Positions 1 through 62,554 of a DNA stretch of 62,554 bases are shown here, in pieces; positions within the stretch are counted from its first letter, which is position 1; every line of letters begins with the position of its first letter. Origin of the DNA: Spirochaetaceae bacterium (GTDB taxonomy: Bacteria; Spirochaetota; Spirochaetia; Treponematales; Breznakiellaceae); contig JAISIL010000083.1 in assembly GCA_031262035.1 (NCBI GenBank), forward strand, positions 1 to 62,554, written 5' to 3'. The notes beneath the pieces are model-generated. The model saw nothing but the letters and a program-made list of their open reading frames with translations, was not told the DNA's origin and did not search any database. Made by a program: the position numbers and the translations under genes.

Positions 1-119
1 GAATGATATTGCCTACGGCAAATCACACGAATTTCCGATTACTTATCGTAGATTATTTGTGTCGGCGTAGCCGATTCGTGCTATTCGTGGTTGTAAAAAA
101 AGTAAATGTTTTTGCCCTG
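1..119 (+). repeat. ATTCGTG palindromic element, left-truncated by the window edge
   Basis: Copy of a dispersed 105-167 bp element found seven times in the bacterial part. It contains the inverted words CACGAAT and ATTCGTG, small internal hairpins such as TGCC-TAC-GGCA and CGGCGTAGCCG, and ends in TTTTTGCCCTG, the terminal word shared with the copies at 4,871, 31,281 and 35,942. It lies directly upstream of the rny promoter. The left end is outside the window. Confidence 0.85.
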
Positions 120-170
120 GCAAGCCTTTAAACTTTTTTCCCGGAAAGTGATTTTTTTTGTATATTTCCC

Positions 171-199
171 TTGACAAGTTTGCAATTATCTGCTACAAT
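171..199 (+). promoter_or_regulatory. sigma-70 promoter of rny
   Basis: TTGACA at 171-176, a 17-base spacer, and TACAAT at 194-199. Transcription should start near 206, giving a leader of about 30 nt with an AAGGGGAG ribosome-binding site at 223-230, 7 nt before the rny ATG. Confidence 0.85.
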
Positions 200-237
200 G
201 GAAGTGGAAAATTCTAAACGGTAAGGGGAGTTGTTGT

Positions 238-1767
238 ATGGAGTGGATATTATTGGTTATCCTCCCACTTGCCGGGTTAGCCTTAGGCTGGTTTATTAGA
301 TGGTTATATGCCAAATATCAACTCACTTCGGCAGAGCAGAAGGCTGAGCGAGTTAAGTTAGATGCGATAAAAGAGGCGGAAGCTAAAAAGAAGGAATTAC
401 TTCTAGAAGCAAAAGACCAGATTATCCGCGACAGGAATCAGCAGGAGCGGGAAACCCGGGAGAGAAGGGCAGAATTACAGCGCTATGAGCGCCGTGTATT
501 ACAGAAAGAAGAGACGGTTGATAAAAAGCTAAGTCAGGTTGAACGAACTGAGCAGTCGCTTGCAGATAAGGAAAGGTCCCTGCAGGCCCGTCATGCGGTT
601 TTGGACAAGCAGGAAGAGCAGTATCGGGTGGAGCTTGAACGCATCTCGGGGATGACAGGCGATGAAGCCAAGACCCTCCTGATGCAGGACATGGAAAATG
701 ACGCCAAGCATGATGCTCAAACAATCCTTAACAAGATTGAAAGTGAAACAAACCTCGTAGCGGAAAAGAAGGCCCGCGATATCTTGGTAACGACTATTCA
801 GCGGCTTGCATCGGAAACAACAGGCGATGTTACCGTCACCTCGGTGAGCCTTCCCAATGACGAAATGAAGGGGCGCATCATCGGGCGTGAAGGCCGGAAT
901 ATACGCACCCTGGAAACCCTAACCGGGGTGGATATTATCATTGATGATACACCGGAAGCGGTAGTTATTTCCTGTTTCGACCCCGTTCGCAGGGAAATTG
1001 CCAAGCAGGCAATGGAAAGGCTGGTGGTCGACGGCCGTATTCACCCGGCCCGCATAGAAGAAATTGTCAGCAAGGTAAGCCGGGAAATTTCTCAGCGGAT
1101 TTTTGAAGAAGGCGAAAAGGCCCTTTACGATGTTGGTATTCACAATATAAGCCAGGAAGCAATCCGGGCTTTGGGGCGCTTGTATTTCCGCACTTCTTAT
1201 GGGCAGAATGTGCTGACCCACTCGAAAGAGGTAGCGATTATTGCCGGTATGCTGGCTGCAGAACTGGGCGCCAATCGCGAGCTGGCAAAACGAGCCGCCC
1301 TGCTCCATGACATTGGAAAAGGTGCTGAAAGCGACAGCGACCAGAACCATGCGGAAATCGGTATGGATATGGCCCGTAAGATGGGCGAGGATCCCAAGGT
1401 CCTTAATGCTATTGGCAGCCACCACAATGATATAGAACCAAACTGCATTGAAAGCATCATTGTGCAGATTGCCGATGCGATAAGTGCAGCACGACCCGGT
1501 GCACGAAAAGAAACCATTGACAATTATGTAACCCGCCTTGAGAACCTGGAAAATATTGCCGAGGGCTTTGAGGGTGTGGATAAGGCATTTGCCATACAGG
1601 CCGGCCGTGAACTCCGTGTTGTAGTAAATAACGATAAGGTCAGTGACGAGCAGACAAAAGATGTAGCCAAGGGTATTGCACGAAAGATAGAAACCGATTT
1701 ACGCTACCCGGGACGCATCAAAGTAACCATTATCCGGGAAACACGCATTGTCGAATATGCCAGATAA
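238..1767 (+). CDS. rny: Ribonuclease Y
   Basis: A membrane-anchored endoribonuclease that starts turnover of many mRNAs. Residues 3-24 form one membrane segment, followed by a long charged coiled coil (about 30-150). A KH RNA-binding domain has the loop IIGREGRN, and the HD hydrolase domain has LLHDIGKG and GSHHND, which supply the metal-binding His and Asp residues. The 509-aa length is usual for the family. The start is fixed by AAGGGGAG 7 nt upstream. ymdB follows 49 nt downstream, the same order as in Bacillus, so the two probably form an operon from the promoter at 171-199. The sequence gives no sign of damage; the assignment is firm. Confidence 0.97.
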   Translation: MEWILLVILPLAGLALGWFIRWLYAKYQLTSAEQKAERVKLDAIKEAEAKKKELLLEAKDQIIRDRNQQERETRERRAELQRYERRVLQKEETVDKKLSQVERTEQSLADKERSLQARHAVLDKQEEQYRVELERISGMTGDEAKTLLMQDMENDAKHDAQTILNKIESETNLVAEKKARDILVTTIQRLASETTGDVTVTSVSLPNDEMKGRIIGREGRNIRTLETLTGVDIIIDDTPEAVVISCFDPVRREIAKQAMERLVVDGRIHPARIEEIVSKVSREISQRIFEEGEKALYDVGIHNISQEAIRALGRLYFRTSYGQNVLTHSKEVAIIAGMLAAELGANRELAKRAALLHDIGKGAESDSDQNHAEIGMDMARKMGEDPKVLNAIGSHHNDIEPNCIESIIVQIADAISAARPGARKETIDNYVTRLENLENIAEGFEGVDKAFAIQAGRELRVVVNNDKVSDEQTKDVAKGIARKIETDLRYPGRIKVTIIRETRIVEYAR

Positions 1768-1774
1768 TAGCTAG

Positions 1775-1811
1775 CTCCCCTCCCCCTGCGGGAGGGGTTG
1801 GGGGAGGGGCA
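1775..1811 (+). repeat. C/G-rich hairpin between rny and ymdB
   Basis: CCCCTCCC, a short CCTGC loop and GGGAGGGG form a strong stem, followed by a second GGGGGAGGGG arm. The right arm holds the only good ribosome-binding sequence for ymdB (GGAGG about 9 nt before its ATG), so folding of this repeat could hide or expose the ymdB translation start. Confidence 0.6.
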
Positions 1812-1816
1812 AGTTT

Positions 1817-2629
1817 ATGTTCACCGTCCTTATGTTAGGTGATGTTGTAGGGGAAGCAGGCTTACTAGCCCTGGAACGGGGTCTACCTGCTTTAAAGGCC
1901 CAACACAAGGCCGATTTTGTTGTCGTTAATGGGGAGAATGCAGCAGGGGGCTTTGGCCTCAGTGCAGATACCCTGAATAGAATCCTTGCCGCCGGAGCCG
2001 ATCTTGTTACTTCCGGCAATCATGTTTTCGAAAAACGGGACTTCTGGCCGGTGCTGGATAGCGATCTACCGGTACTTCGGCCTGCCAACTATCCAAGCGG
2101 GGTGGCAGGGAAAGGGTATCTCACGCAAAGGCGCAAAGACGCTAAGGTTTCTGTTATCAACTTACAGGGCAGGGAGTTTATGACTCCTATCGACTGTCCA
2201 TTCAAGACTTTTGACAGAATTTACGACGAAATAACTAATCAATCTCTTTGCGTCTTTGCGCCTTTGCGTGAGCTTATTCTGATTGATTTCCATGCAGAGA
2301 GCAGTCGGGAGAAAGAAGCTCTTGCCTATTATCTTGATGGAAGGGCTGGTATTGTGGTGGGGACGCATACTCATATACAGACGGCTGACGAAAAGGTCCT
2401 GCCAAATGGCACGGCCTATATTACTGACCTTGGTTTTACCGGCCTTAAGGACAGTATATTGGGCATGGACAAGGAAGCCTGCATCAAGAGGACAAGGGAT
2501 CAGGTGCTCTATCAGATGCAGGCGGCTTCGGCTGAAGGCTTGTTACAGATACAGGGCCTTAAGGTCTGCCTTGAAGGGGACGGGCTTAAGGCCGCCGCAC
2601 TTGAACGTATTAACTATCTCTTGCAATAA
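1817..2629 (+). CDS. ymdB: YmdB-family metallophosphoesterase carrying two in-frame palindromic repeat arms
   Basis: Calcineurin-like phosphoesterase of the YmdB family (2',3'-cyclic nucleotide phosphodiesterase in Bacillus). Family motifs are clear: LGDVVGEAG, VNGENAAGG, TSGNHVFEKR, INLQGR, DFHAE and VGTHTHIQTAD. At 270 aa it is about as long as other members. It is unusual in two places. Bases 2,121-2,146 encode LTQRRKDAK where relatives have an ordinary beta-hairpin, and 2,244-2,272, the inverse complement of that DNA, encodes about eight additional residues before the conserved IDFHAE motif. Both insertions keep the frame. All metal ligands remain, so the enzyme is probably active. It follows rny and converges on the next gene with a 2-nt gap. 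Confidence 0.93.
   Translation: MFTVLMLGDVVGEAGLLALERGLPALKAQHKADFVVVNGENAAGGFGLSADTLNRILAAGADLVTSGNHVFEKRDFWPVLDSDLPVLRPANYPSGVAGKGYLTQRRKDAKVSVINLQGREFMTPIDCPFKTFDRIYDEITNQSLCVFAPLRELILIDFHAESSREKEALAYYLDGRAGIVVGTHTHIQTADEKVLPNGTAYITDLGFTGLKDSILGMDKEACIKRTRDQVLYQMQAASAEGLLQIQGLKVCLEGDGLKAAALERINYLLQ
2121..2272. repeat. Inverted pair of CGCAAAGACGC repeats inside ymdB
   Basis: Left arm 2,121-2,146 begins TCACGCAAAGGCGCAAAGAC; right arm 2,244-2,272 is its inverse complement. The same sequence, in the same frame, occurs at 17,640-17,670 inside the class II aldolase gene. Related but diverged copies occur in intergenic DNA at 12,527-12,612, 20,875, 21,611 and 22,437. Confidence 0.85.
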
Positions 2630-2631
2630 GT

Positions 2632-3744
2632 TCAATAGAGTTTTAGCTCTAAAAGCAGGGGAAGATGGTCGCTGATGCCGGAAGCAAAATAGGGTTTATA
2701 GCCATAGGGATAGCCTGCCTTTGTTGAAAAAGGCGGTTCGTTTAAGACCCTTGCAGTGTCGAATTCCCAGCCGGTATTGTTAAAAAAGCCTTCGCCAAGG
2801 AGAAAATGGTCGATTGTTTCCCAGTCTTTTTGATAATAGTAAGAACCATTTTTCAGTTCATTATACCAGGGGGAATAAAGGCTTATCCAGCTTGCCGGAA
2901 AGTATGAGCCGGCCGGGGGCTTTGTGTCCGAAATAACAAGGTAATCCTGAGTGCAGGTGTAGCAATCGGCGCCTAAAGTGCCGGTGATGCAGGCAGAAGC
3001 AGCCAAACGGGATGCAATTTCTGTGTCGGGAAGCAGGGCCGTGATATAATTTTCGTTATGACGGTAGAATTCATCAAAGTTTTCGTTTAAATCACCTAAA
3101 AGCATCACCGGCATGCCGGGAAATTCTGCTTCTATCTCTTTTATACGCCTTGCGGCAAGTTTTGCCGCTACCCTACGGCGAATTTCTGTTTCTGCATCGC
3201 CTCCAAGCTTGCTTTTCCAGTGACAGAGGAGCAAAACCAGGGGAGTATCTGCTGGTTTCAGCCAAATTTCCAACATAGGACGGGGTGAATCCATGCCGGA
3301 AACACTAATTGAATGGCTGAATTGCTTGGTAATAGGATACTTGCTTAAAAGCCCGACTCCTAAACTGGCTCCCGGGTTTGTGCTAAAGGCAAGGTGATAA
3401 AAGCCCTGGGATGAAAGTTCTGCCGTTTCGCCAAGACTGCGGACAACAGAGGCATTTTCAATTTCGGTAAAGGCAAGTATGTCGGCATTCATTGCGGCAA
3501 GGGCCTTGGCAAACTGGGCAAGGCGGCTTTGGTATTTTGCCTCGTCCCAGCCTTTGGACGAAACATACTCGGCATACTCGCTGCCATTGTCGATACCGTC
3601 AAACATGCATTGCAGGTTCCAGAGGCCAATTGAAAGGCTCTGCTGCCGGGAATTATCAGCCTGCTTGTTTACAAGGCTGCAAGCGGACAAACTGATAATC
3701 GCTACGATAATAGTGGTGATTCTAAATAAAAATAATCTTCTCAT
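2632..3744 (-). CDS. Exported lipoprotein, endonuclease/exonuclease/phosphatase family
   Basis: The N-terminus has a hydrophobic segment ending in the lipobox LSAC (Cys near residue 22), so the protein is probably anchored in a membrane outside the cytoplasm. The rest is a DNase I-like EEP fold with WNLQCMFDG, AFTEIENASV (catalytic Glu), CHWKSKLGG, LLGDLNENFDEF (Asp and Asn) and ISDHLPLLLEL (Asp-His pair). These are the conserved catalytic residues, but the substrate (DNA, RNA, phosphoinositide or another phosphodiester) cannot be read from sequence. It starts 33 nt after the upstream dehydrogenase on the same strand and is probably co-transcribed with it. Confidence 0.85.
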   Translation of the reverse strand: MRRLFLFRITTIIVAIISLSACSLVNKQADNSRQQSLSIGLWNLQCMFDGIDNGSEYAEYVSSKGWDEAKYQSRLAQFAKALAAMNADILAFTEIENASVVRSLGETAELSSQGFYHLAFSTNPGASLGVGLLSKYPITKQFSHSISVSGMDSPRPMLEIWLKPADTPLVLLLCHWKSKLGGDAETEIRRRVAAKLAARRIKEIEAEFPGMPVMLLGDLNENFDEFYRHNENYITALLPDTEIASRLAASACITGTLGADCYTCTQDYLVISDTKPPAGSYFPASWISLYSPWYNELKNGSYYYQKDWETIDHFLLGEGFFNNTGWEFDTARVLNEPPFSTKAGYPYGYKPYFASGISDHLPLLLELKLY

Positions 3745-3777
3745 ACCCTAAGTATGAGGTTCATCTGTTTTTTGCTT

Positions 3778-4833
3778 TCACTTTGGCAGATTTTTTTCTT
3801 TTTGAAGGGCTTCCCAGGTTTTATCGCTTAAGGGGATACCCAGCCGGTTATTTTCCGCTTCGGTCTCTTCGTGGCGCAATCCGGCGTATAAAACACGCTC
3901 TTTACCTTCGGCAGGCTCCATTTTGCGGATACTTTTGAGCATACGGCTCATATCGGCCTTAAAATCGGCAAGATTACGGAACATCTTGATGTCAATTGCC
4001 ATAAAAAAATGGCAGACACGGGCTGAAGTTTCAACGGAATCGCGCACTTCTTCGCCAAAAGTGCCCCCTGAAAGCAGCGCCGAAAGAATGTCGACCATTA
4101 CGGCAAGGCCAAAACCCTTGTAACCCGCATCACCTTCGCCGCCAAGAGGTAAGAGTCCCCCGCCGCGGAGGTAGAGCATATCGTCAAGGAGGCTCACCGG
4201 GTCGTCTGTAGAAAGGCCGTTTTTGCCCACTGCCCAACTGGGATGAAGTTTTTCGCCTTCACGGGCGGCAACCTCAATGCGGCCACGGGTTACCGTTGTG
4301 GTAGCCATGTCCAGGGAAAAAAGGTCGTCCTTTTCGCCGGGGGCAGCAAAGGCAATGGGATTAGTGCCGAACCAGGGCTTTCGTGCGTAGGTAGGCACGC
4401 CGAGTGCCGCTGTGTTACAAAAGGCCATACCAATGCAGCCCTGCCGGGCGGCCATTTCGGTGTAGTAACCGGCAATACCAAAATGGTTCGAATTTCGCAC
4501 CGCACAAAAGCCCGCGCCCTGCCGCAGGGCCTTTTCGATAACCCAATCCATGCATTTGCGGGAAAGAGACATGCCCATAGCGCCTTCTGCATCAATGGTG
4601 CGGGAAAGAGGCGTTTCCTTAAGGATTGTCGGCACCACAGCGCCTTTTATCTTGCCCGAACGAATCCCCGCAGTGTATCGTGCCAAATGTGCCACCCCAT
4701 GACTGGGTATTCCCCGTGCATCGGCGGCAACAAGTATTTTAGCAGAATCCCAGGCTTCTTCTTCGGGAATATTTAGATTAATGAAGATATCAGCACAAAA
4801 CTGCTCCAGCTCGGAGCGGGGTATTCGTATCAT
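3778..4833 (-). CDS. Malate/L-lactate/ureidoglycolate dehydrogenase family (Ldh2) oxidoreductase
   Basis: NAD(P)-dependent 2-hydroxyacid dehydrogenase of the Ldh2 (YlbC/ComC) fold, distinct from classical LDH/MDH. Seen: ADARGIPSHGVAHLARY near the N-terminus with the catalytic His, VRNSNHFGIAGYY, WFGTNPIAFAAPG and the glycine-rich GDAGYKGFGLAVMVD. Length 351 aa is typical. An AGGTAAAG site precedes the ATG. Upstream, TTGTTT and TTTAAT separated by 17 nt form a likely promoter whose -35 box falls inside the end of a palindromic element. Which hydroxyacid it uses cannot be told. Confidence 0.88.
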   Translation of the reverse strand: MIRIPRSELEQFCADIFINLNIPEEEAWDSAKILVAADARGIPSHGVAHLARYTAGIRSGKIKGAVVPTILKETPLSRTIDAEGAMGMSLSRKCMDWVIEKALRQGAGFCAVRNSNHFGIAGYYTEMAARQGCIGMAFCNTAALGVPTYARKPWFGTNPIAFAAPGEKDDLFSLDMATTTVTRGRIEVAAREGEKLHPSWAVGKNGLSTDDPVSLLDDMLYLRGGGLLPLGGEGDAGYKGFGLAVMVDILSALLSGGTFGEEVRDSVETSARVCHFFMAIDIKMFRNLADFKADMSRMLKSIRKMEPAEGKERVLYAGLRHEETEAENNRLGIPLSDKTWEALQKEKNLPK

Positions 4834-4858
4834 TTTCTATACTTTACCTCATTTTTTG

Positions 4859-4887
4859 ATTAAATACAAGCAGGGGCAAGAAAACAA
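4859..4887 (-). promoter_or_regulatory. Promoter of the Ldh2-type gene; -35 box inside a repeat element
   Basis: On the minus strand TTGTTT (4,887-4,882), 17 nt, TTTAAT (4,864-4,859). The -35 hexamer belongs to the terminal segment of the element at 4,871-5,017, so the inserted element seems to have supplied half of the promoter. Confidence 0.55.
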
Positions 4888-5017
4888 CCACGAATAACAC
4901 GAATGATTGCCTACGGCAAATCACACGAATTTTTGCTTACTTATCGTAGATTATTCGTATCGGCCTAGCCGATTCGTGTTATTCGTGGTTACTATAAAGT
5001 TAAATGATTTTGCCCTG
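4871..5017. repeat. ATTCGTG palindromic element, complete copy
   Basis: Begins CAGGGGCAAG and ends TTTTGCCCTG, so its ends are inverted repeats. Inside are CCACGAATAACACGAAT, a TGCC-TAC-GGCA hairpin and the matching ATTCGTGTTATTCGTGG. It is closely similar to the copies at 1, 27,589 and 35,942. Confidence 0.85.
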
Positions 5018-5080
5018 GATCATTCGCCAGGGTAAAAACAGGTTTATTTGTGGTCAGTTTTTTGAATAGAGGATTCCTGA

Positions 5081-5116
5081 ACAAAGAAAGCACGCCGTGA
5101 GGCGTGCTTTCTAAGA
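5081..5116 (-). terminator. Terminator of the PKD lipoprotein gene
   Basis: AGAAAGCACGCC and GGCGTGCTTTCT form a 12-bp stem with a GTGA loop, about 25 nt beyond the stop codon of the minus-strand gene. The minus-strand tail is TTTGTTC, so it looks like an intrinsic terminator. Confidence 0.7.
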
Positions 5117-5136
5117 AAAAACCAGACTAGAACAGA

Positions 5137-6753
5137 CTAATCTTGAGGCTCAGCGGAAACCTGCTTGGAGAGAGTGTCTAGAGTAACAGCCGGAACCTTG
5201 GTACCGTCCTCTGTCAAAATTTGCTCACCATCCATATTATCGTATATACCATTAATGTATGGAGCACCACCTGGATCAGCAATTTCCAAAATAACAGAAC
5301 GACTGCCAATACTCACACCATTATATAAAAAAGTTTGAGTGATTCTTGGAGTATCCCCACCAATATACAAAGGAGCATACAAAGCAGCATTGACTACTCC
5401 CGCTAGAAAACTTTCTGTAGTATGCCCCATATCATCAGTCAAAGTATAAGTAATATCTGCCGCCGAGAAATCACCCCAACCGCCGGTAGGAGTGTAAGAC
5501 GGGGCAAAACTAAGAGATGTACTGTATCGAGTAAAATTAATAGCTCCAACAGTTACGTCTTTAGTAACAGTAACAGGTGCAACAACAGTAATTTTCACCT
5601 CATCTACATGAGAGGCTCCATCATCGTCGGTAACTGTCAGCGAATAAGTGTAATCACCGGCGGCGGTCAGACCATTGACCACAGTAGTAGCCGCACTGGG
5701 GCTGACAATAGTAGTAGCCGCACCGGCAGTCTGTGCCCAGGCATAAGCAGCGATAGTACCGTCTGTATCAGCCGATGCCGCACCACTAAGCGTAGCGGTA
5801 GTGGTGTCGGGCAGATAAATAGTCTGGTCTGTACCGGCAGCAGCTACCGGAGCAACATTGGCAGCCGGATTAACTGTTACCTTGATAGTGTCGGTATGTT
5901 TCGCACCGTCATCGTCAGTAACCTCGAGCTGGTAGACATATTCACCGGCGGCGGTAAGTCCGCTAATCTGCGTGGCGGCCTGTGCCGGATCGGCAATAGT
6001 AGTAGCCGCACCGGAAGTCTGTGTCCAGGCATAGGCGGCGATAGTGCCGTCAGTATCGGCCGAGCCGCTGCCGTCAACATTGACAGTAGAAGTCGGCAAA
6101 GTGATAGTGATGTCACTACCCGCAACGGCGGTAGGAGCAACATTGGCGGCCGGATTAACCGTCACCTTGATAGTGTCGGTGTGGCTATCGCCGTCATCGT
6201 CAGTAACCTCGAGCTGGTAGACATATTCACCGGCGGTGGTAAGGCCGGTCACCTGAGTAGCCGCCTTGTCGGGGTTTACTATAGTAGTGTCCGCCCCGGA
6301 AGTCTGTGTCCAGGCATAGGCGGCGATAGTGCCGTCCGTATCGGAAGAGCCGCTGCCGTCTACATTAACAGTAGAAGTGGGCAGAGTGATAGTGATATCC
6401 GTCCCGGCAACGGCGGTAGGAGCAACATTGGCGGCCGGATTAACCGTCACCTTGATAGTGTCGGTGTGGCTATCGCCGTCATCGTCAGTAACTTCGAGCT
6501 GGTAGACATATTCGCCGGCGGTGGTAAGGCCGGTCACCTGAGTAGCGGCCTTGTCGGGGTTTACTATAGTAGTGTCCGCCCCGGAAGTCTGTGTCCAGGT
6601 ATAGGTAGCGATAGAACCATCAGCATCGGTAGAAGCACTGCCGTCCAGATTGACAGTAGAAGTCGGCAAAGTGATGGTGATGTCCGTACCCGCTGTAGCG
6701 GTAGGTGCGACATTGGCAGGCGGGTCAGGCGGACAAGCGGTAAAGATAAGCAT
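5137..6753 (-). CDS. PKD-repeat surface lipoprotein; 5' end displaced by a C tract
   Basis: At least four tandem PKD/REJ-like beta-sandwich domains of about 90 residues, each with VAPTAVAGTD, DGTIAAYAWTQ and EYVYQLEVTDDDG, then an unrecognised C-terminal region of about 150 residues. Such domains mediate surface display or binding. The open frame begins at an internal ATG inside the signal peptide: reading upstream in the same frame gives KKIHLLISVFLLAGS before MLIFTAC, whose Cys is the lipobox cysteine, but no ATG, GTG or TTG appears before a stop. A consensus promoter and ATG lie at 6,884-6,921, out of frame by one across the 16-base C tract. With 15 or 18 C residues the gene would be intact from 6,886. 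DNA of the repeats is nearly identical between copies, which also invites recombination or assembly collapse. Confidence 0.8.
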   Translation of the reverse strand: MLIFTACPPDPPANVAPTATAGTDITITLPTSTVNLDGSASTDADGSIATYTWTQTSGADTTIVNPDKAATQVTGLTTAGEYVYQLEVTDDDGDSHTDTIKVTVNPAANVAPTAVAGTDITITLPTSTVNVDGSGSSDTDGTIAAYAWTQTSGADTTIVNPDKAATQVTGLTTAGEYVYQLEVTDDDGDSHTDTIKVTVNPAANVAPTAVAGSDITITLPTSTVNVDGSGSADTDGTIAAYAWTQTSGAATTIADPAQAATQISGLTAAGEYVYQLEVTDDDGAKHTDTIKVTVNPAANVAPVAAAGTDQTIYLPDTTTATLSGAASADTDGTIAAYAWAQTAGAATTIVSPSAATTVVNGLTAAGDYTYSLTVTDDDGASHVDEVKITVVAPVTVTKDVTVGAINFTRYSTSLSFAPSYTPTGGWGDFSAADITYTLTDDMGHTTESFLAGVVNAALYAPLYIGGDTPRITQTFLYNGVSIGSRSVILEIADPGGAPYINGIYDNMDGEQILTEDGTKVPAVTLDTLSKQVSAEPQD

Positions 6754-6826
6754 ACTGCCGGCCAGGAGAAAAACAGAAATAAGAAGGTGAATCTTCTTAG
6801 TAATTTGTTGTATTACAAAGAAATAC

Positions 6827-6842
6827 GGGGGGGGGGGGGGGG
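6827..6842. repeat. 16-base G/C homopolymer in the 5' end of the PKD lipoprotein gene
   Basis: Sixteen G on the + strand (C on the coding strand) between the predicted ATG at 6,886 and the signal-peptide codons. At 16 the frame from 6,886 hits TAA shortly after the tract; at 15 or 18 it would enter the lipoprotein frame. This is the form of a slipped-strand phase-variation switch, but a homopolymer sequencing error or a false join is also possible. Confidence 0.6.
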
Positions 6843-6892
6843 TAATTTGAGGCTTTTCTCAAAAAGACATTTCGTATAATTTTCATGGAACA

Positions 6893-6921
6893 ATTATATC
6901 ATACAAATGTAAATCTGTCAA
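6893..6921 (-). promoter_or_regulatory. Consensus promoter reading into the PKD lipoprotein gene
   Basis: Minus strand TTGACA (6,921-6,916), 17 nt, TATAAT (6,898-6,893), then 6 nt to ATG at 6,886. It matches the spacing seen at other genes here and marks 6,886 as the likely translation start of a leaderless transcript. The 300 nt between this gene and the next contain otherwise only AT-rich sequence. Confidence 0.75.
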
Positions 6922-6959
6922 TACAAAAAAAAATAAAAATAAAAAAAATTCGATTATAC

Positions 6960-6989
6960 TCGACAAAAACAGGAGAGTTGTGATATAAT
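6960..6989 (+). promoter_or_regulatory. Promoter of the aldehyde dehydrogenase gene
   Basis: TCGACA (6,960-6,965), 18-nt spacer, TATAAT (6,984-6,989), 6 nt to the ATG. The expected start point coincides with the ATG, so the mRNA may have no leader. An AGGAG at 6,971 is too far from the ATG (about 20 nt) to be its ribosome-binding site. Confidence 0.65.
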
Positions 6990-6995
6990 AGCGTT

Positions 6996-8522
6996 ATGAC
7001 AACAAAAGAAAATCTGCCGCAGGTTATTGCGGCTGCGCGGGATGCTCAGGTTTTATGGAATGACTATCCCTTTTCTAAAAAGGCCGCTTGTTTGAAGGCG
7101 GCGCGGGCTTTTATGGCCGGCCATATTGATGAAATTGCACAGACAATTCATAAAGACAATGGTAAATTGTTAATCGACGCCCTTTCGGCAGAAGCCCTTC
7201 CGGCTTTTATGGCGATGGACTACTATCTAAAGCATGCCAAAAAATTTATGCGGGACAAAAAGCTTGGCATGGGCAGCATTCTGATGTTCAACAAAAAAAG
7301 CCGTATTGTATATCGGCCGATTGGTGTTGTTGGAATCATTTCCCCCTGGAATTATCCCTTTGCTATTCCTTTTTCCGAAGTGGTAATGGCCCTGCTTGCA
7401 GGGAATGCCGTTATTCTGAAAACTGCTTCGGTAACGACTGGTGTGGGGCGGCTCCTTGAAAGTATCTTTAATGCGGCGGGCCTTCCGGCAGGGCTTTTTA
7501 GCTACTGCGAAATTCCCGGCGCCGAGGCGGGGTCTGCCTTTATTGAAGGCGGAATTGACAAGCTCTTTTTTACCGGCTCTACCAAAACAGGCAAGGAATT
7601 GATGGCTCTTGCCGCTCCCCGGCTGCTCCCCCTGGTTTTGGAACTCGGCGGGGCCGATGCGGCTATCGTCTGTGCCGATGCGGATATAAGCCGTGCGGCT
7701 AAGGGCCTTTTGTGGGCAGGCTATTCCAATGCAGGCCAGATTTGCGGCGGCGTTCAGCGGATTCTTGTGCATAAATCAATTTACAAAAAGTTTTTGGCTG
7801 AATTCTGCAGATTAGTGTCGGCTTTACGGCCGGGGAATGGCCTTGATGCTGATTTTGGCCCCATGACAACAATGAAACAAAAAGAGGCGGTAGAAAAACT
7901 GATACAAGACTGCATCGAAGGCGGCGCTGTGGTGGCTGCAAAAAATGCAGACTTCCAGGGCGATAGCGAGGCCGACAATAAAGACAAGTTTCTGAATGCC
8001 GTAGTTCTTACTGCCGAAGGCTTGGACAAAGATAAAGTGATGGCGCTTCCTGTTATGGAGGACGAAATTTTTGGCCCGGTAACGATTGTTCTGCCCTTTA
8101 CTGATGAGGGCGAGGCGGCGAGCATTGCCAATGCATCAAGCTATGCGCTTACTTCTTCTGTCTGGTCGAAAGACCGGAGGAGGGCGTTAAACCTGGCACG
8201 GCAGCTCAATGCCGGCGCCATCATGATAAATGACCACTTGATGTCCCATGGGCTTGCAGAAACTTCCTGGGGCGGCCCCGGTGGGGCAAGCGATTCCGGC
8301 CTGGGGCGGACGCATGGCGAACTGGGCTTTATGGAGATGCTCAAAACGGAGTTTGTTGTCGATGACTTCCTTCCCGGTGTCCGGCGGGATATTTACTGGC
8401 ATCCCTATTCGGCAAAGGTCTATGAGCAAATGAGGGCATTAACGGCATTTTTGGCCGGGGTGAAACCCCTCTCGCAAATTCCTAAGGTGCTGTCGCTTGT
8501 GATGCGTTACTGGAAAAAATAG
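6996..8522 (+). CDS. Aldehyde dehydrogenase family protein
   Basis: NAD(P)-dependent oxidation of an aldehyde to the acid. Motifs in order: VVGIISPWNYPFAIP (cofactor and oxyanion region), FTGSTKTGKELM, LELGGADAAIV (general-base Glu) and NAGQICGGVQRILV (catalytic Cys), then EIFGPVTIVLPF and a glycine-rich SWGGPGGASDSGLGRTHG. It has 508 residues, including an amphipathic tail of about 45 residues after the core, as in class-3-like or membrane-associated ALDHs. The normal ELGGKS is ELGGAD here, a mild departure. It stands alone, converging on citrate synthase; a palindromic repeat lies between. The substrate is unknown. Confidence 0.92.
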   Translation: MTTKENLPQVIAAARDAQVLWNDYPFSKKAACLKAARAFMAGHIDEIAQTIHKDNGKLLIDALSAEALPAFMAMDYYLKHAKKFMRDKKLGMGSILMFNKKSRIVYRPIGVVGIISPWNYPFAIPFSEVVMALLAGNAVILKTASVTTGVGRLLESIFNAAGLPAGLFSYCEIPGAEAGSAFIEGGIDKLFFTGSTKTGKELMALAAPRLLPLVLELGGADAAIVCADADISRAAKGLLWAGYSNAGQICGGVQRILVHKSIYKKFLAEFCRLVSALRPGNGLDADFGPMTTMKQKEAVEKLIQDCIEGGAVVAAKNADFQGDSEADNKDKFLNAVVLTAEGLDKDKVMALPVMEDEIFGPVTIVLPFTDEGEAASIANASSYALTSSVWSKDRRRALNLARQLNAGAIMINDHLMSHGLAETSWGGPGGASDSGLGRTHGELGFMEMLKTEFVVDDFLPGVRRDIYWHPYSAKVYEQMRALTAFLAGVKPLSQIPKVLSLVMRYWKK

Positions 8523-8533
8523 GGGTAGTTATT

Positions 8534-8560
8534 GGTGGTTTCGACAGGCTCAACCACCGG
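8534..8560. repeat. REP-like palindrome between convergent genes
   Basis: GGTGGTTTCGACAGGCTCAA followed by CCACCGG, an imperfect palindrome located between the ALDH stop and the citrate synthase stop. The same family occurs at 17,864-17,923 inside a gene and at 22,375-22,400. Confidence 0.75.
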
Positions 8561-8565
8561 GTTAC

Positions 8566-9933
8566 TTAGCGCTCGCTTGTTGTGATGTAGGGGGCGCGGG
8601 GGCGTACGCATTTGTAGGCGGGGCGTATTACTCTGCCGCCGGCTATTATTTCTTCCATGCGGTGGGCGCACCAGCCGACGACGCGGCTTATGGCAAAAAT
8701 CGGTGTGTATAGTTCCGGGGGAATGCCCAGCATCTTGTAGACAAAGCCTGAATAAAAGTCCACATTGGTGCACATAATTTTGTCGGAGCCTTTTACCTTT
8801 TTGAATACTTCCGGGGTAAGCCTTTCGATAAGCCGGTAGAGATTATATTCATCGAAAAGGTCATCGTTGTTCGGTGTATCTTTTGAGCGTGCCAGTTCTT
8901 CAGCCTTATCGCGCAAAAGCCGTGCACGGGGATCGCTTTTCGTATAAACCTGATGCCCCTGCCCGTATATCAGGCCGGAATGGTCGCCAACCTCGCCTTT
9001 TAGAATCTTTGCAAGGTAGTCGGCTACCTCGCCTTCATTGGTCCAGTCGCTGACATTGGCCTCAAGGTCGGCCATCATCTTCATAACCCGGTTGTTTGCG
9101 CCGCCATGCTTAAAGCCTTTAAGCGAATTAATGCCTGCCGTGATTGCTGCATAGGTATCCGTATCGGCAGAAGATAAAAGGTGCACTGCAAAGGTAGAAT
9201 TGTTTCCCCCGCCGTGTTCCGCATGAAGCACCAGGGCCAGGTCGAGAATCTCGGCCTCAAGGCGGCTGAAAGATTGGTCGGGGCGTATCATCGAAAGGAA
9301 GGCTTCGGCACAGCCTGCACCGGCCGGCGGCAGGTGAATAATCAAACTTTCATTGTCAAAATAATGCTTCTTTGCCATGTAGGAATAGGCTACAATGGTG
9401 GGGAAGCGTGCAATAAGCTCCAGGCACTGGCGAAGGGCATTTTCCGGCTGGTTATTTTCCGGGTCAGTATCGTAGGAATAGAGGGTTAGAACAGAACGGC
9501 CCAGCTTGTTCATAATGTCCTTCGAAGGGAGCTTCATAATAGAATCTTCTGCAAAATTCTGCGGTAAACTGCGGTATTCTGCAAGGAATTTGGTAAAATT
9601 TTCAAGCTGTTCTGCATTGGGAAGCTTGCCGAACATCAGAAGGTAGGCGGTTTCCTCAAAAGCAAAACGATTTTCGGCCGCCGCATTGTTCACAATATCC
9701 TCGACATCGATGCCCCGGTAATAGAGTTTGCCGTCGACAGGAATGCGCTCGCCCTCATCAATAATATAGCCGTGAACATTGCCAATATTGGTCAGGCCCA
9801 CCAGGACGCCGGTGCCATCTGCATTCCGAAGGCCGCGTTTGACATTGTAGCGCTCATAAAGCGATTCATTGATAGTATCATTGCCTTGCACAAGGCCAAG
9901 ATAATCTTTAGTGCTTAAAAGAGAAGAGTCCAT
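8566..9933 (-). CDS. gltA: Citrate synthase
   Basis: Condenses oxaloacetate and acetyl-CoA to citrate. Family signatures are clear: LYYRGIDVEDIV, LHAEHGGGNNSTF (active-site His), GFKHGGANNRVM, GQGHQVYTKSDPRA and NVDFYSGFVYKMLGIPPELY (active-site Asp) followed by FAISRVVGWCAHRMEE. I place the start at 9,933 (MDSSLLSTKDY) and not at 9,981, because the longer form would overlap the upstream gene; that gene's TAA lies 1 nt before this ATG, suggesting translational coupling. It is the last gene of a three-gene operon driven from 10,716-10,744. It probably serves glutamate synthesis. Confidence 0.95.
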   Translation of the reverse strand: MDSSLLSTKDYLGLVQGNDTINESLYERYNVKRGLRNADGTGVLVGLTNIGNVHGYIIDEGERIPVDGKLYYRGIDVEDIVNNAAAENRFAFEETAYLLMFGKLPNAEQLENFTKFLAEYRSLPQNFAEDSIMKLPSKDIMNKLGRSVLTLYSYDTDPENNQPENALRQCLELIARFPTIVAYSYMAKKHYFDNESLIIHLPPAGAGCAEAFLSMIRPDQSFSRLEAEILDLALVLHAEHGGGNNSTFAVHLLSSADTDTYAAITAGINSLKGFKHGGANNRVMKMMADLEANVSDWTNEGEVADYLAKILKGEVGDHSGLIYGQGHQVYTKSDPRARLLRDKAEELARSKDTPNNDDLFDEYNLYRLIERLTPEVFKKVKGSDKIMCTNVDFYSGFVYKMLGIPPELYTPIFAISRVVGWCAHRMEEIIAGGRVIRPAYKCVRPRAPYITTSER

Positions 9934-9934
9934 A

Positions 9935-10330
9935 TTAGCGACCTGTCTTTTTGGATATATTTTGTAATTCCACTTCGGCAAGTTTTTTGAATTCTACCGG
10001 AAGAGCTTCTGCGTCTGGCTCGTCATACTTGGCAAGCAGAGCTTTAAAACATTCTTCCGCTTCGGCATATCTGCCCCACTTGTAGTAGGTTCTGCCGATT
10101 TCGTATTCGGCATTACACTCATAGCCCCGGTCGTTTTCCGGACGGGTTTTTGCCTGTTCAAAGTATTGTATTGCCGCCTCGTAGTAGCCTGCATCCAGGG
10201 CTTCCTGTCCGCGTTGAATGAGGATAGAGGCAGTGTCGTTATCGCTAATGACAACTTCCGCTGATGCACAGGAAGCAATCCCAGCGACGATTGCCCAGAG
10301 GATAATTGCAAGTGAAAAAAGTCTTTTCAT
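9935..10330 (-). CDS. Small TPR lipoprotein
   Basis: A 131-residue exported protein. The first 20 residues are a signal peptide ending in a lipobox (IASC). Residues 35-115 carry two to three tetratricopeptide-like helical pairs (QRGQEALDAGYYEAAIQYF and YEIGRTYYKWGRYAEAEECF), a scaffold for protein contacts. It sits between the Cys-motif gene (11-nt gap) and citrate synthase (1-nt gap). Its partner is unknown, and the operon link to citrate synthase may reflect only coupling of expression. Confidence 0.8.
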   Translation of the reverse strand: MKRLFSLAIILWAIVAGIASCASAEVVISDNDTASILIQRGQEALDAGYYEAAIQYFEQAKTRPENDRGYECNAEYEIGRTYYKWGRYAEAEECFKALLAKYDEPDAEALPVEFKKLAEVELQNISKKTGR

Positions 10331-10341
10331 GTATTACATGC

Positions 10342-10698
10342 CTATATATCGGCTTGCAAGCCATAGCCGGGAACCAGGGTGTAGGTTTCATCCTTGTTGA
10401 CATTTGCAGTAAGTTTTTTCAGGTCGTCTACTAAAGGTTCAATATCGCCCATTTCCTCGTAAGTATCGCAACCCTCGTCCTGCTCAAAAGAGCGGCGGAG
10501 AACGGTGCCATACTTGTAAAACTTTTCTTCGCCAAGCTTTTTCTTCCATTTGCCGGCGTCGCAGCGGATGCGCATAACAAACTTTTCTTTGTCATCAGTC
10601 TTCTGCGGGACAAGTTTGCAATGCATGCAGTTAGCGCAATAGATTTTACCGTCTAATAGTGAGTCTTCGGCGGTGTTTGTTTCTTCCTTTTGGTCCAT
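10342..10698 (-). CDS. Conserved hypothetical protein with Cys-rich motif
   Basis: 118 residues. The middle carries YCANCMHCKLVP, then RIRCDAGKWKK, and later a single Cys in DEGCDTYEE. Four closely spaced cysteines suggest zinc or iron-sulfur binding; the family is not recognised by me. First gene of the operon with the TPR lipoprotein and citrate synthase. An AAGGA site lies a few nt before the ATG. Confidence 0.75.
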   Translation of the reverse strand: MDQKEETNTAEDSLLDGKIYCANCMHCKLVPQKTDDKEKFVMRIRCDAGKWKKKLGEEKFYKYGTVLRRSFEQDEGCDTYEEMGDIEPLVDDLKKLTANVNKDETYTLVPGYGLQADI

Positions 10699-10715
10699 AA
10701 AAAGTCCTTATCCTT

Positions 10716-10744
10716 ATAATATAAAAAATATGAAATCGTGTCAA
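10716..10744 (-). promoter_or_regulatory. Promoter of the citrate synthase operon
   Basis: Minus strand TTGACA (10,744-10,739), 17 nt, TATTAT (10,721-10,716). Start expected near 10,709, leaving a leader of about 11 nt that includes an AAGGA site. Confidence 0.8.
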
Positions 10745-10799
10745 GTAGTTTATCGGCTTTTTTTCACTTTCCTTAAGACTAATCTTCAAGTAATTGAAA

Positions 10800-10985
10800 A
10801 TTCCAGCATAGCGCGGCGCGTACGGGGGGACAGGACAATCTTTGGTTCGGGCTGTTGAAAGTTCCGCCTTCGGCGGCGTCTTGATTTTTGGCCTACCGAC
10901 AAAGCGATGACAGCAACTTTCAAATGCCCTCTCAAAAGATTGTCCTGTCCCCCCTAACTCACGCTGCGCGCAGTAATTTTGAATT
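10800..10985. repeat. Nested palindromic module A
   Basis: Outer arms GGGGGGACAGGACAATCTTT (10,824-10,843) and its complement near 10,933-10,954 pair. An inner stem TTGAAAGTT / AACTTTCAA encloses a core with a CCGCC-TTC-GGCGG hairpin, GCGTCTTG, CTACCGA and ATGACAGC. No ORF is credible here. The core is shared with modules B and C; the outer arms are not, yet still pair. Confidence 0.8.
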
Positions 10986-11247
10986 CCAACAGAGGGAAGT
11001 AGGGGATGAGAGGAAAAGGGCGGCGTCTGACCACTCAGCTATCTCTTGGCGTGGGGTGTCTGGGGAAAGCCTTTTGAAATTAGTTTCAAGTTCCGCCTTC
11101 GGCGGCGTCTTGCGATTCGGTCTCTCGAGTAATCTATGACAGCAACTTTCAAAATAATTTCAAAAGGCTTTCCCCAGACGCCCCAAGAAAGATAAGAGGA
11201 CTTACCCGCCCTTTCCCTCTCCTCCCCTGCCTCTCTCTACTGGAATT
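10981..11247. repeat. Nested palindromic module B
   Basis: A 267-nt imperfect hairpin bounded by GAATTC on both sides. Positions 11,058-11,082 pair perfectly (25 bp) with 11,155-11,179; further out GAGGAAAAGGGCGG pairs with a CCGCCCTTTCCCTC arm. The central core (AAGTTCCGCCTTCGGCGGCG at 11,087 and ATGACAGCAACTTTC at 11,136) is the one shared with A and C. Confidence 0.8.
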
Positions 11248-11437
11248 CAATACAATAATACAACGCTCAGCGTGATGTAGGGGAGGCCTGACAATCTTTT
11301 GTGAGGGCATTTGAAAGTTGCTATCAATGATTTCTCGGTAGGCAATACATCATGACGCCGCCGAAGGCGGAACTTTCAACTAGCCCGAACAAAAGATTGT
11401 CCGGCTCCCCGTACGCAAGGCTTGCTATTTGTAATTC
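11243..11437. repeat. Nested palindromic module C (inverted relative to A)
   Basis: Reverse-oriented relative of module A. GACAATCTTTTGT (11,290-11,302) pairs with ACAAAAGATTGTC (11,389-11,401), with GGGGAG/CTCCCC outside. Between these blocks, module A has ACAG/CTGT whereas C has GGCC/CCGG-type pairs, so stem bases change on both sides together. It ends just before the argC promoter. Confidence 0.8.
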
Positions 11438-11443
11438 GATTAC

Positions 11444-11472
11444 TTGTTATTTTTGAGTTCTATTGATACTAT
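11444..11472 (+). promoter_or_regulatory. Promoter of argC
   Basis: TTGTTA (11,444-11,449), 17 nt, TACTAT (11,467-11,472), then 6 nt to the ATG at 11,479. No Shine-Dalgarno site; likely leaderless. Confidence 0.7.
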
Positions 11473-11478
11473 TGATGT

Positions 11479-12522
11479 ATGAGTAAGAGAGCAGCTATTA
11501 TTGGGGCAAGCGGCTATGGGGGAGTAGAATTAGTCAGGATTCTTGCCCGGCATCCACAGATAAGTGAATTGAAACTTGGTTCGAGGGGGAGTTCGGGGAA
11601 AAAGATTGCTGAAGTCTATCCGAATTTTACCAAATTGTTGAATAATCAGCTTCTTGACCCTGAAGAAGTGATAAATGATGTCGATATTGTGTTTTCTGCC
11701 CTTCCAAATGGGCTGGCGGAACAGTATGCGGCCCTTGCAAGCGGAAAAAACATCCCTTTTATTGATTTATCTGCTGATTTTCGCTTTGCAGATGAAGAAA
11801 TTTATAAAGAATGGTATGGGAGCCCCTATAAGGAGCCCCTTTTGCATGAGCATTCTGTTTACGGCCTTCCTGAAATGAACAGGGAGAAGATAAAAAAGAT
11901 GGCTGCAGGGGAGAAGGCGCCGATTATAGGGAATCCGGGCTGTTATCCGACGGCTTCAACATTGGGAGCGCTGCCTGCATTGAAGCATCATTTGAATGCA
12001 CCGGGGGCGACGATTATTTTTGATGCGGCATCGGGGATTACCGGCGGGGGAAGGGAGCCCCAGCGGAGTTTTCATTTTCCTGAGGCAAATGATTCAATGA
12101 CGGCCTATAAGGTAGGGGCGCACCGGCACACACCGGAGATACAGGGGAATTGTGGAGGCATACCGATAATCTTTACCCCGCACCTTGTTCCCCTGAACCG
12201 GGGTATACTTTCTACTATATATATCCCCTTAAAGCAGCCCATTGCTGAAGATGAGGCAAGGGGGCTTTACGAGAATTTTTACCGGAATGAGCCTTTTGTG
12301 CGGGTTCTGCCCAAAGGTCTTGTTGCTGCCACCGGCCCTGTTCGAAGAAGCAATTACTGTGATATATCGGTGCATCTTTCGTATAAAAAGGATGTATTGA
12401 TTATTATCTCGGCAATTGATAATATGGTAAAAGGCGCTGCCGGACAGGCCGTGCAGAATATGAATATCATCTTCGGGTTCGAGGAGACTGCGGGTTTACA
12501 AGAAATACCGGCTTTGTTTTAA
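11479..12522 (+). CDS. argC: N-acetyl-gamma-glutamyl-phosphate reductase
   Basis: Third step of arginine synthesis: NADPH-dependent reduction of N-acetylglutamyl phosphate to the semialdehyde. GASGYGG near the N-terminus binds the cofactor, and IIGNPGCYPTAS carries the catalytic Cys155. Later motifs GAHRHTPEIQGN and FTPHLVPLNRGIL fit the family. Length 347 aa is standard. argB follows after about 100 nt that contain a palindromic repeat, so the pair forms an arginine cluster, probably transcribed from the promoter just upstream. Confidence 0.96.
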   Translation: MSKRAAIIGASGYGGVELVRILARHPQISELKLGSRGSSGKKIAEVYPNFTKLLNNQLLDPEEVINDVDIVFSALPNGLAEQYAALASGKNIPFIDLSADFRFADEEIYKEWYGSPYKEPLLHEHSVYGLPEMNREKIKKMAAGEKAPIIGNPGCYPTASTLGALPALKHHLNAPGATIIFDAASGITGGGREPQRSFHFPEANDSMTAYKVGAHRHTPEIQGNCGGIPIIFTPHLVPLNRGILSTIYIPLKQPIAEDEARGLYENFYRNEPFVRVLPKGLVAATGPVRRSNYCDISVHLSYKKDVLIIISAIDNMVKGAAGQAVQNMNIIFGFEETAGLQEIPALF

Positions 12523-12526
12523 AAAA

Positions 12527-12612
12527 GCTCACGCGGAGACGCGGGGGCGCGGAGGGTTGAATATGATTTCTTACAATAACTCCGCGGCCTCTGCGGCTCC
12601 GCGTGAGATATA
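12527..12612. repeat. GC-rich palindromic element between argC and argB
   Basis: GCTCACGCGGAGACGCGG on the left pairs with the CCTCTGCGGCTCCGCGTGAG arm on the right, around an AT-rich loop. The right arm ends just before the AAGGAG site of argB, so in a read-through transcript it would form a hairpin directly upstream of the argB start. Confidence 0.75.
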
Positions 12613-12624
12613 TAAGGAGTTGTG

Positions 12625-13491
12625 ATGAAGAATATTAATGAAGGAAAGGCGGAGGTTTTAATTCAGGCGCTGCCTTATATACAGAAGTTTCAGGGGAAGA
12701 CCATTGTGGTGAAGTATGGGGGTAATGCAATGATTAACCCGGAATTAAAAAATCAGGTGATGCATGATATTGCTTTGCTTTCCTGCCTGGGTATTTCAAT
12801 CTGTTTGGTGCATGGGGGCGGGCCCGAAATTGATAAGATGCTTCGGGCTGTAGGCATTGAAAGCAGGTTTGTCCAGGGCCTTCGTTATACCGATGCGGAA
12901 ACCATGGAAATTGTGCAAATGGTCTTATGCGGCAAGGTAAACAAGGACATTGCCGCCTTGCTCGATGCGGCAGGGGCAAAGGCCATAGGACTGAGCGGCA
13001 TTGATGGCGGCCTTTTGAAGGCACACATTCTGAATGCAGAACTGGGTTTTGTTGGGGAAATTGAAGCGGTAGATGCAGGCTTTTTAAGCAAGATAATTGA
13101 TGCAGGCATTGTTCCCGTGGTTTCTTCTGTTGCAATCAATGTGAATGCCAAAAATGACGAAGCAAAAAGCCTTAACATTAATGCAGACACAGCGGCAGCA
13201 GAAATAGCTGCAGCCCTGCATGCAGAAAAATTAATTCTTATGACCGATGTCCCCGGCATTTTAGCTGATGTGCAGGACAACATGAGTCTTATTCCTCTTA
13301 TTAAAAAAGAAGAAATTGAAGGGTTTGTATCAAATGGCACAGTAAGCAAGGGAATGATACCCAAGGTGCAGTGCTGTAAACGGGCCTTAGAAGGGGGCGT
13401 TCAGCAGGCACACATCATCGACGGCCGGCAACAACACAGCCTCCTTGTAGAACTCTTTACCGATGCCGGCATTGGCACGATGATTGTGTAG
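12625..13491 (+). CDS. argB: Acetylglutamate kinase
   Basis: Second step of arginine synthesis: phosphorylates N-acetylglutamate. Amino-acid-kinase fold with VVKYGGNAM (phosphate binding), LVHGGGPEIDKML, LSGIDGGLL, VNAKNDEAKSLNINADTAA and LMTDVPGI. I chose the ATG at 12,625 because AAGGAG (12,614-12,619) is 5 nt before it; the GTG at 12,622 would be only 2 nt away. 288 aa, a normal length. Ends 13 nt before the converging DUF368 gene. Confidence 0.96.
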   Translation: MKNINEGKAEVLIQALPYIQKFQGKTIVVKYGGNAMINPELKNQVMHDIALLSCLGISICLVHGGGPEIDKMLRAVGIESRFVQGLRYTDAETMEIVQMVLCGKVNKDIAALLDAAGAKAIGLSGIDGGLLKAHILNAELGFVGEIEAVDAGFLSKIIDAGIVPVVSSVAINVNAKNDEAKSLNINADTAAAEIAAALHAEKLILMTDVPGILADVQDNMSLIPLIKKEEIEGFVSNGTVSKGMIPKVQCCKRALEGGVQQAHIIDGRQQHSLLVELFTDAGIGTMIV

Positions 13492-13504
13492 TATCTCTAC
13501 TTGC

Positions 13505-14311
13505 CTACTTCTCCAGCTTACTCATCCACCAGCCGAGGGCGGTGCCGGCGGCCAGGGTGGCCAGGCAGATGAGGGCGGCGGGTTGGAGGTAGTTGTAGTT
13601 AAAGGGGATAATCATTACCGTTGAGGCAAAGACGAGGCCTAAAATACCGTGGAAAAGGGCAGTGTAGGCTTTTTCAAAGAGCTTTTCGATGAGTTTGGAG
13701 AACAATAAGAGGCAGGCGAAAACGCCAATGAAAAGGGGGAGCAGAACCGAAAGGTCGATGTTTTTAAAGGCTTCGACCATTGGGGTGTAAAAACCGAAGA
13801 ATACAAGGAAATTTGAGGGGCTTAAGCCGGGGACAAGCACCCCCAGGGCAATAAGCACACCAGCTGCAAACCAGGTGAAGATGTTCAGGGGAACAGAGCC
13901 GCCGATAAAGCCTTCGATAAAGGCTAAAAGAAAGATACCCAGCGCAAAGGCCAGCAGCAAAATGACAATGTGTTTGGCCTTTCTTTGGTTTAATTTGTTG
14001 GCTTCCTTCCAAAGGGCAGGAACCGTGCCGATAATTGCCCCTACAAAAAACCACAGGGCCTGCGCCTCATAGTTTGTCATGAAATAGCTTAATGGCCGCG
14101 ACAAAAGAACCATACCGGCCAGGGCTCCAATGCCTACCGGAATGAAAAACAGCACGTTTTCTATAAAATTTTTGGTGATATGTGCTAGAAAATCAATTAT
14201 TCTCTGATAAAGTCCAAAAACAGCGGCCAGCGCTCCACCCGAAACCCCCGGCAGTATAAACCCGGTGCCAATCAAAGCTCCTTTAAGAAGCCGCAACAAC
14301 CAATCTATCAA
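13505..14311 (-). CDS. DUF368 / PopT-type undecaprenyl-phosphate transporter
   Basis: A polytopic inner-membrane protein with about eight membrane segments. The N-terminal KGALIGTGFILPGVSGGALA and the internal repeat LIALGVLVPGLSPSNFLVFFG are the DUF368 hallmarks. Members of DUF368 (PopT) return undecaprenyl phosphate across the membrane for wall and glycan synthesis. Length 268 aa is usual. Last gene of a minus-strand group with two other membrane proteins (36-nt gap). Confidence 0.87.
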   Translation of the reverse strand: MIDWLLRLLKGALIGTGFILPGVSGGALAAVFGLYQRIIDFLAHITKNFIENVLFFIPVGIGALAGMVLLSRPLSYFMTNYEAQALWFFVGAIIGTVPALWKEANKLNQRKAKHIVILLLAFALGIFLLAFIEGFIGGSVPLNIFTWFAAGVLIALGVLVPGLSPSNFLVFFGFYTPMVEAFKNIDLSVLLPLFIGVFACLLLFSKLIEKLFEKAYTALFHGILGLVFASTVMIIPFNYNYLQPAALICLATLAAGTALGWWMSKLEK

Positions 14312-14347
14312 AACTTACTCCTTCCTACTTCCTACTTTCTACTTCCC

Positions 14348-15151
14348 CTAATCCTTCCAGGGGAAGATAAAATTGCGGAATGAACGGGTGCCGGTGCGTT
14401 CCCTTTCATCTATTAAAAGCGCATCCCAGGGAATTTTCGGTTTTATCCGCCTTCCCCGGGCATTTGTCTTATTTAGCTCTTCTGGGTGGGCATCGAGCCA
14501 ATCATACTTCAAAAGCCTTAAGCGCAAGGCTTCATCAAGGTAAAGGATAATGCCCGCGGGCCCGGGAGCAAGAAAGGCAAGGAAGGCTGAAAGGGCGAAA
14601 AGAATCAGATTATGAAAGAAAGAAAAGAGGCTAAAGCCCGGATTATCAAAAAATATCAGGAAACACTTACGAATAATCTTTGAAATCTTTGTATCGAGCC
14701 GCGCGCGGATAGCAATATACCACTGAAGGGCCAAAATACTGATGACAAGCGCCCAAAAAACGATAGCAGTGACAAATAAGCCCAGCAAATTTCCCATACT
14801 CAGGTAAAAAGGTAGAATAAAGATAGCAACGACCACCAAAGCACAGATAAGAAGGCCAAAAACAAGGCCCTGCTTCCAGCTTTCCTTTACTTTTTCGAAA
14901 AAATCCCTGAAACCAAAGACTTTATAGTCGGAAACATCTTTAAAAGCAAGGGCTGCAGCCTGAAAATAGATAGAAATACCGAGAATTCCTATTACAAGCG
15001 CAAGAACAGAGAGCGGAGGGATGGCGACAAGCAGGCCGGGGATAAATATCAGGTAGGCAAGAAGGGCTATAAAGCCGATATTGACAAAGGCAATACGAAA
15101 AAGATTATCCCAGAGGTCAAAGAATGTCTTTTTTATCAGGAAACCGATCAT
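14348..15151 (-). CDS. Polytopic membrane protein of unknown function
   Basis: 267 residues with about six membrane segments in the first 215, then a charged cytoplasmic tail with ARGRRIKPKIPWDALL. The N-terminal topology recalls YesL/DUF624-like proteins, but I cannot assign it. Its ATG overlaps the preceding gene's stop by one base (TAATG), which implies translational coupling. Confidence 0.75.
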   Translation of the reverse strand: MIGFLIKKTFFDLWDNLFRIAFVNIGFIALLAYLIFIPGLLVAIPPLSVLALVIGILGISIYFQAAALAFKDVSDYKVFGFRDFFEKVKESWKQGLVFGLLICALVVVAIFILPFYLSMGNLLGLFVTAIVFWALVISILALQWYIAIRARLDTKISKIIRKCFLIFFDNPGFSLFSFFHNLILFALSAFLAFLAPGPAGIILYLDEALRLRLLKYDWLDAHPEELNKTNARGRRIKPKIPWDALLIDERERTGTRSFRNFIFPWKD

Positions 15152-15537
15152 TAAAGGAAAAGCACCCCCGGAATGATAAAGTGCACAATTGCAGTTGCAA
15201 GACAGACAATTCCGAGTGGTTTCTTGTATTTTTCAACAATTCCCTGAACTTTTTCGGTGTTTTCCGAGACAACGGTGGTTTTACTCTTGTAAAACTCGAA
15301 AATCAGGGATACTCCCCCGGCAAGGCCGGCAAAGGCCGGAAGCAGATCGCCTACTACCGGAATATCTGTGGCTGCGAGTATCGAGAGAACGCCCATGATT
15401 GCTGTGCAGATACCGAGGACTAGCCTGAAAGAACTGTTGCGAAGCGAGGCTACAAAACCGCTTTCACCATCGTCTTTAAAAAGGACAAAACCTGTCAGCG
15501 CATTCAGCGCTACCGATAAAAAATAGAACTGCATCAT
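15151..15537 (-). CDS. Small membrane protein
   Basis: 128 residues with four hydrophobic segments (near 1-18, 36-55, 60-80 and 108-127) and a short charged loop. Family not recognised. First gene of the membrane-protein group. Two ATGs (15,537 and 15,534) are possible; the promoter spacing favours 15,537. Confidence 0.75.
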   Translation of the reverse strand: MMQFYFLSVALNALTGFVLFKDDGESGFVASLRNSSFRLVLGICTAIMGVLSILAATDIPVVGDLLPAFAGLAGGVSLIFEFYKSKTTVVSENTEKVQGIVEKYKKPLGIVCLATAIVHFIIPGVLFL

Positions 15538-15545
15538 AATATCGT

Positions 15546-15574
15546 ATTATACGCGATTTTTGCATTCCCGTCAA
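15546..15574 (-). promoter_or_regulatory. Promoter of the membrane-protein operon
   Basis: Minus strand TTGACG (15,574-15,569), 17 nt, TATAAT (15,551-15,546), 8 nt to ATG at 15,537. No Shine-Dalgarno site; likely leaderless. Confidence 0.78.
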
Positions 15575-15593
15575 GGGCTCTGTACAGCACTTT

Positions 15594-15712
15594 CAGGGTA
15601 AAATCATTCAACCACGAATAATACGAATCGGCTTCGCCGACACGAATGAAGAATGATATTCGTGTCCGCCGTAAGGCGGATTCATGTTATTCGTGGTGGT
15701 TTATGCTCTGGA
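15594..15712. repeat. ATTCGTG palindromic element, shorter variant
   Basis: Starts CAGGGTAAAATCATT, then AACCACGAAT, hairpins CGGCTTCGCCG and CCGCCGTAAGGCGG, and ATTCGTGG. The right end has decayed to GCTCTGGAC. The small internal hairpins differ in sequence from other copies but still pair. It separates two divergent promoters. Confidence 0.8.
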
Positions 15713-15737
15713 CAGAAAGTGCTTGAAATACTATAAT
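15709..15737 (+). promoter_or_regulatory. Promoter of the aminotransferase gene
   Basis: TGGACA (15,709-15,714), 17 nt, TATAAT (15,732-15,737). The -35 box overlaps the end of the palindromic element. The leader contains TTGGAGGGATT just before the ATG. Confidence 0.75.
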
Positions 15738-15765
15738 GGGGTAGCAAAGATTTTTTGGAGGGATT

Positions 15766-17247
15766 ATGGAAAGTTTATATTCTGCTGAGTTGAAGCGTTA
15801 TGTTGATGCTGAGGGGGTTACGAAAAAGCTTGATGCGTTGATTAAGGCGCCGGTTTACAGTATTTCGAAGGCGGCGCTTGCTGATTATGAGAAGAATTAT
15901 TTTGAGGCCAGGTGCCAGAAATCAAAGGGGATGATTGAAGAGGCAAAAAGTGTGATTCCCGGCGGGGTGCAGCATAATCTGGCCTTTAATTATCCCTTTC
16001 CGCTGGTGTTTACCAGGGCATCGAAGAATAAACTTTACGATATTGATGGGAATGAGTATTTTGATTTTCTGCAGGCGGGCGGGCCGACGGTGCTTGGTTC
16101 TAATCCGGAAGAAGTTCGCAGCAAGGTGATTGAGCTCTTGAATGATTGCGGGCCTTCTACCGGGCTCTTTCATGAGTATGAATATAAGTTGGCAAAGAAG
16201 ATAAGCGATTTGTTCCATACCGTAGATAAGTTTCGGATGTTCGGTTCGGGGACGGAGGCCTGTATGGCGGCTGTTCGTGTGGCCCGGCTTGCAACTAAAA
16301 AGAAGAATATTGTAAAAATGGGCGGGGCCTATCATGGCTGGAGCGACCAATTGGCCTATGGTATTCGTATACCGGGCACAAAGGGCCTGCAATCCCAGGG
16401 GATTCCGGGCTTTATTTTTGCACACACCCAGGAGTTTTTCCCCAATGATATAGACAGTTTGAAGCGGGTGCTGCGGCGAAACCAATTGCATGGAGGCACC
16501 GCCTGTGTGTTTATGGAACCTGTAGGCCCGGAAAGCGGCACACGGCCTTTAAGCAGGGGCTTTAATGCAGAGGTTGAAGCCCTCTGCCGGAAATACGGGG
16601 CCTTGCTGGTTTTTGACGAGGTGGTGACCGGTTTCCGTGTGGGAATGGGCGGCGCACAAGGCTACTTTAGCGTGTCGCCTGACCTTACCGTTTTTGGGAA
16701 GGTTGTAGCCGGTGGATACCCCGGGGCAGGCGGCCTTGGCGGTAAAAAGGAATACATGAGGTATCTGGGTGCAGGCCTTGACGAAGGGGTTGGTATTAAA
16801 AAGGCTCTGGTTGGCGGCACCCTTGCTGCAACACCGCTTAGCTGTTGTGCAGGCTACCATATGATTTGCGAAATGGAAAAGCAAAAGGCGCCGGAAAAGG
16901 CAAATGATATGGGCGACCTCTTAACGGACGGCCTTAATGCCCTTATCGAAAAGCACAAGCTGCCATTCGTTGCACACAATGTCGGTTCTATCTGCCACCT
17001 GGATACGGTAGGAACTATGCACTTTGCCATCAATTGGCACAAACCATGGACTATTCCCAATGTGCTTAAGGAAACAAGCATTCGTAAAAAGGAAATGGAA
17101 CATATAGGCGCTGCGTATATGGCAGAAGGTTTGGTGACACTTGCCGGTAACCGCTTGTATACAAATGCTGCATATACAAAAGAAGATGTTGATGAGGCAT
17201 TACGGCGATTCGATAGTGTGTTTTCGAGGGTGGAGAAAATAGTATAA
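15766..17247 (+). CDS. Class-III aminotransferase, glutamate-1-semialdehyde aminomutase-like
   Basis: PLP enzyme. IPGGVQHNL and YDIDGNEYFDFLQAGGP are typical of the GSA-aminomutase branch, FGSGTEACMAAVRVAR binds phosphate, VFDEVVTGFRVG holds the PLP-pyridine Asp and FGKVVAGGYPGA the Schiff-base Lys. At 493 aa it has about 50 residues before the usual GSAM start, so it is more likely an amino-acid or amino-sugar aminotransferase of this branch than HemL itself. Strong GGAGGGA site. Followed by the class II aldolase 65 nt later; the two may form a small catabolic operon. Confidence 0.85.
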   Translation: MESLYSAELKRYVDAEGVTKKLDALIKAPVYSISKAALADYEKNYFEARCQKSKGMIEEAKSVIPGGVQHNLAFNYPFPLVFTRASKNKLYDIDGNEYFDFLQAGGPTVLGSNPEEVRSKVIELLNDCGPSTGLFHEYEYKLAKKISDLFHTVDKFRMFGSGTEACMAAVRVARLATKKKNIVKMGGAYHGWSDQLAYGIRIPGTKGLQSQGIPGFIFAHTQEFFPNDIDSLKRVLRRNQLHGGTACVFMEPVGPESGTRPLSRGFNAEVEALCRKYGALLVFDEVVTGFRVGMGGAQGYFSVSPDLTVFGKVVAGGYPGAGGLGGKKEYMRYLGAGLDEGVGIKKALVGGTLAATPLSCCAGYHMICEMEKQKAPEKANDMGDLLTDGLNALIEKHKLPFVAHNVGSICHLDTVGTMHFAINWHKPWTIPNVLKETSIRKKEMEHIGAAYMAEGLVTLAGNRLYTNAAYTKEDVDEALRRFDSVFSRVEKIV

Positions 17248-17285
17248 CCACGAATAACACGAATCGGCTTTGCCGACACGAATAA
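17246..17285. repeat. Partial ATTCGTG element
   Basis: AACCACGAATAACACGAATC plus the hairpin CGGCTTTGCCG: the left part of the element only. It begins within the stop codon of the aminotransferase gene and fills most of the gap to the aldolase. Confidence 0.7.
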
Positions 17286-17312
17286 TCTATAATGTGGTTA
17301 ATAAGGATGTAT

Positions 17313-18167
17313 ATGAATATAAACGAAGCGAAACAGCAGGTGATTAGCGCCTGTCATGAGTTGGTGGGAAAGGGGCTTGTTGCTCGGACCTGGGGGAATG
17401 TGTCTTGTCGTATTGATGATACCCACATGGCCCTTACTCCAAGCGGGGTGAGTTATGAGCGTTTAAATAATGATAATATTGTTGTCATTGATATAGATAC
17501 ACTGCAGTATGAGGGGAGCGTAAAACCTTCCAGTGAAAAGCGGATTCATGCGGCGGTTTATAGGCATTTCCCAGAGGCAGGGTTTGTGGTGCATACTCAT
17601 CAGACTTATGCGACAATGGTTAGTGTGGCGGGGTATAAAGAGCTCACGCAAAGACGCAAAGACGCAAAGAGTTTTGATGTTGCGCTTGCATCTTATGGGC
17701 TGCCGGGAACCAAGAAGTTGTCCTCTGCTGTGGAAGATGCACTGGGGCGTGGTCGGGATATTTTGATGGAGCGGCATGGGGTGCTGACCTGGGGGGCGAC
17801 ACAGGATGAGGCGATTGAAAGGGCGCTGAGGCTTGAAGAATTGTGCAGGGGCTTTGTTGATGAGGTGGTCTCGACAGGCTCAACCACCGGGAAGCAGTCG
17901 GTGGTCGAGCTTGTCGAGACCACAAAGCCTGTCTTTATTCCTGCGATGCTTGATGATTTTGCTCAGATTGCAGGTTTTAGGATGCAGCCTGGTGTGTTAC
18001 CACCTGCCAAAGTGCCGGGCGATGAAGAGGCTATCAGAATTCTTGCTGAAAAAAATACCCTGGCCTACAAGTATGCAGCCTGTTTTGGCAAGGTAAAGGG
18101 GCTCCCCTTTATTGATGTAGCCCTGATGCGTTTTGTGTATCTCAAAAAGTATTCAAAGCGCTATTAA
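17313..18167 (+). CDS. Class II aldolase family protein with in-frame repeat insertions
   Basis: Fuculose-phosphate/ribulose-phosphate aldolase-like zinc enzyme that cleaves or epimerises sugar phosphates. Seen: ARTWGNVSCRID, LTPSGVSYE, PSSEKRIHAAVY (catalytic Glu), VVHTHQTYATMV (two zinc His) and MERHGVLTWG (third zinc His). I chose the third ATG at 17,313 because TAAGGA lies 5 nt before it. Two repeat families are inserted in frame: 17,640-17,670 encodes LTQRRKDAK, identical to the peptide in YmdB, and 17,864-17,923 encodes VVSTGSTTG and VVELVETTK from a palindromic pair. Metal and catalytic residues are intact. The end overlaps the next, convergent gene by 15 nt. Confidence 0.88.
   Translation: MNINEAKQQVISACHELVGKGLVARTWGNVSCRIDDTHMALTPSGVSYERLNNDNIVVIDIDTLQYEGSVKPSSEKRIHAAVYRHFPEAGFVVHTHQTYATMVSVAGYKELTQRRKDAKSFDVALASYGLPGTKKLSSAVEDALGRGRDILMERHGVLTWGATQDEAIERALRLEELCRGFVDEVVSTGSTTGKQSVVELVETTKPVFIPAMLDDFAQIAGFRMQPGVLPPAKVPGDEEAIRILAEKNTLAYKYAACFGKVKGLPFIDVALMRFVYLKKYSKRY
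17864..17923. repeat. REP-like inverted pair inside the aldolase gene
   Basis: GGTGGTCTCGACAGGCTCAA (17,864 on) and GGTGGTCGAGCTTGTCGAGA (17,900 on) are inverted copies of the element also seen at 8,534 and 22,375. The reading frame passes through both. Confidence 0.8.
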
Positions 18168-19016
18168 GCTATTAAACTGATAGCTTATTGTTCCGTCTGC
18201 ATGGACAGTAACACGGAGATAATCGCCGGTTTTTTCAAAATTATCCAGGCAAATGTATTTGCAGCCTTTCACTTGCTGAACTATTTCTTTATGTAAATGG
18301 CCCGAAAGATAGGCTTTTGCATTGGAATTTGAAAGGATTGAAATAAAGCGTGCCCTTTCCTGCAGGTTGGGGAAACCGGCATAGTCTGGTGCGAATGGAT
18401 TAGCGGTAGCCCATAAATTGTTATGCGAAAAAACAAAGGTGTTTGCAGGCGCCGATTGTAGCTCGTGTTGAAGCCAATCCAATTGGGCTGCACCAAAGGT
18501 GCCATTGGCGCTGTCAAGAAAAATCAGTTTTGTATTGCCGTCATTGCTTTCTGTTGCATACCGTGTAGAGCCGATAAGTTCTTTCCAATTAGCCCAGTTA
18601 CCAAAATAAATATCATGATTTCCGATTACAAGATAGCAGGGAATTGGCCAGCTTTTTGTTATATCAATACACTTTTGAATTTCAGAATATTCACCGCTCT
18701 GAGTTATATCGCCACAGAGGACAACGAATTTATCACTTGGCTGAATAGGAAGCTCATTAAGTTTAGTCTTTAAATCTACAGCAATATGAATGTCTGAGAG
18801 AAAAAGAAAAGAGAAATCGGCGCCGCTGTCAGGTGGTTTTGGCGGCGAAGCATTATCAAAATAGGGAAAAGAATTGGCCGATTTAAGCCTTTCTTCGAGG
18901 CTTGTAGATGCAATAGCTCCTAAAAAGTCATTTTCGCATGATAAACAGCTTATGCATACAAGACATACACAAATACTGTATATACTACATAATCTACCTG
19001 TTAGTTTTACTACCAT
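18153..19016 (-). CDS. Exported calcineurin-like metallophosphoesterase
   Basis: The N-terminus (to about residue 28) is a signal sequence with a likely lipobox (LSC), so it is a probable periplasmic or surface lipoprotein. The catalytic set is complete: FLSDIHIAVD (Asp, His), VLCGDITQSGEY (Asp), VIGNHDIYF (Asn, His), FVFSHNN (His) and YLSGHLHKE (two His). Substrate unknown. Its ATG overlaps the stop of the upstream gene (7 nt), so the two are coupled. Its 3' end overlaps the converging aldolase gene. Confidence 0.87.
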   Translation of the reverse strand: MVVKLTGRLCSIYSICVCLVCISCLSCENDFLGAIASTSLEERLKSANSFPYFDNASPPKPPDSGADFSFLFLSDIHIAVDLKTKLNELPIQPSDKFVVLCGDITQSGEYSEIQKCIDITKSWPIPCYLVIGNHDIYFGNWANWKELIGSTRYATESNDGNTKLIFLDSANGTFGAAQLDWLQHELQSAPANTFVFSHNNLWATANPFAPDYAGFPNLQERARFISILSNSNAKAYLSGHLHKEIVQQVKGCKYICLDNFEKTGDYLRVTVHADGTISYQFNSLIAL

Positions 19017-19756
19017 GTTAGTTTTACTGCACTCCTTAAAATAAAGCCCTCAAAGTTTGTAGTCAAACCGGAAAACCCTGTTTGTAAAAAAGTAAGATTG
19101 TTTTCGATAGAAAGACGCTCGCTAATAGCCAGATTGCAAAATAGTTTTAAATACAATTGCCAAATCATGCTTGAACAATAATACTCATCAAAGTTCGCAA
19201 TAGTTATACCGCTCTGTATTTTCTGTTTTGAAAATGCATGAAAGCTAAAAGGATATAAGGTGAGTGATAGCGCAATACTGCCCTCCGGCCCGGTATTCAC
19301 TTCGTAAAATCTGCTCCACAGAGTGTTTATTCCAACGGAGGCATCAATGTAAGTACTTTTAAAAGAAATAAAGGGGATGAGCGCATTGAGTGTATTTTGG
19401 TATTCCGGTATTCCCAAATACTGATACAGGACATGAACTGAAAAATACTTCAGTGGCTCCCAGGGAATTACAGACAGGGAAAGGCCTGCATCGGCAAAGG
19501 CAACATGTTCTGTATAATAGGGATTTTTGCTAAAAAGATATCCTCCGGCTACATCGACTGCATGTATAAACTGCAAACCACCCTTTAGAAATACCTCGCC
19601 CTCATTGCGAAACTGTCTGCTGTAATCCCAGCCGAGGCCGGCGCTTATTTCAGCCTTTGTTATACTGTTTTGCCCTGCGGCATCATCTGCCTGCAAGTTT
19701 GGCACTGCAAAACAGAAGCAGAGAAGAAAAAAAACGATAAAAAACTTGGCCTGCAT
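19010..19756 (-). CDS. Probable outer-membrane beta-barrel protein
   Basis: 248 residues. Signal peptide of about 22 residues (FFIVFFLLCFCFAVPNLQA), then alternating hydrophobic/polar strands rich in aromatic residues, ending with Trp (SAVKLTW), the usual last residue of barrel proteins. No family recognised. Coupled to the phosphoesterase gene downstream. Confidence 0.72.
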   Translation of the reverse strand: MQAKFFIVFFLLCFCFAVPNLQADDAAGQNSITKAEISAGLGWDYSRQFRNEGEVFLKGGLQFIHAVDVAGGYLFSKNPYYTEHVAFADAGLSLSVIPWEPLKYFSVHVLYQYLGIPEYQNTLNALIPFISFKSTYIDASVGINTLWSRFYEVNTGPEGSIALSLTLYPFSFHAFSKQKIQSGITIANFDEYYCSSMIWQLYLKLFCNLAISERLSIENNLTFLQTGFSGLTTNFEGFILRSAVKLTW

Positions 19757-19762
19757 CTGTCG

Positions 19763-19791
19763 TTTATATAATAATATTTGGAATTAGTCAA
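19763..19791 (-). promoter_or_regulatory. Promoter of the barrel/phosphoesterase operon
   Basis: Minus strand TTGACT (19,791-19,786), 17 nt, TATAAA (19,768-19,763), 6 nt to ATG at 19,756. Likely leaderless. Confidence 0.72.
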
Positions 19792-19845
19792 TCGGGTGGA
19801 TAGCGGGTGGGGGGCACTGTTTTCTAAAAGTTGTTTACAAATGGC

Positions 19846-19874
19846 TTGTAATTTTTAGCATTATAGACTAATAT
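19846..19874 (+). promoter_or_regulatory. Promoter of the DUF3791-DUF3990 module
   Basis: TTGTAA (19,846-19,851), 17 nt, TAATAT (19,869-19,874), 6 nt to ATG at 19,881. Likely leaderless. Confidence 0.65.
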
Positions 19875-19880
19875 AAAAAC

Positions 19881-20108
19881 ATGCTTGCAAACGAAGCAAA
19901 AAAGCGGCTTTTTTATTATACCCTCTGTATCGGAGCCTTTGCGAAGGCCAAACATATAGGCCGGCAAGCCGCTTTCAACTATCTGTTACAGTTTCAGGGA
20001 ATAAATTTTCTCATCGATTGCTATGAAGCCGAACACACCTTGTCCCTGGATAATGCCGTGGAAGACTTAACGATCATATGTCATAACAACGGAGGGAATA
20101 TAGAATGA
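19881..20108 (+). CDS. DUF3791-like small protein, putative antitoxin
   Basis: 75 residues; FQGINFLIDCYEAEHTLSLD followed by NAVEDL fits DUF3791, small proteins usually encoded beside DUF3990. The stop overlaps the next ATG (ATGA), giving tight coupling. The partner role, probably neutralising the DUF3990 protein, is an inference from gene order. Confidence 0.7.
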   Translation: MLANEAKKRLFYYTLCIGAFAKAKHIGRQAAFNYLLQFQGINFLIDCYEAEHTLSLDNAVEDLTIICHNNGGNIE

Positions 20109-20602
20109 TTGTGTATCATGGTTCGAATATCGAAATAGGTCAAATAGATTTACAAAAATGCAGGCCATACAAAGATTTTGGACAAGGTTTTTATACAAGC
20201 ATTTACCTCGAACAGGCACAAATAATGGCAGAACGAACTGCACGTATTTATGGCGGCACGGCAACAGTAAGCTGTTTTGCATTGGATGATGAATATCAGA
20301 AAATACCGGGCCTTCATATAAAGCAATTCCCTGAACCAAATGATGAATGGGCGCTATTCGTAATGAATAACCGGAATAAAACTTTTAAAGACTATACAAA
20401 CCTGAATTGTAATATCGATGGCAAATATGATATTGTTGAAGGACCGGTAGCAAATGATGATTTGGTAGCTTTGTTGAATTTATATCTCTCGGGAACTATC
20501 TCAATGCAAGCGCTTCAAAGTGAAATGACTTTCAGAAGATTAACCCATCAGATTTCTTTTCATACTGAAAAGGCAATCGGTTTACTGTCAAAAGAGGCAT
20601 AA
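20105..20602 (+). CDS. DUF3990 protein, putative ADP-ribosyltransferase-like toxin
   Basis: 165 residues. The N-terminus IVYHGSNIEIGQIDL and DFGQGFYTSIYLEQAQIMAE fit DUF3990: an HGS-type first motif and a G-x-GFY-T second motif, resembling the NAD-binding core of ADP-ribosyltransferase folds. Proposed function is a toxin with a small partner; activity is not shown by sequence. It lies between two short genes in the same operon. Confidence 0.72.
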   Translation: MIVYHGSNIEIGQIDLQKCRPYKDFGQGFYTSIYLEQAQIMAERTARIYGGTATVSCFALDDEYQKIPGLHIKQFPEPNDEWALFVMNNRNKTFKDYTNLNCNIDGKYDIVEGPVANDDLVALLNLYLSGTISMQALQSEMTFRRLTHQISFHTEKAIGLLSKEA

Positions 20603-20605
20603 GCA

Positions 20606-20836
20606 ATGGATAAACGTGAACAATTGGTAGACATGGTTTCTTCCGGAGTAATTGATATAATGATAGAAGAAACGCACATTTCAATTCAGGAAACCATGCA
20701 AAAATTCTATAATTCAGAATGTTTTAAAAAGCTTGAAGATTTAGAAACCGGCTTATATCGCGAAAGCCCCGCCTATGTGTATGATTTGTATCAGATTGAA
20801 CAAAAGTATGGGAAGCTTGTGCAGTTAGAGGAGTAA
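20606..20836 (+). CDS. Third gene of the DUF3990 module
   Basis: 76 residues, acidic and helical: SIQETMQKFYNSECFKKLED and TGLYRESPAYVYDLYQIE. Proteins of this look commonly accompany DUF3990 genes; I know no biochemical function. AGAGG lies before the ATG, 3 nt after the previous stop. Confidence 0.65.
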   Translation: MDKREQLVDMVSSGVIDIMIEETHISIQETMQKFYNSECFKKLEDLETGLYRESPAYVYDLYQIEQKYGKLVQLEE

Positions 20837-20874
20837 TCATTAAAGCTCACGTAAAGGATGGTTTCAACACATTA

Positions 20875-21003
20875 TCTCACAAAGGCCACGGAGGTTCTTC
20901 CTTTGTGTTCTTCGTGTCTTTGTGAGAGATTTTACCGCGAACCACGCCAACGGGGTGTCAATGTGGTCGACATTGGTTTATTTTGGTGCCAGGCACTTTT
21001 TTA
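20875..21003 (+). repeat. Composite repeat, left copy
   Basis: TCTCACAAAGGCCACGG / TCTTTGTGAGAGA inverted arms followed by TTTTACCGCGAACCACGCCA and GTGCCAGGCACTTTTTT. A nearly identical direct copy is at 22,437-22,580. The two copies bracket both ParE/RelE-type modules. GTGCC-AG-GGCAC also forms a small hairpin before a T run and might stop transcription. Confidence 0.8.
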
Positions 21004-21009
21004 AGGCAC

Positions 21010-21038
21010 TTGAAACATTCTCTTTTGTCTATTATAAT
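21010..21038 (+). promoter_or_regulatory. Promoter of the first TA pair
   Basis: TTGAAA (21,010-21,015), 17 nt, TATAAT (21,033-21,038). The leader of about 13 nt has AAGAGG at 21,046, 6 nt before the ATG. Confidence 0.75.
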
Positions 21039-21057
21039 TTAAACCAAGAGGTTGCTT

Positions 21058-21273
21058 ATGGTAATGACGATGGATTTAGACAGTAGTCTCGTGGATACAG
21101 TAAAAAGAGTAAGCGGTATTGGGATTGTAAATCAAGCGGTTACAAAGGCATTAACCGAATATATTCGTGTTGCGGCAGCCAATAAATTGGTCTTAGAATT
21201 GGATAAAGGCTGGGAATCAGGCACCAAAAATGGCTGGTTATCTGAAGATGAGGCTTTTGCAGGACTGGAATAA
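21058..21273 (+). CDS. Antitoxin, ribbon-helix-helix / VapB-like
   Basis: 71 residues. MTMDLDSSLVDTVKRVSGIG and VNQAVTKALTEYIR follow the RHH pattern of VapB/CopG antitoxins (short DNA-binding strand plus two helices), with a C-terminal tail (WLSEDEAFAGLE) that would wrap the toxin. AAGAGG precedes this ATG by 6 nt; a TTG six bases upstream is less likely. It should autoregulate the pair. The toxin follows 3 nt later. Confidence 0.78.
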   Translation: MVMTMDLDSSLVDTVKRVSGIGIVNQAVTKALTEYIRVAAANKLVLELDKGWESGTKNGWLSEDEAFAGLE

Positions 21274-21276
21274 ACT

Positions 21277-21588
21277 ATGCCCAAGCTCGCCTATTCACCT
21301 GACTCAAGACAAGACTTGCAGGATATAAAAAGATATATTACTGAAAAATTGCAAAATCCTATTGCAGCCAAGAATGTAATTACCCGTATTAGAAGGGAAA
21401 TACATAAATTAAAAGATACGCCAGGAATTGGCCCGAGCCTTGCTTCACATGTTCCGGTAGAAACTGATTATAGATTCCTTGTTTGTGGAAATTATGTTGC
21501 GTATTACCGGGTAATTGATAACACCGTCTATGTTGTCCGAATCCTGTTGAGTGGACGTGATTATTTTTCTATTCTTTTTCCTGAATAA
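21277..21588 (+). CDS. ParE/RelE-family toxin
   Basis: 103 residues. SPDSRQDLQDIKRYITEKLQ, LKDTPGIGPSL, YRFLVCGNYVAYYRV and VVRILLSGRDYFSILF are standard for ParE/RelE-superfamily toxins, which inhibit gyrase or cleave mRNA on ribosomes. Which activity applies cannot be told. Co-transcribed with the antitoxin. Confidence 0.85.
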   Translation: MPKLAYSPDSRQDLQDIKRYITEKLQNPIAAKNVITRIRREIHKLKDTPGIGPSLASHVPVETDYRFLVCGNYVAYYRVIDNTVYVVRILLSGRDYFSILFPE

Positions 21589-21610
21589 TGTAAGCACAAG
21601 AGCATAAAAA

Positions 21611-21644
21611 TCTCACGCGGAGGCGCAGAGACCGCGGAGCTCCA
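21611..21644. repeat. Half of a GC-rich palindromic element
   Basis: TCTCACGCGGAGGCGCAGAG followed by ACCGCGGAGC; the left arm of the element also seen at 12,527. It lies in the gap between the two TA pairs. Confidence 0.65.
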
Positions 21645-21716
21645 CTAAGCAAATCTCATCTTTTTATCATTGACATTTTTTGAATAATCCTTTATATTAT
21701 TTATAGGAGACACACT

Positions 21717-22001
21717 ATGCCTATAGAACAAGTAGCAAGAAAAACCCGAAAAAAAGCCCCATTTGGTACCCCTTTTCAGATTCAAAGAAAAGCAGAAGCA
21801 ATGAATAACAATGGTCAGGACTCACCCACAGCCGATTGGCCTGCACTAAGCGCAGAGGGCGCCAAACTATTTATTGAAGATATAAAGAAGGCCGATGAAT
21901 ACTGGGCTAATGGAGGGCAAGGCGTAACAATGGATGAAGTCCGAAAATTTATTGAAGATTCAAAGCAAGAGTTAAGACAGAAATATGGAAAAAACAATTG
22001 A
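21717..22001 (+). CDS. Probable antitoxin of the second TA pair
   Basis: 94 residues, first 30 basic (RKTRKKAPFGTPFQIQRK), then a helical acidic part with VTMDEVRKFIEDSKQELRQK. The family is not recognised; position and overlap with a RelE-like gene point to an antitoxin. TAGGAG lies upstream at the right distance. A later ATG (21,801) is possible and would give the acidic half only. Confidence 0.6.
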   Translation: MPIEQVARKTRKKAPFGTPFQIQRKAEAMNNNGQDSPTADWPALSAEGAKLFIEDIKKADEYWANGGQGVTMDEVRKFIEDSKQELRQKYGKNN

Positions 22002-22311
22002 CAAAGAATATGAAGTTATCCCAAGACCTGAAGCATTGTCTATGTTACATGAACACGCCGATTTTCTTGCGCAGGTAAGTTTGCCTGCCGCAGAAAGGCT
22101 TGAAGATATGTTTTATCAAAAAATCAATTCCCTTTCATTCTGGCCTGAACGTTATCGTTGGCTTGAAAATCCTGCAATTCCAAGACATAAATACCGTAGA
22201 TTACCCTTTGAAAAAAATTATATGATAGTCTACCGGGTTACGGAAGACACTGTCTACATTGATTTCGTCCTGGATGCCCGCATGGATTATGCTAGGTTTC
22301 TTGTGCCTTAA
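21985..22311 (+). CDS. RelE/ParE-superfamily toxin of the second TA pair
   Basis: 108 residues. HADFLAQVSLPAAERLEDMF, WPERYRWLENP, YRRLPFEKNYMIVYRV and VYIDFVLDARMDY follow the RelE/ParE fold. Overlaps the antitoxin gene by 17 nt, a coupling typical of these pairs. Confidence 0.82.
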   Translation: MEKTIDKEYEVIPRPEALSMLHEHADFLAQVSLPAAERLEDMFYQKINSLSFWPERYRWLENPAIPRHKYRRLPFEKNYMIVYRVTEDTVYIDFVLDARMDYARFLVP

Positions 22312-22374
22312 TTAATAACCGCGAACCACGCCAACTAGGCGAACGGGGGTGCTGACGGTGGTCGGAAGTTCTCT

Positions 22375-22400
22375 CCGGTGGTCGAGCCTGTCGAGACCAC
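22375..22400. repeat. REP-like palindrome
   Basis: CCGGTGGTCGAGCCTGTCGA then GACCAC: same family as 8,534 and 17,864. Lies just outside the second TA pair with a degraded copy of the CGCGAACCACGCCAA repeat (22,319). Confidence 0.7.
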
Positions 22401-22436
22401 TTGTGGTGCCAGACACTGTTTTCCTGGACAAATTCT

Positions 22437-22580
22437 CTCTCACAAAGGCACAAAAGGCACGGAGAAAAACTTTGTGTTCTTTGTGGCTTTGTGAGAGGTT
22501 TTACCGCGAACCACGCCAACCACGCGAACGGGGTGTCAATGTGGTCGGCATTGGTTTATTTTGGTGCCAGGCACTTTTTT
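22437..22580 (+). repeat. Composite repeat, right copy
   Basis: Direct repeat of 20,875-21,003, with an additional CACGCGAAC duplication and an A-rich segment. See that entry. Confidence 0.8.
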
Positions 22581-22598
22581 GTGAAAATTAATTTCACT

Positions 22599-23309
22599 CT
22601 ACTGTAAAGACAAATCAGAATCAGCCTGATATTTCCAACCGTTTTCTTCTGGGGAATAGAACTGAACCTTATCTTTCATGACAACGCCGACACCGGCAAG
22701 GCCCATATCAATTACCGATTGATAGCCACTTGGGAGCGTAAGGTCGGAGCCTTCTTCAAGTTTCCAGCCCTTGGCATCCGGTGTATAGATTTGCACTTTA
22801 TCATTTATTACAAGGCCAAGGGCTCCCAGTGATAAGCCGAATACCGACTTATACCCTTTTGGCAAAGCGAAGTCGCCATCTGCCTCGTATTTCCATTCGT
22901 TTTCGCCGGGAGTATACATTTGCATTGTGTCATTTACCACCAGGCCAATAGCCGATGGACCAAAGGCAAATACTGTTTTACAACCGCTGGGCAAAGCAAA
23001 ATCAGAATCGGCCTGGTATTTCCAGCCCTCTTCTTCCGGTGAATAGAACTGAACTTTGTCGTCCACAACCACGCCAACACCTGCTATACCTAAGCTGAAT
23101 ACGGACTTCCAACCCTTTGGCAAAGTTAAATCAGAATCCGTTTCTGCTTCCCAGCTCTCCTCGCCAGGTGAGTAGAAGCGGATTACCCCATCCTTGACCA
23201 CACCCACACCGGCAGAACCCATACCTATCACCTTGTTGCCTTCTTGAGCAGCACAAGCTGTTATCGCAAACAATGCGATACCCGATAGGACTAATAGAAT
23301 CTTTTTCAT
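22599..23309 (-). CDS. Lipoprotein made of five 40-residue repeats
   Basis: 236 residues from the ATG at 23,309, chosen because AAAGGAG lies 7 nt upstream and a signal peptide with lipobox (ITAC) follows at once. The mature protein is five tandem repeats of the form GxAGVGVVxDDKVQFYSPEE then GWKYQADSDFALPSG. Short strands with Gly turns suggest a closed beta structure, perhaps a five-bladed propeller. No family or partner is recognised. Downstream is the composite repeat. Confidence 0.82.
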   Translation of the reverse strand: MKKILLVLSGIALFAITACAAQEGNKVIGMGSAGVGVVKDGVIRFYSPGEESWEAETDSDLTLPKGWKSVFSLGIAGVGVVVDDKVQFYSPEEEGWKYQADSDFALPSGCKTVFAFGPSAIGLVVNDTMQMYTPGENEWKYEADGDFALPKGYKSVFGLSLGALGLVINDKVQIYTPDAKGWKLEEGSDLTLPSGYQSVIDMGLAGVGVVMKDKVQFYSPEENGWKYQADSDLSLQ

Positions 23310-23450
23310 ACACATCTCCTTTTTGCGTTTAAAGGCCGCAGGCCTATGGTTTGTTTTTATATCTATATCATTCGTGGCTATATCCACTAGTATGCGCTGT
23401 TGGGGAAACCTGCCGCAAAGTGGCACACCAACAGCGTATATCCTATTTTA

Positions 23451-23780
23451 TCAATTAACCATTTCGATGTTTTCAACCACCCATCTTATTTGGTTTCTCG
23501 TTGACCAAAAAGAATAAATACCAATGGTAATAATTGATAAAAGATACCACAATATCCATCGCCCGAATAACCCGCTAGCCGTTCCGTTAAATTTGTAGCT
23601 TTTTCCAGCAATTATTGAATTAGTACAAATCCATCTTATGGCAGTGCATAAAATAAACGGCGATGCAAGCCCAATGGTTATTGAAAAAAGTATAGGCGCC
23701 CAAATACAAAATAGAAAAATTGGTAAAACGCCTCCGCTAAACTGTGCATTTTTTACAACTTCTGTCTTCATTTCTTCCAT
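23451..23780 (-). CDS. DUF898-like small membrane protein
   Basis: 109 residues with three hydrophobic segments. YKFNGTASGLFGRWILWYLL and ITIGIYSFWSTRNQIRW match the repeated unit of DUF898/YjgN-type membrane proteins. Start supported by AAAGGAG before the ATG. Function unknown. Confidence 0.7.
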   Translation of the reverse strand: MEEMKTEVVKNAQFSGGVLPIFLFCIWAPILFSITIGLASPFILCTAIRWICTNSIIAGKSYKFNGTASGLFGRWILWYLLSIITIGIYSFWSTRNQIRWVVENIEMVN

Positions 23781-23794
23781 AATTCACTCCTTTA

Positions 23795-23819
23795 GACTAC
23801 TTCCTAGGTAGTCTTTTTT
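23795..23819 (+). terminator. Hairpin with T run
   Basis: AGACTAC / GTAGTCT stem with a TTCCTAG loop followed by TTTTTT. On the + strand it resembles an intrinsic terminator although no + gene precedes it; on the minus strand it lies in the leader of the DUF898-like gene. The rest of 23,820-24,001 shows only a remnant of a CACAAAGG-type repeat. Confidence 0.45.
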
Positions 23820-24001
23820 GCGTATTCCCGCCGGAAAATTATATGCTCATTGGTTCAATACCCGGGTTTCAACAGGATTTCCCAATGGTGTATATCTTCA
23901 TATATATTCATGCCTTTTTGACACAAATGGTTATTGTTTTTTATCTCTCACCAAGACACAAAGGTGGTTTCTTCGTGTCTTCATGTCTTGGCTTGTACTT
24001 C

Positions 24002-26323
24002 TTACTCTGGCGCTGTTGATGACTGGTTTACTGTTACAGTGAAAGTAGCAGGACTATATCCATTTCCTGGTTGTATTGCAATGTAGTAGGTAGTTTCAGC
24101 ATCAAGGTTATAAGAATTATATCCTTGACTTGTGCCGTAACTCCATTCAGAATCTATATAATCTATAGTATTATTATCGGCAGTGTATACTATTGCACTA
24201 TTAAGTCCACCCACAGTTGCATGCGCATGTATGTAATAAGTGCCATTACTACTGGGTTCAAATTTATACCATGTGTAAGTATAAAAAGCATATTCTCTTG
24301 TTACTTCTTCTGACCATGTATCTAGTGCAAGTGTTGTAGCTCCAGATGGTGCAATAGTCTGATTCACTGCCAGAACGAAGGTGGCTGGACTGTTGTATTC
24401 AGCATCTGGCCGTAACGCAATGTAGTAGGTCGTATTAGCAGTGAGACTACAAGAACTATAGCCTTTACCTCCCTGCCATCCAGAAGCTATGCCGCCAATG
24501 AGACTATCAGCAGTATGTAGTATTGGAAATAAAAGATAACCATCAGTTACATCTGCATGTATGTAGTAAGTGCCATCACTGGTAGGGGTGAAACTATACC
24601 AGGTGTAATAAGAATTATGGCTGGTACTAGCATATTCTATTGTTGCTTCTTCTGACCATGTGTCTAGTGTAAGTGTTGTGGCTCCAGGAGGTGCAATGGT
24701 CTGGTTTACTGCTACCGTGAAAGTGGTAGAACTATAGCTACTACCCTTTGGTTGTAGTGCAATATAATAGGTGATATTGGCTGTTAGACTGTAGGACATA
24801 CAGTCATAGTTACCAATACCCGAAGACCAAGAGCCACCGCCACCGCCCTGTGGCACTTCGATGCCATCTTCTGTATATACGATTGGTAAAGCCAAGCCGC
24901 CTACTGTCACATCTGCATGTATGTAGTAAGTGCCGTCACTGCTTGGAGTAAACTTATACCAGGTGTAGGTATCGTCATCGATGTATTCTGCTGTTAGTCG
25001 CGAAGACCAGACATTAAGGTTGAGTTGTCGGACCGTTTCTCCATCCCAAAGCGGCGGAATATAAGGGCCTTTTTTGAATGGCGCTATTAAATTAAAGCTG
25101 TTTGCCAGGGTGCCGGTCGCATTGCTGATACTAAGTTCATCGCCGCTTATCGAGTAATCAAAGCTTACCATAGGAACCTTTTGTCCTGAAATCGTTGCTG
25201 TAAGACTCAGTGTGCTACCCGATGTCTCAACACTCATCCCGGTGGCATTGGATACGCTTGTCCCAGTAAAGTTACATATGCTTTCAGAGGTAAATTCAAG
25301 ATTATAGTCTTCAGGAAACGCTTTAGAATACCAGGTGCCCAACAACTCTTCAGGAATGGGTTCTGATTCCGGCTTTGTCTTTGTAAAATCACCCATCAAA
25401 CCAAAAGTAGTAGCTAGGGAACCGGTGATATTACTAAGAGTGAGCACATCATTGCTTATTGCATAGTCAAACTTAACTACAGAAACACTCGCGCCTGAAT
25501 AGGTCATTGCTAAATCAATGCTGTTTCCACTTATTGTTGCAACCAGTCCTGAACCGCCTGCACCTGCGCCGGTTAGATTGCAGATGCCTTCTTCGGTAAA
25601 TTCCAATGTATATGTATCTGGGTCTATTTCTGAATACCAGGTGCCTATTAGTTCGCTGGGAATTCCATCACCATCATCTTCACCAACCGTACCTACTGCC
25701 GTATTGATATCGCCAGCATCGCCGCCTATTGCTTCAAATGAATCAATGCTGCCTTCATCTGATACTGCCAGAGTGATAGTCGCTGCACCCTCTGATGTTA
25801 AGGTCAGGCCTGCTTCTGTTGTGCTTGTCACAGTTCCTTTGCTTTTTTCCACATCGTCAATGTAAAGAATGTAGTTAGAGCCATCAATGACGATTTTCAT
25901 AGTGCCTTCGCTGGTTTCTGTTGTGTAACTTATTGTTGCCGGTGTGGCAGTTTTTGTGATACCTTCACTGGTATTATCATCGGCGTCTACGGTTTTTACC
26001 GTAAAGGTATACGCTGTGTCATTTTTAAGGTTGTCCCAAGTGTATGTTTTAACCCCAGCTTCTACCGTTTTGGCAGTGTCGCCGCCTGTTTGGTCATGGG
26101 TAATCTCCACATGGTCAAAGTCCTCGTCTTCCGGGTCTGTCCAGCTAAGTGCTACCGAAGCGTTTCCGGGAACGGCGCTAAGATTGCTTACCTCAGCAGG
26201 CGCGGTGGTATCGCCAGTCTTATTGGGCGGCGGGCAAGCCGTAAGCATGAGCGAAATGCCTGCCATGAGCATGCAAAACATGCGAACGGCAATACCGAGT
26301 GAAAATGGTTTGTCCTTTTTCAT
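24002..26323 (-). CDS. Large multidomain surface lipoprotein
   Basis: 773 residues. Signal peptide and lipobox (LTAC near residue 30) followed by PPPNKTGD. Domain order: one fibronectin type III domain (about 40-130); a linker; two copies of a lipocalin-like unit (ELIGTWYSEIDPDTYTLEFT and ELLGTWYSKAFPEDYNLEFT); then three PPC-like repeats of about 100 residues (YTWYKFTPSSDGTYYIHADV, SLTANTTYYIALRP). Probably an adhesion or polysaccharide-contact protein. AGAGG lies before the ATG. It is next to the SigI gene on the same strand. Confidence 0.85.
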   Translation of the reverse strand: MKKDKPFSLGIAVRMFCMLMAGISLMLTACPPPNKTGDTTAPAEVSNLSAVPGNASVALSWTDPEDEDFDHVEITHDQTGGDTAKTVEAGVKTYTWDNLKNDTAYTFTVKTVDADDNTSEGITKTATPATISYTTETSEGTMKIVIDGSNYILYIDDVEKSKGTVTSTTEAGLTLTSEGAATITLAVSDEGSIDSFEAIGGDAGDINTAVGTVGEDDGDGIPSELIGTWYSEIDPDTYTLEFTEEGICNLTGAGAGGSGLVATISGNSIDLAMTYSGASVSVVKFDYAISNDVLTLSNITGSLATTFGLMGDFTKTKPESEPIPEELLGTWYSKAFPEDYNLEFTSESICNFTGTSVSNATGMSVETSGSTLSLTATISGQKVPMVSFDYSISGDELSISNATGTLANSFNLIAPFKKGPYIPPLWDGETVRQLNLNVWSSRLTAEYIDDDTYTWYKFTPSSDGTYYIHADVTVGGLALPIVYTEDGIEVPQGGGGGSWSSGIGNYDCMSYSLTANITYYIALQPKGSSYSSTTFTVAVNQTIAPPGATTLTLDTWSEEATIEYASTSHNSYYTWYSFTPTSDGTYYIHADVTDGYLLFPILHTADSLIGGIASGWQGGKGYSSCSLTANTTYYIALRPDAEYNSPATFVLAVNQTIAPSGATTLALDTWSEEVTREYAFYTYTWYKFEPSSNGTYYIHAHATVGGLNSAIVYTADNNTIDYIDSEWSYGTSQGYNSYNLDAETTYYIAIQPGNGYSPATFTVTVNQSSTAPE

Positions 26324-26467
26324 TTAACTTTACCTCTTTTTTTGACATTTAGTAGAATATTTATTCGACCATATATAGGTATACGCCCCACCCCGCTTAA
26401 AACGGGGGGTCGCACACTTTTTTCTTGAAAAAAGTGCAAGTGGGGCTTGATAAAATTAGTGTTGTCC
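26324..26467. other. Intergenic region with two hairpins
   Basis: CCCCG-CTTAAAA-CGGGG (26,391-26,407) and CACTTTTTTC-TTG-AAAAAAGTG (26,415-26,436), between the sigma-factor stop and the lipoprotein start. They may end sigI transcription; neither has a clean U tail on the minus strand. Confidence 0.5.
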
Positions 26468-27157
26468 TTATCCATCGCCTTCAAACAAGGATAAACTGCG
26501 TATGCAGGGATAGTCCCCTGTTTCTACAATCACCAGGGCTACAATGAAACGCCGGTATTTATCGAGCATCTTCTGCGAAAAACCGGTGGCGGCTTTAAGT
26601 TGGGAGATAGGCAGGCGATGCGTTCTCTTCATTCTTTCCAGAAGCTTGGTATCCCGGATGATATGGCCGGTGATTATCCGGCAAGTTTTCCGGGAACGCT
26701 CTTCTTTGGGGCATTGGCTGGCAAGATCGCGAAGAGTAAAGCCCCAGGCTTTAAGTTCATCTTTAAGGAGCTGAATTTCGACCTGAAGTTCCTTTTGCTC
26801 CTTTGCCAGTTTCTGAGTATACTCTGCCGCCTCGCCAAGTCTTGTATCAGCCGGCCGGTCGTGCAGGTGCAACAGTTTTTCAAGATAGCGCAGTTCTTTA
26901 TACGCTATATCCAACAAGCGGTTTCGAATAACCTTTCGACTATAGGGGAAAAAAGCTCCTTTTTCCGGTGTATAGGTCCGGACGCTCCGGGTAAAACTGA
27001 GCATTGCTTCGCTAAGGGCCTCTTCTTGTTCCTGTAGATGGGGGAAAACCGCTGTTATAGTCTTCTTTATAAAAGGAAGATAGTCTGTAATAAGGCTATT
27101 GAGAAGGGATGCATCGGTCTTGGCCGCTAAAAGCCGGCTATTTAAATCAACTTGCAT
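26468..27157 (-). CDS. SigI-like RNA polymerase sigma factor
   Basis: 229 residues with the SigI pattern and not that of sigma-70 or ECF. N-terminal sigma-2 region: ITDYLPFIKKTITAVFPHL, EALSEAMLSFTRSVRTYTPE, KGAFFPYSRKVIRNRLLDIA. C-terminal half: LKDELKAWGFTLRDLASQCP, HRLPISQLKAATGFSQKMLD, KYRRFIVALVIVETGDYP, which match the SigI C-terminal HTH and the LGDYP ending. In Clostridium SigI pairs with the membrane anti-sigma RsgI, which senses polysaccharide; no RsgI-like gene is seen next to this one. Divergent from an XRE regulator. Confidence 0.78.
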   Translation of the reverse strand: MQVDLNSRLLAAKTDASLLNSLITDYLPFIKKTITAVFPHLQEQEEALSEAMLSFTRSVRTYTPEKGAFFPYSRKVIRNRLLDIAYKELRYLEKLLHLHDRPADTRLGEAAEYTQKLAKEQKELQVEIQLLKDELKAWGFTLRDLASQCPKEERSRKTCRIITGHIIRDTKLLERMKRTHRLPISQLKAATGFSQKMLDKYRRFIVALVIVETGDYPCIRSLSLFEGDG

Positions 27158-27185
27158 TTGCTGATATTTTTTGCCATGATATATT

Positions 27186-27199
27186 ATGGTTTAAACCAT
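27186..27199. promoter_or_regulatory. Perfect palindromic operator between sigI-like gene and XRE gene
   Basis: ATGGTTTAAACCAT, a perfect 14-bp palindrome extended imperfectly to ATTATGG and CCATCATAAT, in the 103-nt divergent gap. A likely binding site for the neighbouring XRE dimer, placed to control both genes. Confidence 0.6.
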
Positions 27200-27260
27200 C
27201 ATAATACGATATATTATATTTTACAAGCCCATAACCATAAAATTTTGTTATTCTTACAAT

Positions 27261-27569
27261 ATGAGTTTTACAGAAAATTTACGGGAAGCCATAGATTTTG
27301 CTGGCTTAAAACAAAAAGAATTAGCAAAAAAGGTAGATATTCCATTAAGTACTTTGGAAAGCTATTTAAAAAAAGAAAATCCTTCGATTCCTGCCGCCGA
27401 TGTAGCCTATCGCTTGGCCCAGGCGCTTGATGTAACGGTAGAATTTCTTGTCACAGGCGAAGATAAAAGAAATACTGCAGTAACAAAGCTCAAAAAGAAG
27501 CGCCTGGAGGAACAACTTATAGCAGGCCTCACCCATGCAGTCCACAAAACAGTCCTAGAATGGGGCTAG
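27261..27569 (+). CDS. XRE-family transcriptional regulator
   Basis: 102 residues. A Cro/CI-type helix-turn-helix occupies residues 5-70: LREAIDFAGLKQKELAKKVD with DIPLSTLESYLKKEN as recognition part, then RLAQALDVTVEFLVTGE. A short basic tail follows. No Shine-Dalgarno site. It probably binds the palindrome at 27,186 and regulates itself and the sigma gene. Confidence 0.88.
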   Translation: MSFTENLREAIDFAGLKQKELAKKVDIPLSTLESYLKKENPSIPAADVAYRLAQALDVTVEFLVTGEDKRNTAVTKLKKKRLEEQLIAGLTHAVHKTVLEWG

Positions 27570-27588
27570 CTTTTGCAAAAAAGTTTAA

Positions 27589-27695
27589 ACCACGAATAAC
27601 ACGAATGATATTGCCTACGGCAAATCACACGAATTTTCACTTACTTATCGTAGATCATTCGTGTCGGCTTAGCCGATTCGTGCTATTCGTGGTTG
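27589..27695. repeat. ATTCGTG palindromic element
   Basis: AACCACGAATAACACGAAT to ATTCGTGCTATTCGTGGTT, with TGCC-TAC-GGCA and CGGCTTAGCCG hairpins. The far ends (CAGGGCAAAA word) are missing. The next promoter starts 20 nt after it. Confidence 0.85.
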
Positions 27696-27715
27696 TATGA
27701 AATACTATTTGCGCC

Positions 27716-27744
27716 TTGATTTTATTGGCGATTTTCGGTATATT
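27716..27744 (+). promoter_or_regulatory. Promoter of the pRiA4b-ORF3-domain gene
   Basis: TTGATT (27,716-27,721), 17 nt, TATATT (27,739-27,744), 6 nt to ATG at 27,751. It supports 27,751 as the start and makes the upstream ATG at 27,697 unlikely. Confidence 0.65.
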
Positions 27745-27750
27745 ATAGTA

Positions 27751-29727
27751 ATGGATAATTTTGAAGAAGGCCTTGTGCATCAGTTTTTGTCGACGGTTAC
27801 AGAGCCCTTTACTCTAGGCGGCCTTCTTTACTATATGCATCGGACTAGCGAGGGCGGGGCTTCGGCGCAGATGGCCGTTCAGCTTGATTATATGCTCAGC
27901 GCCGGGCACTATGCCTTCTATATTGAAGGCGAAAACCTCGATAAAAAATGGATTTCCCGGCGCGGCTACTTTGAACCGGCTCGTTTTGTTATCAAGCCGA
28001 GCCGCCTCGAGCTCATTAATGGCATCCTCATCCCCGGGCATCGCTGTATCCCCTTTGCAAATACTGCGCTGCTCCCCGGCGACTATCACTTTTTCTGGCA
28101 GGGCTCCGAAATTCCCGAGACAACATCGGAGGGCACGCCCGACGAGATTTATCCCTTCTTCTCTCTTTTTGGGCAAGAGTATGTTCCTCAATTTTTGGTG
28201 CACGATAACGAAGAGAACCGGGAGAATTTTGGGGGGAACCCCTACGATGAGCCCGACCTCGTTTCGGTAAAATCTTTTGATATGCGGGCTATCTACCGGG
28301 AAACGGGCTTTGTCCCCGGCGATTGCTTTGTTGTGCGGACAATTAACTGGGAGGAAGCTTGTTTCAGCCTGGAAAAAGTGAGCAAAGACGCCTGGGATGA
28401 CGAAGACATTGATGAATGGATTCAGGCTGCGGAAAAGGGCTTTCTTGAATCCTTCAAAAAAATAGGGCCGGGGAAAAACCTTGACCAGCAGATTGCCCAT
28501 GCCTATTGGTATGGCGGCGCCCGTATGCGCGAGCTGCCCTCTTGCCCGCTTGAGGACTTTATCTACGAAAGGTCTAACCGGATAGAGCTTACCCCTTACG
28601 GCATTGAAAGCCGTTTCTGGTATGCCGGCCGGGAATTGCCCGACCGCAGCGAGCTGGACACACCAAAGCAGCTTTTTTTTAGCCCTCTTGAAGAAATTCT
28701 TGTCCGAAATGGCATTCCTATGACAGAACGCGCCGTGCATGCCTACATTGTCGACAGCCTTTTTCAGGGAGAAGACAATACGCTTGAGCTTTACAAAAGG
28801 CTGGTTCCTACCGCAATACAGCTCGAAAAAACCGATGAGGAGTTTTTGAAGAAATTCCTTACCTATAATTACCGGGGGTATAAAAAGGTCTATAATGCCA
28901 TGCTCGACCGGAACACCGGGCCGCTTCGTTCCCGAATGGTGGAAATCAATTCTGCGGTTATCGAGCTTGCCGCCAAGCTGCGAAAGAGCACAATCAACGG
29001 CACCGAGCTTCCCAGCCAGACCTATATAAGGCTCTCGCAGATTCAGTCTCATGCGATAAACATGCTGGAAAATAACCTCCGCCTGGGCGATATGGATGAT
29101 ATTGAGCTTGAATCGGCCGGCAATTCGCTTACCTCTATGGTAGAAGAATACAATGATATAAAAGATGAAATTGATGATTCAATTGCCGCCTTCAGGCGAA
29201 ATGCCTTTTCTATTGTCCGCCCAAAAGACGATACCCGTATGCGCTGGCGGACATTGCAGTTGAGCATTGGAGGAACCGATGTGTGGCGCCGTATCACCGT
29301 GCCGGAAACCCTCAGCCTGGAAAAGCTGCATCACCTGATATACACGGTGTTCAATTGGACCGATGACGCCGCCTGTCAATTCATTAACCCGGGAAACGAG
29401 CAGAAGAATGAATTTTATGCCGATGAAACAATTGCCGACCTTACCGCCGAGGGCCTTATGGAAATATGGTATGAGTTTGGCGACTACTGGACCATAAAGG
29501 TTCTGATACAAGGCTACCACCTTCAGGTAAGCGATGATGAACAAATCACCTGCATTGGCGGCGAAAAGGCCAGCCCGCCTGACAGCTTCCAGGGGCCGGT
29601 AGAATACCGCCGTTACCTTAAAAAACGGGGCTGGCTCAGCGAAAACAAGGACGGCTTTGACCCCGAGGAGATGGATTTAGAAGAATGCAACAAGCGAATA
29701 GCGGCCTTAAGCCTAGCGCTAACATAA
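27751..29727 (+). CDS. Large protein with C-terminal pRiA4b ORF-3-like domain
   Basis: 658 residues. About 480 N-terminal residues are acidic/aromatic and match no family I know. They contain an IEGENLDKKWISRRGYF region and a helical stretch (YIRLSQIQSHAINMLENNL). The last 170 residues form a pRiA4b ORF-3-like domain: RWRTLQLSIGGTDVWRRITV, LEKLHHLIYTVFNWTDDAAC, ADLTAEGLMEIWYEFGDYW and IGGEKASPPDSFQGPVEYRR. That domain is common in mobile-element-linked proteins, but the role is unproven. It stands alone between a repeat and tRNA-Pro. Confidence 0.75.
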   Translation: MDNFEEGLVHQFLSTVTEPFTLGGLLYYMHRTSEGGASAQMAVQLDYMLSAGHYAFYIEGENLDKKWISRRGYFEPARFVIKPSRLELINGILIPGHRCIPFANTALLPGDYHFFWQGSEIPETTSEGTPDEIYPFFSLFGQEYVPQFLVHDNEENRENFGGNPYDEPDLVSVKSFDMRAIYRETGFVPGDCFVVRTINWEEACFSLEKVSKDAWDDEDIDEWIQAAEKGFLESFKKIGPGKNLDQQIAHAYWYGGARMRELPSCPLEDFIYERSNRIELTPYGIESRFWYAGRELPDRSELDTPKQLFFSPLEEILVRNGIPMTERAVHAYIVDSLFQGEDNTLELYKRLVPTAIQLEKTDEEFLKKFLTYNYRGYKKVYNAMLDRNTGPLRSRMVEINSAVIELAAKLRKSTINGTELPSQTYIRLSQIQSHAINMLENNLRLGDMDDIELESAGNSLTSMVEEYNDIKDEIDDSIAAFRRNAFSIVRPKDDTRMRWRTLQLSIGGTDVWRRITVPETLSLEKLHHLIYTVFNWTDDAACQFINPGNEQKNEFYADETIADLTAEGLMEIWYEFGDYWTIKVLIQGYHLQVSDDEQITCIGGEKASPPDSFQGPVEYRRYLKKRGWLSENKDGFDPEEMDLEECNKRIAALSLALT

Positions 29728-29740
29728 GCCTGTCTCTTGC

Positions 29741-29769
29741 TTGACAAGAAATAAAGAAAAAAGTATAGT
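29741..29769 (+). promoter_or_regulatory. Promoter of tRNA-Pro
   Basis: TTGACA (29,741-29,746), 17 nt, TATAGT (29,764-29,769). Start near 29,776, about 30 nt before the mature 5' end. Confidence 0.8.
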
Positions 29770-29806
29770 AATTAAAGCAGTTCCAAACCGAAGGTTTAAA
29801 ACTGTC

Positions 29807-29879
29807 CGGAGCGTAGGCCAGTGGCTAAGCCGCCAGCTTTGGGAGCTGGTTATCGTGGGTTCGACTCCCACCGCTCCGA
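29807..29879 (+). tRNA. tRNA-Pro (anticodon TGG)
   Basis: Acceptor stem CGGAGCG/CGCTCCG, D arm with AGTGGCTAA, anticodon stem CCAGC/GCTGG with loop TTTGGGA (anticodon TGG), T arm GTGGG-TTCGACT-CCCAC, discriminator A. 73 nt, CCA not encoded. The next gene's stop is 7 nt beyond. Confidence 0.96.
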
Positions 29880-29886
29880 TCCTACT

Positions 29887-31260
29887 CTAAAACCGGATGC
29901 CTATTGCGAGGCCTGGCTTTAATACAACATAGTTTGCCGAGGGGAAGTACCAGGCTGCTTTTATTTGCGGGGATATATACAAGGAATACAATACATATAT
30001 ATCCGCACTAAAGGCTAGTGTAAGGTTCATGTCAAACGAGGGCTTTGTTTCCTGTGTATTGTTAAGCCAGTAGTCTGCAGACAGGGTAGGAATTCCGAAA
30101 CCGAATTCCAGGCCTCCTGTAAAGCGGACAAGATTCCAGAAAAGCGCCGACTCATAGAAGAGCGCTATATTGGCAGTGTGAAATTGTGTTTTTGTATAAT
30201 ACTTTTCAAGATTCGATTTTATAGAAAGATAGTTATAATTAAGGCCAAGGCCGATATTACCCCAGGGGTTCTGGAAGGGGAGCCATTCTAGAGCGGCGGC
30301 GAAGCCAAGCGGATACATGCCTTTTGGGGCAAGGCTATTATCTTCAGTAAGAACTGCGAGCGGAGCATAAGCGGCACTGAGCTTAAACTGCGGTTCATAA
30401 TAGTGCACAGAAGCTCGTGTTGGAATAACAATTACCGGATTTGTCTCCTCTGCCGGTATTTTCTCCGGTATTTTTCCATCGCCGGTAAACTCTGCCGCAA
30501 CCTCAATTGTCCTTGTTGTTCCAAACATATCATAAGCGTCTGTATGCCGGGTAAAATAATTATCGTTGTTTAATTGCAGTATGTAGGGGTTTTCTGTAAG
30601 GCTTATAGATTGAATCTCTCCGTTTTGATCCGGACCGGTAATAGTCCAGCCAAGAAAGCGTTCGCCTGTTTCTGCAGTAGCGCTCAGTATGATGATGTTT
30701 TTGGGACCGATTGCCCTGACAGGCATTACAGGATCGCCATTCATTGTAATGCGTCCATCACCTTTTATTTTAAAGCGTAATTCATATCTGGGAATACGGT
30801 CGAGTATGGTATGTACCAGAACAGGGAAAAACCTGAGAGCCAAAGCATAATCCTGATACGCAAACTGGTCTTTTACCACAAGCTCTCCGGCCTCGTTATC
30901 CCAGAGCCAGGTTTGGATTTGAGTCTCGTTTTTAGTATCATCATAGAACAATTCCAAAGTGATACTATAGAGGGTAGAACTGTCGCCGGAATCGGGATAC
31001 AGAGCCGGGTCTTCAAGCTCTGTTGTTTCAGCTATAAGATAAAATTGTCCGCTTACATTTTCTATAAGGGCCGAATGAACTACTTGCCTGATTGTTGCCT
31101 CTGATTCGCCGGGAGGCAGAGCTTTTATCACAAGCGGATACAGGGCGATGGGCAATTCGGTGTTGAAACTATCACTGTCTTGTGCGCCAAGAGGCAACGC
31201 GCCAAGAAGGCAAAAGAGAAAAAACGCTGATACTGTTCTCAATAGATGCTGTTTTACCAC
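29887..31260 (-). CDS. Exported protein with beta-barrel C-terminus
   Basis: 457 residues, starting at GTG 31,260 with AAGAGAA before it. Signal peptide ends near LPLGAQ. The middle has a FKIKGDGRITMNGDPVMPV / GERFLGWTITG unit resembling the bacterial repeat of InlB-type surface proteins. The last 170 residues alternate like a barrel (WGNIGLGLNYNYLSIKS and others) and end in Phe (LAIGIRF). Likely an outer-membrane protein; family unknown. Confidence 0.75.
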   Translation of the reverse strand: MVKQHLLRTVSAFFLFCLLGALPLGAQDSDSFNTELPIALYPLVIKALPPGESEATIRQVVHSALIENVSGQFYLIAETTELEDPALYPDSGDSSTLYSITLELFYDDTKNETQIQTWLWDNEAGELVVKDQFAYQDYALALRFFPVLVHTILDRIPRYELRFKIKGDGRITMNGDPVMPVRAIGPKNIIILSATAETGERFLGWTITGPDQNGEIQSISLTENPYILQLNNDNYFTRHTDAYDMFGTTRTIEVAAEFTGDGKIPEKIPAEETNPVIVIPTRASVHYYEPQFKLSAAYAPLAVLTEDNSLAPKGMYPLGFAAALEWLPFQNPWGNIGLGLNYNYLSIKSNLEKYYTKTQFHTANIALFYESALFWNLVRFTGGLEFGFGIPTLSADYWLNNTQETKPSFDMNLTLAFSADIYVLYSLYISPQIKAAWYFPSANYVVLKPGLAIGIRF

Positions 31261-31280
31261 TTCTCTTTTATTATCGGATA

Positions 31281-31447
31281 CAGGGCAAAATCATTTAACT
31301 TTGAAATCATAAAAAACAACCACGAATATACACGAATCGGCTTGCCGACACGAATATTATATTCTATGATAAGTAAGTAAAAATTCGTGTGGCCGAAGGC
31401 CATTCGTGTTATTCGTGGTTACTATAAAGTTAAATGATTTTGCCCTG
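31281..31447. repeat. ATTCGTG palindromic element with long terminal inverted repeats
   Basis: Most complete copy (167 bp). It starts CAGGGCAAAATCATTTAACT and ends with the complement AGTTAAATGATTTTGCCCTG; the inverted ends run about 37 nt up to CCACGAAT/ATTCGTGG. Internal hairpins are CGGCTTGCCG and GGCCGAAGGCC, different from other copies but still paired. It separates a divergent gene pair. Confidence 0.9.
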
Positions 31448-31459
31448 TTATCGGCCTTA

Positions 31460-31488
31460 TTGCAATTTACACAAATATCTTGTATAAT
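31460..31488 (+). promoter_or_regulatory. Promoter of the TPR/protease operon
   Basis: TTGCAA (31,460-31,465), 17 nt, TATAAT (31,483-31,488), 8 nt to ATG at 31,497. Likely leaderless. Confidence 0.75.
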
Positions 31489-31496
31489 GGGTAGTA

Positions 31497-33188
31497 ATGA
31501 GGCATTTCGTTCTTTTTATCAGTTTATTGCTGCTCTCTGCCCTTCCTCTGACAGCCGAAACCGATGAGGCTGCTATTGCCGGAACCTACCTGCAGTTTGC
31601 CCAAAGCGCTCTAGACACAGGCCGCCTTGACATAGCCGAAACGGTTCTGCTCCGTGCCCAGGATTATGCCGGGGCCTCATCTGATATAAGCTATTTCCTT
31701 GCAGACATACAAAACCGTCTTGACCGGCCTTTAGTTGCTGTTTTGCAGAATCTGCAGGCGGCCTTACAAACCGGGCGCTGGAAGGTGTTTAACGAAGACG
31801 ATGCAAAGCTGCTCCTTGCCAAAACGCTGATTACTCTATGCCAGGGAAACATGGCCCTGGGTATTATGCAGGGAATAGAGGGCGCCGATGCAGACCTGCT
31901 TCGTTTGCAGGCGCTGGCAGTAGCCGATGGGGGAAGGACTAGCGCCAACAGCGCTGAAATATGTGCCCAAACCGACAAAAACCTTTCAAAATATCCGGAG
32001 GATGTACGCTTTATCGATTTTTATCTTGCCTATTGTATCCGGCAAACGGAAGTTCGGGGAATAGAGCCTGCCGAAAGGGTCTTAATTGACAAAATACTTA
32101 CTCTTACCCCCTATTTTTATGCAGAAAACCCCGAACTTTTATGGAAAGCGGCCTGGTTTAGCGATACCGACAGCTCTTTATTGGAAAGATACCTGAAAGG
32201 GACGACTAATCCGGCAAGCGAAGCGCTTTTTCTTGCACTGCGAAACGGGTTTTGGGATGATGATAAGGTCATCGCAGGTCTTTCTGCAAAGAATACCCTG
32301 GATTGGGGCCTTTTAAACCGCCTCTGGGCCTTTATCGCAAGTGATACTGCCGATGCTAGTGACACTGCTGATACAAGCGAAGCTAATGCTAGTAACACTG
32401 GTAACACAAGTGAAGCTGACGAAACTGGAGATACAAGTGACACTAGTGATACTACTAACACTGCCGATGATAAAGAACAAGCAAGGAATGACCGTCTTGC
32501 CCTGTATTCCAATGCACTAAAGACATTCAGCGGCTTTATTACCGAGGATGATAACCTGGACGGCAGAGCGGAAATTAAGGTTAGCTACCAAAAGGGTGTG
32601 CCGCAGTCTTATCTTTTTGATTATGCTCAGGACGGCCTGCCCGATTGGAATATCCTCTTTCAGGACGGTAAGCCTCTAAGCGGGACAATCAGGCTGCAGG
32701 ACAAGGCAGTATCCCTTACCTGGAAGTCCTATCCGGCCCTTTCTACGGCAAACAGCGGCGGAACAACATACACTTACCGTCCCGGCGAATTTTCCTACCC
32801 TGCCCTGAAACTCGAGCCCTTTTTTGAGGCCTGGAATGAGGGCTTTGTCTATCCGGGGCGGGGCCAGGAGCTAAGTGAATTGGCCCTGGCTTCTTCTGCT
32901 GCAAGCATTGTCCGGCCATCGGAGCATTTTGCCGGGGCAACAGAGACCATAGAAACAGGCAAGGGAGGCGTCCCCTTCCATTCAAAGCTGACCGTGCCGA
33001 AAGAAGAGGGCAGCGGAACAATAGTCATTGCCGAGACGGCCTACCAAAACGGCCTTCCCCTGAGCACCCGGCTTGATATGGACCGGAATGGAAAGTATGA
33101 CACCCTCTGGCGCTATACCGACGGCATCCTTTCGCAAATTGAAAGCGACTTTGATGGCGATGAAATTTATGAGATTGAACTTCGATGA
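31497..33188 (+). CDS. Exported TPR-type protein with Asp/Thr-rich linker
   Basis: 563 residues. Signal peptide to about residue 21 (LLSALPLTA). Residues 25-280 have TPR-like helical pairs (YLQFAQSALDTGRLDIAETV). Residues 282-325 are a low-complexity linker of the type SDTADASDTADTSEANAS. The C-terminal part (DNLDGRAEIKVSYQKGVP, DFDGDEIYEIEL) carries short acidic motifs that look calcium-binding. Its stop overlaps the next ATG (ATGA), so it is translated together with the protease. Confidence 0.78.
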   Translation: MRHFVLFISLLLLSALPLTAETDEAAIAGTYLQFAQSALDTGRLDIAETVLLRAQDYAGASSDISYFLADIQNRLDRPLVAVLQNLQAALQTGRWKVFNEDDAKLLLAKTLITLCQGNMALGIMQGIEGADADLLRLQALAVADGGRTSANSAEICAQTDKNLSKYPEDVRFIDFYLAYCIRQTEVRGIEPAERVLIDKILTLTPYFYAENPELLWKAAWFSDTDSSLLERYLKGTTNPASEALFLALRNGFWDDDKVIAGLSAKNTLDWGLLNRLWAFIASDTADASDTADTSEANASNTGNTSEADETGDTSDTSDTTNTADDKEQARNDRLALYSNALKTFSGFITEDDNLDGRAEIKVSYQKGVPQSYLFDYAQDGLPDWNILFQDGKPLSGTIRLQDKAVSLTWKSYPALSTANSGGTTYTYRPGEFSYPALKLEPFFEAWNEGFVYPGRGQELSELALASSAASIVRPSEHFAGATETIETGKGGVPFHSKLTVPKEEGSGTIVIAETAYQNGLPLSTRLDMDRNGKYDTLWRYTDGILSQIESDFDGDEIYEIELR

Positions 33189-35023
33189 AACACAAAATTA
33201 CTGATAGAGTAGTATTTATACACAGCCTTATACTTTGTATCCTTCTTGTTTCTTGTGCAAGCAGTGCAGGGGAAACAGGAGATACATCTTCTCTAAAACC
33301 GACGGCGCAGTATCGAATTGAAGATATTGAACAAACACTTGATGGAGAACCGGCAAGAACGCTTCAGCTTATCGGTATGTATCGGCACACTTACCCCGAT
33401 GTTTCCCCTGCCGATACGGCCCTGCTTTCAGGCTATGAAACCCAGGCAGTAGAGCGGCTTGCAGCACAACAGAAGGAGGCCTTTGATGAAGGCCGCTGGG
33501 AAGAAGCCGCTTCGCTTGCCCGCTCACTCAAAGCGCTAAACCAATACTATACTGCGATTGGAAAAGAAGATGCCCTTCCGGCGATTGCAGGCAGCGAAGA
33601 TGCCTTCGATTTACACATTGCCAAAGAAGCCCTTGCTGCCAAAGAATACCTTAAGGCCTTTCTCTATGCAATCCGTTCGAATAAACACAAGGCGCTCGGC
33701 GCCGATGACGCCATCCTCTTTCTTGATGAGGCCTATAAGCAGAAGCAGCGGAGAATGACTGCCTACTTCCTCAGTTTACTACAAGAAGAGGAAGCGGCCT
33801 CTATTGATAATGCAGCCGAGATAGCATCTTATGTAAAGGGAAAAGACAGCCCTGCTGATATGATTAAAGGTGTAGCAACCGTTTTGGTCGACCATGGCTA
33901 CAAGGCACAGTTGGGCATTGCCTACCGTGAACAAATGCTTGGCAGCGCTTTCTTTATTGATGCCGCAGGCTACCTGATTACTAACTATCATGTTATTTCA
34001 AGCGAGGTCGATTCAAGCTACGAGGGCTATTCCCGAATGTATATCAGAATGGGGAACGCCAGCGCACCGCGCCTTCGGGCCAAGGTGATAGGTTACGACA
34101 AGGGGCTCGACCTGGCGCTGATTAAGGCCGAGGTGAAGCCTGAATATATCTTTTCTGTGGTCGATGCGGCCGCTCCGGTGATTGGCGACAGTGTAACGGC
34201 CATTGGTTCGCCGGCCGGTCTTGAAAAAACAGTGACCCAGGGAATTATTTCTGCAACAGGGCGGCGGCTTCTGGAACTGGGCGAGGTTGTCCAAATTGAT
34301 GCTGCATTGAACCCGGGGAATTCAGGCGGGCCGATTGTCGACGGCGAAGGCCGTCTTGTCGGTGTAGCCTTTGCACAGGTGCAGAACAACCCCGGCCTTA
34401 ATTTTATGATACCTATTGAAATGCTTATCCAGGCTCTTCCTTCCTTGATAAAGGGCGGAGGGGCAGAACGGCCCTGGATTGGCCTCTGTGTGCAGGAGCA
34501 GGTGGACGGCCTTGATGTCTACTATACAGCGCCTTTAACCCCTGCGGCAGACATGCAGCTAAACGAAGGAGCAGTAATTACCGGCTTTAATGGACAAAGC
34601 CACACCCTGCCCGATTTACAGATAGAAAGCCTTTCTACAAGGCCGGGCGAATTGGTCTTTGTGCAAACAAAAACAGACCATTATCTTGTGCAAACAGTTC
34701 CACGGCCTTCTCAGCCTTTGCTGGCTGCAAGCGATGTAGACAGCAAAAATCACCTGAGCGCTGCATTTTTCGGAATGATACTGGAGACTGCCGGCAAGGA
34801 AGGCCCCTTTATGCAAAATTACCGGGTGCAGCGTGTCATCCGCGGTTCCATTGCTGACGATTCAGGCCTCAGTGCAGGCGACCCGGTGCGGCTCCATACG
34901 TTTAAGGTCTACCAAAAAGAAGGCTATGTAGAACTGTCCCTTGGGGTAAAAAAACGGAGTTCCGGCTTCCTCGATACACAACTGCGCCTTTATGCCTCGC
35001 TTGACACACCGGACACACTGTGA
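33185..35023 (+). CDS. HtrA-like serine protease lipoprotein
   Basis: 612 residues. Lipobox LVSC (Cys24). Residues 40-235 are helical and TPR-like. The trypsin-like domain (about 245-430) has the full triad: ITNYHVI (His269), KGLDLALIK (Asp309) and ALNPGNSGGP (Ser380). The C-terminus has one or two degenerate PDZ-like segments (GAVITGFNGQ, GSIADDSGLSAGDPV). Likely an envelope protein-quality protease working with the co-translated TPR protein. Overlaps the converging kinase gene by 34 nt. Confidence 0.88.
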   Translation: MKHKITDRVVFIHSLILCILLVSCASSAGETGDTSSLKPTAQYRIEDIEQTLDGEPARTLQLIGMYRHTYPDVSPADTALLSGYETQAVERLAAQQKEAFDEGRWEEAASLARSLKALNQYYTAIGKEDALPAIAGSEDAFDLHIAKEALAAKEYLKAFLYAIRSNKHKALGADDAILFLDEAYKQKQRRMTAYFLSLLQEEEAASIDNAAEIASYVKGKDSPADMIKGVATVLVDHGYKAQLGIAYREQMLGSAFFIDAAGYLITNYHVISSEVDSSYEGYSRMYIRMGNASAPRLRAKVIGYDKGLDLALIKAEVKPEYIFSVVDAAAPVIGDSVTAIGSPAGLEKTVTQGIISATGRRLLELGEVVQIDAALNPGNSGGPIVDGEGRLVGVAFAQVQNNPGLNFMIPIEMLIQALPSLIKGGGAERPWIGLCVQEQVDGLDVYYTAPLTPAADMQLNEGAVITGFNGQSHTLPDLQIESLSTRPGELVFVQTKTDHYLVQTVPRPSQPLLAASDVDSKNHLSAAFFGMILETAGKEGPFMQNYRVQRVIRGSIADDSGLSAGDPVRLHTFKVYQKEGYVELSLGVKKRSSGFLDTQLRLYASLDTPDTL

Positions 35024-35922
35024 GCGATTAGATATTCCCCTGCCGCCCTGTTGGCTTCTCGCACTGCCTCGGGCAAGGCTATGCCCCTTTCCAGGGCGGC
35101 TATCAATGCGCCGCAATGGGTATCGCCTGCTCCTACAGTATTCGGAGCACTCATTGCCTCTGCAGGGACAAAATGTCCTCCTCCCCGGCTGGCTTCCCCA
35201 TCTTTTTCCCGGTAATAGGCGCCGTCTTTTCCAAGAGTAATCACCAGGCTGTTTTCTGTTTTTTGATATAAGCGTTCTGCGGCAGTCTGCACATCGCTAC
35301 AAGCTGTAAGGCCAAAGGCTTCCCCTTCAGAAAGATGAAGAAAAGGATGGGCTGCAAACATCGCCGTCAATGTTTCATCTGCAATGTCTTCCCACCGGCT
35401 GCCGGGGGCAAAATACAATGTCCATTGACGCTTTTCACGGCGGGCCTTTTTTGTTAGATAAATCAGATAATCTGCCAGAACCGGAGTATCAAGATCGATA
35501 CCACAGACGAAGGCCGCTCTGAAAGCAACTGCTTCCTCCGACGGCAGAGCCTGAAACCAGGAAGGCTGAAACCGGTATTCAGCACCGCGGCGGCATAAAA
35601 AAGTCCTTTCCCCATCGGCCTCGACAAGGCAGTAACAGCAGCCATTTTCTTCAGGCACCCGGACAAAAGGCTCAATGCCTTCTTTTGCCAGCGCCCCTGC
35701 AACGAAATCCCCATAAACACCGGCCCCTACCGGGGAACAAAGCCGGCATCCCAAACCCGAACCGGCCAAGGCCTTGATAATAGCCCGTGCAACAGTATAG
35801 GCACAACCGCCTAGCTGTATCTCCTCTGTTTCAATATTTACATCACCCCCACGCGGTGGAAGCCGCCCGACCCTAATAATGACATCAGCCACCGTAGAAC
35901 CTGCAACAAGAATTTTGTCCAT
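34990..35922 (-). CDS. PfkB-family carbohydrate kinase
   Basis: 310 residues from the ATG at 35,922 ([20 protein letters not shown]). The N-terminal [20 protein letters not shown] and the C-terminal [17 protein letters not shown] (anion hole and catalytic Asp) identify the ribokinase/PfkB family, which phosphorylates sugars or nucleosides. The substrate is unknown. Translation from further upstream would run through the repeat element, and the promoter spacing supports 35,922. Confidence 0.88.
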
Positions 35923-35929
35923 ACAAGAG

Positions 35930-35958
35930 AATATAGCAAAAAAGGGCAAGAAAAACAA
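35930..35958 (-). promoter_or_regulatory. Promoter of the PfkB kinase gene; -35 inside a repeat element
   Basis: Minus strand TTGTTT (35,958-35,953), 17 nt, TATATT (35,935-35,930), 7 nt to ATG. The -35 box is part of the element end, the same arrangement as at 4,859-4,887. Confidence 0.6.
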
Positions 35959-36090
35959 CCGCGAATAGCACGAATGATATTGCCTACGGCAAATCACACG
36001 AATTTTTTCTTACCAATCGTAGATTATTCGTGTCGGCCCGGCCGATTCGTGTTATTCGTGGTAGCAAAAAAAGTAAATGATTTTGCCCTG
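35942..36090. repeat. ATTCGTG palindromic element
   Basis: AGGGCAAG to TTTTGCCCTG, with CGCGAATAGCACGAAT, TGCC-TAC-GGCA, CGGCCCGGCCG and ATTCGTGTTATTCGTGG. It fills the gap between the divergent kinase and reductase promoters. Confidence 0.85.
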
Positions 36091-36109
36091 TCTTGTCCCT
36101 GCCCCCTAC

Positions 36110-36138
36110 TTGCGAAAAAAACAGTTTTTTGCTATTCT
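36110..36138 (+). promoter_or_regulatory. Promoter of the ribonucleotide reductase gene
   Basis: TTGCGA (36,110-36,115), 17 nt, TATTCT (36,133-36,138), 6 nt to ATG at 36,145. Likely leaderless. Confidence 0.62.
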
Positions 36139-36144
36139 AAGAAT

Positions 36145-39100
36145 ATGAAAATAGACCGTTTGTTCACTACGATTGAGGGAGGGCCATATAAGGGTCTTTC
36201 GTTTGAAAAACGCAAGAGTGAAATTCGCAATCCGAACGGGGAAGCGATTTTCTCTGATGATAACGTTACCGTTCCGGCTGCCTGGAGTCAGATTGCCGCC
36301 GATATTATTGCGCAAAAGTATTTTCGCAAGGCCGGCGTGCCAAAAAACATCTCGAAAGATGGCGCCGAGCATGACTCGAGGCAGGTTTTTCACCGTTTAG
36401 CCTTCACCTGGGCCGATTGGGGCAAGAAAAACGGCTATTTTGACACCGAAGAAGACTCAAAAGCCTTCTATGACGAGATTTGTTACATGCTGGCCCATCA
36501 AATGGCCGCTCCGAACAGCCCTCAGTGGTTCAACACCGGCTTATATTCCGTTTACGGCATCGACGGCCCGGCACAGGGGCATTACTACTACGACCCTGAA
36601 ACAAAAAAGGTCGTAAAAAGCGATTCCGCCTATAAAAGGCCGCAGCCACATGCCTGCCTTCCCTATAATGCCTATATCAGCACGCCGAATGGGCCGGTAA
36701 AAATCGGCAGGCTGGTTGAAAAAAAGGCCGTCGGCGAAAAAGTTTATGACAAAGACGGTATTACCGAGATTATTGCAGTAAAAGACAATGGCGAAAAGCC
36801 CGTTCTCCGTATCGTTTTGAAAAACGGCAACGCCATTGAAGCAACCTTAGACCATCTCGTCTGGACCATTAACGAAGAAGGCAAGGCGGAATGGCTTAAG
36901 GTTGAGCAACTTAGCCCCGGTATGCAACTTCTTCAGATTAATGGCACGGAAATTGCTGAGAAAAACACTGATGACATTGCTTATAGCGAGGCCTTGTTGG
37001 CAGGCTGGCTTACCGGTGACGGCTTTGCAGGGCAGTATACCACAGGCAAAAACCGTTCGCTGACCCTCGAATTTATCACGGCAAATGATGATGAATATGA
37101 TTTTCTTTTGCCCCATATTCAAAAAGTTTTTACAGGGGTGCATTATCATGTTGCTTCTGTCGAGACGAAAGACGAAAATCTTAATCTGAAACGTATCCGC
37201 CTTTACGGCGAGGAACTGCGGCCTTTTGTAGACAAATATGATGCCCTAAACCGCGGCCTTGATATGAGAATCCCTGAAAATATCATGCAGGGCGGAAAAA
37301 AAGAGGCGGCAGCCTATCTTCGCTCTCTCTTTCAGGCTGATGGAACGGTTCGTTCCCACAAGGGGCCGAGCGATTCCTTCGATGCAGTCCTTGTAAGCAT
37401 ATCGAAAAATCTGCTTGATGATGCACAGAAACTTCTGGCAAATATGGGAATTTACAGCCGCATAGCAATTTGTCAGGACAGGCGCGAAAACCGCCATCCG
37501 GCTTATCAGTTGAGCATTGGCTACAAGAGCGAACGCGAGAAGTTTGCAAAACTTATCGGTTTTGTTTCGAGCGATAAAAAATCAAAACTGGAAGATTCTT
37601 TGCAGGCTGATATAAAAGGAAAAAACATTCTCAAAGAGCGCTGGGAGACGATTTCGCGGATTGAATTTGCCGGAATTATGCCGGTTTATGATATTCAGAC
37701 GAAAAGCGGAAACTTCCTCGCCGGTAATATCGTGGTGCATAACTGCTTCATCCTCTCGGTAAAAGACGACCTGGTAAACGAAGGCGGCATCATGGACCTG
37801 ATTACCCGGGAGGCGCGGCTTTTCAAGTATGGGTCGGGGACGGGTTCGAATTTCAGTCATATACGGGCTGCCAACGAGAAGCTTTCGGGCGGCGGGGTTT
37901 CATCGGGTTTGCTTTCCTTCCTTAAGATTGGCGACCGCTCGGCTTCGGCGATTAAGAGCGGGGGGACGACGCGGCGGGCGGCAAAGATGGTGACCCTCGA
38001 TGCCGACCATCCCGATGTTGAAAGGTATGTTGCCTGGAAGGCAGGCGAGGAACATAAGGTGGCCTCGATGGCGACCGGTTCTGCCGTTATTAAGGCGAGC
38101 CTCGATGCTATCAAGAAGGCTTACAGCAGTTTCCGGGGGCCGGCGACCGATCGGGCCAATGCCGAGAAGAACCACGAATTGCGCGAGGCCCTGGCAAAGG
38201 CTCTCCGCGGAAAGGTGCCGCCGAGCTATCTCTATCAGCTTTTACGGAGGCTTGAGCAGGGGGAAGAAAATATTGACACACAGGTTTTCACCACCGCTTG
38301 GGACGATGAGGCTTACAACACCGTTTCGGGGCAGAGCTCTAACAACAGCCTTCGGGTGACCGATGCCTTTATGCGTGCCGTGCAGGATGATGCCGAATGG
38401 AACCTCAAGGAAAGGGTCACCGGCGAAACAGTGAAGGCAATGAAGGCCCGGGATCTCTGGGAAGACATTGCAAAGGCTGCCTGGCAGTGTGCCGACCCCG
38501 GCCTCCAATACCATACCAGCATTAACGACTGGCACACCTGTCCTGCAGGCGGGGAAATCCGTGCCTCGAACCCCTGTTCTGAATACATGTTCCTCGACGA
38601 TACGGCCTGTAACCTTGCATCAATTAACCTGATGGCCTTTTACGACAAGGAAACCCATGTTTTTGATGTAGAAAAATATATACATGCCATCCGCCTTTGG
38701 ACAATGGTGCTGGAAATTTCTGTGGTAATGGCACAGTTCCCTTCGCCTGAAATTGCAGAACTGTCCTGGAAATACCGCACTTTGGGCCTTGGTTTTGCAA
38801 ACCTGGGGAGCCTCCTTATGGTGATGGGCCTTCCCTACGACAGCGATGAGGGCCGGGCTGTGGCTGCTGCATTGTCGGCAATCCTTACCGGCGAGGCATA
38901 TGCAGAATCGGCACGGATGTCCGAAAAGTTGGGGCCTTTTGCCTGTTATAAGGAAAATGCCGACCAGATGCTTCGGGTTATACGGAACCACCGGCGGGCT
39001 GCCTACAATGCACCTGCGCAGGAATATGAAGGGGTGAATACCGCACCGATGGGCCTCAGTAAAACGGCCTGCCCGCGTTACCTTTACGAAGCGGCCCTTT

Positions 39101-40032
39101 CCGCTTGGGATTCTGCGTTGGAACTGGGCAAGGCGCATGGCTTCAGGAACGCGCAAGTGTCGGCGATAGCCCCAACAGGGACAATCGGCCTTTTGATGGA
39201 CTGCGACACCACCGGCGTTGAGCCTGATTTTGCCCTGGTGAAGTTCAAGAAACTGGCCGGCGGGGGATATTTCAAGATTATCAACCAGTCGGTGCCTCCT
39301 GCCTTACATGCGCTTGGTTATAATAAAGAACAAATTGATGAAATAACGGCCTATGCGACAGGCCATAAAACCCTTGCAGGCTTTGCCGGGACGCTTTCCG
39401 TAGCGGCCTTAAAGGAAAAAGGCTTCACCAAAGAGGCCCTGACGAAGATTGACGGGGCCTTAGGTGGCGCGATGAACCTTGACGGAGCCTTTAACGGCTG
39501 GATTTTAGGCAAGGACTTTATGGAAAAAGCCTTAAAGCTTCCTGAAAGCACCTACAGCCTCCCCGGTTTTTCTTTGTTAAAGCACCTCGGTTTTAGCGAT
39601 GAAGATATTACCGATGCCGAAACCTGGGCCTGCGGCACAATGGGCCTCGAAGGGGCGCCAATCCTTAAGCCTGAACACTATGCTGTTTTCGATACGGCAA
39701 CCCCCTCCGGTAAAAACGGCAAGCGGAGTATTGCCTGGCAGGCACACATTGGAATGATGGCAGCGGTGCAGCCCTTTGTCACCGGGGCTATCAGTAAAAC
39801 AATCAACATGCCCAACAGTGCCACCTATGAGGATGTAAAAGGCGCCTACATGCTGGCCTGGAAACAGGGCCTTAAAGCCGTGGCCCTCTACCGTGACGGC
39901 AGTAAGCTTTCTCAGCCCCTTTCCAGTTTTGCCCCGGGAACAGACCCATTGGCCGATACCATTCTCGCGGTAGAAAAGGGGATGACCAATACGGGGGCGG
40001 CGGATGCCGCCGCCGTCGGGGGGGGGTTTTAA
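36145..40032 (+). CDS. nrdJ: Adenosylcobalamin-dependent (class II) ribonucleotide reductase, intein-containing, 3'-truncated
   Basis: Makes deoxyribonucleotides using coenzyme B12. Start at 36,145 ([13 protein letters not shown]), set by the promoter. Extein motifs: [15 protein letters not shown], then after the intein [68 protein letters not shown] (active-site Cys), and [21 protein letters not shown] 363-residue intein interrupts it at the conserved Cys after QPHA. Downstream of [12 protein letters not shown], homology to the usual continuation ends; the last codons pass into the G/C homopolymer. The C-terminal redox-cysteine region of the family is therefore missing, an effect of the junction and not evidence for a natural deletion. 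Confidence 0.93.
36655..37743 (+). mobile_element. Intein with LAGLIDADG homing endonuclease in nrdJ
   Basis: 363 codons in frame. Cys1 starts [16 protein letters not shown]; the block-B motif TLDH is at residues 64-67; LAGLIDADG-type motifs [11 protein letters not shown] (about 114-124) and [14 protein letters not shown] (about 218-231); then block [16 protein letters not shown] and the terminal IVVHN, followed by extein Cys. All splice residues (Cys1, block-B His, terminal His-Asn, +1 Cys) are present, so it should splice. The insertion point is the reductase's conserved ACF site, where the Cys takes part in catalysis. Confidence 0.95.
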
Positions 40033-40118
40033 ACCCCCCCCCCACCCCAATCATATTCCCCCCCCCACCCCCGCCCACCCATTCACCCCCCCCCCCCCCC
40101 GGGGGGGGGGGGGGGCTT
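40005..40118. other. Chimeric junction of C and G homopolymers
   Basis: A G run in the last nrdJ codons, then C-rich blocks separated by ACC, ATCATATT and ATTCA, then about 14 C and 15 G (near 40,086-40,115). On the left is a bacterial coding frame, on the right AT-rich eukaryotic DNA. It looks like an assembly join through low-complexity or dark-cycle poly-G sequence. Confidence 0.85.
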
Positions 40119-40543
40119 TGAAACAATGCATGTTCATAAATATGTATAGATACTTGAACTAAGAAATGCGGACGTATGAAAATCAAATATTACACATGGT
40201 GGATAAAACTATCGATGATTAACCAGTTTGCACGTATTAAGAATTCTAATTACAGAAGATAAGATACTGCCTTTTCCTAACTATAACGTGCGAATATGCA
40301 ATTTATTATATAAGTTCTCGATAGACCCGAGACCTTGTGGCGGTACACAGGATGCGGAAAACTGCACTACGTATAAATACACGAAAGGATTTCTGAACAC
40401 ATTAGTCTTTAACTATTTTCAGCTGGGCAAACAGATCGAAGGCACAGGATCAAAAAATCGGAGCTAAAATGAAGCGTGAACTGTGTCAATGTAATCACAG
40501 TCAGGTCTGACGATGTGGGCGACAACGGACAAACTGTCAAGCT

Positions 40544-40625
40544 GGTCGTGGTTTCTTTCTCCGTCCAAGAATAAGCAGGGATAATACCTTAAATAGACCA
40601 TGACCAATTCCTTCCTAACTCATTT
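40544..40625. repeat. Insect interspersed repeat (CCTTAAAT...GGCCATGAC family), single copy
   Basis: GGGATAATACCTTAAATAGA followed by CCATGACCAATTCCTTCC. Related to the inverted pair at 46,418-46,630. Similar words are widespread in insect genomes. Confidence 0.6.
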
Positions 40626-43600
40626 ACAATTTAATTACATTACACAGGGTCTCCCTTGAAATGTTTATAATTTTTCAGCTGGTCAAGCGATTCTCTGATT
40701 TGACTGAACCCTAGTAATCACCATAAATTTACAGAAACTCACCACGTTACCATAATCTTCTACCAGTTTAATTCAGTCCTTACATTTATATTCTATTTAT
40801 CTAAAATCCAATTCAATATTATCTTCTCATCTACATTTATGTCTCTTTCCCTGAGGTCTCCCCATCGTTTCTCAGTCAATGCTACATCGTCAATGTCGTT
40901 GACGGTTTATCGTTAATTGTACAAAAGTCACATACAGTAGCTGTTCCTCGTCTTTTCATTTCTTGCCGTTATAAGCCACGAAGTGAAGGTAAAATTAAAT
41001 TGTAGCATTTATTGAATCCTATCTCCAAACGCAATAATCTTTTTGTAGAACTTCATATACGAGAGCTTCCTTACAGCAATTCCATCCAACCCTCTCCGTA
41101 CCGTCTACTATGCATTCTAGCATCACCTCAAAGCCCTGAAAGATGGTGGTTAACCCACCCCCTCACTACTTAACACATCTCAACCCCTCTTGTACGATTC
41201 GAACCACAAAAGAACGCCACCTGCAACTGCACCTTGAACAGACACACTAGAATGTTTTCCATTTGTGATGCACTCCCACCATTTCGAGTACCACTAGAGT
41301 CAACATCGCATAATCTGCCTATTTATGTTTATGATTTAACAAGGTGTTCCATGCAGAATCTTAAAACCAACTTTCTTTTTTCACAGGCTTTTACCCCTAT
41401 GAAGCCTGTACTAACATTTCGGTTTCTGACGGCAAAAAGGGTACAGATTTGCTTCTGGGTCGTGATGTCATGTGGACTTGTAGATTCGTATTAACGTTTT
41501 GCAGAGACGCACTGTAACCTTCTGCAGGGCCGAAGACAGCCCAAAAAACAACTTATAAGATGGAAGCGACATTAGAGCCAGTTACAATAGTAGCATGAAA
41601 TTATGTGTGGTAACGAATTTTCAAAGAAATGCAGCGTTTGTAAGGCAATGTATTTGTTTTTGTATAATATAAAACAATAACAAGGCGGCTATGTGAAACA
41701 CTACTTTAGCTTTCAGGTGTATCTGATGAACCACTGGAAAAAATATGAAACGCTGTATGAAGACATGTTACAAGCAGTTTCATAAGTTTGTTACTGCTGC
41801 TTGCAGACCGGCTGTAGGACCCACACAGCCTCATGTCAAGTGAATTCAGGGGTTCCTTCCTCGGGAGTAAAACTGCAGAAGGGTGGAGCTAATTACTTAC
41901 TTCCACTCAGTACTGAGGCTAATAATGTATGTAATTATACCTCCACTTCCCTGATATCTCTAAGTGATGTAATGCTTCATGAAACTCAGGTACAACCGTA
42001 CCTTTACCTTACAATTAACAACATGGCTACGGTGCGAAACTTTGAGATCATACCTGACAAACAGAAAGTTGGATCTGTATATACTAAGTTATTTACACAA
42101 GGAAGTGTCATTTATACTGCTACTGGACCTGAGCCGAGGAATAATAAAGCCTAGGATAACCCAAACTCTAACCCCGGGGCTAAATCCCGTTAACTCTAAT
42201 AGTGTGAAATAACATCGAAATGAAATAACGCTGTGATTTAGACGTGAAAATATGTAGAATAAAATACGTTGTATGAGTTCTATGTGGAAGTCCAACTTTC
42301 GTGGGCTTTCTCGATAACCTCAGTGTGGAAGAGTGTAAAACATTCGTGAATGAAGAACCTCTTCACGGTGTCTGTCTACTGGGATGTCACGCCATGCAGT
42401 CTCGTAGACAGTGACAGACGTATAAGAGATGGTTACTGCCTCCGTTACCGCCCCGGTGGACGCAGTAATCACCTCTGAAACGTCGGTAAATTTCTACGAA
42501 TCTACACGGCGTGATAAGAGGAGACATACAAGTTCATATCTGCCGCCACGAGAATCTGAAATCTACCGGAAAAACCGCTTGGTCACCATGAAAACAGCGG
42601 AAAATAAACATACATTTTTCATCAGATTGTTACGTTTTGGTTTGTGGATTACATGTGCATTTGTAACAAGAAGCCATGTGGGAATTTTAGAAGGGAAATC
42701 AAAAAAAAAAAAAGCTGAAATGGAGGACAGGTGGTAATGTTGAAAACGTAAAGTCGTAGACAGGAGGCTTTAAATACTTCATTACATTAAGCCGGGGCTT
42801 ACATAGTCCAGTGTACGTTTTTAATGTGTTCCACCAGGCAATTAATGCTATGCACGAGATGCTATGGCAGATTATTATTAATTGCTCTAAACCTCAATAA
42901 ACTGAGCTAATGAAGTAAAAACAGAATGAAAATGCAGCTTGCTCGGTACGTTGTGCTGTAAGTGTATGTGCATAGCTCCAAGTGACAGCTTCCTGAAGTA
43001 CAAATGGAAAGAGTTACCATGTGGGAAGATAATGGAAATGTATTACCAACATAAATCGTGTACTAATTGATATATATAGTTCATAATCATTCGTACCAAC
43101 GTCTGCACTCTACTGTTACACGAAGCAAAGCCATGGCTATCAAAACAAACACGTTTATTAGCAAGCGGAAAAACTGAAATGTTGGAAACAGCGGGAGTTG
43201 TGCCAGTAATATGAAACCAAACTTGAAGATACCTACGTCAGGTAAAACGTCAGTAAAAGACAATGACCCATCTATTAATATCAATTACTGACATAAGAAT
43301 TTCGATTGTTAAAACTCATTGTTATTTACTGTAAGAAAAATCAAGTGGGAGGTTCCGTGATTAGCTGTCTCTATTCAGGAAATTTCGGTTTCTAATATCT
43401 TTTGTGTTAATTTGAACCTACATATAAATTGCTGTGTAAGTTCCAAAAACATCTCTACCAGAAAGTGGTTTAAGAGAAAAAAAAAGAGGCAATTGCATTG
43501 CGGTATTACATTTTAAAAAGAAGTAAAAAAATCAAAGCCTGTGTAAAATTTACAAAAAAAAAAGGAGTGGAACATACCACTTACTTGCACAAAGGGTGGG

Positions 43601-46195
43601 GGTGCTGTTTCTTTATATTTATAGGCCTACACTTCAAAAAATTAAAAAAAAGTATTTTAGCTTATTTAAATATGTTCTCACCAGAATATGAGGGGTTTTG
43701 TTATTTCATTTCGTAGTAAATACCGTGCTTCAAGTATTATAAGGCTGCGTTCATTCCTTAGTTTCTGATTATAGGTCGAATATTAATTGCGAGTTTCCGG
43801 GTTCTCAGAGCTGTGACGACGGATGCAGAACGTTTCTCCGAAAAGTTGGTACCTCCCTACGAGTCTACACTGTGTCACCATCCAGAATAACTTCATTGTC
43901 GTTTAATATTAATAGTCTGCTAGAATCGTGAACGCTACGGTACATGTTTCCGTTATTCTCTGATATCCGTCTACCGTCAATTTAATGAACTTCATCTCTC
44001 TTCTGTATCCACACTTCAATAAAATGCCAGGACAGACAAATACGACAACATAATAATTCAACAATTCAGAAAGAGATTTAATTAAATTTGACTCAGCTCA
44101 CGATATTTATAACAGCAGCACTGTTTAAAAAAGTAGAGGCATAGTAGCATGTTTCTGCTTTATTCATACAGCTGCAATGCGAATTCCAATTGCGATTTTT
44201 CTCCGTTTCATAGTGACATACTCATGACGGCGAGTATGAAGATGATTTTCAGGAAGTTGCGCCACGTTCTTGTAAGAACCGGCCAGTGTTTCATACGTAC
44301 ATGCTGCCTCCGTCATCAGGTCTACGAATCTTCGAATGCAGCGTAAAGAAACCTAATCTCAGAAAATTTACTAGGCGGGATTTTAGGTTTTCATGGCAGC
44401 GAGAATGTAGCTAAGAAACGTCGAACAAATTTAACGGACTGTAAAGACCAACATGGCGGAAGACAGTGGTCTTACTTCGTTGAGTCCACTCTTTCTTTCA
44501 AAAAATTTTAGTGACATTTTGTTTTAGAGGTAAATTATTTTTGTCTAATCTTCAATTTATTTAACGACCCTGTGTCAATTACTTAGGTCTACGTAACGCC
44601 TAATGATAACTAATGCAGCATAATAATTATGAAGGACAACTCAGTAAGTGTGTGATGCGAAGTTATCGTGGCTTGCTTTTAAAGAACTTCCAAGCATCCG
44701 AATGGAGGAAAATCGAGAAAGTACGAAAAGATTTCTGCCAGAAAAAGCAGTTTCTCTGCAGAATTTGTGAGATCCCAAACATGTAGCAAGATGGCTGATC
44801 ACTACGGTCAGATATTCTACACTGTGATGTAGTTTGAGTTATGACGTACTGGTACCGGGCTGTGGGTTTCTGAGTGCAAGTCAAAGCTGGATTATAGACA
44901 CGTGGCTCAGCCACAACACAGCCTTGCCCACCATAAATCTGACTCATTTCAGCCGCAAGACCAAACCGAAAGCCACTGTGTAGAGGATAGCCCATCTGTT
45001 TCGAACTTGGGTTCGCATACCGTCCGAGGACACAGACGCTGTGAGTAATGTATCGTTCTATCCAGTCTCACACTTCAGTTAACGAAAAACAATTTAAAAC
45101 TGGCAATATCGTTTCAAAATCATCCTGCCATGTTTATTTACTCCATATACCCTCTGCGTTTAGAACAGTGTCGTTAAATTAAGAAAAAGAAAAACAAAAG
45201 ACCGAAGTGCCAGCTGTTGGTGAACTATCTGCAGAGAAGGTGAAATATTTTCTGGCTTTCAAACGTTAGTACACATTACGTGATACATTTTGGGATTCTC
45301 GGGGCGGTTGAGAGTGAAGATGGTCCTCTGGGTAACTGTAAGCTTATCAAAAAACTGTGCTACTGGAGTCATTTGCAGGAAAGTTAAATTGCAAGAGAAC
45401 AATACATCATCCAATCAAATGTGTGATTTTAACGCAATTTAAACTAAATAACACTTCCTTTGTAATTTGGTTACGTGTGATTTTCTGCTGAAATAAATGA
45501 AGAATGTATCTGTGTGTAGAATGAGATTATGATATTATGTTTTAATGCTCTTCAATAAGGTGGTAATTAAAATTGTCTCGTCTAAATAAACATTTAAATT
45601 CCTAGACAAGTTTGATGAATTTATCCAGTAGCAAATGTGATCGAACTAGGTTCATAAGTCCTCAACCTGTTTTATGCGTATAGAAAGACGGACTGGTCAG
45701 TTTTAATAGATGTTCCACAGGGTTCCAAACTCGCCTAAAAGAGGAACATACGGTTTGAATGTCTGAAAAGATGTCCCAGTCTGTACTCACACAATTCGAT
45801 TGGAAACTAGCTGTTATCGATAATCACAATTAGGCTGTTAACTCTGCTGCCTCCATCACGATGTTTGTCCACGTATAACAGTAATTTGAAAGCGGAGGCA
45901 ACCTAATGTGGCACAGAGGCAGTAACAGCACCGTGCTCACGTATGATAAAGGAAGTATGTCACTCGACGGATGACTGACTGAATTAGGAATTGTCTCGAT
46001 GGGTGTGCTGTGTGTAAAGTGTTAATCACGCTCCCCGCCATGATGCCTGTCAGTAGCAGGCGAGGCTCGAACCCACAAAGTAGCAGTAACAGCCACACAG
46101 CAAAACCGCGAAAAGAAATGTGTCACTCGAGTGTGATGCGAGATGAAATGAACTGAAAAGGAAGATTCAAAGGGAAATCCGAACACATTTCAGCT

Positions 46196-46211
46196 AAAAA
46201 AAAAAAAAAAA
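46196..46211 (+). repeat. Poly-A run
   Basis: Sixteen A in a row, possibly the tail of a degraded retroposon. A shorter run is at about 42,700. Confidence 0.6.
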
Positions 46212-46417
46212 TTCGGTTTTGTTACAGATGGCATAGAAACTTTGAATACTTGTCACAGGCCTTCTTTCAAGAGCTCTACGCTCTCTCAGGCTTTACAGAC
46301 TTCATGACAAAATAAATTAACGGGTACTTTGTTTGTTTTACTTAACGAAGCAGTCAGTAGCTTAGATTACATAGCGTCCAATGATAAAGTGATTAATTGG
46401 TAAGGAATTTGAAAGGA

Positions 46418-46630
46418 TGGGGAAGGAAGCGGTCGTGGCCTGAATTAAGGTACTATCCAAGCATTTGCTTGCAGATAGTGAGGAAAATAACAAACAACTT
46501 TAATCTCAGCCTGAAGGCAGGGTAAGGTTAGTCAAGTATATCGTGCCTTTCCTCAGTTTCTCCAAACAAATTCTAGGATAATACCTTAAATCAGGCCATG
46601 ACTTCTTTCTTCTACATTTTTCCAGTCCAT
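46418..46630. repeat. Inverted pair of insect interspersed repeat
   Basis: GGAAGCGGTCGTGGCCTGAA followed by TTAAGGTACTATCC on the left, and GGATAATACCTTAAATCAGG followed by CCATGACTTCTTTC on the right. The arms are inverted copies about 100 nt apart, a fold-back arrangement. Confidence 0.65.
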
Positions 46631-47064
46631 TATTTAACAATCATTATATACATTAAATTGATAATATGTTAAACAAATCAAGAACAAAAATAAAAATATA
46701 AACGGACTTTATTTACTTAGTACATAACTTAGACGTACCGAACCTCCACGAAAATGATATGGAACGTCCCAACTGTGAGCTCTCAAGGGCACATTAGGCC
46801 ATCTCGCTGTTGATTGATGTTCGCTGCTTTTATCTGTCTTTACGATTTCAAGTTAGCCACCTGTTTAACTTAAGTTTCGTAAGGTTCAAGCATTGCGCAC
46901 TTCCTAGCTGCCCTTCGCCCATATTGACTTAATGTCTGAAATAATTTGGTATAATTATACGGAGACGTCTCACTCCCAATTATGTTGAGTGTTCCGAGAT
47001 GAGTAAGAAGGGAGACGTAAAAATTTTCACCTTGAAGAAAGTTTGTCTCCAGGCTTAAGTTACT

Positions 47065-47093
47065 CTCTTTCTTTCTTTCTTTCTTTCTTTCTT
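47065..47093 (+). repeat. (CTTT)n microsatellite
   Basis: About seven CTTT units, typical of eukaryotic DNA. Confidence 0.9.
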
Positions 47094-50000
47094 CCCCTCT
47101 TTACTGACATCAAGAGCCATAAAGTTCCTTCTCTAATATCCTGACAGTCTCTGAGCAATCAGTTTGCTTGTCCAATATCCAATTTGCATTTCTTCAATCA
47201 CAGTCACTTTATTCAAACATTCTCAAATCAAGCGCCAGTGAAACACACGATTCTGACATAGTGAATTCAAAGTTATATTTACGTCTAATCTCAATTAATG
47301 TTATTTACAAATTTAAAGTTTAAAGTTATTACAGTTCATTTTTAATTAAAATTGAAATATGTAGGAATTTTACCGAGTCAGCGGTAGTATGTGAACAAGG
47401 GAAATATAAAATTGTAATTTCTATCGCAGAGCCTTTCAACTCTACTGTACATTTCGGTATCTCTTTTTAGTATTCAGAAACCAAGGCGGGAGGTGTCCTG
47501 CAGCACATCACAGCTTTTCTTTCGTCTTATTTCCAGTTCGCGTGCATAATCTTTCTCACAACCCATTCCCGTTTGTGGTTGATACGTTGTTATTAATTAA
47601 CCTACAAAACAGTTTAATGATTTAAATTACGCATTTAGAAACTCTGTATTTATCCTTCAACTGAGCTGTGCGTCTGAAACCGGCCATTCTTTAAATTTAG
47701 CAATTTCGACTCTCATGCAAGGATTATGCTAGATTCTTGACTTTGTAAGATTGAAAGTTAACTTTCTTCCATTTATAGATATACACAAGAGATTGGGGCG
47801 GAAATGTATGTATTTTTCTGTAGATAAAATCAAACACCGGGAAGGTGTCTTCAATAAAAGCTGCATATTGCATCGAATCATTTGAAGTTTTGAATCTGTC
47901 AGTTCACTCACCTCTGTGTACACCAACCACAAAGCTCCATGCAAGTGTATGCAGATCTGGCCTGAGCGTCGCTTCACAGATATGAACTAGGACAGATCAG
48001 CAGTAGATAGACTAATCGGTCTGAATATATTGGGAAAATATAATAAGCCTATATGCTTTATTCATAATCAAGGTACTGATAAATTCGGTTGAAAGATAGA
48101 AAGAAAGGACTAAACTCCAGCGTTCCTGGTTTTGAAATAAATGACCCCGTTTTACTTTCCATTTGTGTGTATATATATACTCGACAAGATACGTTTTTAA
48201 TACTCGATTCAATATCTACTTTTTCAGAGACATGTTTAAATTTTGTGTTCTTTCATGCGTGTATTTCGCCAGAAGCTTCCCATTTGCAAGTCGTGTTGTT
48301 TGCTTTTGCTTGCGTTTCTGTCTAGATTCACAAGCAGTGTTTGTGCCATATAGTTTCTCCTTGCGTCCCTGCGGACACAAGTCACAGTGAAGTCCGACGT
48401 CATTGCATTCGTGCACAGCGTGTCTTAACACATTGTACGACCCATTTTATACAAGACTGATTTACGTTTTACTTACACAATATTTCTTTGCGTTGTAGTC
48501 AGATAAGTTTCCTTTAAGTTGTATTTAGATGAATTTCTTTATGTCGTAGTTAAGTAACATCTCTTTAGATTATCATTAGATACGATTACTTAATATTATA
48601 CCTAGATAAGATTAATTTACATCGTTTTTACGTTGTATTAATTAACATTTCTTTAGTCTGTCATCAGAAAAGATTTCTCTAAGTTGTGCTTAAGCATCAT
48701 GTCTTCACGACGTTGGTTTTCCACAAAGTTCTATTCATTCAAGGAATATCTTACTATGGAACCCTGAAGTTCATTGCCGTTAACATAAAAGTCAGCAATT
48801 GGAGCCCGCCATTAGTCACTGCAGTCCAGTTCACATTATCATAACCATTTAGTCATTAAAATATTATCCTCCTATACTAGCTATTGTCTTCCACACAGTT
48901 TTAATAACTTATCACTTACATCCCCAGTTCGCACTACCATTGGTCTATCTTCCCTTATATAAATGGCTCATACCCCCAGCCTGACTTAATTACACTCTAA
49001 CGATGGACACGACATTTTATTCAGAAAAGCTGGTAACCACTTACAAGGCTGCATGGCCTCACAACTGAGAACACCACAATCAAAATTTTTACCGCGATGA
49101 AAGTGTCGAATTTCTAAAAAAATGTTTCTAACAAATCAGTGAGAACGTAAGAGAAGATACAAGCCACAATAAAATGAAACACAATGTTCAGGGTAAAATT
49201 TCTGTGTGTTAAATTAAAGTCCAGCACTTTATTCGACATAAACCAGTCTTTTTTAAGTTTAAATCCGAAACGTTTTTGCGGTAATTTAAGTAACTTGGGG
49301 AATGAAATAAAACCAAACCGTCAACGAGCCGTTTCTGTGCAGTCCAACTTAAAGTGGTGACACGACGGATTGATGCAGCAAAGCCGAGGGTGCGAGTGGG
49401 GCTGTCGGTGATAAACAAGGACCATCGAGGGATGGGAGTGGCGATATATCACCGGCAGCAGGTGTGGCTGTGCTCACCACATTACTCCAGGCGTCAGCAA
49501 CTTCTCCATTACAGCACAGCGGCACGTTGCTTCCACAAATGGACTTATTTATACACTTATTCGTTTATTGCATAGGTCGCTTTATAGATCTGTCTGTTAT
49601 TGTACATTATTTCGTTTTAAGTGTAACCCTATGCAGTACTCTAAGTTATGATAAGCCGAGTGCCTGCCTAAATTTAGTGTCTTTAATTGCCCGAAGCCTT
49701 TCATTTTCTTTATACAACACAGAGCACGTCTTTCTCAATCCACCCTCCAGTTACTTCCTCTTTGTTACGTCGAAATATTCTCGTCAGCATTTTGGTCTCA
49801 AAATTCCTCAACGTGTTTTTCCCCTAAGACTGCAGACCATGGAGCATACTCGTATAAAACAGAAGGAAGTAAAGCCACAGTTTTAAAACACTGCATATTT
49901 AATGCCTCAGTTCACAGAACGACATGACAACAGCGATTCGACTTCTTTTTGTTATTTATTTCAAAGCGAGTTCACCATTTTGTAGCTTAGAGCAACAGAA

Positions 50001-50654
50001 AGTCGTGTCCTCGGTCTTACATTTAATTTCAAAAGGAAATCTCTACTGAATTTCATGCATAAAGGTGATAATTGTACTGTAATATGCATTAATTTAATAG
50101 TGCCTTTGACTTATGTTAGATAATACAAAACGTGTTCGTCACTGAATCTACAACTGAAAACTGAATTAACAATTATGATGGAATTATTTAGCAAGATACA
50201 CTAAAATAGCCTGATTTCTCTCGTCTGTTGCGTTTAGTGGAAACTGAATTCCACACAGTCAAGTTGGAAGAGGCAGGAGAAAATCTTAGTGCGGTTAGAG
50301 CGATTTACTACCGCTATAAACTTATATCATTGAACTGGCCAGAGGCCTGATGGCAGGTTGATGAACTGTTGCACAGAGCTGGCTGAACACAGACGTTAAT
50401 TACTACAGACATTGGTATTAGTCCGATTACATCGGCGGTACGGAGCACCTATCCTAAGTCATTCATGTCAAATTTAAGAAAAATACACAGAAATATTTCA
50501 AGGTCGCATCCGATCCTTTCATTTCAACATAAGTAAACTTCCTGCTCTTTATCTTCGCCCAACATAACTAGCAGTTGATACAGCGAACTCGAATAACTTC
50601 TGTTAATAAGGAAAAGTTGTCCTTGGTACTTAACTAAACATCACGCCAAGTAGA

Positions 50655-50860
50655 TGTATGGGGAAGTGGAGGTACAGCTCCAGGCATTATTAACCACGAC
50701 ATTAGAACAAGATGAGTGGTTAGCTTCACGCCCCGGCGGCTTTACTGCTAATAAGAAATCTCGTTATCCACTGGACTTGGGGCGGCCTGCCACCCACAGA
50801 CTTTCTAAACGTTCCGGCGAAAATAAAAATACATTTCCTGCAGGAAACCCAACCCCGTCT
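50655..50860 (+). repeat. Probable insect repeat remnant with conserved pseudo-peptide
   Basis: This stretch encodes DEWLASRPGGFTANKKSRYP then LDLGRPATH, resembling the RPGRFTPGKETRYPL peptide that keeps recurring in spurious insect gene models from a repeat. It is not a real gene, but supports the insect assignment. Confidence 0.4.
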
Positions 50861-53759
50861 ATGTAATAATAACATTTATCGTTATAATAACAACATCCGA
50901 TAACGAACCAGTCGCCACAAATAACAGTTCCCTACCGGTTGCTGTTTTCCATTTTTTTTCACTTCCTGTAATACTTGTGTGTCCTTTTCTATCGTTTTCC
51001 CTAAAAGACAACACATCCTCCTTTCGCTGTCATGCCAGTGTAGCAACACCCCCATAATTTCTTATTGCTGTTTCGTCCTAAGTAAAAGAATCCCAGCAGC
51101 CAAGATTGGAAACAAACGATTTTTAGCAACTTTTATTTCTTTGCATTTTCCGTATTTTGCCAAATGTGGTCCCGAATATATGAGACACCCTGTATAATAT
51201 CCAGCACTGGTTATGGCTGTAACTTTTTTCGTTAAAGGTACCCAAATGGTTTTGTTTTGACAGATAGACTACATCTCTAATGCACTCTGATATCAATTTA
51301 TGACGCTCAATTTTGCAATGCTTCCCATGCAACGAACCTGGTAAAGTTACGCTGCCATACGGAACGAGAATAGCCACAAATCAAGTGGTATTTTTATATC
51401 TGTGTTTATACACGGTACACAGTCGTTAAACATGTGATAGTGTACAGCGCTTGTCACTGCTTGCAACTCATCGTTCATTTTGATTAATATCATGTATCTG
51501 CTGAAACCCACAGGCTGGCGATTTGTTTATCCTCGGAAAAGTTACACTGCTGAGTAAAGCCACGCGCTTCATTTAGTGAAAACGCAATTACTTTCTCTAT
51601 TGTTATGTATCGAAACAAAACGAAAGAGTTTCATTGAAAAACCAACGTGTAGAAAAAACAAGGCAGAAGTTTCGCTGAGTAGTTGAAACTAGTTAGGATG
51701 TCACATCTGTGGAATCTATACAGACTTTCTACTTATCTGTATTTTGATTTCTTACACACTTCTCTCACTTTTCGTATGACGTCATGTACGCCTACAGCTT
51801 TCTTTTCGCAGTGTACAACTCTATACCCTGCTCTGCATCATATTTCACCTTGTTTCTTGAGCATTTTCACATTAAGCAATTCCCTGTCCCCGGCATGGCT
51901 CGAAATCAGGTTGCAGACGGGAACGAAGGCCTCCAAATATGAAGGGTGGCTGCGAATGTATTAAAGAAGCATGGACAGCCGACAGAGGGTAGTCCTTCAG
52001 AATAGGACTGGACAAAAGACTAAAACCCTTCGTCATATAACAGCATTATGTTGTATAGATCACGGATTTGGCTCGTTTTTCAATAAAAAGGAGGTCATTT
52101 CTTGACTACCCACATTAGTAACGAAAATACAACACGACATGTTGCATGACATCAGTATCTAAAAAGAGAGAGACCTTCTTGAGAAAGTAATAGTTGCTCA
52201 GCTAGTCAAGATATTTTCCGCCTTCTACGAAACCCAGAGGCTTGTTGCCGTGTTTAAATAAGCACATCACTGGTCCATATCCAGAGTTATATAAATCCAA
52301 TTCATAGCTTCAAACACTATCAGCATAAAATCTATTTTAATATCCTCATAATTAAGCCTACATATTCCCAGTGGTCTAAAATATAAACAATTCTTTTTAT
52401 TTAAAACATGAGGCAAATGAAGATTTAACATTCTCTTTATTCTGTCACGAACCTAATCAGTCCCTGTGAACTGGAAATCTTCGGCTGTCTGCTCACTCAG
52501 GAAAGTGTTCACTTTTATCCCTCTGTTTGAAGAGCCACCTGAATCTGTTGTTACCTTTTTAAAAGCGTCGAGATGGATCGAGTAAACTCGTTTGCAAACT
52601 GTCCTAATATCGATTACTGTAGTCTGTTATGTTGAATTAAGTTTTTTGGTTCACCTTATGAATTCCAGTTTATTACCTTAAACTACAGCAGTTTCAAAAC
52701 CTCACTGCCCTTTCTCATTGGGCATTCACAGTTCTCTGCCGCTGCTCCCATCCTTAAATTCTGAAGCAAATTTATTACACATAAAAGTACACAGAAAAAG
52801 AAACTGCTAGTTCAATGCAAGCTTAGCAACCGAGAGAGCCAAGTTGTGGTATCGCTTGTTTCTTTGTGAAAAAGAAAACACGATGTATATTTATTGTGGT
52901 GAAAGGTTTTCATATTTGACTGATTCAAAATAAACTACTGTCTTTTAACTGTAACTAGACATGTCAGGAAATCGTCCATCCTCTGACTATTCAGTATAAA
53001 ATTTCCACGAGATTGCAAACTTATCATCCATTTCTTTCTACTTTTTTAAGATATTATACAGTTCTGTTGGTGAAGCAGACGTAATAAATCATAGGTTTTC
53101 ATCTGGCATCAGATTACTGGCGTGTGTCCCAATCCGAATGTGAAGTGGCAGCCAACATGATGTCCTCCTCCAGATTTCATTACCATGAGAGATGGGCCCA
53201 AAGGGAACTGCGGGTTCTAACAGCCAATAATATTTGATGATGGATGAGATATACAAGTTCATTTCTTTAACACTAGAAGAGTCCATTTCTATTCTGACCA
53301 CGAAATGCTCCGCGCCCCCCTCCCTCCCCCGCCATCAAAATCTTTTCTGGTCATCGGAAAGATATCACGGAAATATTTTTCTGCAGAGTTGCAAGAAGAA
53401 ATTCAACAGCGTACAGAAATGTATGTTGCGCATAGCCTTAACGGAAGTGGGTTTGAGTGCTTTTGTAAAGTAATGTGAGTTTCAGATACGCACAGTTCTG
53501 CCATGTATTTTATTTGACCTTCGAAGACTGGAACAGAGCTTCTTAGGCTGCTGGCCGCTGGCGTCTCGCGACTAACAGCGTTATAATGCAACCTGAAAGG
53601 TTCAGAGCATGTAGTTTCTTCTTTTAATGGTTTACAGCACTCAAATCTACTGTAATTAAGTTTACAGTATCCTTTTTTGCCAGTATACGTTGTGTACCAT
53701 CGCTGAGAGCACAGACGTTAAACGCATGTATTGTGAATGATTTTCATCTAGTGATCTCA

Positions 53760-53885
53760 AAGACCTGACGATGGAGAAAGAAAGTACGTCTGAAATTTCA
53801 AAGCACATCTACCAGACTACACCGCGCAACAACCCAGCAGATAGCCATCTTCATACTCGCCGCCGTAAGAACACAGAATCTGATG
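53760..53885. repeat. Insect interspersed repeat (CTACACGGCGTCACAAC family), near-complete copy
   Basis: ACGATGGAGAAAGAAAGTAC then CATCTACCAGACTACACCGCG and CATCTTCATACTCGCCGCCG. The same order of words recurs with decay at 42,489, 43,802, 44,221, 44,387, 56,596, 58,541 and 61,195. Confidence 0.6.
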
Positions 53886-54153
53886 AAGTTAGGTTGTTTT
53901 GCGAGACATGTCATTAACATTTTTCCGTATTTTGGAATTGGACAGCTTCCGGTTGTCCTAACCATGAGAATGTTTTGCGTTGCTTCCGTTTTGTATGCTT
54001 TTGACTCGCTTGCTGGTACAGACAGGATTTCAGACTTTTTTTACAATTCCCTTTCTCGTCCAGTGTAACTCACACACGCTTCAGTGAGAGTGGTGCTGCG
54101 GTAAAGGGTCTCCAGCTGCCCCCTGAAGCCTACTGCCCACGGCGCATCGTATG

Positions 54154-54188
54154 CGTGGGTGTGTGTATGCGTGTGTGTGTGTGTGTCT
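54154..54188 (+). repeat. (GT)n microsatellite
   Basis: Interrupted GT run typical of animal DNA. Confidence 0.85.
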
Positions 54189-56595
54189 GCGATTGTGTGA
54201 TACCGAGTTACAAATTAGAGAAAAGGATGTCATCATTTACATTCGACATGTCCCACACTAACGCTACTGTACTCCATTTCAAAATTTGTTTACATCCAGT
54301 AGGTCCAAAGCTTAGCTTGAAAAGAATCGATTTCAAATGAAATGTGAGAATCCGGTTGAACTTAATCCATGTTCATGAATTTATAAATGTATCTGCATTT
54401 AATTTTCCTAGTCCATTCCTCTTCAAACATTAAATTCTGGGAACATGCAATAACATGCACTATTTTTCAAGTGTTCGATACAGTGTACTGTGAGAATAGC
54501 AAGGGCTGTAAATGAAATAGTAATAAAATATAGTGGTCCGTATTTATGAATAATTTCCATAACGACAGATTCTTAGTATGTTAAGTCTGTCAGATATAAA
54601 TAGAAATTTTCACACCGTTGTCATATTTGCAATTAACAAGAAAATGTTTCATTCAGAAATTGAATGTATGTTTATGATCTACTTCGATAAGCAATTTTAT
54701 ATCCCGAAATCTAGCATTTTATCGTTTGTCAACATAAAATCGAATCTCATACATGGAGATACATAACTGGTGGAAACGTTTCGGCAGCGCTCATACACTT
54801 GTCTTTTCTTCATTCCCTTCAATTCATCATAATCACCTCCACATCTTTCTTCGAAGATATATAATTTCAGCAGCCGATACAACGCCATTAAAGCAACCGA
54901 CAAACAAGTCCACTTTCTTCCATGCGACTGGCTGCACGGGTGCCACAGTCTGTGTAACATAATGCTCGCAGGTGCAAGGCGTGCTGCAGAGATTGTTAAC
55001 TCAGGTGGACAATTAGCTCAGACGTCTGATTTAACCAACCGGAGCCTTGCCGATAGTTCCAAGATTCAAAAAAAAAAAATACAAGAGAATCGTATCCATT
55101 TCATATCTGTGCTTTTTCTAAATCACTGGGGGACTGCTCCAAGCTTCACCATTGGCGGAAACCGGGCTTGACTATTTCGCTGGAAAATACTTAAAGACCG
55201 CCAGGAACGTTGCGGCGTTTTGAATCTAGAAAGATCTGTTTCATTGCAAACACAAACCTTATGTTCTATGATGCTTTTAAAATGAACAGAACTTGTCCCT
55301 TTTTTTCTTTGAAGAGAAATATCAGAAATGTAGAAAATTGTGCACAGAGTAACTTGTTGATACACAACATCGTGATTATTCTACCAATTTATTAATAGAA
55401 TATAAATTAATTTCAGTTTAGAAGAACGTACAAATATGGCTGAAGTGCTACAGTTCCGCGTCTCTAAAGCAGTTAAAACTACACGTCTGTGTGAAATGAT
55501 GATGATGGTGGCGGTAATGAAGTCCGCTACGAGAAAAAAAGTGGATGCGTGTAATGTCAGTGGGATGGAAAAACCGGCATTCCTTCATAATGACAGGAAT
55601 AAAAACATATTATTACGCACTATCTTCCTGAAAGGTGTGGAACTGATCTTATTTTCTGAAGGAAGTGAAACAATTTGAAGCCTAGTGCGTGCCACCAGTC
55701 GCGCAACCTTAAGTCGAATGCCAAGTTTATTACATACTAGATTATAATTACATATTAACTTTAAAACTACATAATTTCAAAAATGCGTTTAAAGTGTCCC
55801 CACCCCAATCTAGACGTAATTCAATTTATTAGTAGAAGCGACACGAAGATTGGCGTCATTGTTTAACAGTCCGAAAAATGGTTGACTTATTTGGTAAAGC
55901 ATTATCAGGGAATTGCACGTGATACGTCTGTTTAACTGCTTCATACAACCACGTTATAAAACAACGTTCAACGATAAACTCAGGCTGCAGTGTTGAAAAT
56001 GGTATGATGCTTGTTAAACAGTCGACTAAAGAGGAACATGTACCAAGAAACTGCGCAAACCACAAACCTGTTGGAGTGACAGAAATCCGATGTTACCACT
56101 CGGCACGGCAAATTGAAATTCTCCCATCATACGAACAAAATAATTTATCTAAAATTCGGGTTGCACAACATTTGCTACACAATATATAAAATACGATGAT
56201 AGGGACATAGAAGAAAATTCAAATAAAAGTGAAGCATATGAATAAAGGAGAAATTTACTCAACTTCTACTATTGTTGGGCACATTAAATCGAGGAGGTTA
56301 AAATAGGATGATAAATAAAAAGAGTAAGGATTCAAAACATCACTAATAATGTTAGCGGGGATATCTGTAAGAAGATAAATTATAAAATAGCAAACAATAT
56401 TGTACAGTGGTCAGGGAAAGAACTGGCACAAGCTGATTCCCGTTGTTTCTAGAAAAATAAGCCCAGGCAAACATCAGCTGACAACAGCAGCAACAGCTCT
56501 AACATTATTTCGAAAAAAAATTTCTCTTTGCTGACCCACACGCTGTTGATACAGTGTAATCAACACTGTATTTGCAGAAACAGACAAGGAAACAC

Positions 56596-56715
56596 TATGG
56601 CGTTGTGACTCCGTGTAGACCCATAAGCAGATATCAACGTCATGGAGAAACTTACCGTCTCCATCTCTGTTTCTCTGACACGTTGGTACCTATGAGTCCA
56701 CACGGCATGAAAACA
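56596..56715. repeat. Insect interspersed repeat (CTACACGGCGTCACAAC family)
   Basis: GCGTTGTGACTCCGTGTAGA and GGAGAAACTTACCGTCTCCA, a decayed copy in the opposite sense to that at 53,760. Confidence 0.55.
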
Positions 56716-57444
56716 CACATCAACATTATCAACATAAACTCAAGACTCACAGCCGTGTGCGTTTCCTTCCAGCATGGACACACACACACACGCTATACAC
56801 CCATACCAATTTCCATATCTACGACATGCTTATTTCCTGTGTTACAAATAGTCAAATTATTGCAGTATACTACATGTAATTCTACTACCATTTATATTTG
56901 TATTATTTTTGTGTAATATTTTACTATAAGAAACAGATTGTCGCTCATAAACAAAATGACAACTTACGTATCATGAGAGGGTTTGGTTTCAAAAGGCCAA
57001 AATGCATCATTACACCGCAAATGTGATTATTTTGTACTAATGAACTGCGCTAATTGGGATCATGTAAACACTATTTCGATAATATAAATAGTAATTATGG
57101 TATGAGAGATAACTTAATTCTACCAATCTCGTTACGAACAACTTGTTTACTGATACTACATTACAATGAGAAGCGAGTGTATTATCGATTCATTGCCAAC
57201 AAAGTGAAAAATTTCATCCTTGCTTTTAAGATGGGATGAGAGAAATTCATCTTGATTCATTTGTGCCTTGTCTGTGTACCAACTGCTTCTTCAGTACGTT
57301 AAGGCTTAGCAATATTTCCTCAAAAATTGGCATTTAAATTTACTTCAAAACATTTACTTAAAGCAAATAATCAGTTGCTATTTTTAAACACTATACAAAT
57401 CTGTCTTATATGCAATGGGTTCTTTTATCGAAGGTAAAGTAGCG

Positions 57445-57535
57445 GTGTGTGTGTGTGTGTGCGTGCGCGTGCGTGTGTGTGCGCGTGTGTGTGCGCGCGT
57501 GCGTGCGTGTGTGTGCGCGCTGGTGTGTGTGTGTG
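57445..57535 (+). repeat. Long (GT)n/(GC)n microsatellite
   Basis: About 90 nt of alternating purine-pyrimidine GT/GC repeats, a candidate Z-DNA former and a firm sign of eukaryotic origin. Confidence 0.92.
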
Positions 57536-58540
57536 AAGCCTACCACTTAACTTACCTTCATCTAGTCCGATATTAGGACTGCGTGGAGCTATACTTCCGT
57601 TCTCCCATACCTTTTTAGCTATTCATATACCTTCCCTTTTGTTGTGGAATAGTTAATTTAAAGAGGTTAAAATAACCCGACTGTGTAACTCAAGTGAGTT
57701 AAAATGCTTATGGAAATTTGACAGGAAACGTCTCGGAAGACCGAGATGAAAATGCGAGAATGTTATTAATATGCACCTTAAAATAATTTAAATGTGTAAA
57801 ATTCAGTACACAGCCGTTCAAGTGAACTTTTAATTAACTGAAATATATGTATGTTATGTTTAGTTGAAGTTTTCAGAATTCGTAAACATTCACAAGAGTT
57901 ATAACATGCGTCAATCCAATAAACAACTGAAAAGGGGTTAAATGACGCATCCAATGGTACCGTGAACAACACAGGACACTTGACAATGAAATCAAAAGGC
58001 TCGAATCGCACTTAAAAACATGCCTCTGTTTTCGACACAGACCCTTAGTTCTCCCATGGCGATAGACTATGTGGTATTGATGTTGTTCTGTAGTGGACAC
58101 AACCCAACTTTCTCTCCTTTGTGAGGAAGAAATTAAAATTAAAAGCCAGGTCATTGCATGTGGGAGTAGATGCGCAGAGAGCTAGTGGCTGCAGAACCTC
58201 GTGGGACCAAACTCCATTACTGCCGTTCATCCGGAATACACAGAAGCACAAGATCTCAGCGGGATCGGGGATTGCTTCCCTCATCTCAGTAGAGCTTCTA
58301 TTTTGACGGATATATAAATACAATCGACCAGATATCGATTTATATTTTAATTCTGCTGCTGAAATTTCTCCGCGTTTGTGTGTATCCTTTATGACGTCTG
58401 TCAAGCATATTCAAGTATTTTACTTTAATTAAAACACATTCAACGTATCTCTCAGCTCTAAAATAAGGTTATATAATAGCACAGATACACTTTCTGTTAT
58501 TATCGCCCGTGGAATCTTACACAGAATTGTGAGATCTAAG

Positions 58541-58660
58541 GTTCTCATGGCAGTGAAGATCACAATGTTATTCTTATAACGCCGTGTAGACTCGTGGGTA
58601 GGTAACAACGTTGCGGAGAAACATACTGTCTTTATCTTCAGCCCTCAACATGGAGACAGT
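58541..58660. repeat. Insect interspersed repeat (CTACACGGCGTCACAAC family)
   Basis: ATAACGCCGTGTAGACTCGT, GGTAGGTAACAACGTTGCGG and AGAAACATACTGTC: same family as 53,760 and 61,195. Confidence 0.6.
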
Positions 58661-61194
58661 ACGTAACTTCAGAAATAGACTTGTACAAGACAATATAACA
58701 TAAAAACGCGGACACATTTTAACGTCCTGAACAAAATTGGAACCCGCGATTCTAGTGTTCGAACGATCGATAATCCATCATCCATTACTCTGCACTGCCA
58801 CTGTGACCGGTTTGTCCTCCTATCAATTTATTTAACTTGCTTAAGATTTATTTACTTATATTTATTAATAATTACCTTATTTCTTAATGTTTACTTCATT
58901 ATATCTTGTACCATAAGCACAACTGCAGGCGGCGTTACAACCTAAAGACAAACATCAACAAAATAAGAAACGTATCAAATTCCTGCAATAGAACACACTG
59001 AATTCTCCAGTCCTTCAATGTGAAGGTTTGGAAATAATAAAGATCTTTGCTCGCTTACTTTTCAGAAAATTAATTAGTAATCGCAGTTCTTTATCTCAAT
59101 GAGCCTATGGATTCATGCTGTTTTAGTTTAAGAGAAGAAATATGACAGAAATGTGGAATTTTCCTTAATCAACTTCTTCAACACGATAATGTGACGGCGT
59201 TAAAAATTATAACAGTTTTCAATTTCTTCTAGAGAGTTATAAACCTTTATGATCTTCAGGATATGTCGACTGGTGTGGCGAGTGGTTATGAGAATGTTAG
59301 AAATGTTGTTATGAACCGTCATCATACAAACACGGAGACCATGAAACATTTTGAAGTAAATTTTAAACATTGTATTTGGCTGAAGCAATGACGTTAGCTG
59401 TTGTTCTGTATACATATATATTTATATTTATTTCAGACAGACTTAATATACTTGAACATGTATCAGGCATACACGAAACGTTCAAAATTATTTATTAATT
59501 GCAAAAATGCAGAAGATCTTGCGATTTTTTACTTTCCAGAAGTGACGTTTTCTACATATTTACGTAATCCATAAAGGTAAATACAATATATGAAAAAGTG
59601 AAGATCTTTTAATTAAGTAATACCTTGTTTCGCTTTTACTGCTTGAAATGATATTTTGTTAGTTTCGAATGGAAACATCTTTATCTCTCTGCTGTACGGT
59701 CACGTGTAACCTGAAAATTTGAAGTAAATTGTTACACTAATTGTATGACATGTATAGACATGTATCGGGTTGTAATATCCTCACTACGTCACACGCAATA
59801 GGCCAGCGGGACGGCCGATGGGGGGAGGGGGTGTGTGTTGGGAGTGTAAGTTACTGCGTAAATAGCGAGTAGTACGAAGGGAATAAAAATACTTATTAAA
59901 ATAGGGACGGTTTTCGAAATGTCGGACTTTATTCAAACCAAAATAGGCTATCAAACAAACAACTTACTGACAGAACAATTCAGAATATTTTCTTCTTGTG
60001 GCAAAGGTTCAGCATTTACTTGGTTGTTTTGTGGAGATGTATCAACTTGCGGTAGTATGATTAGGGCTGCTTTCCAAAGTCGTAGCGACGTGGTTAGCAA
60101 TCCTGATCTGTATTCAGAAGTTTCCCCTTTCAAATATCAGCAAGAAAATGGGCCACGTTAACTGAGTGTTTCTCGTAGTCCATCAGGCACTGCCATGATA
60201 TTGTCTTAAAACAGGTCAACATTGCTTTCCTCCAAGACCTTTCAGTTCATAAATTACCCTTTTTCGACGCTGTATAATCTCAGATATTGAAGACAATATT
60301 AATTAAATAATAGATAAATAATTTTTAAATTACGGATCTGAAGTTATGTGGGACAGAAAGCATTTGTAACCGTTTCTAAATAACTAGAGTAAAACCAGGA
60401 AAACCTTATAAAGAAAATCTGATTCCATTTCTAAAATGGTACCTCGTGTCAGCACTTGGCAAGTCCGATAAGGCACCCCATTGTATGATATGAGATGTAC
60501 AGTACCTGCCAAGCAAAAGTCAACACACACTGCCGGTAAGATATTCTGCTTGGTGGGAGGGTAAAAGGTTTGTCTGCGTTTTTGCAGACAGTAAACTTCC
60601 CTGGAAAAGGAGAGCGCCTAGCTGAAACCATTGAAGCACACAGAATGAACATAAATAATTTATTTATCAGGAAACGGTAGTGAATTTATTAAAATAAAAG
60701 CAATATTTATTGATGAAATTTACTGCATATTGACTTTTTTTTAAATAAATAAAGATGCCAATACTCTACCTCAGTTCGTCCTTGAATAATAGTTGTATGC
60801 AAACAGTATGCAGAAATTTAAGTAAATTGAAGAAGCTTGTTAAATATTTCACTTGAATACCGATGCGTTTTCAATTGCTAATATGGAAAAAGAAACAGAA
60901 TTTTCCACTTAAAAAATTTATAAAACATTTCTAATTCAAAAACCTTTGGAAAATAGCCGCATAGGCAAATCATTTCTCTCCATATTACAGAACTCTTTCC
61001 GCCATTGATATTTCATTCAGGAAGTGCGCTTCCAAACGGTCAGAAACTTTCTCAATCCGTGGAAATTAATTTTCGTCACGTTTCGTAAAATACACACTCA
61101 GTTTTATCTAAGCTTTACTCCCAATTACATTTTCATATTTGAATTTATACAAGAATACTCACTGAGACGAGAAAACAAAGGTTGAGTTCACAGA

Positions 61195-61440
61195 AGCTCA
61201 GCCCTGAAGATGTAGGCAGTATGTTTCTACGAAACGTTGACACATAGCAAAACACTTCACGACGATGCTATTTTATTGGATTGTACTCCGTGTAGACGGG
61301 TAAGTAGATACCAACAAAAACTTAAGCCTCGAAGATAAAGAGGGAATATCTTTCCAAAACGCTGGCATCTACCTAAAGTCTACACGGCGTCACAAACCAG
61401 CAGAACATCACCGTCTTCCTCAGCGCCGTCAGAACTTCAA
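61195..61440. repeat. Insect interspersed repeat, two adjoining copies
   Basis: CTCAGCCCTGAAGATGTAGG to GAAACGTTGACAC, then TGTACTCCGTGTAGACGGGT, and in inverse sense CTACCTAAAGTCTACACGGC followed by GTCACAAACCAGCAG. The best-preserved copies of the family in this window. Confidence 0.65.
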
Positions 61441-62506
61441 AACTCACAACACAATACAAGGCGCAATAACCCAAGAGACCAGGACCTGTATTCACATCAA
61501 TTTGGGAACCTAATATCCTAGAAAGGTTGTGGTTTGACAAAAAGCAGCTACTGAAGAGAATGTTTAAAAGTAATGATGATGAAGCAAAGGGGAGAAAGTG
61601 GAACACTTTATTATAAACACCTTTCAAATGTGTACTCTTTGGACTCTTCTGTCACAGAAATTAAAACAGGGAGGGAGACAGGCATGTAGCTTTCATGGAA
61701 TAAATATAAATACATAATTAATTCTGGTTTGAGAAATTTATGGTGAAATACAATGGTGTAGAAAACTGTTAAAACTGGTGTCAAGGAAACGAAAGAAGCA
61801 ATCGTGGCTCAGAGTTCTGTCAAATGGGGGCCTTTCTGATGTCTGGATATTAACCTTCGAGTTCACAAATAAAAATAAATTTATTTCTTGGGTGAAAAAT
61901 TATCGTTCGCTCAAGAAAGATGCTGTTCTATGGCAAATAGAAAAAACACGGATGGATTGACGATTAGTTAGTCAGTTACGTAGCTAATTAGCCAACTAAT
62001 CATCTAGTTTAGTCAGATAGGTGGTAATTTCAGACTTTATTCTCGTAACGATGTACATGTGCAACTATTACAATGTCTCATTTGTTAAAATATTTTGTCA
62101 TTGTTAAGATAAAACCACACACACACATGCATGTGAATATAAAATGACTGTACACTTATGAAACAACGGGCGGTTATTTTCTCGATAACAGCATCAGGAA
62201 CGTGAATGTTCAATATGGACATGAAATAATGAACTAACGATATGAAGTGGTGTTTTCTAGAGAAGCCTTCAGTAACCGCAGATAGTCAAGAAATTTAACG
62301 TCCTTTTATAGAACCCGAAAATACATTACCATGTTCACAAGAGCCTGCCACTGATCCCTACTCAAAGCCAGATAAATCCAATCCATACCCTCAATACGAT
62401 TTCCATAATATCCATTTTAGAATAAAACCTTCCATCAATGCTCAAATCTTCTGAGTGTTATCTACATTTTAGTTTTTCGACCCAGAAATTTGTATGATTT
62501 TGTCTA

Positions 62507-62554
62507 GGGGGGGGGGGCGCGGGGGGCCGGGGGGGGGGGGGGAGAGGGGGCGAG
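62507..62554 (+). other. Terminal G homopolymer
   Basis: GGGGGGGG blocks interrupted by CGC, CC and AGA to the end of the window; no biological reading. It mirrors the junction at 40,005-40,118, so the insect segment is bounded by G/C homopolymer on both sides. Confidence 0.85.

Follow-up and report, generated by a model that had tools for sequence, protein, structure and literature searches.

The window, the whole 62,554-nucleotide stretch analysed here, contains a copy of a repeat family in which one end, usually that of the P1 module, is often placed at a fixed 18–19 bp upstream of the −35 boxes of promoters. This fixed spacing to promoters is the main new point. The feature is probably one copy of a non-autonomous, modular, MITE-like family mobilised in trans by a DDE transposase that targets promoters. 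Each element comprises from one to three nested hairpin modules flanked by terminal inverted repeats common to the family, and the transposase would land one end upstream of a −35 box. New modules would arise by end-to-end joining of elements, and the complementarity of the arms would be kept by hairpin-templated copying or repair, not by selected RNA.

Architecture of the window copy

Three nested hairpin modules occupy positions 10789–11446 of the window, between the upstream regions of the two flanking genes, and the element fills the gap from the promoter of a leftward operon (10744–10716) to argC, which starts at 11479 (Table 1). The first-pass annotation, which was made from the letters of the DNA, had described three adjoining palindromic modules meeting at GAATTC-like boundaries, and this description was borne out: modules A, B, and C meet at GAATTC joints located at 10981–10986 and 11243–11248, with module A extending in full over about 10789–10980 and module B, counted between the joints, over 10981–11248. 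The shared core that it had proposed is likewise present, as GTTCCGCCTTCGGCGGCGTC is exact in all three modules, with an expectation of 0 in shuffles, and ATGACAGCAACTTTC occurs unchanged in A and B and with two mismatches in C. Module B carries a tip core identical to that of P1 on an unrelated stem, and this stem contains a perfect 25-bp run (GTCTGGGGAAAGCCTTTTGAAATTA) unlike the stems of A and C, again as first described. Also in agreement with that description, A and C lie in opposite orientation, and paired positions on both arms differ between them. On a larger scale, the two modules themselves pair as the arms of an inverted repeat of 168 nt that is 78% complementary.

Table 1. Features of the window copy, second modules of the family, and sites of an adjoining dispersed repeat
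Feature	Position	Strand	Remarks
Promoter TTGACA-17-TATTAT	10716..10744	-	leftward operon: 118-aa ORF, TPR lipoprotein-like ORF, citrate synthase
Left terminal inverted repeat, AGTAATTGAAAATTCCAGCATAGC(GCGGC)GCGTACGGGG	10789..10829	+	small internal insertion relative to family
Module A (P1 hairpin)	10824..10954	+	long stem, T-shaped tip
Small tip arm CCGCC-TTC-GGCGG	10864..10876	+	stem invariant across 35 copies
Internal module junction (GCTGCGCGCAGTAATTTTGAATTCC...)	10955..11010	+	homologous to two fused ends
Module B (P5)	10979..11250	+	outer arms 10979-11023/11206-11250; inner stem 11052-11089/11148-11185
Module C (inverted P1 copy)	11249..11446	-	stem 11277-11308/11383-11414
Right terminal inverted repeat (CCCCGTACGCAAGGCTTGCTATTTGTAATTCGATTACT)	11407..11444	-	terminal
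Second module P2			GGGGGCGCCGGATATTTTACC...
Second module P3			GGAATTTTCCTCATAAAAT...
Second module P4			GGGCGGGCGGATATTCTCTG...
Second module P5			module B of the window; stem also present at C84 and C156
ACCACGAATAACACGAATNNCCTTCGGCCACACGAATTTTTACTTACTTATCATAGATTATTCGTGTCGGCGAAGCCGATTCGTG repeat	L122:1-250		C125
ACCACGAATAACACGAATNNCCTTCGGCCACACGAATTTTTACTTACTTATCATAGATTATTCGTGTCGGCGAAGCCGATTCGTG repeat	L123:2030-2163		C72
ACCACGAATAACACGAATNNCCTTCGGCCACACGAATTTTTACTTACTTATCATAGATTATTCGTGTCGGCGAAGCCGATTCGTG repeat	L124:2000-2150		C167
ACCACGAATAACACGAATNNCCTTCGGCCACACGAATTTTTACTTACTTATCATAGATTATTCGTGTCGGCGAAGCCGATTCGTG repeat			also near C191 and C192

The window copy can be written as P1-P5-P1' and is the sole three-module copy of that type among the loci examined; a different three-part copy, in which P2 is truncated, is found at C131. 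Its own ends are imperfect, and on the left 44 bp separate its end from the start of the −35 box, which is not the canonical spacing. The hairpins contain only short chance ORFs, and a promoter scan of the gap placed no promoter inside it besides those that flank it.

A modular family and its stems

Module A is present in at least about 45–50 copies in the 3.07 Mb genome, and at least about 55–60 loci carry the family, with about 58 recognised by end or core features in the contigs around the matches. At least 50 tip cores were counted in these contigs, a number that includes two chance matches (C53:2596 and C85:15249), and the end pattern gave 49 matches over both strands vs 0 for a reversed control pattern. 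By a simple ORF call, no copy lies inside an ORF, and all are intergenic. Many contigs end inside an element, and the repeats therefore probably broke the assembly.

A covariance model, a check proposed in the first pass, was searched with up to 16 candidates scored per genome and found the repeats in the genome of origin alone among 200 genomes of the same family; searches with module A and with the end pattern gave no match in 58 and 150 relatives, respectively. Exact-motif scans with the core and end patterns found none in GTDB contigs or viral contigs, a plasmid collection yielded no match to the family, and the open-access literature searched held no description of one like it. Judged by sequence, the family is restricted to this lineage in everything searched.

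Members of the family share the common inverted ends AGTAATTNNNAATTCAAGC.... Complete copies have AGTAATTNNNAATTCRAGCNTNGCGTACGGGG at the left and its complement at the right, with one to three modules between them. The common module, P1 (A and C of the window), occurs alone or together with P2, P3, P4, or P5, to which it is joined by an internal junction that resembles two fused ends. A P1 sub-family (C43:8629, C178:18038, C180:10559, and C191:1656) has an altered left arm and an extra small hairpin (GAACTTCAGTAAACTGAAGT). In the C155:9323 region (L120), the P1 hairpin is cleanly deleted and the end and junction remain, the state that loss of a palindrome by deletion would be expected to leave. 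Just inside the ends of elements, or adjoining them, is a second dispersed repeat, ACCACGAATAACACGAATNNCCTTCGGCCACACGAATTTTTACTTACTTATCATAGATTATTCGTGTCGGCGAAGCCGATTCGTG, which appears to be another hairpin family.

The elements are short (0.2–0.7 kb) and gene-less, with conserved terminal inverted repeats and multiple dispersed copies, as is characteristic of MITEs. Flanks resembling a target duplication, in the form of a 6-bp repeat in one register with 6–7 of 9 positions matching, are seen at C20, C84, and C31 and are absent in most copies. Shared flank words sum to 112 vs 98.7 ± 4.6; the register was chosen after looking, and over all copies the 9-bp register gives p of about 0.02. The dozens of dispersed intergenic copies, their shared terminal inverted repeats, the duplication-like flanks in some of them, and the lineage restriction all favor the non-autonomous transposon that the first-pass annotation had listed among its readings.

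That annotation had also taken the retention of pairing despite sequence change as a sign of selection on folded RNA or single-stranded DNA. The element does fold strongly: the predicted RNA fold of 667 nt has an energy of −401 kcal/mol vs −203 in shuffles (z of −26), the single modules folded separately reach z values of about −7 to −10, and P2, P3, and P4 likewise fold strongly (z of −8.5 to −10.9). Among 35 P1 copies, however, both sides have changed at just 3 of 41 stem pairs, a count that exceeds letter shuffles and consists of few events among related copies. The pairs of the tip arm CCGCC-TTC-GGCGG are invariant in all 35, and a neighboring segment of 5–6 nt is highly variable. This segment (CTTGAT-NNNNN-GCCTACCGA; window 10881–10892, with its counterpart in every P1 copy) varies much more than the sequence around it, the rest of the module being 94% identical.

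Some versions of the arms carry self-matching block variants (GGGGGAGCAGG/CCTGCTCCCCC and GGGGGGACAGG/CCTGTCCCCCC), and a variable end triplet, read by hand, agrees between the left and right ends in 11 of 16 elements vs 4 expected. Because the ends of an element tend to agree in this way, the arm differences fit palindrome symmetrisation. Together with module shuffling, such symmetrisation would appear to explain the pairing-preserving differences better than selection on RNA; we infer that the arms may be made symmetrical by palindrome copying or repair, which would account for the apparent compensation without RNA. As a caution, RNA selection does not have to be behind stem changes that look ‘compensatory’ in a palindromic repeat.

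It is improbable that these are structured RNAs or regulatory DNA, in which case the hairpins would be kept in front of promoters to serve as insulators, as activators resembling UP elements, or as genes for small RNAs, and their dispersal would be secondary. The very stable folds, the conserved T-shaped tip, and the fact that the AT-rich end adjoins promoters, which lie on its outward side, would all suit such a role, but covariation is limited as described above, the family has no Rfam match at the gathering threshold, the promoter scan is without an internal promoter, and the payload modules vary freely between copies. Nothing was found that points to a new small RNA family. Matches to Rfam mir (microRNA-precursor) models are sub-threshold chance hairpin matches, and an integron attC-like or viral-telomere-like reading of the T-shaped tip found no supporting evidence.

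Placement of the ends beside promoters

An outward sigma70-type promoter, defined as a match to TTG...TAxxxT at 9 or more of 12 positions, lies within 8–50 nt of 31 of the 62 distinct termini vs 1.5 in dinucleotide-shuffled flanks, and only two inward-reading matches were found. Fourteen of these promoters start within a 4-nt window, 27–30 nt from the start of the end pattern, where 0.12 would be expected, and under a uniform null the observed clustering was reached in 0 of 20,000 trials. The peak corresponds to a spacing of 18–19 bp between the terminal AATTACTG and the −35 box. These statistics are exploratory, since the pattern and thresholds were picked after a first view of the flanks; the effect is large. 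The two ends are not equivalent, as 26 of 40 P1 ends face a promoter vs 5 of 22 other ends (Fisher p of 0.003), and neighboring genes point away from the element in a ratio of 29:12 at the P1 end and 16:14 at the other side. The spacers between end and promoter have no obvious common sequence by eye.

The fixed spacing suggests insertion beside promoters by a transposase, and selection against insertion inside promoters could yield part of the placement. Such selection is unlikely to be the whole account. An ordinary transposase without promoter targeting would then have left its insertions to purifying selection alone, which would remove the lethal or costly ones in genes or in the RNA polymerase footprint and spare those at the nearest tolerated position, the upstream edge of the promoter. 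All copies are intergenic, copies are fewer from −55 onward, and a random-insertion IS256 type exists in this genome, each as this account would have it. However, it predicts a sharp inner edge followed by a flat distribution, whereas the observed counts drop beyond 30 nt, with 14 of 31 in the 4-nt window, and the bias toward the P1 end is also at odds with it.

Proposed mobilisation and relation to known elements

The assembly has no match to PF06782, which we take to be the ISLre2 transposase model and which matches 3 of 394 genomes of the order, and none to NF033572 (ISKra4). PF01797 (Y1 transposase) likewise gave 0 matches in this 99%-complete genome, with control genomes positive. This last result bears on the target of a Rayt-like enzyme, which the first-pass annotation had offered as a further reading, and makes it highly improbable that these are elements of the REPIN/RAYT kind, mobilised in hairpin form by a Y1 (HUH) transposase. 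Their palindromic, intergenic nature, the tens of copies, and the paired and inverted units recall that system, but the long inverted-repeat ends and the duplication-like flanks in some copies are unlike REPINs, and the units are several times REP length. Searches with the end patterns found no transposase with matching ends in the genome itself, in 150 relatives, or in GTDB or viral contigs, although the fragmented assembly could omit an autonomous copy. Because ISLre2, ISKra4, and RAYT enzymes were undetected in the assembly, the mobiliser is one that we infer. Near the end of contig C51 (L162:1390-1857 and 2-739), an IS256-type transposase is cut by the contig end, with a reverse-transcriptase/maturase-like ORF identified by eye on the same stretch. 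As a candidate mobiliser, this IS256-type ORF was rejected, no AGTAATT-type end being visible by eye just upstream of its start.

A possible, though less probable, reading is that these are previously undescribed modular nested-hairpin transposons, landed directionally upstream of RNA polymerase by promoter-recognising machinery and exchanging modules by end-to-end joining. The favored reading, a MITE-like family mobilised in trans by a DDE transposase that targets promoters, would have broader consequences. In the literature examined, the only bacterial examples of promoter-directed transposition come from two autonomous lineages of mutator-like elements; if the signature also belongs to a family with many copies and no genes, and in a lineage poor in PF06782, the strategy would be broader. 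The family would also supply about 60 insertions made in nature for the study of promoter recognition by a transposase, and would mean that strong hairpins can be packed beside promoters genome-wide, with possible effects on insulation and expression.

Several known families share parts of this organization. REPIN/RAYT systems are also palindromic intergenic repeats amplified within one lineage, but the present elements differ in having much longer hairpins and long inverted-repeat ends and in the lack of a detected Y1 transposase. RUP of pneumococcus and other IS-derived MITEs are similarly short and gene-less, with terminal inverted repeats and presumed mobilisation in trans; RUP consists of one simple unit of 107 bp whose ends are of the IS630 type, whereas the modules here are composite and no matching IS was found. 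The nearest modular parallel is offered by the BOX elements of Streptococcus pneumoniae, with over 100 copies, variable modules between fixed ends, terminal inverted repeats, strong folding, and a MITE-like character (PMC3049150). BOX elements are over-represented in the gaps of convergent gene pairs, and the text consulted mentions no fixed spacing to promoters (PMC3049150); their sequence is unrelated, and the modules of the present family are in contrast separate nested hairpins located beside promoters.

The closest resemblance in placement is to TnGBS, ISLre2, and ISKra4. Two mutator-like transposase families insert 13–17 bp upstream of sigmaA promoters (Guerillot et al. 2014, PMC3942029), with distances from the inverted repeat of 15–17 bp for TnGBS and 13–17 bp for the promoter-targeting p-MULT families; these have inverted repeats of 18–39 bp, direct repeats of 8–9 bp, and an orientation set by asymmetric ends (PMC3942029). 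The present family shares with them a one-sided placement, upstream of the −35 box and at a short, fixed spacing from it, together with inverted repeats in the 18–39 bp range, duplication-like flanks in some copies, and an orientation bias. Unlike the present gene-less elements of 0.2–0.7 kb, theirs are autonomous (IS or ICE, 1.1–52 kb) and carry a transposase gene of a type undetected in this assembly, and their spacing is 13–17 bp rather than 18–19 bp, which places the ends here 1–4 bp further out. By analogy, the family thus appears to behave like a promoter-targeting mutator-type element, yet we would not file it in the TnGBS, ISLre2, or ISKra4 families.
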